This document shows positions 1-23,177 of a DNA stretch of 23,177 nucleotides, one piece after another. The translations under genes were made by a program, and so were the position numbers. Position 1 is the stretch's first letter. Each line of letters begins with the position of its first letter. Under the pieces are notes generated by a model. The model was given only the letters and a program-made list of their open reading frames with translations, ran no database searches and was not told where the DNA came from. The DNA comes from a virus, in IMG/VR virus record IMGVR_UViG_3300022743_000023, positions 1-23,177 of that record. The stretch is one strand, 5' to 3'.

Positions 1-1437
1 ATCATAATCCTGATTATCCAAGTCTAAACCAATTACAGATAATAGTTCTGATAGTTCTTTATTTTTGACAATATCCACAGGTTTCATCCCATGAGTATTC
101 ATAATCTTTCCACGAAGAGCATATCCGCCATGAATCTTTGGATCTCTGACATTCAATAGACCGCCGATAGCAGATAAACCTTCTGCTATGAATAATTGCT
201 TTTCTTCCCATTTCTGAGAAGATGCAGTGAGGTGGTTGGCGATCTTCTTCTTCTGGACTTTCTTCATCGCGGCTGCTGCAGCCCTGCGTTCTGCTAACTC
301 TTTCTTATGAAGAATTGCTTCGACCATCGGGCCGATGATAGTTTCTGTATCGATGATTTTCTTTGCGATACGTTCGCTCTCGTCTTCAAAGAATTCTAGA
401 AATGCGGCAACTTCGGTTCTAGTGTTGGTGATTCTTTCTTTTGTCTGTGAATCGAACTTCATATTGGGGAAGTTCACCATCCAACTTGCAACAAGAATGT
501 GTTGCTTGATTTGGTTGGGTAGTACCTCAATCTTCCACTTGCGTTTAATTGCAGGACGTAGATGGTTGATAATACATTCAAGAATGTAATCAATATGAGA
601 ACCGCCGTTCTTGATGTGCAGTCCATTGACATACGATAGACAACGAAATTCTTCGTCTGCACCGGAAGGTGCAAAAATGAATGAACCTTTGTCTGACTCT
701 AGAGTCACTGCATCTTCAGAGAAGTATTTTGCTACTGCTTTGATGTTCTTAAATTTAATCTTTTCATCGTTGAATGAAAACTGAATTCCAGGATAACATA
801 CCGCAAGATTCTGAATACGATCATATAGAACATCGATGTGATCTTGCGTGAATTCTGGTAGATTGAACCGCTGAAGATCTGGAATGAATCTAACTTCAGT
901 TCCAGTTGCTGGTGTACCTTTTGTAATCTTGTGTTTGATCTCAGAACAGTTATCACTGCAGGTTACTACAATTTTCTGTTTGCCGTCATTAGAAGTACCA
1001 ACGAATGATTTGGAAAAGCAGTTTGTGGCAAATGCGCCAACACCATTCATTCCCAACGTAATACGTGAATCGTCCGCGGAAAAGTTAGAACCTGCACGAG
1101 CTTTTGTCCATGCAAGAACTGGTTGATATGAATCGCCAATTTCTTTGACCGGGATTCCTCGTCCATTATCCGTGACTACTACTGCAGTACCTTCTAATGA
1201 ATCTTCGATTACGATGTCAATCTTGTTGGCGTGTTTTCCATTAGTGCGGATAAACTCGTCCACCGAATTGTCGATGACTTCGTTGATGATTTTTAGTAGT
1301 CCAGGAACTACTTGTTTTGTCTGGTACTCAAAGTTGATGATACCGGTAAATGGTTCGGGTGATGTAGAACCAATGTACATCCCAGGCCTGGATAACAGGT
1401 GAGTGCGATCATCCAATACTTTAAATTCTTCGCTCAT
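1..1437 (-). CDS. Type II DNA topoisomerase large (ATPase/TOPRIM) subunit, partial
   Basis: The C-terminus is cut by the window edge; 479 codons are visible. The N-terminus carries the GyrB/ParE/T4 gp39 signatures: SRPGMYIGS near residue 17, the GHKL ATPase N-box VIDNSVDEF, the Mg/ATP motif VTDNGRGIPV and the lid LGMNGVGAFATN. Near the visible C-terminal end is a TOPRIM-like stretch, EGLSAIGGLLNVRDP followed by YALRGKIMNTHG, matching the EG-SA...R..LRGK.LN pattern of topoisomerase II. In T4-like phages this protein joins a separate medium subunit to relax DNA during replication; whether the breakage-reunion domain is fused here cannot be seen. ATG 1437 follows an AAAGG Shine-Dalgarno and lies about 20 nt after the start point expected from the promoter at 1464-1492. 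The family call is firm. Confidence 0.95.
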   Translation of the reverse strand, partial: MSEEFKVLDDRTHLLSRPGMYIGSTSPEPFTGIINFEYQTKQVVPGLLKIINEVIDNSVDEFIRTNGKHANKIDIVIEDSLEGTAVVVTDNGRGIPVKEIGDSYQPVLAWTKARAGSNFSADDSRITLGMNGVGAFATNCFSKSFVGTSNDGKQKIVVTCSDNCSEIKHKITKGTPATGTEVRFIPDLQRFNLPEFTQDHIDVLYDRIQNLAVCYPGIQFSFNDEKIKFKNIKAVAKYFSEDAVTLESDKGSFIFAPSGADEEFRCLSYVNGLHIKNGGSHIDYILECIINHLRPAIKRKWKIEVLPNQIKQHILVASWMVNFPNMKFDSQTKERITNTRTEVAAFLEFFEDESERIAKKIIDTETIIGPMVEAILHKKELAERRAAAAAMKKVQKKKIANHLTASSQKWEEKQLFIAEGLSAIGGLLNVRDPKIHGGYALRGKIMNTHGMKPVDIVKNKELSELLSVIGLDLDNQDYD

Positions 1438-1463
1438 TTATGCCTTTCATGCTTACATGTATA

Positions 1464-1492
1464 ATTATAACACTGACATTACAGTATGTAAA
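1464..1492 (-). promoter_or_regulatory. Sigma-70 promoter of the topoisomerase gene
   Basis: On the minus strand TTTACA (1487-1492) is separated by exactly 17 nt from TATAAT (1464-1469). It lies just upstream of the topoisomerase start at 1437 and downstream of the end of the preceding gene at 1507. Confidence 0.75.
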
Positions 1493-1506
1493 ATTTTTAA
1501 TAGTCG

Positions 1507-1872
1507 TCACAGTCCTTGGTCTGCAAGGAATTCTGCTAAGAATAGAAGATACCAAACCTTCTGTCCATTAGTCATCTTGTTGTACTGATTGGTGTGGTTA
1601 AAGTTTACACAGTTCAACACGTAGTTAAAATCGTAGTATGACTTCAGCGGTGAAATTGACACAGTTCTAGTCTTGACGAGATTTTCATTTACGCCCACCA
1701 AAAACGATGAAAAGACTCCATACTGAAGATGAGAATCTGCCGGATGAATTCGTACTGGTATGAATGGGTCTGGTAATAGTGGCAGGTAGTAAACATTCTC
1801 CCAATTAGATGGTGTCACCTCAAATTGGAATCTTGCGCCTCTTGCAGCGGCATGATACATTCTTTCGTTCAT
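1507..1872 (-). CDS. Hypothetical protein, 121 aa
   Basis: I do not recognise this protein. It is rich in aromatic residues and Asn (for example WENVYYLPLLPDPFIPVRIHP) and has no clear signal peptide or membrane segment. Its ATG at 1872 overlaps the stop of the preceding gene as ATGA (1869-1872), which supports both the start and co-transcription with the GC-richer cassette upstream. Base composition is closer to the phage average than to that cassette. Confidence 0.75.
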   Translation of the reverse strand: MNERMYHAAARGARFQFEVTPSNWENVYYLPLLPDPFIPVRIHPADSHLQYGVFSSFLVGVNENLVKTRTVSISPLKSYYDFNYVLNCVNFNHTNQYNKMTNGQKVWYLLFLAEFLADQGL

Positions 1873-2210
1873 TTCGTCGCCTCCAGATGCCGAACAATGT
1901 CACGGCCGAGCGTTGTGTTTCGATAAGCACTGTTCATCAACATCACTTCAACACGCTCCAACAAATGGCGCTGTGCATCAACCTTCGCTTCCAATTCAGC
2001 ACATGCCTTGTCCAACGATGTATTTTGCTCACGCAGTTGCGCGTTCATTTCATTGGTCAGGTCTAGGTCGTCCAGCAGCACCAGGATAGCAGCTGGCGAT
2101 GCGGCTGCTTGAAAAAGTTCACTTGGGTAAGTGTCTGTCGGATCGCCTATTGGGCATCCTGCGGACTCCCATTGTTTCGCAGCCTCTGCAAGTTGTCGTA
2201 GTGTGGTCAT
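1869..2210 (-). CDS. Small coiled-coil phage accessory protein (paralogue of 3915-4109)
   Basis: It begins MTTLRQLAEAAKQW and has a central heptad-like region (LREQNTSLDKACAELEAKV) suggesting a coiled coil. Its last ~35 residues (AQRHLLERVEVMLMNSAY...GRDIVRHLEATK) closely resemble the C-terminus of the protein at 3915-4109. The start is placed at 2210 rather than the upstream in-frame ATG at 2228 because 2210 gives the ATGA overlap with the stop of the preceding gene seen throughout this operon. Proteins of this style occur in accessory cassettes of proteobacterial phages and have no known function. Confidence 0.75.
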   Translation of the reverse strand: MTTLRQLAEAAKQWESAGCPIGDPTDTYPSELFQAAASPAAILVLLDDLDLTNEMNAQLREQNTSLDKACAELEAKVDAQRHLLERVEVMLMNSAYRNTTLGRDIVRHLEATK

Positions 2211-2404
2211 TTCGCGTCCTTTGTGCAAGTTGACGAACGGTCGCCAATCTGCTTAACACATGTGTATCCATTTTCATGGGTGATTCTCAGTTGAGGTCTT
2301 ATTGTGTTCACTCTTGGTACCACTTCGCTGAGTAAAACGACAAGACCAGCAGCAGCGACAATAATTCCAAAAATCAAACACAAACCTGAAAATACTTCTT
2401 TCAT
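2207..2404 (-). CDS. Small single-pass membrane protein, 65 aa
   Basis: After MKEVF it has one strongly hydrophobic segment of about 25 residues (SGLCLIFGIIVAAAGLVVLL), then a short soluble tail with two cysteines. The ATG at 2404 overlaps the stop of the 37-aa gene upstream (ATGA, 2401-2404), so it is preferred over the in-frame ATG at 2413. The stop overlaps the next start at 2207-2210. Function unknown; position suggests an accessory role, perhaps at the inner membrane. Confidence 0.7.
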   Translation of the reverse strand: MKEVFSGLCLIFGIIVAAAGLVVLLSEVVPRVNTIRPQLRITHENGYTCVKQIGDRSSTCTKDAK

Positions 2405-2514
2405 TTCGCACACCTCACTTCAACAGGGTTGTTCTTATTCGTCTCGCCAATGTAGAACAACAGAATAACAAGCATTGCAATGGCGGCAATTACGGCAATG
2501 ATGCTGTCTTTCAT
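2401..2514 (-). CDS. Very small membrane protein, 37 aa
   Basis: A 37-codon ORF starts MKDSIIAVIAAIAMLVILLF, a single membrane segment, followed by a polar tail ending VEVRCAK. It is short, but its start overlaps the stop of the 171-aa gene (ATGA, 2511-2514) and its stop overlaps the next start in the same way (2401-2404). It therefore fills exactly the gap between two neighbours in the same operon, which is good evidence that it is translated. It could act like the many phage mini-membrane proteins that alter host envelope functions, but nothing in the sequence says which. Confidence 0.65.
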   Translation of the reverse strand: MKDSIIAVIAAIAMLVILLFYIGETNKNNPVEVRCAK

Positions 2515-3023
2515 GCTTTGCTCCCGATGCCGTGAGCAGCCAAAATCTCCCAAACACGCTGAGCACTGTATCCATCAACCGCATCGCCACGGCCGTCAAA
2601 AAACAAAATGTCGCCCTTTGGCAGTTGTGTAAGTGGCTCCTGCGCTGGCTGTGCAACACGTTCTGTGCACTTGCAGTACGCAGTCATGCCATATTTGCGA
2701 CACTTGCATTCGGCGGGTTGCACCGATGTGTCACGCCGAATCAACTCAGCAAACACTTGATCGCGCTGTTCCTGTTGTACATACTCCGAACCATAAACCC
2801 CAGCGTCTGCATTCGAGTATGGTGGGCGCTCTTGCGCATACTTCGCAAACTCTGCACGTAACTTCTCGTTCTCAGCATGTAGGCGCCGCAGTTCTTGAAT
2901 TGCTCCATTGCACACACCTCGATCATTTGATGGCGTTTTGAATTTGCCGCTCATATCAAGCAACTGGTCGGCCAGTCTCAATGCTTCGGGCTGTTGCGCC
3001 TGCTGTAGTAGTGCGCTGAGCAT
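2511..3023 (-). CDS. Accessory phage protein with PAQEP linker, 170 aa
   Basis: It begins MLSALLQQAQQPEALRLADQ, contains a helical charged segment (LRRLHAENEKLRAEFAKYA), a Cys-rich patch (CKCRKYG...AYCKC) that could bind metal, and the linker VAQPAQEPLTQL before the C-terminal part. The same ALLQQA opening and PAQEPLT linker recur in the next protein upstream (3023-3667). From memory this architecture is common in accessory genes of betaproteobacterial and pseudomonad phages, without known function. ATG 3023 overlaps the preceding stop by one base (TGATG); a GTG at 3026 (GTGA overlap) is also possible. GC is clearly higher than in the rest of the window. Confidence 0.75.
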   Translation of the reverse strand: MLSALLQQAQQPEALRLADQLLDMSGKFKTPSNDRGVCNGAIQELRRLHAENEKLRAEFAKYAQERPPYSNADAGVYGSEYVQQEQRDQVFAELIRRDTSVQPAECKCRKYGMTAYCKCTERVAQPAQEPLTQLPKGDILFFDGRGDAVDGYSAQRVWEILAAHGIGSKA

Positions 3024-3667
3024 CACAATTCTCCACAGTTGTAATAGTTAGGGTCCCTCCATGTGCCAACGTCTGCCAGATCGCTTAAGTGCGATACCCT
3101 CTGAGCGTCTTTTATAGATTCTTTTTCCAGAGCATCAATTCTGGACTGTAAGCGGCGAACTACTGTTACGTGTGTTTTCTTGGCAAGCTCAAGTTCTGAG
3201 GAAAAAAGCTCTCGCTCACGCAGCACAGCGGCTGCTATCTGGTCTTGGGTGTAGAGTGGGGTCAGCGGCTCCTGTGCTGGTTGAAGCAACGATAAACGGT
3301 GATACGCCATGGCCACGTCGTTTTGAATTGACTTTGCGACCACCCCTGTCTCATAACCTCTGCCAGATAAGAAGAAGTTCGACTTCTCTTTGTCTGTTTT
3401 GCAGTCTGAAAATAGTTTCATGTCAGGCTCCTGTTCAGGCTGTCCCGCTTGGGAATCCTCGCACTCCCGGAACTGGAAGAATGGTTTTTGCTCAGGCTTC
3501 GCAAGCTCTGCGCGGAGAAACCTCTCGCATTTATCAATTACCTTGTCAGACCAATCTCGATCATGTCCGGGCATTGCTGGCAGTACGATATCTTTAGGCA
3601 CTGCATCAACCCATTCGCGGTAAGCTTTGGCGATGTCAAGTGCCTGCTGTAGTAGTGCTCTGGTCAT
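3023..3667 (-). CDS. Accessory phage protein with PEQEP/PAQEP linkers, 214 aa
   Basis: It opens MTRALLQQALDIAKAYREW and carries two Pro/Gln/Glu linkers, KPEQKP...QPEQEP in the middle and LQPAQEPLTPL later, separating apparently independent short modules. A helical segment (QDQIAAAVLRERELFSSELELAKK) follows. It shares opening and linker with the product of 2511-3023, suggesting duplication or module exchange. Its ATG overlaps the stop of the upstream gene (3664-3667). Function unknown. The GC-rich composition sets it apart from the T4-like genes on both sides. Confidence 0.75.
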   Translation of the reverse strand: MTRALLQQALDIAKAYREWVDAVPKDIVLPAMPGHDRDWSDKVIDKCERFLRAELAKPEQKPFFQFRECEDSQAGQPEQEPDMKLFSDCKTDKEKSNFFLSGRGYETGVVAKSIQNDVAMAYHRLSLLQPAQEPLTPLYTQDQIAAAVLRERELFSSELELAKKTHVTVVRRLQSRIDALEKESIKDAQRVSHLSDLADVGTWRDPNYYNCGEL

Positions 3668-3918
3668 TTCGTTCCCCTATTCTCCATGTCAGTCAGACAA
3701 CGTAGCGCACCATCGGCGTAGCCTTCCGCGTGTTCGCTATACTTGATGGCGTCACATTCAGCCACAACTTCTTCCACGATTTTCACCAGCTTCGCCATAA
3801 GGCGAGCTTCTACGAGGGCGGTATAACGGTCAATAGCATGCCCGTTAAGCCACAATTCCTCTCCTCGATAGGTCAGTGCACCAGCTTCCCGCGCCAGTTC
3901 AATGTTGGTCTTGGTCAT
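3664..3918 (-). CDS. Hypothetical protein, 84 aa
   Basis: A small, probably all-helical, acidic protein (LVKIVEEVVAECDAIKYSEHAEGYADGALRCL) without recognisable motifs. ATGA overlaps join it to the genes on both sides (3664-3667 and 3915-3918), so it belongs to the same translationally coupled accessory cassette. Function unknown. Confidence 0.7.
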   Translation of the reverse strand: MTKTNIELAREAGALTYRGEELWLNGHAIDRYTALVEARLMAKLVKIVEEVVAECDAIKYSEHAEGYADGALRCLTDMENRGTK

Positions 3919-4109
3919 TCTGTTTCCTCCAGATGAACGGAGATGTCGCGGCTCAAGTCCGATTTCCAGTAAGCACTATTGACCAACACAGCTTCAACTC
4001 GCACCAGCAGCCTGCGCTGTGCTTCAACTGTGTTGGTCAAGGCTAGAATGGTGGCCGCGTTTGCTTTTGCAAGTTGTCGCAGTTCGTTCATATCAAGTTC
4101 TGTGGTCAT
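3915..4109 (-). CDS. Small accessory protein, 64 aa (paralogue of 1869-2210)
   Basis: The last ~35 residues (AQRRLLVRVEAVLVNSAYW...LSRDISVHLEETE) closely resemble those of the protein at 1869-2210, and NELRQLAKA echoes its TLRQLAEA. Between these it lacks the longer coiled-coil region, so the two are length variants of one family. It is the first gene of the GC-richer cassette, 29 nt downstream of the shared-motif promoter at 4125-4173. ATG 4109 is used; Met7 is an alternative start. Confidence 0.7.
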   Translation of the reverse strand: MTTELDMNELRQLAKANAATILALTNTVEAQRRLLVRVEAVLVNSAYWKSDLSRDISVHLEETE

Positions 4110-4124
4110 TGGCTTAACTTCTTA

Positions 4125-4173
4125 ATTGCGTTGTCGATAGATCAATTATACAACTAATTCCAATTTGTGTTAA
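4125..4173 (-). promoter_or_regulatory. Promoter of the accessory cassette, shared-leader class (copy A)
   Basis: On the minus strand TTAACA (4168-4173), a 17-nt spacer and TATAAT (4145-4150) form a good sigma-70 promoter. Immediately downstream is ATCTATCGACAACGCAATT, the leader also found at 19780-19797, 22674-22692 and 22930-22948. The -35 lies just beyond the stop codon of the upstream deaminase-like gene (4177). Confidence 0.75.
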
Positions 4174-4176
4174 TTC

Positions 4177-4572
4177 TCAAAGTTGAGAAATAGTCTGATC
4201 ATTTTCCGTATAGAAAACTGTCTTGATGCCAAATGAGAAAATTGCAGCTTGGCATGCCGCGCATGGTTTTGACAAACCCAAAGAATAATCTTTTTTAATT
4301 CTAGTTACATATAGTGTGGATTTTTTAAGTTCTTCAACCGATATTTTCTTCAGAGCATTTATAATTGCTGCCATTTCTGCATGCACATAAGCGCCAGGAA
4401 TAACCGAATATTTTGCTTGCATCGGATGTGTTTTTGCAGAATTTACACCAAGGGCTACTAAATTCTTTCTATAATAGATACCTGCTGCCAATTTTGCATT
4501 ACCGATATTATCTGAAGTTTCTGCTACCCTTTTGAGCAGTGAAACTATTTTATCTTGGTTTTTAGAACCCAT
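4177..4572 (-). CDS. Cytidine/deoxycytidylate deaminase-fold protein
   Basis: A zinc-dependent deaminase signature is visible: HAE at residues 64-66 (zinc ligand and catalytic Glu) and PCAAC at 103-107 (two zinc-binding Cys), then FSFGIKTVFYTEN, the usual strand after the second helix. At 131 aa it has the size of a free nucleoside/nucleotide deaminase, and dCMP or cytidine deamination is the simplest role, feeding dUMP to ThyX. It could also act on another base or nucleic acid; the substrate cannot be read from these motifs. It is the last gene before the GC-richer cassette and is preceded by an unusual inverted repeat enclosing a TATAAT box. Confidence 0.8.
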   Translation of the reverse strand: MGSKNQDKIVSLLKRVAETSDNIGNAKLAAGIYYRKNLVALGVNSAKTHPMQAKYSVIPGAYVHAEMAAIINALKKISVEELKKSTLYVTRIKKDYSLGLSKPCAACQAAIFSFGIKTVFYTENDQTISQL

Positions 4573-4579
4573 AAAGAAT

Positions 4580-4616
4580 TTCGCCTCTGTTGCAGTAATT
4601 ATACAACAGAGGCGAA
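4580..4616 (-). promoter_or_regulatory. Perfect 13-bp inverted repeat enclosing a TATAAT box
   Basis: Arms TTCGCCTCTGTTG (4580-4592) and CAACAGAGGCGAA (4604-4616) are perfectly complementary, with an 11-nt loop containing TATAAT on the minus strand (4598-4603). It sits 8 nt upstream of the deaminase-like start. It may be an operator around the -10, or an RNA hairpin on read-through transcripts that hides the AGAGG ribosome-binding sequence. No T-run follows, so it is not an ordinary terminator, and no good -35 is visible. Confidence 0.6.
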
Positions 4617-4635
4617 TTAGTGAAGATTTCTAAAA

Positions 4636-4815
4636 TTACTTGGCAGTCTTAGCTTTTACTGCCTTGTGTTTGACTTTCTTTGTCTTCTTGGCAACCTTTT
4701 GTTTGGCTGGAGCACTTGCCGCTTGCTTTGCTGGTTGGATCGGTGCAACAGTTGTAGTTGCGAATGATGACATAGCAAAAGCTGATGTTACGAGAGCTAG
4801 AATTAGATGTTTCAT
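4636..4815 (-). CDS. Secreted Lys/Ala-rich small protein, 59 aa
   Basis: Residues 1-19 (MKHLILALVTSAFAMSSFA) form a classic Sec signal peptide with an A-x-A-like cleavage site (SFA). The mature part is about 40 residues, Ala/Pro/Gln-rich then very Lys-rich (KQKVAKKTKKVKHKAVKAK), strongly basic and probably unstructured. Similar small exported Ala/Lys-rich proteins of unknown function occur on proteobacterial chromosomes, so this may be a host-derived accessory gene. The basic peptide would sit in the periplasm and could bind DNA, lipopolysaccharide or cell wall, but that is inference. It starts 12 nt after the upstream gene, with a GGA Shine-Dalgarno. Confidence 0.75.
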   Translation of the reverse strand: MKHLILALVTSAFAMSSFATTTVAPIQPAKQAASAPAKQKVAKKTKKVKHKAVKAKTAK

Positions 4816-4826
4816 TTTAATTTCCT

Positions 4827-5228
4827 TTATTCAAAAACTTTAGATAATAGACCTACATTGTCTACATGTGAAGGTGCTTTCCAACCTTCTGGTTTGATTA
4901 GATCTGGGAAGCCAAACTCATTTGGACGCCCTTCTTTAATACCCGGTTCTTTAACGATATTTGCCAGATGAACACGAGTCCAGGCAAGATGTTCATCTAC
5001 ACCGAATGCATTAAGTGTACCCAATGCAAATACGATCATGTCAATTAGACCGTCCACGGCATCATCTGCAGTTTCTGCGTTTACAGTTTCATCAACTTCT
5101 TCCTGGATACAATCCAAACGAAATTTCCAAAACTTGGACAACATATCTGCATTCATACCATTGACGGTATCTTTTACCTTAAACTTATCATGCATTGCAT
5201 TGATATCTGCGATAAAATCACGACTCAT
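4827..5228 (-). CDS. All-alpha NTP pyrophosphohydrolase (MazG/HisE-like)
   Basis: The 133-aa protein carries the metal-binding pattern of all-alpha NTP pyrophosphatases: EEVDE at residues 43-47, then DDAVDGLIDMIVFALG at 55-70, with Asp59 and Asp63 in the DxxxD position. Such enzymes cleave (d)NTPs to (d)NMP and pyrophosphate. Next to a dCMP hydroxymethylase, an attractive role is removal of dCTP and supply of dCMP, the job done by gp56 in T4, but the substrate is inferred from context only. It lies 9 nt downstream of the methyltransferase-like gene. Confidence 0.75.
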   Translation of the reverse strand: MSRDFIADINAMHDKFKVKDTVNGMNADMLSKFWKFRLDCIQEEVDETVNAETADDAVDGLIDMIVFALGTLNAFGVDEHLAWTRVHLANIVKEPGIKEGRPNEFGFPDLIKPEGWKAPSHVDNVGLLSKVFE

Positions 5229-5237
5229 AATTATTCC

Positions 5238-6461
5238 TTATTCGATTAGTTCTTCAAGTGTTACCGATTGTTTATTGTAATCCGATGAACGAGAGTAGTC
5301 AATTTTTTTATTCCAATTATTCTGGAATACGAAGTCATGGTTTGACATTTCCAATTCGCCATTGAGAAACTTCATTGCTTCTTTGACGATACAGGCTGCA
5401 GTACATGTTGGTACATTCTGTGCTAACATATTTGTTTTGGGTCTACCACCGACCAATTCATAATCATGTGGCATGCCCATCATATGGATTGCTTCTCTAA
5501 TCGTCAGACTTCTATCTTGTGTAGGATGGATTGTATCCGAAAGATTTCTGCCAATCACTGCATTCATTACATCCTCAAACACATGTACTGAACCATTCCA
5601 TATGCCTAGACCTTGTGCAAACTTTTTAATTGCATGATCTGAATACTTGATGCCCGCTTCATTATTGGTAGCTTTAAACCACTCATTTGCTTCTGCTAAT
5701 AGTCCGTTATCGTTGACCCAGTCAAATGATGTATTAGTCATTGTCACAATATCTTCTCTTACATCATGCTTACCTAATTTATATTGAATGAACTGGTAAT
5801 ATGGTTCAGTGACTACTTTAGGATTGACAACGATGTCCTGTTGTGACGCAGATTCTGGAATGTCCAACAGATAGTCTTTAAATGTCTTTCTTTCTAGATC
5901 GTACCAATTTAAAACCGGAGCGGTTTTTGACTTCCATGCTAATGCGAATGTGCGATCTCTTCTTTGTGGTAACCCATGGAAGTGAGTCGATGTTTTATAC
6001 AATGAAAGAGAGTAACCGTAATACTTAGCAATTCTATAGAGCTCTGCTGCAACTGGCATACCTTTATTCGTCGAAAGAGCCGGAGCATTTTCAGTAATTA
6101 CTACATCTGCGGCTAGTCTTTCGATTGAATCTTTCAGTACTTGATACATCCATTCATTCTTTGCGCATCCAGCACCCTTGACTTCCGGCGTCTTGCCAAG
6201 GTTAAGCTGAGAAAGTCCGGCGCACGGGGGCGTACATACAGTGATGTTGACTTTACTCTTAAAATCTTCATTCTTGGTAAAGTTAATGTAGTCTAAATTT
6301 TTACCCAATACATTATTCTGATAGTTCATATATTGACTATCATTGCCCCAGAAACCTTCATAAGAGGCGACAAATTCCGGTGGTGAACCTATTGCCATTT
6401 CGGCCCCCAAAGGGAAGCCGCCCGCAAGCGGAATCACTGGCGCCCATTTAATGTTCTTCAT
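5238..6461 (-). CDS. C5-cytosine DNA methyltransferase family protein
   Basis: Conserved C5-MTase motifs occur in order: motif I PLAGGFPLGAE (11-21), motif IV CTPPCAGLSQLN with the catalytic Cys80, motif VI ITENAPAL (ENA at 124-126 in place of ENV), motif VIII PQRRDRTFALAW (165-176), motif IX-like RSLTIREAIHMMGMP and motif X-like NVPTCTAACIVKEAM. Length (407 aa) is normal. The enzyme would transfer a methyl group to carbon 5 of cytosine in DNA. Oddities are the divergent motif I (PLAGG where DLFAG is usual) and its place in a cluster expected to modify carbon 5 by another route. It overlaps the preceding gene by 4 nt, and no restriction endonuclease is adjacent, so it behaves as an orphan enzyme. 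Confidence 0.88.
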   Translation of the reverse strand: MKNIKWAPVIPLAGGFPLGAEMAIGSPPEFVASYEGFWGNDSQYMNYQNNVLGKNLDYINFTKNEDFKSKVNITVCTPPCAGLSQLNLGKTPEVKGAGCAKNEWMYQVLKDSIERLAADVVITENAPALSTNKGMPVAAELYRIAKYYGYSLSLYKTSTHFHGLPQRRDRTFALAWKSKTAPVLNWYDLERKTFKDYLLDIPESASQQDIVVNPKVVTEPYYQFIQYKLGKHDVREDIVTMTNTSFDWVNDNGLLAEANEWFKATNNEAGIKYSDHAIKKFAQGLGIWNGSVHVFEDVMNAVIGRNLSDTIHPTQDRSLTIREAIHMMGMPHDYELVGGRPKTNMLAQNVPTCTAACIVKEAMKFLNGELEMSNHDFVFQNNWNKKIDYSRSSDYNKQSVTLEELIE

Positions 6462-7564
6462 ATCTTTAATGTTCTTTCATATTTTAAAATCTTATCTCTA
6501 AAGTATTCTATCAGTTCAAGTCTTTCGCTTTCATCAATTTCCGGAAACTCATCATTGTAGTTGAAAATCAATCTACTAACTTTATCATTATCAAGAGCAA
6601 ATGATTGAATGAATTCATTCGTCTTTACATCGCACGCAATTAAAGGTAGACAGTTATTGTGTATAGACTCTATGAATCTATAAACTGAAAAATGAGATAG
6701 ATCATATGGCGGTATGATAAAAGTAAATCTTGCTCTTTTGATATAACTTAGGTATGAATCTCTATCTATGAAAGTGTCGATACCTAGACGATTATGCTTT
6801 CTAAATGTCTGTACTTTTAAATCACTCAATGAGTCAATATACTGGGAAATAATGTCATACTGTTTCTCTCTGTCTTTTGTGGTGGCAGTGTATCCAAATA
6901 CTACATCAAGATCTTTTTCTGATGAATCTTCTAAATCAAAAGTCGATGCTAAGTAGTACTGTAATGAATCTAAACGATTCATTTTCCACCTCGGAACATC
7001 ATATCCGTGATAACATATCAAATTCTTACAGACATACACATGTAGTAAATCTAATGAGTTTTCGGTTGGATCATAACATATCTCATGTAATGGAATGTTC
7101 TTCTCATTAGAGAACTTGATAAGCTGAAACATTATGCACATTAGAGAACCATTGGTGACAAAATTCATCTGCTGTTGGTTGCCTAGATAGTAATCTAGTT
7201 TCATCATTTCGCGATTGATACCACAAGCAGATGAAAGTAGACCGCCAAAAATAATTATATGCTTGACATTATCCAATTCATCAAACCAAGTTTCACTATG
7301 AATAAACTCTAACCATGAAGAATACTTCTTAGGTCTGACAGATGCTTCATACTTTTCATCGGTAAAAATACATGTGATGTTGCTTTTATCTAACCCAGCA
7401 ACATCACATATATCAGTAACAATTATATCCGTCTTTTTGTTGGTAACAAAATAAAAATGATAGTCTTTTTGGTATTCTTTTAGTATAGTTGCTTGTTCTA
7501 TCAACGATTTTGTAAACTTTGAAGATACTGCACGAGTAAAGAATACTACTATAGACTGTTTCAT
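6458..7564 (-). CDS. Putative glycosyltransferase (exostosin/GT-B-like C-terminus)
   Basis: Recognition rests on the C-terminal half: IKRARFTFIIPPYD (275-288) then FSVYRFIESIHNNCLPLIACDV (292-313) reproduces the pattern of GT-B and exostosin-type transferases, where a Ser/Arg-Glu stretch contacts the nucleotide sugar and a 'G-x-hPV' strand follows. The N-terminal half has Rossmann-like strands (SIVVFFTRAV, KHIIIFGGL) but no motif I can name. It sits between a second glycosyltransferase-like gene and the methyltransferase homologue in the putative DNA-modification cluster, so the acceptor could be hydroxymethylated cytosine in DNA or a sugar already attached to it. A surface-glycan role is not excluded. 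Confidence 0.65.
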   Translation of the reverse strand: MKQSIVVFFTRAVSSKFTKSLIEQATILKEYQKDYHFYFVTNKKTDIIVTDICDVAGLDKSNITCIFTDEKYEASVRPKKYSSWLEFIHSETWFDELDNVKHIIIFGGLLSSACGINREMMKLDYYLGNQQQMNFVTNGSLMCIMFQLIKFSNEKNIPLHEICYDPTENSLDLLHVYVCKNLICYHGYDVPRWKMNRLDSLQYYLASTFDLEDSSEKDLDVVFGYTATTKDREKQYDIISQYIDSLSDLKVQTFRKHNRLGIDTFIDRDSYLSYIKRARFTFIIPPYDLSHFSVYRFIESIHNNCLPLIACDVKTNEFIQSFALDNDKVSRLIFNYNDEFPEIDESERLELIEYFRDKILKYERTLKI

Positions 7565-7566
7565 TT

Positions 7567-8790
7567 TTAATTTAGAAGTTCCTCGAGAGAATTGGATTCC
7601 ACTCTGTTGTAAAGCGACAGGTCTGGTGCTTGGTATGCACTGTCAATTTCTGTCATGATGATTTTGTTTAGTTTGCTGCCATCGGTATAGCAACTAGAAA
7701 GATATTTATGGCGCAGTGCAGAAATTACTTTCATGTAAACAGAATCATCTTTAAGTTGTTCTATACGTTTGAATAGTTCTTCTGGTGTTTTTGGACGAAG
7801 GAATTCTGGTAGTCCTGTCAAATTTGAAGAGTCATACGTTGGATGAAGGAATGGAACGACACCTGCATGAATCATTTCGATATACTTTGAAGTAACCCAA
7901 CCCGGAGCAATTGGGATAATGAACGTAGAACGAACATTTGATAATTTCTTCTGTAGTTCATCGATCACTAACGATCCTTTGAATCTAGAATCGGATAATG
8001 CACGTTCGTCTGACCATGAACCATATACTTCTACATCTTCTACTTTTGATAAGATCCACTCATTAAGCATAGGATATCTTGATGGTGAGCCTTCATTCAA
8101 TACTACCATGAAGTTGACAATTCTATCCTTGATGTTGATTGGAACTTCAGAACGTCCATACAGAAAAATCTTTTCCATTTCAGCATACTTTACATTGATA
8201 GTATGCTCGTCTCTGGTTTGATCTTCATATGATCTAATGGAATTCTTAATGTATGAGTAATTGAATTGCGATAAAGACCATTTTGGGTTTACTATCATAT
8301 CTCTGCTCTGACTCATATCATATCTAGGATCATTGATAACATTCAGAACTGGGATGTGTTGATTATCATTCATCCATGAAATGGTATCTGTAGAATAACC
8401 CCTTGTCATTTCAATTACAGAAGCAATTAGTTCTGGATTACGTACTTGTTTAATTTTGCCTGGGATAGTTACCGTGCCAATCTGCCCTGTCATCGCAATA
8501 TGGACATCGACTTTCTTGTCTGCAAAATAATCATTTAGCCAGGTGTATTTTGCATTCTTTGGACGACTTGCATATGTATCAATGACATTACCAAACTTGA
8601 ACATTTCGGAAGATTGTGTAGATGACATCTTTGAAAAGTCAGATCTGCCAACGATATAAAATGTTTTGTCTGGGTTGTTATTTGCAAGAATACACAAAAG
8701 CTGAGATGCTTCATTATCACCACCAGACGGCGAGTACTTAGTGTGAAATTTGATTGACTTGCCAATCTTAGAGAATGCGATGTTTTTCAT
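7567..8790 (-). CDS. Putative GT-B-type glycosyltransferase
   Basis: The N-terminus (FHTKYSPSGGDNEASQLLCI, residues 15-34) resembles the acceptor-side GG loop of GT-B glycosyltransferases. The C-terminal domain has VVLNEGSPSRYPMLNEWI (229-246), then RSTFIIPIAPGWVTSKYIEM (287-306) and IHAGVVPFLHPTYD (307-320), the donor-binding region of GT4/exostosin-like enzymes. It is not obviously a duplicate of the 368-aa protein next to it, although the donor-site region is organised alike. With the hydroxymethylase and sugar-activating genes upstream, a DNA-glucosyltransferase-like role is the leading hypothesis; sugar and acceptor are unknown. The ATG is in a 4-nt overlap with the bifunctional enzyme gene. 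Confidence 0.7.
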   Translation of the reverse strand: MKNIAFSKIGKSIKFHTKYSPSGGDNEASQLLCILANNNPDKTFYIVGRSDFSKMSSTQSSEMFKFGNVIDTYASRPKNAKYTWLNDYFADKKVDVHIAMTGQIGTVTIPGKIKQVRNPELIASVIEMTRGYSTDTISWMNDNQHIPVLNVINDPRYDMSQSRDMIVNPKWSLSQFNYSYIKNSIRSYEDQTRDEHTINVKYAEMEKIFLYGRSEVPINIKDRIVNFMVVLNEGSPSRYPMLNEWILSKVEDVEVYGSWSDERALSDSRFKGSLVIDELQKKLSNVRSTFIIPIAPGWVTSKYIEMIHAGVVPFLHPTYDSSNLTGLPEFLRPKTPEELFKRIEQLKDDSVYMKVISALRHKYLSSCYTDGSKLNKIIMTEIDSAYQAPDLSLYNRVESNSLEELLN

Positions 8791-10340
8791 AATAACGATA
8801 ATCCTTTATTCCAGAAACGCATTTGTCTTTGCACATCATCTCCGTGAAATGGTAGACACGTCAATAGCATTACGACTGAAAAGTTTTTGATAGTTTGAAT
8901 CTGTTCTTTATTTAGTTTGAAAATTTGTTCTACTTTTAAATCCAGAAGTTTGATGATAAAGTCTTTCTTTTCAGTATCCACTACATCATCATTTAGCAAC
9001 CATGCGTATTCACAGTAAACAGATTGGTATAATTTTGCAAGATCATAACAAATGTTTCCAAAAGTCGTTGTTTCGCCTGCCCAACAGCCTCTTGGGTCGA
9101 TGAATGTAATTTTACCAATTGTTGGATCAAAAATGATATTACCAAAATGTAGATCACCATGGATAATATCAGAATACAAATTATTTTCTGCAAATTCTTT
9201 CAGTCGAACATACACATCATTGATGAATACTAACACTAGTCCTTTATCTGTCTTATTGACAAAATCATAATCGTATTTGAATACTCTTGATAAATTCTTT
9301 TCATAGAACATATCAGATACACGATCTAGATTTTTGCCACGAACATATCCGATACCAAGGTTATACGAATCAAGTGTTCTGTTGATGATAGTCGTCCATG
9401 ATTCGTTTTTTAGATTATCGAATATCAGAAGTTCTTGCAGTGTAGAACCTGGTGCCAGACTCATCTTAACTTCTAAATCTGATACTGTATGAATGTGTGG
9501 AATGAATGATTCCATCTTGGTATTCTTAACACTGTTGTACCACATGTACTCTTGAAGAATGTTGAAACCACGTTTGGTTACAGTGCAGTCACTTGTATCT
9601 ACGAATAGATCATGTCCTTCTCTGGCTTGCTTATTGAGCAGAGCAGCTTTTGATTCATAGTATGTTTCTAATTCGCCACAGTCATACCAGTTGCCATAAT
9701 CAATGAACCGATCAAACACACGCGTAGAACCATTTGCATATTTAGAACAGATCAGATCTGACATTTCTTTTGCACCACAAACTTTTGTTAAAGAACCTAT
9801 CTCCGAAAAGTTATACACCCCAACGATTGCAGTAAGATCATCCGGTAGATCCGTTGTAGTCGGTTTATCGTATAGTTTGCCTGCTTCATCGATCATACAC
9901 CATCTAGAAGGATCTTTTACTTTTGCCGTTAGAACATAGTCATAGTTATGATTTTCTTCGATGAATCGTTCGATGTCATCAATATCGTATAGAGTATCGC
10001 CTAGCCATACAAGTAATGAATCAAAGTAACCATTACCAACATTTGAATCGTACACTGCAGATAGACCTGTCATGACTGCATCGCCAGGACCAATAGGATT
10101 CTCCTGCACTCTAATCTTTACATTAGGATACTTACGAGAACAGAACTGAGCAATATCTGGGTTGCAACCAACAACCACACAGATGTCTGAATCATTCGCG
10201 ATTTTACGACAAGTGTCAAGAATGTAGGCGATGATTGGTTTTCCATTCACCGGAATCATTGCCTTACTCATGTTATTCGACAGCGGCCGCATGCGTGTTG
10301 CTAAGCCTGCCGCTGGGATTACGATTTTTGTTTGTGCCAT
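8787..10340 (-). CDS. Fused nucleotidyltransferase - small-molecule kinase
   Basis: The N-terminal ~240 residues are a sugar-1-phosphate/phosphocholine-type nucleotidyltransferase: VIPAAGLATRMRPLS (7-21) is the G-x-x-T-R-M-x-P signature, SKAMIPVNGKPII (25-37) carries the conserved Lys, WLGDTLYD (112-119) the metal Asp, and WYDCGELETYYESK (218-231) the family-typical end. The C-terminal half is an aminoglycoside/choline-kinase-fold phosphotransferase with HGDLHFGNI (394-402) and IDPRG (414-418) for catalysis and Mg binding. The fusion could phosphorylate a sugar or small alcohol and couple it to NMP, giving an activated donor in two steps. LicA/LicC-like phosphocholine chemistry is as compatible as NDP-sugar synthesis. 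It overlaps the HAD gene by 22 nt. Confidence 0.85.
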   Translation of the reverse strand: MAQTKIVIPAAGLATRMRPLSNNMSKAMIPVNGKPIIAYILDTCRKIANDSDICVVVGCNPDIAQFCSRKYPNVKIRVQENPIGPGDAVMTGLSAVYDSNVGNGYFDSLLVWLGDTLYDIDDIERFIEENHNYDYVLTAKVKDPSRWCMIDEAGKLYDKPTTTDLPDDLTAIVGVYNFSEIGSLTKVCGAKEMSDLICSKYANGSTRVFDRFIDYGNWYDCGELETYYESKAALLNKQAREGHDLFVDTSDCTVTKRGFNILQEYMWYNSVKNTKMESFIPHIHTVSDLEVKMSLAPGSTLQELLIFDNLKNESWTTIINRTLDSYNLGIGYVRGKNLDRVSDMFYEKNLSRVFKYDYDFVNKTDKGLVLVFINDVYVRLKEFAENNLYSDIIHGDLHFGNIIFDPTIGKITFIDPRGCWAGETTTFGNICYDLAKLYQSVYCEYAWLLNDDVVDTEKKDFIIKLLDLKVEQIFKLNKEQIQTIKNFSVVMLLTCLPFHGDDVQRQMRFWNKGLSLL

Positions 10341-10696
10341 TCTTTATTGATCAGTTCGTTTTCTTTATTTAGTATAAATTCATCGGGTCTAACAGAGCGA
10401 TCATCCACATATATAACACTAGGACCCCATGGTTTGCCCATAACCAATCTTGAATATAATACACCATTTTTATGAAGCCAATCTTCTAAAACCGGTCTGA
10501 CATTTAGATTGATTAGTTCGATGTCACCCATGTAAGATCGCATTCCTCTTGCGGTGAATAAGATAATCTCATGACCGCAAGAGTATAGATGATTGATTTT
10601 ATCAATAACCGGTCTGATAGTCAAAAGATTATCATACGGTAGAGATTCATCTGTTTGGCAGATTGTATTATCTACATCTATTACGTATGTGCTCAT
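10319..10696 (-). CDS. HAD-superfamily phosphatase, 125 aa
   Basis: HAD motifs are complete: motif I DVDNT with nucleophile Asp7 and acid/base Asp9, motif II FTARG with Thr48, motif III Lys88 in GKPWG, and motif IV VDD with Asp98/Asp99. No cap domain is visible, and the size matches the small HAD proteins found in capsule and nucleotide-sugar clusters beside nucleotidyltransferases. Here it precedes and overlaps the nucleotidyltransferase-kinase gene, so it probably dephosphorylates an intermediate in making the activated donor. A 5'-nucleotidase or polynucleotide phosphatase role is possible. Start and preceding stop overlap as TAATG (10694-10698). Confidence 0.82.
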   Translation of the reverse strand: MSTYVIDVDNTICQTDESLPYDNLLTIRPVIDKINHLYSCGHEIILFTARGMRSYMGDIELINLNVRPVLEDWLHKNGVLYSRLVMGKPWGPSVIYVDDRSVRPDEFILNKENELINKEWHKQKS

Positions 10697-11328
10697 TACT
10701 TAACCAGGTAATAATGTCTAGAGTAAACATGTAAACTTGAAGCAGTCCATATTAAATCTCCTGCTTCAACATCTAAATCTTTTGCCATTCTCTTCTGCAC
10801 TTCTTTGGCCCAAAAACGATCACCTTTATATCCAAAAATCGAATCATTGCTGCGCATTACGTAATGAGAAACCAACTTATCATTACGAATGTACATTTGA
10901 TTGTATGCAGTACACATGAAGTCTTTCATACCATCTCGATTCCAATCATTATGCATACTTGGGCGAGTATAAATCATTTGTCCTTGACGAGAATTCTTAT
11001 CGGATTTTAGTTTCTGTAGTGTGTTGCAATACTGAGAACCATTTTCTTCAGACCAAATTGCCCAACCATAATTTGAATTGATTCTGCCATCTGGTGTTGC
11101 GACGTTAATCCATTGCTGTGGAATCTTACCTGGGATATCATTAACATTCAATGAAATGCTTTCATACCAAGCGAGTTCACGTTCACACCATTCTTTATTA
11201 ACTTCACCGAAGATGTAATCTTCATCTGCTAGAAAAGTTGCACCGATTAGTTCGATAGTATCGCCGGTGAATTCTTGTCTGGCGAGTTTGTCGATAAATT
11301 GGTTTCTAATGTCAGATACTTTTTGCAT
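10696..11328 (-). CDS. dCMP hydroxymethylase (T4 gp42-like, thymidylate synthase fold)
   Basis: From memory of T4 gp42, similarity runs almost the whole length: ELAWYESISLNVNDIPGK, INSNYGWAIWSEENGSQY, MIYTRPSMHNDWNRDGM, DFMCTAYNQ with catalytic Cys139 (T4 Cys148), MRSNDSIFGYKGD with Asp170 at the position of T4 Asp179, and SSLHVYSRHYYLV. That Asp replaces the Asn used by thymidylate synthase to select dUMP and marks dCMP specificity. The enzyme adds a hydroxymethyl group from methylene-tetrahydrofolate to carbon 5 of dCMP. The protein ends straight after YYLVK, so it lacks the ~25-residue tail of T4 gp42. It is 2 nt downstream of the dNMP kinase gene. Confidence 0.93.
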   Translation of the reverse strand: MQKVSDIRNQFIDKLARQEFTGDTIELIGATFLADEDYIFGEVNKEWCERELAWYESISLNVNDIPGKIPQQWINVATPDGRINSNYGWAIWSEENGSQYCNTLQKLKSDKNSRQGQMIYTRPSMHNDWNRDGMKDFMCTAYNQMYIRNDKLVSHYVMRSNDSIFGYKGDRFWAKEVQKRMAKDLDVEAGDLIWTASSLHVYSRHYYLVK

Positions 11329-11330
11329 AC

Positions 11331-11864
11331 TTATTTTCCGATGAATGATTTTACTAGTGGATACAGATTCTTAAATCCGCCGATAGTTGAAATGTTGATT
11401 AGAGTCTTGTGTTTGACATTTGATGCTTTGTATGCACTGATGAATCTGCTTTTTGTCTCATCATATTCTGCCGCAGATTTTTCGTGAGACAGACCATCTT
11501 CACGTTTGACAATCTCAGAACCGTTGTCGATTAGAACGATCAGGTGAGTTTCAATGTCTTCTAGACGTTTTTCTACAGATTGAAATAGAGTGGCAACTTC
11601 TATATCTGTATAGTTCCTATATTTAGTGCCGTAGACGGATACACCAAGATGGAATCTGTCGAAGATAAAATCAGATGCTTGGTTGTATGATACACTCATA
11701 TTGGCAAGTTGCATGTAGTACATAAACTCATACATCCATGGATTATCTGCGGATTTTACTGGACCTGAAGAATGAATCTCGATTGGATTATTGCACAATT
11801 CACGAATCTGTTTGCAGAGTGTAGACTTGCCGCACAGATCCATACCTTCTAGAATGATATTCAT
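11331..11864 (-). CDS. Deoxynucleoside monophosphate kinase-like P-loop protein
   Basis: The N-terminus has the P-loop EGMDLCGKST (residues 6-15), where the acidic GxD form resembles thymidylate kinases (EGxDGxGKST). FIFDRFHLG (67-75) matches the DRY/DRxH motif that positions the nucleotide. Length (177 aa) is slightly short for bacterial Tmk, and no clear lid is visible. Just upstream of the dCMP hydroxymethylase, it may phosphorylate hydroxymethyl-dCMP and dTMP, the role of gp1 in T4, although the fold reads as Tmk-like. Specificity is inferred from context. Confidence 0.78.
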   Translation of the reverse strand: MNIILEGMDLCGKSTLCKQIRELCNNPIEIHSSGPVKSADNPWMYEFMYYMQLANMSVSYNQASDFIFDRFHLGVSVYGTKYRNYTDIEVATLFQSVEKRLEDIETHLIVLIDNGSEIVKREDGLSHEKSAAEYDETKSRFISAYKASNVKHKTLINISTIGGFKNLYPLVKSFIGK

Positions 11865-11865
11865 A

Positions 11866-12387
11866 TTACTGCTTTCTGAATAGTGATTGTAGATTTTTCG
11901 TCTGGTTCATTGCATCATCAAGTGCATTATGTAGTGAACCTTCCCTGTTCTTGATGTCATGGATACCAAACAATTCAGAAATAGTACGATAGCAACGTTC
12001 ATCGTAATACTTCCATGGCTTTTCTATATTGAATGTCTGATATGCAGATTCTAGAATGACACAATCAAACGTTGGGGCATTCGCCCAAGTTGGTAATGAT
12101 ACTGGACCAAACCATTCAGACAACATTTCAAGGGCAGTACGAATCGGACGTTGGTCGACCCTTAGAGCATCACGGGCTTCTTTTGATTGTGTTTTCCACC
12201 AAGCAACGGTTTCTGGGCAAATATCAAAGTTTAGACCTCGTAATGTCTGTGGGTCGACATTGACATAGAATTTATCGACAATCTCGTTCTCGTCAAATTT
12301 ACAGGCACCGATTGATAAAATACCTGCATTCTTTCGTCTAGAAAGTGTTTCAATGTCGACCATCACGTTTAGTTTATTCTTGCTCAT
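11866..12387 (-). CDS. DEDDh 3'-5' exonuclease (RNase T / exonuclease VIII-like)
   Basis: Exo I is VMVDIETLS with Asp11 and Glu13, followed by AGILSIGACKFDE typical of this group. Exo II is around NAPTFDCVILESAY with Asp108, and Exo III is HNALDDAM with His153 and Asp157, making it a DEDDh enzyme. Such proteins remove nucleotides from DNA or RNA 3' ends; phage members are often annotated exonuclease VIII-like or Rv2179c-like. It begins after an excellent GAGGAGG ribosome-binding site embedded in the end of the 48-aa gene upstream. Whether DNA or RNA is the substrate is not visible. Confidence 0.85.
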   Translation of the reverse strand: MSKNKLNVMVDIETLSRRKNAGILSIGACKFDENEIVDKFYVNVDPQTLRGLNFDICPETVAWWKTQSKEARDALRVDQRPIRTALEMLSEWFGPVSLPTWANAPTFDCVILESAYQTFNIEKPWKYYDERCYRTISELFGIHDIKNREGSLHNALDDAMNQTKNLQSLFRKQ

Positions 12388-12520
12388 CTTTATCCTCCTC
12401 TTTCAATTCTTCAGGCGTTTCAGGTTTCTTCCTGAATATTGCATCATAATTATCTACGTATTTCTGAGAATTAGATTTTGTTTTAATTGAATCGCCAGTG
12501 ATATCATTCTTTGCTGTCAT
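12374..12520 (-). CDS. Acidic hypothetical protein, 48 aa
   Basis: A 48-codon ORF begins MTAKNDITGDSIKTKSNSQK and ends with a highly charged tail (RKKPETPEELKEEDKDEQE). It bridges the space between the DUF3310-like gene and the exonuclease gene: its start lies 14 nt inside the end of the former, and its end overlaps the latter by 14 nt and contains that gene's ribosome-binding site. Tight packing and phage-like composition favour real translation. Function unknown; it looks disordered. Confidence 0.6.
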   Translation of the reverse strand: MTAKNDITGDSIKTKSNSQKYVDNYDAIFRKKPETPEELKEEDKDEQE

Positions 12521-12794
12521 TATTCTTCCTATCAATTTCTGCTAACATCAGAATAGAGTAATGAATTGTTTTTAGAAGATCTTTTCTATTCTGACCATCT
12601 TTCTTTCCGAATCTTGAAAGATACTTGATGGCATTATTTCTCCAAAACGGAATTGCTGTACCATCTGCAATGAATAAATCATTTAGTTGTACATTGTTTT
12701 TAGAATCACCAGAAACATAATGTTCAGAATAAGTTTTTGCAATATAATCATGCATCTCATTTAGAATCTTATCTTCATCATACTTAAACTGCAT
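12504..12794 (-). CDS. DUF3310-like small phage protein, 96 aa
   Basis: The stretch IPFWRNNAIKYLSRFGKKDGQNRKDLLKTIHYSILML (residues 48-85) matches the 'GNAIKYLxRxGKK...DLxKAxxY' pattern of small phage proteins often filed as DUF3310, best known from T7 gp1.7-like proteins linked to nucleotide metabolism. The N-terminus is unassigned. It is the first gene of the long hypermodification transcript, directly downstream of a sigma-70 promoter at 12822-12850 and a short leader with an AAGG Shine-Dalgarno. Confidence 0.65.
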   Translation of the reverse strand: MQFKYDEDKILNEMHDYIAKTYSEHYVSGDSKNNVQLNDLFIADGTAIPFWRNNAIKYLSRFGKKDGQNRKDLLKTIHYSILMLAEIDRKNNDSKE

Positions 12795-12816
12795 ATCAAA
12801 ATACCTTATGAAATAA

Positions 12817-12850
12817 GTACAATTGTACCATACTTCGATAAGGTAGTAAA
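12817..12850 (-). promoter_or_regulatory. Promoter of the hypermodification operon, with palindrome over the -10
   Basis: Minus strand: TTTACT (12845-12850), 17-nt spacer, TACAAT (12822-12827). The -10 lies within the perfect 12-bp palindrome GTACAATTGTAC (12817-12828), a possible operator. The expected start is about 15-20 nt upstream of ATG 12794. Confidence 0.65.
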
Positions 12851-12868
12851 ATTAAATTGCAGATGGTT

Positions 12869-12902
12869 GGCGAAGCCTTGTTCTGAACGTAGTGAAGAAC
12901 AA
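12869..12902. repeat. Double-hairpin element, copy 2
   Basis: Two adjacent palindromes: GGC-GAA-GCC (12869-12877), then 7-bp arms TTGTTCT (12878-12884) and AGAACAA (12896-12902) around the 11-nt loop GAACGTAGTGA. The second arm pair differs in sequence from copy 1 but keeps perfect pairing, and the loop differs at only two positions. Confidence 0.75.
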
Positions 12903-12927
12903 TCTATTCTAAAGTCTTATCCAATAA

Positions 12928-12941
12928 ATCTTCTTTATACT
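12928..12941. repeat. 14-bp direct repeat, first copy
   Basis: ATCTTCTTTATACT here is identical to 13018-13031. It accompanies the double-hairpin elements and suggests that the two units arose by duplication. Confidence 0.7.
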
Positions 12942-12966
12942 TTCTAGATTACTTCTTTACAGTTAG

Positions 12967-13018
12967 TCTTTGCAAGCAAAGAGCGCTTCGCGCTATATCT
13001 GAGCGTAGCGAAGATATA
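12967..13018. repeat. Triple-hairpin element, copy 1
   Basis: Three palindromes follow each other without gap: TCTTTGC-AA-GCAAAGA (12967-12982), AGCGC-TTC-GCGCT (12982-12994), and TATATCT / AGATATA arms (12994-13000 and 13012-13018) around GAGCGTAGCGA. The last two correspond to the two hairpins of copy 2. Confidence 0.75.
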
Positions 13019-13031
13019 TCTTCTTTATACT
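13018..13031. repeat. 14-bp direct repeat, second copy
   Basis: Identical to 12928-12941. Here it abuts the hairpin arm directly, whereas in the other copy 25 nt separate them. Confidence 0.7.
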
Positions 13032-13116
13032 ATCTTCTATTAACTCTTCTAGAAAACTGATGACGAGAATATGGATCTATGGTAACAGAGATCACAATAT
13101 GGGCTTCTATTAGATA

Positions 13117-13145
13117 ATTATACCAGGTCATTTTAAAGTTGTCAA
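13117..13145 (-). promoter_or_regulatory. Perfect-consensus extended sigma-70 promoter without a gene
   Basis: Minus strand: TTGACA (13140-13145), exactly 17 nt, then TATAAT (13117-13122), with an extended -10 (TGG before TATAAT) and an A/T-rich tract upstream. It fires into about 270 nt without an ORF that contain the hairpin elements, so its product is either a non-coding RNA or a very long leader of the operon starting at 12794. Confidence 0.85.
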
Positions 13146-13250
13146 ATAAAAATGAAGATGGTACTATAATTGATCATTTGCAGTACTTTAAAGGCACCTA
13201 AAATCACCATAAAAACGTCATTTTTAGGTGAAAATATGATGATAAAATAG

Positions 13251-13278
13251 AAAAAGCACTCGTTTTTGAGTGCTTTTT
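13251..13278 (-). terminator. Intrinsic terminator after the ClpP-like gene
   Basis: A perfect 11-bp stem AAAAAGCACTC (13251-13261) / GAGTGCTTTTT (13268-13278) encloses a 6-nt loop. It ends in T-runs on both strands, so it can also stop plus-strand transcription. On the minus strand it follows the gene ending at 13360. Confidence 0.85.
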
Positions 13279-13359
13279 GGGTGAAAATTTTTGTGCTGTA
13301 GGATTATACAGCAAATTTTATGAAAATGATGAAATTTATGAAAATCACAGTTTTCATTA

Positions 13360-13944
13360 CTATTTCATATTCTGTACGTGATCTGCCATTCCTAGTTCGA
13401 CCATTTCTGTTGGCTCAAGCCATACGTCAGTTGGTGGCAGCAGTTTTTGTTCGATTACAGATTCTTCTAGGTCTGTGAACTTTTTATACATTCTGACCAT
13501 GGTTTTCTGAATCTGAGCAAAATGTTTCTGAGCACCGAACAGATCATGTTTCGTACCTGCGATACCAGAAGAAAATGAATGCGACATACAGAAGCAATTC
13601 TCATCAAGAATTCTCAGACCGCGATGTCCCGCCATAAAGATCAATAGACCGGCAGAAGCGATCATTCCGATACCGATAGTAGATACTGGAATGGCAGAAC
13701 CACGCATTACTGAGATTAGTGCGTTTGCATCATATAGATCGCCACCCTGTGAACTGATGATAAGAGTCAGACATTCTGGTCTTTTATATTCCTCGCCATT
13801 CTCGTCTTCAGTTGCGAAGTTGTGTGATAGAATCCACTGAATAGCATCTGCACATGACTGTTGATTGATATCGCTCATCATTAGATAAACGTTACGATCA
13901 ACTTCTTTCTTACCAAAATTTAATAGATTGATGTTATCAAGCAT
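13360..13944 (-). CDS. ClpP-like serine protease
   Basis: Catalytic residues of the ClpP/crotonase-fold peptidases can be placed: Ser97 in GIGMIASAGLLIF, His122 in CMSHSFSSG and Asp173 in PPTDVWLEP, followed by MVELGMADHV, the usual 'eyGliD' end. The substrate-strand motif LTLIISSQGGDLYDANALI (59-77) is also typical. At 194 aa it is the size of bacterial ClpP. Phage ClpP-like enzymes are often prohead proteases, but no portal, scaffold or capsid gene is near; here it follows a nuclease and a PhoH ATPase, so regulated proteolysis of host or phage proteins is equally possible. No Clp ATPase partner is adjacent. Last gene before a strong terminator. Confidence 0.88.
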   Translation of the reverse strand: MLDNINLLNFGKKEVDRNVYLMMSDINQQSCADAIQWILSHNFATEDENGEEYKRPECLTLIISSQGGDLYDANALISVMRGSAIPVSTIGIGMIASAGLLIFMAGHRGLRILDENCFCMSHSFSSGIAGTKHDLFGAQKHFAQIQKTMVRMYKKFTDLEESVIEQKLLPPTDVWLEPTEMVELGMADHVQNMK

Positions 13945-14614
13945 GAACTTCCTTTTGTTGTTTTACTAATTTCATCAATTCGGAGATCCAAGGATTCACC
14001 GGTTCAATGAAGACTGACACATTTGGATCTTTATCGACTAACATTAGAATTACTATCTGTTTAGGGATGATCTTGTACTGTTCGTAAAACATGACTGCAT
14101 ATGCAGCACCTTGTAGAAAGTACGAAGATATCTCATCACGATATTTCAATCTGGATGAAGTCTTAAAATCTATGATTGATAATGAATTATGATATTCTGC
14201 TATACAGTCTGTAGTACCAGCAAGTGATATCTTTTTAGAAAACATCTGGTGTTCTAGAGCAAACACCTTATCGACATTTTCTTCAATATGTTTTCTCAGA
14301 TTCTTAAAATCGAATTTATCGAACATCGTCAAATGAGAATCCGGAGAAGGTTTGTTGAGTAGCAAATTCTCGCACGCTAAGTGAATAGCAGTGCCTTTAT
14401 CCGTTGCTACTTTTGATATTCTGGAAGCTTCTTCTTCGCCAACTGCATCTCTCCATTTCTGCAGTGCTTCTTTGTCACCAAACTGTCCTAGGAATGAAGT
14501 GACGGACAAATACTTATACCCGTCTTCTCCAATATAAAACCGTTGTGGTCCAGAATCGTCTCTAGTCAAATTGAATTCTTTTAATGGAATTCCATAATCT
14601 AAAAATTGTTTCAC
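13937..14614 (-). CDS. PD-(D/E)XK exonuclease (RecB/Cas4/MGME1-like)
   Basis: Core nuclease motifs occur in the right order: GTAIH (74-78), Glu121 in FALEHQMFS, GTTD (133-136), IIDFKTSS with Asp149 and Lys151, and QGAAYAVMFY with Gln168/Tyr172. This is the arrangement of RecB-family exonucleases that resect DNA ends in phage replication or recombination and host DNA breakdown. The start is a GTG at 14614 overlapping the PhoH stop (GTGA), with TAGGA five nt upstream. It overlaps the ClpP-like start by 8 nt, so the three proteins are translationally linked. Confidence 0.87.
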   Translation of the reverse strand: MKQFLDYGIPLKEFNLTRDDSGPQRFYIGEDGYKYLSVTSFLGQFGDKEALQKWRDAVGEEEASRISKVATDKGTAIHLACENLLLNKPSPDSHLTMFDKFDFKNLRKHIEENVDKVFALEHQMFSKKISLAGTTDCIAEYHNSLSIIDFKTSSRLKYRDEISSYFLQGAAYAVMFYEQYKIIPKQIVILMLVDKDPNVSVFIEPVNPWISELMKLVKQQKEVHA

Positions 14615-15384
14615 ATAATTCCTAATTCTGTTGCTGAAATAATGAGTGATTTTACGAAGGCAGAACGAACAATGTCTTCTTGTTGGAATGTTACAGTAGT
14701 GAATTCATTCATTCTACGAGTAATCTTGCAGATATCATTGAATGCAGATACGTCCTTCTTATTCGTACCCGCCACATTTAAGTCATCCTGACGACCATCA
14801 CCGCAGATAATCAGACGAGAATTTTCGCCAAGACGTGTGGCGACTGTCAGGAATTCTTGAATGTTGCTGTTCTGCACTTCGTCAAAAATAACGACTGCAT
14901 TGCGTAGTGTAGTACCTCTGAGAAATGATGTAGACTTAAATTCAAATAACTTCTGCTCTTCAAGTTTTTCTAAAGGTGTTGGAATTTCTTTTGAAAGTAG
15001 ATCGTTAAAGATCTCTTCATATGGCATTTTATAAATCTGTTCTTTTTCTTCCTGAGTACCCGGCAAGAATCCGATATCTCTGGTCGGTACTGTAGAACGA
15101 ACAACTACAATCTTGTCATATCTACGTTCCGATAGAATAGAACGTAGAGCAAGATATAAAGAAATGAAAGTCTTACCGCTTCCTGCATACCCATTCAAAA
15201 AAAGGTGTTGATCTGTCTTATTAAAGAGATCGAACACCTTTTGTTGGTTTGTTGTCAGGGCATCAATTTTAATTAAGTGTTCAATTCTTAATTTAGATTT
15301 TGCCGTGCGCAGTTTAGCGATTGGAGTTTCTAATGTTGTTGGTCTAGTGCTGTTAGAAAAAAGTACTGCTTTTTGCTTTTTCAA
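14611..15384 (-). CDS. PhoH-like ATPase
   Basis: Walker A is GYAGSGKT (65-72), the family hallmark TRDIGFLPG lies at 101-109, and Walker B is VVIFDEVQN (164-172), followed by LIICGDGRQDD. PhoH-like proteins are P-loop ATPases resembling the SF1 helicase core and are frequent in T4-like and other large phages; some have RNA-helicase activity. Translation must begin at TTG 15384: GGGAG lies 6 nt upstream and the first in-frame ATG comes only at residue 120, after the Walker A motif. Confidence 0.92.
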   Translation of the reverse strand: MKKQKAVLFSNSTRPTTLETPIAKLRTAKSKLRIEHLIKIDALTTNQQKVFDLFNKTDQHLFLNGYAGSGKTFISLYLALRSILSERRYDKIVVVRSTVPTRDIGFLPGTQEEKEQIYKMPYEEIFNDLLSKEIPTPLEKLEEQKLFEFKSTSFLRGTTLRNAVVIFDEVQNSNIQEFLTVATRLGENSRLIICGDGRQDDLNVAGTNKKDVSAFNDICKITRRMNEFTTVTFQQEDIVRSAFVKSLIISATELGIM

Positions 15385-15430
15385 AAGAATCTCCCTTGTT
15401 GTGGATATTCTATTTAATTGCGACGATACT

Positions 15431-15706
15431 TTAGTCTAGGTTAAACGAAGAAGACTTTTTGATATTAGATCCAGGCGACTTGGTATGTATTTTATTGAGT
15501 ACATCCTTAAATCCCTGTGGAATTTTTCCATACGTAGAATTTGCGGTCAATGTAGAATAACCTACAAGTGGTGCTGCAACTGTCCTGGATAATTTGCCAG
15601 AACATTTCTCGCATGGAGTTTCGCATGGTTCATCTCGTTCTGCGATGCGGACATTCTTTTCGAATACATCTCCGCACCCAGCACATTCGTAATTATACAT
15701 TGGCAT
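15431..15706 (-). CDS. FmdB-type zinc-ribbon protein, 91 aa
   Basis: The N-terminus MPMYNYECAGCGDVFEKNV and the later CETPCEKCSGKLSR supply CxxC pairs forming a zinc ribbon as in FmdB-family 'MPxYxYxCxxCG' proteins. The C-terminal half (TYGKIPQGFKDVLNKIHTK) is basic and polar. Phages often carry such small zinc ribbons; they may bind nucleic acid or regulate transcription, but no specific role is known. It sits between a membrane-protein gene (1 nt away) and the PhoH gene. Confidence 0.85.
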   Translation of the reverse strand: MPMYNYECAGCGDVFEKNVRIAERDEPCETPCEKCSGKLSRTVAAPLVGYSTLTANSTYGKIPQGFKDVLNKIHTKSPGSNIKKSSSFNLD

Positions 15707-15707
15707 T

Positions 15708-15929
15708 TTAATACTTCTTTATTCTATAATGCTTCTTGACTTTTTCCTTGAAAGCGATATCGTTGATTACCGAGTTTGGTACGAATATCAACTCCCAAAG
15801 AAAGAATACCGTAGAAAGCAATACTACAAAGAATGTAGTAGGAATCGAATATAGTGCAACTTTGAGTTGAACCAATAGACTTAGATTGATCCCTTCAATG
15901 TCTGCTACGGAAACTTCCTTCTTTTCCAT
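15708..15929 (-). CDS. Small membrane protein, 73 aa
   Basis: One long hydrophobic region (ALYSIPTTFFVVLLSTVFFLWELIFV) spans about residues 25-50, with an acidic N-terminus (MEKKEVSVADIEG) and a basic end (KEKVKKHYRIKKY) that predicts a cytoplasmic C-terminus. The ATG overlaps the preceding stop as TAATG (15927-15931). Function unknown. Confidence 0.75.
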   Translation of the reverse strand: MEKKEVSVADIEGINLSLLVQLKVALYSIPTTFFVVLLSTVFFLWELIFVPNSVINDIAFKEKVKKHYRIKKY

Positions 15930-16216
15930 TAGACGATAATGGAAGATGGTGGAAGAATGATCTTGGAGAAACGTTCTTTATGGGCAGTTTCTAATTCTTC
16001 AGATGGGAATGATGTAATTGCCATCGCAAAAGGAATAATGAATTCGCCCTTTGTATATGGACAAAATGGAGCAAAACCAAATGATTGTGTTTTTCCATCT
16101 TCATTGGGAATCTGGAAAATCTCGATAGCCTCTTTGGCGATATATCCAATTTCCATTTGTTCGCATTCTGCGATCAGTTCTTGGCCACTTGCTAATTTCA
16201 AACATAAAATAGTCAT
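15929..16216 (-). CDS. Hypothetical protein, 95 aa, possibly LSm-like
   Basis: The opening TILCLKLASGQELIAECEQ resembles the first strands of Sm-like barrels found in many phage small proteins ('l.sGe.iig.v'), followed by beta-rich segments and the Pro-rich end ILPPSSIIV. Catalytic motifs are absent. Start and preceding stop overlap as ATGA (16213-16216). The Sm-like assignment is tentative; if right, RNA binding would be expected. Confidence 0.7.
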   Translation of the reverse strand: MTILCLKLASGQELIAECEQMEIGYIAKEAIEIFQIPNEDGKTQSFGFAPFCPYTKGEFIIPFAMAITSFPSEELETAHKERFSKIILPPSSIIV

Positions 16217-16383
16217 TCTGAATCTTTCTCTTGTAGTTTAGTTTTCACCGTCAATTTTTCGTCAATTTCCCCACATCCTCTGCACTTGAATGAGATATAG
16301 AAGTACTCGGAGTCGTGCCATGAGACAACATCTCCACCATTCTGACCCAGAGCGTGTGATAATTTGTGAAATAGTTTTTTCAT
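16213..16383 (-). CDS. Hypothetical small protein, 56 aa
   Basis: A 56-codon ORF (MKKLFHKLSHALGQNGGDVV...) contains one CRGCGE knuckle, half of a zinc site, then a charged tail (KLTVKTKLQEKDSE). The 3' end overlaps the next start (ATGA), supporting expression. It begins only 23 nt after the terminator hairpin at 16406-16428 and lacks a clear Shine-Dalgarno, so it probably depends on read-through or on a promoter I cannot identify. Function unknown. Confidence 0.6.
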   Translation of the reverse strand: MKKLFHKLSHALGQNGGDVVSWHDSEYFYISFKCRGCGEIDEKLTVKTKLQEKDSE

Positions 16384-16405
16384 AGAACTATTTAAAGGAG
16401 TAACT

Positions 16406-16428
16406 AAAAAGGGCCAATGAATGGCCCT
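16406..16428 (-). terminator. Intrinsic terminator after the helix-turn-helix-like gene
   Basis: On the minus strand AGGGCC-attcatt-GGCCCT is followed directly by TTTTT, a compact GC-rich stem with a T-run. It lies 25 nt downstream of the gene ending at 16453. Confidence 0.85.
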
Positions 16429-16452
16429 ATGTTTTAATCTGTCGGTGTCAGA

Positions 16453-16689
16453 TTACTGAAATGCAGCGGTGCCCATTGCGGCATATGCGGCGGCAACGAT
16501 GGTCTTTGATGGTTGTCCAATGCGATATTGTGCAGAACCATTCTTGGTATTTGTATAGATGCAATGACCTTGTGCACGTAGGTTAGAGATAACCTTTGAC
16601 AGTGAACGGATGCCATTCTTTTCTGCGACTGATGCAGAAACAGTCAGGCCGCGTTGTAGTTGGTTTAGAACTTTTGCTTGTTGTGTCAT
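16453..16689 (-). CDS. Helix-turn-helix-like phage regulator, 78 aa
   Basis: The protein (MTQQAKVLNQLQRGLTVSAS..KNGIRSLSKVISNLRAQGHCIYTN) has the pattern of a small winged-helix family common in phages: a first helix, 'A..fGI....v..LR.qG..I' for the recognition part, then KNGSAQYRIGQPS as the wing, and an Ala-rich tail. It should bind DNA. It has its own strong promoter (16757-16785) and its own terminator, so it is a stand-alone transcription unit, and a palindrome in its leader is a candidate autoregulatory site. No target is known. Confidence 0.75.
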   Translation of the reverse strand: MTQQAKVLNQLQRGLTVSASVAEKNGIRSLSKVISNLRAQGHCIYTNTKNGSAQYRIGQPSKTIVAAAYAAMGTAAFQ

Positions 16690-16732
16690 GATAAATTCAC
16701 TTTCGTTAATGATTTGCTAACTTGAAGGCGTA

Positions 16733-16743
16733 GCAATAATTGC
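16733..16743. promoter_or_regulatory. Palindrome in the leader of the regulator gene
   Basis: GCAAT-A-ATTGC is a perfect 11-bp dyad between the promoter -10 and the start codon of the gene at 16689, placed where a repressor could block transcription. It is flanked by AGGC/GCCT, which extends the dyad imperfectly. Confidence 0.4.
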
Positions 16744-16756
16744 CTCTTGATAGTTT

Positions 16757-16785
16757 ATTGTATAACAAAACCGGTCACTTGTAAA
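16757..16785 (-). promoter_or_regulatory. Sigma-70 promoter of the regulator gene
   Basis: Minus strand TTTACA (16780-16785), exactly 17 nt, TACAAT (16757-16762). It lies between the stop of the AAA+ gene (16792) and the start at 16689. Confidence 0.75.
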
Positions 16786-16791
16786 ATAAAA

Positions 16792-17895
16792 TTAGACGAA
16801 TCCCATTTTACTTTTGAATGACTTCTGTTTGTCTACTTTCTTCCCAGTAAAGATTTCTGCGAGAGTGCCAGCAGAGGATGATTCTTCGATTCCGTTATTC
16901 TTCCTGACAACATTTGCTTCGTCTTTTGTCAGTTCTCGGAATGTGATGATGTCATGACAACGTCCAGGGCGAATCAGAGCAGAATCAATATCTGACACGT
17001 TGGGTAGATTGGTCGTGAAGATTAGTTTCTTTCCACGTACAGAGACTAGACCGTCTCCAACGTTTAGAAACTTGTGCATCAGATCATTGCCCTCATCACG
17101 TGGAATTAGAAAATTATCTGCGTCTTCAATAATCATGAATGCATTGTCAGATTCTAAAAATTCTGCAAAGATGAAGTCCTTGCCAAGAATAGAAGGGTCA
17201 TATGTTACAGATGCAGAACGACGTGTATGCTGAATCAACCCTCGTGTAAAACTGGTCTTACCTGTACCAGGTGGACCGATGAGAATTAGAATGTTGGCAG
17301 ACGATTCCATGAATTCATCGTAATACTCGATGATGTCTTTTTCGAGGAAAGGATAGAACTCGGTCTGAGGCATCTTCTCATTGGTAATCGGCACTTGTGT
17401 AGAATCGCCATTTCCAGAATACATCCAAGAAATGTATGCGTCCACTCGCTCATACTCATCGAACATTGCAATGATATTTTCTAGTTCATCGTTTGTCGAT
17501 GCAACAATATTCATCTCCACGACATTGTTACGGATATTAAAATCGATGATAGAAGTATCGGAGGGCCAGATCAATCCATATCGTGAAGACATATACTTGA
17601 TCTTGGAGAATGTCTTCACGACGAATTCTTTGTACTGTTGTTTAGACAGAAAGATCTCGATCGTTTCTTCGTATGCAGAATCGAGATCGTCGATAAACTT
17701 TGCAAGTTCAAATTGACGAGACGAACTCGTCGCTAGAAGAATCTTATCTGCTGTTCCGTCTCCGCATTCTTCTGCGTTCAGATAATTATATTCTTCAGAT
17801 AGACTAGACCTCTTTCGAGTTGGTGGACGCACGCGTCTAGTTTTTACGTTACCGTTCTTTAGGTCACGCAATAGTTTATTGAATGATGTACCCAT
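16792..17895 (-). CDS. AAA+ ATPase, 367 aa
   Basis: The C-terminal half is a AAA+ module: Walker A GPPGTGKTS (207-215), Walker B FMIIEDADN (253-261), sensor 1 FTTN (293-296) and the arginine region DSALIRPGRCHDII (304-317). The overall style is close to BCS1/FtsH-like phage ATPases. The N-terminal ~190 residues are beta/alpha without known motif and probably hold the substrate- or partner-binding domain. It would remodel a protein or nucleoprotein complex using ATP. Start overlaps the lipoprotein stop (TAATG). Confidence 0.88.
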   Translation of the reverse strand: MGTSFNKLLRDLKNGNVKTRRVRPPTRKRSSLSEEYNYLNAEECGDGTADKILLATSSSRQFELAKFIDDLDSAYEETIEIFLSKQQYKEFVVKTFSKIKYMSSRYGLIWPSDTSIIDFNIRNNVVEMNIVASTNDELENIIAMFDEYERVDAYISWMYSGNGDSTQVPITNEKMPQTEFYPFLEKDIIEYYDEFMESSANILILIGPPGTGKTSFTRGLIQHTRRSASVTYDPSILGKDFIFAEFLESDNAFMIIEDADNFLIPRDEGNDLMHKFLNVGDGLVSVRGKKLIFTTNLPNVSDIDSALIRPGRCHDIITFRELTKDEANVVRKNNGIEESSSAGTLAEIFTGKKVDKQKSFKSKMGFV

Positions 17896-18371
17896 TACTT
17901 GTTTTCTGTAGTGATGATTAGTGGTTCAATGCGCAGACGGATTGGTTGATCTGAGTACAGATAATTGCCATTCCATTGTACATACTGTCCTTGTGGAGTC
18001 CAGAAGAAGATGTATTCACCGGAACTTCCATATGTACCTTCATCCGATGGTGCAACCAACGAGACACCGCCGGAACTGAATTGCTGCGGCGAGGTGAGAC
18101 GTTTTCCGCCAGACGTTACCTTGCCCTTCACCGTATGATATGCGACAGGTTGTCCGGATTGGTTCATCAGGACAATATAACCGATCTTGGAAAGACTGGA
18201 AGTCAGTTCCAAACGAGCCTTGATGTTGATGATTTCTGCATTCTCTGTAAACTTGATAGAATCGGCAGCTTGTTGTGCAAGTTTAGATTGTGCATTCTTT
18301 TCGTGTTCTTTGCAACCGGATAGACCGGCAAGAGCGAGAACGACCGACAGAGTGAGCGTTAGAACTTTCAT
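17895..18371 (-). CDS. Lipoprotein, 158 aa
   Basis: The N-terminus MKVLTLTLSVVLALAGLSGC is a type II signal peptide with lipobox LSGC; Cys20 would be lipidated, and the following KE suggests export beyond the inner membrane is allowed. The mature protein is beta-rich with Gly/Ser/Tyr (SSGGVSLVAPSDEGTYGSSG) and an FFWTPQGQYVQW segment. Phage lipoproteins can block superinfection or alter the envelope, but no family is recognised. It is TAATG-coupled to the membrane protein upstream and the AAA+ gene downstream. Confidence 0.82.
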   Translation of the reverse strand: MKVLTLTLSVVLALAGLSGCKEHEKNAQSKLAQQAADSIKFTENAEIINIKARLELTSSLSKIGYIVLMNQSGQPVAYHTVKGKVTSGGKRLTSPQQFSSGGVSLVAPSDEGTYGSSGEYIFFWTPQGQYVQWNGNYLYSDQPIRLRIEPLIITTENK

Positions 18372-18778
18372 TATTCACATTCTTTCATTGATAAATTTTG
18401 CGGTAGAGACGTACCTTTGTAGATACCGATAGTAATTGATTCTGACCGTGCATTGTACTTTGAGACTAAATCGCGACACATTGCCTGTACACCTGTCAAT
18501 TCTGTTCGAAGGAACGTCTTTTCTTTCCTGTCAGATTCAGACTGAAGTTCCTTCTTTTGAGCGGCGATCAGAGCAACCTTGGAAGAATAATCTTGAAATG
18601 CAGCATGGAACCATTCATAGTTGTTGATGATCTTTGCCGGTTCCGTTACCTGGCCGACAAGTGCAAATGGTTTGGCAACAAACTGTAGAATCACGATTCC
18701 AATGAAGAACAGTGCAACTACGAATGCAAGCCATTTAGCAATAGACCACGTTTCGGAATAATCTTGTTTTGTGATCAT
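18371..18778 (-). CDS. Membrane-anchored coiled-coil protein, 135 aa
   Basis: One transmembrane segment (AKWLAFVVALFFIGIVILQF, ~14-33) is followed by an INNYEWFHAAFQDYSSKVALI motif and a charged helix (AAQKKELQSESDRKEKTFLRTELTG). A 'YEWF' element after a single membrane anchor recurs in many phage and prophage proteins of unknown function. The C-terminal part carries two Cys (MCRDL, KECE) that would be periplasmic if the N-terminus is cytoplasmic. Translationally coupled to the lipoprotein, so the two may act together in the envelope; a Rz/Rz1-like pair was considered but the sizes and Cys pattern do not fit well. Confidence 0.75.
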   Translation of the reverse strand: MITKQDYSETWSIAKWLAFVVALFFIGIVILQFVAKPFALVGQVTEPAKIINNYEWFHAAFQDYSSKVALIAAQKKELQSESDRKEKTFLRTELTGVQAMCRDLVSKYNARSESITIGIYKGTSLPQNLSMKECE

Positions 18779-18782
18779 GTGA

Positions 18783-19064
18783 TTACTCGAAGTAGATAGA
18801 TTGTGAGCAAGAACCGGCGATCATTAGTTTAAACTGTGGTAGTTCGTCTAAACCGTTCGCGGCGAACATTGCTCTCAGATCACGATTCAGACTATCCATC
18901 CTGCCTCGCGGGGTGTTACCGCTGCCAGGGTCTCCGCCAATACGGTTAAGAATGAATGATAGTACCTGTGCAGTTTCAAGAGGGATGGTCAAATTGACTA
19001 CCTTTTCTTCCTCCACTACAACTTTGACTACTTCGCGTTTGGTGATTTCAAGTTTTGCTGCCAT
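18783..19064 (-). CDS. Hypothetical protein, 93 aa
   Basis: The N-terminus is Lys/Val/Glu-rich (KLEITKREVVKVVVEEEKVV) and probably beta, followed by LTIPLETAQVLSFILNRIGG and a Gly/Arg loop, then FKLMIAGSCSQSIYFE. I do not recognise it. Start is set at ATG 19064, preceded by AAGGA at 8-9 nt; a TTG two codons upstream is less likely. Confidence 0.7.
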   Translation of the reverse strand: MAAKLEITKREVVKVVVEEEKVVNLTIPLETAQVLSFILNRIGGDPGSGNTPRGRMDSLNRDLRAMFAANGLDELPQFKLMIAGSCSQSIYFE

Positions 19065-19076
19065 TTTCAATTTCCT

Positions 19077-19496
19077 TTAAACCAGAGCGGCTTCGAACAG
19101 TTCTGTAGTTTCTTTTTCTTCAGTTTCCATCACTTCGTTGATGGTGTCTTGAAGAGCTTTGGTAATCTTCTCTTGGCGGATTGCTTCTTTGCGTTCCTTT
19201 GCAGCTGCACGATCAAGTTTGTTCCGCATCTTGCGAGCGATGTCTGATTCCTGAGCGTCAATCTTTGCAACGCGTACTGCAAGAGCGTCCTGTACAATCT
19301 GTGGTACAGTTTCATCCTTCAGAACTTCTTGCATGATCTGCTTGGCACCCATCGGGGTCTCGGTAACGAACACCGAGAATTCTGCCTTACCCTTCTTGTT
19401 CTGAAGATCGAACCAGTAACGATTGACGGAGAGGTGCATCTCTGCTTTTCCATCGACTACTTGGTATCCGACGTATGTGTATTCACGTTTATCCAT
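19077..19496 (-). CDS. Hypothetical protein, 139 aa
   Basis: The N-terminal half is compact and aromatic (YTYVGYQVVDGKAEMHLSVN), while the C-terminal half is a long charged helix (ARKMRNKLDRAAAKERKEA...EVMETEEKETTELFEA), probably coiled coil. A good AAGGAG site lies 8 nt before ATG 19496. No family recognised; it lies 12 nt upstream of the 93-aa gene in the same operon. Confidence 0.75.
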   Translation of the reverse strand: MDKREYTYVGYQVVDGKAEMHLSVNRYWFDLQNKKGKAEFSVFVTETPMGAKQIMQEVLKDETVPQIVQDALAVRVAKIDAQESDIARKMRNKLDRAAAKERKEAIRQEKITKALQDTINEVMETEEKETTELFEAALV

Positions 19497-19513
19497 AATA
19501 AAAACTCCTTAAG

Positions 19514-19591
19514 TTAGAAAAGAATTGCAAGAACTGGGCCGATGAATGGGCCAAGGTTGTAGAAATAGTAGTACTCTAGAAAGATGTTCAT
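19514..19591 (-). CDS. Mini-ORF, 25 aa, hydrophobic
   Basis: A 25-codon ORF (MNIFLEYYYFYNLGPFIGPV...) with its ATG in a TAATG overlap with the preceding stop and an AAGGA sequence about 9 nt upstream. It fills a gap that otherwise would be 94 nt between co-directional genes. The aromatic and hydrophobic content suggests membrane association. Expression is plausible, not proven. Confidence 0.45.
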   Translation of the reverse strand: MNIFLEYYYFYNLGPFIGPVLAILF

Positions 19592-19764
19592 TAGTAGGTT
19601 TCCTTAACGATGTCGAACTGATCTGCTGGGAATTTCGTCTTGAAGTCTTCACTCTTGACGTAGTCATTGTAGGCTTTTGCTTCAAAGAATACTTTCCTGA
19701 AGCACGAACTGAGCGAACCTTTGGGTAGAACTGTCAGATAGATTGATGTTGCTTTTCCGGCCAT
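19591..19764 (-). CDS. Hypothetical small protein, 57 aa
   Basis: A 57-codon ORF (MAGKATSIYLTVLPKGSLSS..., ending FPADQFDIVKETY) follows the shared-leader promoter at 19780-19826 with a TAGGA ribosome site 8 nt before the ATG. Its stop overlaps the next mini-ORF start. Its content (FFEAKAYNDYVKSEDFKTKFP) looks like a small folded domain. Function unknown. Confidence 0.65.
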   Translation of the reverse strand: MAGKATSIYLTVLPKGSLSSCFRKVFFEAKAYNDYVKSEDFKTKFPADQFDIVKETY

Positions 19765-19779
19765 TTGATAATTCCTAAT

Positions 19780-19826
19780 TGCGTTGTCGATAGAATAATT
19801 ATATCAAACTTTCTAATTTATGTAGA
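19780..19826 (-). promoter_or_regulatory. Shared-leader promoter (copy D)
   Basis: Minus strand TCTACA (19821-19826), 17-nt spacer, TATAAT (19798-19803), then TATTCTATCGACAACGCAATT as leader. It matches copies A, B and C in both the -10 region and the leader, and the -35 region TCTACATAAA matches copy C. Confidence 0.7.
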
Positions 19827-20093
19827 TTGTTTGAAATTTTCATTGTAGACTTCTTGTTCTTCGATGAAACTCAGAAGTCCTGGATAGAATTCTTCAAATG
19901 TGAATTTGAATGAGAAAATATCGGAGACGAAAGAATCCGTCTCTACATACATTCCTTCTGTCCAGTCTCTAACAGATTGATCTTCAAGACGAAGAATCTC
20001 AGATCTTGCTCTGTCTCTGTGCATCATCCATATTTCCAATCTGATAGAGAACACCAGAATAAATGCGATAACAAGAAAGAGCAAGATCATCAT
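19818..20093 (-). CDS. Small membrane protein, 91 aa
   Basis: It starts with a hydrophobic anchor (MMILLFLVIAFILVFSIRLEIW) followed by an amphipathic charged region (HRDRARSEILRLEDQ) and an acidic tail (FYPGLLSFIEEQEVYNENF). Start at ATG 20093 is preferred because GGAG lies about 7 nt upstream, directly after the ThyX stop; the longer reading to 20144 would overlap thyX by 50 nt without a better ribosome site. No family recognised. Confidence 0.7.
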   Translation of the reverse strand: MMILLFLVIAFILVFSIRLEIWMMHRDRARSEILRLEDQSVRDWTEGMYVETDSFVSDIFSFKFTFEEFYPGLLSFIEEQEVYNENFKQST

Positions 20094-20094
20094 T

Positions 20095-20952
20095 TCAATT
20101 CTCCAATAGTTTTCTGTACTGAGTAAAGTTCCTAAAATTTCCACTCCATTTGTCTACACTATCGTTTTCTAGAAGAATAGGAGTCGCCTGATGTTCGAAC
20201 GGTGAGAAGTGCTTGGGTGTTGCGCCGATCAGACGATCATAGACTTTGTCTGCTTTTTCCATAGAGGTATCGTTACGACGGTATGACACTTGAGCGCAGC
20301 AAGAACACGAGATTTTACGAGCATCTTCTAGAGAAATTTCTTTCCCTTCATCGGATATCCAATTGCCAGAAGAATTCTGTTCTACATATGGTAGATGCCA
20401 TTCTCCAATCTTAAGAACTTTTGGCGTACTCGCCTTAAATGCAGTATGCATTGTCTGTGCAAGATCTTGAATGTCTGGTTGTGCATCTTCATGGTCTCGT
20501 AGTTCGAACCAATTAGACTGTTCCGTTGTAGTCAACACAATCTTCATCCTGAACCAAGGTTCCAAAATGCGGTTGGCAGTCTGTTTATGCAGACCCAGTG
20601 ATGACAGTGCTTCCACATATTGAACTGCAGAATCTCGTGCATTCAGCCACAGTGCCGCACACCGGTTCTGTGAGTCAATGTCAAGTACTTGCCGAGCAGC
20701 CATACCTTCCTGATTCTTGCCCCAATGTACTGGGATTGCTGGATTTGTCTTCACTTGTTCTATCATACGAGCGATTGGAATTGCACGTGAAGAAGCAGAA
20801 TTCTTCGAGAACACTCGGTGTGTCAGTAATTCCGAGTGAATGAACCGAGAGTATTCCAATTCATATGTGATCAGAATAGTTCCGGTTTGTGGATGTTGAG
20901 AATGTGCTAGTACCTTTACCGTACAGCCTTTTCCGTTAAATGTTAAATCCAT
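20095..20952 (-). CDS. thyX: Flavin-dependent thymidylate synthase
   Basis: The ThyX signature is seen as THRVFSKNSASSRAIP (residues 44-59), corresponding to RHRxxSxNxxSxR that binds FAD and dUMP; further family features are the substrate-side YRRND and the C-terminal SGNFRNFTQYRKL. The enzyme makes dTMP from dUMP with methylene-tetrahydrofolate, NADPH and FAD, independent of ThyA. Its 285 aa are a little longer than many ThyX. The start is ATG 20952, with AAGGG about 6-7 nt upstream; the 12-residue upstream extension to 20988 has no comparable ribosome site and overlaps the preceding gene more. Confidence 0.9.
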   Translation of the reverse strand: MDLTFNGKGCTVKVLAHSQHPQTGTILITYELEYSRFIHSELLTHRVFSKNSASSRAIPIARMIEQVKTNPAIPVHWGKNQEGMAARQVLDIDSQNRCAALWLNARDSAVQYVEALSSLGLHKQTANRILEPWFRMKIVLTTTEQSNWFELRDHEDAQPDIQDLAQTMHTAFKASTPKVLKIGEWHLPYVEQNSSGNWISDEGKEISLEDARKISCSCCAQVSYRRNDTSMEKADKVYDRLIGATPKHFSPFEHQATPILLENDSVDKWSGNFRNFTQYRKLLEN

Positions 20953-21280
20953 TAGTTCCCTTTTCGATAGGTTTCCATAATTTTGCAAATTTTAGAACGT
21001 TCGGCAATTCACCACCACTTGGGCAAACTACCGCACATGTCTTTTCGCCGTTGCAGGTGTTGTTCTCGTGTCCGAGGTATACTTTTGGGAGCGAAGCGAT
21101 CTTGTCGAACTCCTTCCGATTGACTCTTAGGACGACTTTCTTGAATGAATTTTCCAACCAATTCTGGTACTCTGGCCAAACCTGCCAGAATTCTAAGTGC
21201 GCACCCAGAACTGCATGGGCGACCAGAGTTGGAGTCATAAAATCAGGGAAGTCATCCCTCACTGCAATGTATAACCGCAT
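20936..21280 (-). CDS. Pth2-like protein (peptidyl-tRNA hydrolase II fold), tentative
   Basis: The opening MRLYIAVRDDF, then TPTLVAHAVLGAHLEFW, SFKKVVLRVNRKEFDKIASL and CAVVCPSGGE follow the order of Pth2 proteins ('..vvR.Dl....kiaaQ..Ha......W...g.kkivlkv....el..l.......TvlaigP'). Pth2 releases peptides from tRNA. The protein has extra Cys residues (NTCNGEKTCAVVC) and an unusual end, so it may be a related domain with another activity. It overlaps the thyX start by 17 nt. Confidence 0.5.
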   Translation of the reverse strand: MRLYIAVRDDFPDFMTPTLVAHAVLGAHLEFWQVWPEYQNWLENSFKKVVLRVNRKEFDKIASLPKVYLGHENNTCNGEKTCAVVCPSGGELPNVLKFAKLWKPIEKGTNGFNI

Positions 21281-21284
21281 AGAA

Positions 21285-21512
21285 TCAATCGAACAGCTTC
21301 TTGAAGAATTCGTGCGAGATGCAACCCATCACGATACCCAGAGGAAATAACCAGATCCCGATTGTTCGGATGAGCAACTCCGGCAACGTTTTAGTCATAC
21401 TTTCATTGACAAAAATCAGATGATAAATCTGAAATAGATTGCGGACATACATCGCCGCAGCGATGATAAAGAAGATGACGACAAGCGCGCCCATGATACC
21501 TACGATTTCCAT
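21285..21512 (-). CDS. Small membrane protein, 75 aa
   Basis: Two hydrophobic segments are visible (GIMGALVVIFFIIAAAMYV and LLIRTIGIWLFPLGIVMGC), linked by a polar loop, ending FFKKLFD. ATG 21512 overlaps the preceding stop (TAATG) and has AAAGG 7-8 nt upstream, so the longer reading to 21575 is rejected. Function unknown. Confidence 0.7.
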   Translation of the reverse strand: MEIVGIMGALVVIFFIIAAAMYVRNLFQIYHLIFVNESMTKTLPELLIRTIGIWLFPLGIVMGCISHEFFKKLFD

Positions 21513-21745
21513 TATAACACCTTTACTACGATACCTGAAAAATAAATTGCGGTGAGAATGATTGATACAAACCACAGAGACGGTTTCTTCATTCTAAACC
21601 CACACCATACCCAACCAATGTTACCTAACATCGACATAACGATATTTAGCGGATAGATATTGTATGCAGAAAGAATGGATCCGATAATCAATAGAGTAGT
21701 CGAGATCCATTCCAACCAAAAATCAAAGTTTTTGCCTAGAAACAT
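21512..21745 (-). CDS. Small three-segment membrane protein, 77 aa
   Basis: Three predicted membrane segments: WISTTLLIIGSILSAYNIY, LNIVMSMLGNIGWVWCGF and LWFVSIILTAIYFSGIVV. The 'YPLN....LGN.gW...g' pattern with short loops resembles small SemiSWEET/PnuC-like membrane proteins found in phages and marine bacteria, but I cannot assign transport. It shares one base with the upstream ATPase stop (TAATG). Confidence 0.7.
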   Translation of the reverse strand: MFLGKNFDFWLEWISTTLLIIGSILSAYNIYPLNIVMSMLGNIGWVWCGFRMKKPSLWFVSIILTAIYFSGIVVKVL

Positions 21746-22659
21746 CAGTTAGTCAGGGTGTAGGTAGCGGTTTCTTCGAACTCTTCACCGGAAAACATCA
21801 TACGGATGTTGGTAACCTTGATCAGAGACCGCATAGAGATCTCGTTTGCTTGACGAGAGATTTTCTTGATCAGAGCCATGGCATCTTTCTTGAATTCCAT
21901 CGGAGCTTCTGGCATAAAATCATCATCCATCATGATGGTTTCCATACGCTCGATCTTCTGTTCTTCGTTCATCTTCAAGTCGATGACGTTGGAACGGCTG
22001 ATCAGAGGCTGGGCAAACTTTTCTTTTGCCATGTTGGAAATGAAGATGATACGACCGGTAAACAGGAAAGAACGCGGCAGATCTTCGTCTTTCATATCTG
22101 CTTTCCAAGAAATGATACGCTTGTCGGAAGAATCAAGAGCACCTTTGAGCAGATCGGCTGCAACGACGTCTTTCTGAATCACATCGGCATCATCGAAAAC
22201 GATAACGTTATCTTTGTTTTCGTACAATTCGCGATACAGACCCTTGGCAGTAGAAAAACCTTTCACTACAGTAAAAGCTTTGTAACGCGAAATAGTATCA
22301 CCAGATTCTGCGGTAGCAATTTTCTCGGAGATGTCGGTGTAACCGCATTCTGCAAGGGTTTTCAGAACGGTGTAGGACTTACCCAAACCACCAGAACCAG
22401 TGATGATCAGCGATTTTTGCAAACCTGCACAGATCATCTTGATGTTACGCTTCAGAATTTCGAAGCGCTTGGTGATGGTGAATTCAGGAGCAGCTTCTTT
22501 CTGTTCCATTACGGAAGCAACTGCGGAAACGGTAGCTTCACCGATTACACGGTTGAATTGGAATTGTATGTACTTTTCATTCTGTGAAGAATACACACGA
22601 CCGCTTGGGGCGGTGAATTCATATTTGTTTGTACGAGAGTTCAGAACGATTTTAGACAT
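21745..22659 (-). CDS. P-loop ATPase (AAA-like), 304 aa
   Basis: Walker A ITGSGGLGKSYTV (86-98), Walker B NVIVFDDADV (151-160), sensor-1-like IIFISN (204-209) and a candidate arginine finger near ISRSN (220-224). The N-terminal ~60 residues look like a separate small beta domain (KYEFTAPSGRVYSSQNEKY). The style resembles DnaC/RecA-like AAA ATPases of large phages that load or remodel DNA-bound complexes. It has its own shared-leader promoter (22674-22720). Partner unknown. Confidence 0.83.
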   Translation of the reverse strand: MSKIVLNSRTNKYEFTAPSGRVYSSQNEKYIQFQFNRVIGEATVSAVASVMEQKEAAPEFTITKRFEILKRNIKMICAGLQKSLIITGSGGLGKSYTVLKTLAECGYTDISEKIATAESGDTISRYKAFTVVKGFSTAKGLYRELYENKDNVIVFDDADVIQKDVVAADLLKGALDSSDKRIISWKADMKDEDLPRSFLFTGRIIFISNMAKEKFAQPLISRSNVIDLKMNEEQKIERMETIMMDDDFMPEAPMEFKKDAMALIKKISRQANEISMRSLIKVTNIRMMFSGEEFEETATYTLTN

Positions 22660-22662
22660 TTT

Positions 22663-22702
22663 AGATTTTCCGTATTGCGTTTCGATAGATCAATTATACA
22701 AC
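22663..22702. repeat. 40-bp direct repeat (promoter/leader), copy 1
   Basis: Identical over 40 bp to 22919-22958. It includes the -10, the ATCTATCGAAACGCAAT leader and the ribosome-binding region of the ATPase gene, so two adjacent genes have the same 5' end. Confidence 0.85.
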
Positions 22703-22720
22703 GATTGCTATTTGTGTTAA
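22674..22720 (-). promoter_or_regulatory. Shared-leader promoter (copy B) of the ATPase gene
   Basis: Minus strand TTAACA (22715-22720), 16-nt spacer, TATAAT (22693-22698), then TGATCTATCGAAACGCAAT. The -35 region TTAACACAAAT matches copy A. Confidence 0.75.
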
Positions 22721-22728
22721 TTCTAAAT

Positions 22729-22914
22729 TTATGCTGCAGGACGAACCATGTCTACGGGAGCAGTCTTGGAGATGTTTTCGCGGAACTTTTTCATGGCTTC
22801 TGCATCAGTTTTTGCCCAAACTGGGTACTCTACATCACGCCCGACGGGATCGTACGTCATGACAAAGAACAGAGATTCGCCGTTTTTGGCGTTAGAATTC
22901 AGTTTCTTGATCAT
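22729..22914 (-). CDS. Hypothetical protein, 61 aa
   Basis: A small basic protein (MIKKLNSNAKNGESLFFVMT...) with a central VGRDVEYPVWAKTDAEAMKKF, reminiscent of small beta-alpha domains that bind nucleic acid, but no family is recognised. It has its own promoter (22930-22977) and leader. It is followed by the promoter of the ATPase gene, so it may be a separate short transcript. Confidence 0.7.
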   Translation of the reverse strand: MIKKLNSNAKNGESLFFVMTYDPVGRDVEYPVWAKTDAEAMKKFRENISKTAPVDMVRPAA

Positions 22915-22918
22915 TTTC

Positions 22919-22958
22919 AGATTTTCCGTATTGCGTTTCGATAGATCAATTATACAAC
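22919..22958. repeat. 40-bp direct repeat (promoter/leader), copy 2
   Basis: Identical to 22663-22702; the copies differ only outside this stretch, most notably in the -35 half. Confidence 0.85.
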
Positions 22959-22977
22959 ATAGACTATTTTATGTAGA
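22930..22977 (-). promoter_or_regulatory. Shared-leader promoter (copy C)
   Basis: Minus strand TCTACA (22972-22977), 17-nt spacer, TATAAT (22949-22954), leader as in copy B. It starts right after the terminator at 22984-23006. Confidence 0.75.
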
Positions 22978-22983
22978 ATCTAA

Positions 22984-23006
22984 AAAAGAACCGCGAGGGT
23001 TCTTTT
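22984..23006 (-). terminator. Intrinsic terminator, overlapping a stop codon
   Basis: AAAAGAACC (22984-22992) and GGTTCTTTT (22998-23006) pair perfectly around a 5-nt loop, with further T residues on the minus strand. The stop codon of the upstream partial gene (23005-23007) lies in the stem base. Confidence 0.85.
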
Positions 23007-23177
23007 AGATCTTTTTGCCGGGTAGAATCGGTCTCAAATTTTCGCCAACGTCTATTACGCAAGCAATGTCGTCTGTAGAATGTACTATCGTGTAGCTTTT
23101 AGTCTTTTTATTGAGGAAGATTATAGTTTTATGACCGGATGTAGATTCTGCTTCAATCAATGGTAGTTCACCGTACA
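23005..23177 (-). CDS. Hypothetical protein, 5' end outside the window
   Basis: The last 56 codons of a gene that enters from the right (YGELPLIEAESTSGHKTIIF..., ending RPILPGKKI). The visible part is beta-rich (TIIFLNKKTKSYTIVHSTDD). No family recognised. It ends in the terminator described at 22984-23006. Confidence 0.65.
   Translation of the reverse strand, partial: YGELPLIEAESTSGHKTIIFLNKKTKSYTIVHSTDDIACVIDVGENLRPILPGKKI

Follow-up and report, generated by a model that had tools for sequence, protein, structure and literature searches.

A virus record of 23,177 bases from an uncultured phage (IMGVR_UViG_3300022743_000023), itself a fragment and analyzed here over its whole length (the window), carries eight consecutive genes that probably make up a cytosine-hypermodification operon in which the modified base is made by a T4 route and the sugar donor by an RB69-like one. 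Most likely, cytosine in the phage DNA is replaced by hydroxymethylcytosine (hmC) bearing a sugar that is activated by phage enzymes. An operon of this kind with its own donor-activating enzymes had been proposed by a sequence-only reading of the same DNA, and the gp42-type hydroxymethylase (HMase), DNA-type glycosyltransferase, and donor genes described below support that proposal. If it is true, phages combine either kind of modified base, hydroxymethyl or hydroxy, with either source of the donor, host or own, and the sugars on their DNA need not be confined to those that the host supplies.

Operon layout and the modified base

The eight genes abut or overlap, with gaps of 2, 2, and 9 bp and overlaps of 1, 22, 4, and 4 bp at their junctions, and together span exactly positions 4827 to 11864 on the minus strand (Table 1); every enzyme that the sequence-only reading had listed in this run is present. 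Because the same genes recur in similar order in independent loci, the arrangement is not due to chance. The gene set is real and widespread: the cassette was found on about 100 viral contigs and there includes HMase, dNMP kinase, and dCTPase-type genes. Its carriers include the cultured phage XG4 of Pseudoalteromonas as well as Enterococcus phage 9183, which has part of it, and bacterial genomes almost wholly lack it. A megablast search with the whole window as the query gave no match among phage records, and viral-contig scans with the fused nucleotidyltransferase-kinase (NTase-kinase) or GT2 as the single query found nothing, the peptide patterns being too specific. Of the two neighboring genes, the exonuclease mostly lies after the methyltransferase (MTase) homologue in relatives, and deaminase-like proteins are common in related cassettes, the pathway membership of the copy in the window being uncertain.

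Table 1. Genes of the operon, in order of transcription from the dNMP kinase to the pyrophosphohydrolase, followed by two neighboring genes
Feature	Coordinates	Strand	Evidence
P-loop dNMP kinase, thymidylate-kinase-like; putative hm-dCMP kinase (substrate inferred)	11331..11864	-	phrog_761, profile grouping
dCMP hydroxymethylase, T4 gp42 type	10696..11328	-	PF00303 E 2e-12, gp42 identity, residues
HAD-family sugar-phosphate phosphatase, EcbF/BcbF-like	10319..10696	-	TIGR01689 E 4.5e-26
Fused sugar-1-phosphate nucleotidyltransferase (N-terminal) and APH-fold small-molecule kinase (C-terminal)	8787..10340	-	PF00483, PF01636
GT1, predicted GT-B DNA glycosyltransferase related to T4 beta-glucosyltransferase	7567..8790	-	AlphaFold2/Foldseek
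GT2, second divergent GT-B-fold transferase	6458..7564	-	AlphaFold2/Foldseek
C5-cytosine-methyltransferase homologue	5238..6461	-	PF00145 E 3.5e-16
MazG/PRA-PH-type all-alpha NTP pyrophosphohydrolase; putative dCTPase in place of T4 gp56	4827..5228	-	PF01503, phrog_671
3'-5' exonuclease, neighbor outside the operon, same strand	11866..12387	-	PF16473 E 1e-40
Cytidine/dCMP deaminase-family protein, downstream of the operon	4177..4572	-	PF00383 E 6e-13, phrog_174 dCMP deaminase E 1e-15

The HMase shares 50% identity with T4 gp42 over 218 amino acids, compared with 29% over 128 amino acids for the 5-hydroxy-dCMP synthase of RB69 (ORF048c), and in the alignment it keeps the equivalents of the catalytic Cys148 (C in DFMCT) and of the cytosine-selecting Asp179 (D in FGYKGD), which bears out its earlier identification as a gp42-like dCMP hydroxymethylase. 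Because the enzyme is of the gp42 type and not of the RB69 type, the base is most likely hmC. An RB69-type 5-hydroxycytosine base, our first suspicion, was rejected on the identity to gp42. The cassette of Enterococcus phage 9183 may be a hydroxymethyluracil version on account of a dUTPase-like gene, although its TS homologue has the Asp of the dCMP type.

It is very unlikely that the window encodes a system plainly of the RB69/Mosigvirus kind, with 5-hydroxycytosine as the base and arabinose as the sugar. The NTase-kinase, HAD phosphatase, and dNMP kinase are indeed homologues of RB69-cluster proteins, but the TS-superfamily enzyme is of the gp42 type, the U32-peptidase-family gene and the SIS isomerase gene are missing, and GT1 resembles T4 beta-glucosyltransferase (BGT) and not RB69 ORF003c. 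Moreover, the one Lazarusvirus with an RB69-like sugar cluster that was checked has an RB69-type enzyme (70% identity to ORF048c).

The remaining base-making genes fit the preferred hmC route. The dNMP kinase matches a thymidylate kinase family (phrog_761, E 7e-8) and, in profile searches of three rounds, groups with RB69 ORF045c (E 2e-54) and the Enterococcus phage 9183 kinase (E 2e-41). The pyrophosphohydrolase matches PF01503 (E 5e-6) and phrog_671 (E 6e-17). Since it shows little direct homology to T4 gp56 (E 5e-4, single-sequence search), its putative role as a dCTPase is drawn from gene replacement: MazG-type proteins and true gp56 replace each other (27 against 3) and occur together in no locus, and the gp56 orthologue of XG4 and of the related locus L012 is placed after the MTase homologue. 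We propose that the pyrophosphohydrolase would remove dCTP, that the HMase, a gp42 family member, would convert dCMP to hm-dCMP, and that the dNMP kinase and host enzymes would raise hm-dCMP to hm-dCTP for incorporation into DNA.

Donor synthesis and glycosyltransferases

Both putative donor proteins are homologues of RB69/Mosigvirus donor gene products. In the HAD phosphatase, the DxD, K, and DD motifs are invariant; its phage homologues include RB69 ORF051c (36% identity), and its profile matches PDB 9iqw (E 5e-36), the aligned sequence of which is that of RB69 ORF051c. The fused enzyme matches PF00483 (NTP_transferase, E 1e-12) and PF01636 (APH-type kinase, E 3e-5), its family conserves AAGxxTR, GD, HGD, and DPRG motifs, and among its homologues is the copy of RB69 ORF53_52c that is intact in Mosigvirus (23% identity, E 4e-12). 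Its nucleotidyltransferase half resembles RmlA, GalU, and GlmU enzymes; its kinase half gave weak matches to characterized sugar kinases and nothing convincing in the PDB. These domains and motifs are consistent with a route in which the HAD phosphatase and the kinase-nucleotidyltransferase would start from a host sugar phosphate, make from it a sugar phosphorylated at the anomeric position, and finally form an NDP-sugar, a step order and substrate that we infer. Self-supply of the donor had been put forward as the novel element of this system; the phage-borne donor enzymes are there, but the novelty does not hold, as the RB69/Mosigvirus homologues of the NTase-kinase and HAD phosphatase have already been proposed to make an arabinose donor (PMC6024577, PMC13390438).

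In the relative L121, a 6-phospho-3-hexuloisomerase and a ribulose/allulose-phosphate 3-epimerase are inserted between the HAD and NTase-kinase genes, which points to a donor route that starts from a sugar phosphate. In about 43 loci, most of them lacking the fused enzyme, GT1 is preceded by an HldE/TagD-type nucleotidyltransferase, suggesting that the donor may differ among relatives. For the window, no other sugar is as likely as a pentose such as arabinose, a tentative assignment to which we give somewhat less than an even chance and which we favor because the characterized relatives of the donor enzymes occur in arabinosylating phages. GT1 and the base, however, differ from those of arabinosylating phages.

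Neither GT1 nor GT2 has a Pfam or NCBIfam match. With the AlphaFold2 model of GT1 (pLDDT 90, pTM 0.89), the top six Foldseek matches in the PDB were all T4 BGT (E 2e-8 to 4.5e-8; next match 2e-5), the best at TM 0.54/0.63 and about 12% identity in the structural alignment. An HHalign match between GT1 and T4 BGT (E 6e-39) was discarded, since the alignment used had taken in T4 BGT itself and made the comparison circular. Repeated with a clean alignment, the profile weakly scored T4 BGT (E 0.0024) and the b-gt of an Acinetobacter phage (E 6e-4; database of 4192) and did not score other phage glycosyltransferases. GT1 is thus predicted from its model to be a BGT-like DNA glycosyltransferase, its acceptor not being readable from the fold. 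The GT2 model (pLDDT 81, pTM 0.83) matched UDP-GlcNAc 2-epimerases and GT-B transferases (E 7e-7, probability 1.00, TM 0.4 to 0.5), and HHalign related GT2 to GT1 with a probability of 80%. GT2 is optional in the cassette (17/116 loci) and has homologues in XG4 and Vibrio phages. In the proposed pathway, GT1 would transfer the sugar to hmC in DNA, and GT2 would probably add a second sugar or act on a subset; the modification probably serves to evade host restriction and defenses of a similar kind.

A gp42-type HMase and a BGT-like GT1 would also suit a T4-like system with ordinary glucose, in which GT1 would draw on UDP-glucose to modify hmC, with the HAD and NTase-kinase genes only boosting or replacing the host UDP-glucose supply, and the GalU-like and RmlA- and GlmU-like character of the nucleotidyltransferase half agrees with it. 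We regard this as unlikely, given that T4 and Acinetobacter phage AB1I1M-1 have gp42 and BGT without adjoining HAD or NTase-kinase genes and that the step from glucose-1-phosphate to UDP-glucose needs neither a kinase nor a phosphatase.

Surface-active glycosyltransferases do occur in phage genomes, and the HAD subfamily takes its name from capsule phosphatases; the operon could accordingly be two adjoining modules, one for the nucleotide pool and hmC and one for surface-glycan or receptor-modifying glycosylation. Homology to surface-glycan enzymes only had been named beforehand as evidence that would speak against DNA modification, and the check did not bear this out for the transferases. The nearest structures to GT1 are DNA glucosyltransferases, and its family is close to virus-only: a scan of 84,980 bacterial and archaeal genomes with three patterns, by which absence from cellular genomes is approximate, gave a single match, a phage contig with the whole cassette. 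On many contigs the genes also stay linked to those for the HMase, the dNMP kinase, a dCTPase-type protein, and the exonuclease, and the solved structure nearest to the HAD phosphatase has the sequence of an RB69 protein, making two separate modules highly improbable.

The C5-methyltransferase homologue

The MTase homologue accompanies GT1 in 80/80 loci, all fetched with GT1 alone. It belongs to the C5-MTase family by homology, within a phage clade that keeps the catalytic residues but departs from the canonical motif set (motif IV PCQ, motif VI ENV, motif VIII QxRxR, motif X N). In an alignment of 62 sequences, with the motif register confirmed against DNMT1 chains, the Cys, Glu, QxRxR, and motif X Asn are each kept in 62/62, whereas the motif IV Gln is replaced by Ala (59/62) or Ser (3/62) and motif VI reads ENAP instead of ENV (62/62). 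The protein constantly accompanies GT1 and, as judged from these alignments, has altered motifs in its cofactor pocket; the active site of the clade would naturally bear a substitution that is otherwise engineered in to enlarge this pocket.

A point against the proposed pathway is that it assigns this protein no role. The natural Ala or Ser at the motif IV Gln, the altered motifs I and VI, and the constant pairing with GT1 led us to consider that it might act on hmC or its glycoside in DNA through covalent C6 chemistry and not by cytosine methylation, a two-step hypermodification not seen before; we hold this to be unlikely. Such chemistry could, for example, attach a group at the 5-hydroxymethyl carbon's position or exchange one there. 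The new BGT-like enzyme family and the C5-MTase-like clade may serve as DNA-labeling tools.

Comparison with known systems

The window shares with T4 hmC glucosylation a gp42-type HMase, a dCTPase-type enzyme, and a BGT-fold DNA glycosyltransferase. In contrast, T4 takes UDP-glucose from the host, without HAD or NTase-kinase genes beside these genes; its dCTPase is gp56 instead of a MazG-type protein, and the C5-MTase homologue is absent from the T4 stretches examined.

With RB69/Mosigvirus, and also Acinetobacter Lazarusvirus, the window shares the HAD phosphatase, the fused NTase-kinase, a thymidylate-kinase-like protein, and a clustered TS-superfamily enzyme. The RB69 type has the 5-hydroxy-dCMP synthase, the U32-peptidase-family protein, the SIS arabinose-5-phosphate isomerase, and other glycosyltransferases, whereas the window has gp42, the BGT-like GT1, and the C5-MTase homologue. 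The U32 gene (ORF050c in the RB69 cluster) is absent from 14/14 related virus records and the SIS isomerase from 13/14; neither is among the operon genes of the window, which is a fragment. Arabinosyl-hmC in RB69-like phages, cited as a precedent in the sequence-only reading, needs correction, since PMC13390438 reports the RB69 modification as arabinosyl on 5-hydroxycytosine.

A close cultured relative is Pseudoalteromonas phage vB_Psh_XG4 (PP712099.1, unannotated), which has the HMase, HAD, NTase-kinase, GT1, GT2, and C5-MTase homologue genes in the same order (48% identity to the window for the MTase homologue and 46% for GT1) but carries a gp56-type dCTPase instead of the MazG type and has its dNMP kinase at the opposite end of the linear record. 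With the cassette common in viral contigs and XG4 an isolated carrier, the chemistry is directly testable; the literature search found no DNA analysis for any phage of the cassette group of XG4 and the window. Shewanella phage Thanatos, which has pentose-modified cytosine (PMC12838424), shares a homologue of the RB69 NTase-kinase (TH1_060) and a TS-superfamily enzyme. It differs in a separate UDP-xylose pyrophosphorylase (TH1_063), and neither GT1 nor the MTase homologue is listed among its homology-search matches.

Among cellular pathways, MupP-AmgK-MurU cell-wall salvage works alike, with a HAD phosphatase, an APH-fold anomeric kinase, and a MurU-type nucleotidyltransferase converting a sugar phosphate to an NDP-sugar, but it acts on N-acetylmuramate, and only the nucleotidyltransferase half of the fused enzyme is scored by MurU models. 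In the literature searched, the T4 and RB69 strategies were not found described in combination. The earlier suggestion of an undescribed modification is thus supported only in part: donor self-supply has precedent, and its pairing with gp42 and a BGT-like enzyme appears, from the sequence comparisons, to be new.

Gene content and distribution of the operon

Spanning 23,177 bases, the window is a fragmentary virus record. Between 11864 and 4827 its minus strand carries eight consecutive genes, separated by 2 to 9 bp or overlapping by 1 to 22 bp. Family searches of all eight bore out the gene list of the sequence-only reading.

Operon genes and other features of the window
Feature	Position	Strand	Match or context
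dNMP kinase-like protein		minus	family search
Thymidylate-synthase (TS) superfamily protein		minus	family search
HAD, EcbF/BcbF subfamily		minus	family search
NTP_transferase fused to APH-type kinase (fused enzyme)	8787-10340	minus	family search
GT1 and GT2, TRANSFERASES of the operon	7567-8790; 6458-7564	minus	no Pfam or NCBIfam match
C5-methylase family protein (MTase homologue)	5238-6461	minus	family search
PRA-PH/MazG-type pyrophosphohydrolase	4827-5228	minus	family search
Exonuclease gene	11866-12387		precedes operon
Deaminase gene	4177-4572		after operon
Small genes in a row	1507-4109	minus	one weakly Ead/Ea22-like
ClpP-type protease gene	13360-13944		PF00574, E = 3e-22
ThyX-type thymidylate synthase	20095-20988		PF02511, E = 3e-14

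The row of small genes has a G+C content of ~50%, versus 35 to 42% across most of the window, and may be a recently acquired block. The ClpP-type gene lies near the phage's nuclease and PhoH genes.

The cassette is conserved at 115 loci, some sharing a contig, on ~100 distinct viral contigs and in Pseudoalteromonas phage vB_Psh_XG4 (XG4; PP712099.1), and Enterococcus phages 9183, TJE4, and Planchet carry it in part; one viral-contig scan by itself kept 80 of 130 loci. A GT1 scan of 84,980 bacterial and archaeal genomes returned one contig, encoding a DNA polymerase, MazG, gp42, GT1, HAD, the fused enzyme, and the MTase homologue. That gene set marks the sole match as a phage contig, and the distribution argues against a surface-glycan role. 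Some related modification cassettes contain a small uracil-DNA-glycosylase-superfamily-like protein (L109:5917-6276, in 12 loci, PF03167 E = 4e-5 for the L109 protein; L129:7643-8014, no Pfam match).

Transferases and probable modified base

GT1 has a fold like that of T4 β-glucosyltransferase (BGT). For a model built with 28 natural sequences (pLDDT 90, pTM 0.89), the best six PDB matches were all T4 BGT (E = 2e-8 to 4.5e-8, probability 1.00; next match, 2e-5), with T4 α-GT at rank 46. Within a database of 4192, a clean GT1 profile matched T4 BGT (E = 0.0024) and Acinetobacter phage b-gt (E = 0.0006) and had no match to T4 α-GT or RB69 ORF003c. Conserved GT1 Arg238, Lys302, and Glu305 align with the UDP-binding BGT residues Arg195, Arg269, and Glu272. 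Since GT2 has a divergent GT-B-type fold, distantly like GT1, and occurs in just 17 of 116 loci, it likely adds a second decoration. Agathobaculum phages AB434P2 and AB434P3 (OP172633, OP172634) encode proteins similar to C-terminal parts of GT1 and GT2.

Cytosine hypermodification in T4-like phages begins with either of two TS-superfamily enzymes, gp42 being the hydroxymethyl type. The window protein is of the gp42 type, with 50% identity over 218 residues to T4 gp42 versus 29% over 128 residues to RB69 ORF048c, and it retains gp42 Cys148 and Asp179 in alignment; gp42-like enzymes are also found in XG4 (50%) and the related loci L012 (64%) and L129 (48%). The phage of the window also has the ThyX-type synthase. 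The RB69/Mosigvirus enzyme is reported to make 5-hydroxy-dCMP (PMC13390438). Acinetobacter phage fHyAci03, with an RB69-like sugar cluster, differs in that its TS-superfamily enzyme is 70% identical to RB69 ORF048c. RB69's sugar cluster also includes ORF050c (L123:6493-7662), a Peptidase_U32 family member (E = 7e-11). That family includes RlhA, on which 5-hydroxycytidine formation in the 23S rRNA of E. coli depends, a relation that suggests a role for the RB69 protein in cytosine 5-hydroxylation. Together, the gp42-type identity, the retained Cys148 and Asp179, and the lack of a Peptidase_U32 protein in all 14 of the related virus records make hydroxymethylcytosine the most likely base.

In T4, dCTP is removed by gp56. 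A gp56 orthologue follows the MTase homologue in XG4 and L012, and the MazG-type protein occupies that place in the window; MazG-type proteins were found in 27 loci, gp56 in 3, and both in none, and their direct similarity is slight. This mutual replacement points to the MazG-type protein as a putative stand-in dCTPase.

Proposed sugar donor supply

The donor genes are homologous to those of RB69. The fused enzyme has nucleotidyltransferase (AAGxxTR, GD) and kinase (HGD, DPRG) signatures conserved across relatives and is homologous to Mosigvirus ORF53_52c and Enterococcus phage 9183 ORF047, and the HAD is homologous to RB69 ORF051c and PDB 9iqw, whose aligned sequence is RB69 ORF051c. Arabinose donor synthesis was proposed in 2018 for ORF53_52c with a neighbouring SIS isomerase (PMC6024577), and Thanatos has an ORF53_52c homologue (PMC12838424). 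The SIS isomerase is absent from the operon and from 13 of 14 related records. In the related locus L121 (6462-10001), a 6-phospho-3-hexuloisomerase (above the NCBIfam cut-off) and a ribulose/allulose-phosphate 3-epimerase sit between the HAD and fused enzyme. This gene set fits a donor route starting from a ketose phosphate. The ketose phosphate would become an aldose phosphate, whose phosphate group the HAD and kinase would shift to the anomeric position, following the logic of MupP-AmgK-MurU or the heptose pathway. We infer all reactions of the system, the HAD/kinase order, the nucleotide, and the sugar. In L121, the MTase homologue is also preceded by a SnoaL-like protein.

An HldE-domain-II/TagD-like nucleotidyltransferase immediately precedes GT1 in ~43 loci (e.g., L060:8735-9169), which fall almost entirely within a single clade of the GT1 tree. 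These loci mostly lack the fused enzyme, although seven also scored for its profile, making the replacement count approximate; 26 also carry a 309-aa protein with a DDD motif. Such relatives may use a different nucleotide, sugar, or donor.

The C5-methyltransferase homologue

The MTase homologue, adjoining GT1 or following GT2, is encoded in every one of the 80 loci retrieved with GT1 as the only query. Each of 62 full sequences keeps the catalytic Cys, the Glu of motif VI, QxRxR, and the Asn of motif X. In motif IV, the Gln common to C5-methyltransferases is replaced by Ala (59/62) or Ser (3/62), ENAP stands in place of ENV (62/62), and motif I looks altered too (PLIGG for FxGxGG). The corresponding M.HhaI change, Q82A, slightly raised transalkylation and considerably lowered methylation (PMC10666283); its companion change, N304A, is absent from the homologues examined. 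With the catalytic residues kept and the Gln replaced as in Q82A, the protein probably acts as a catalyst on a pyrimidine and may not be an ordinary methyltransferase; the conservative alternative is that it methylates residual cytosines sequence-specifically. The PCA/S-ENAP signature also occurs in cyanophage S-TIM5 and in Bacillus phage G (L127, 1295-9077), where a homologue of the PCS/ENAP form clusters with genes for a HAD phosphatase, a nucleotidyltransferase, and an α-GT homologue, possibly an independent system with the same logic.

Overall, we rate the system as resembling T4 in its type of base and transferase and RB69 in its type of donor supply, joined by a constant partner, the MTase homologue.
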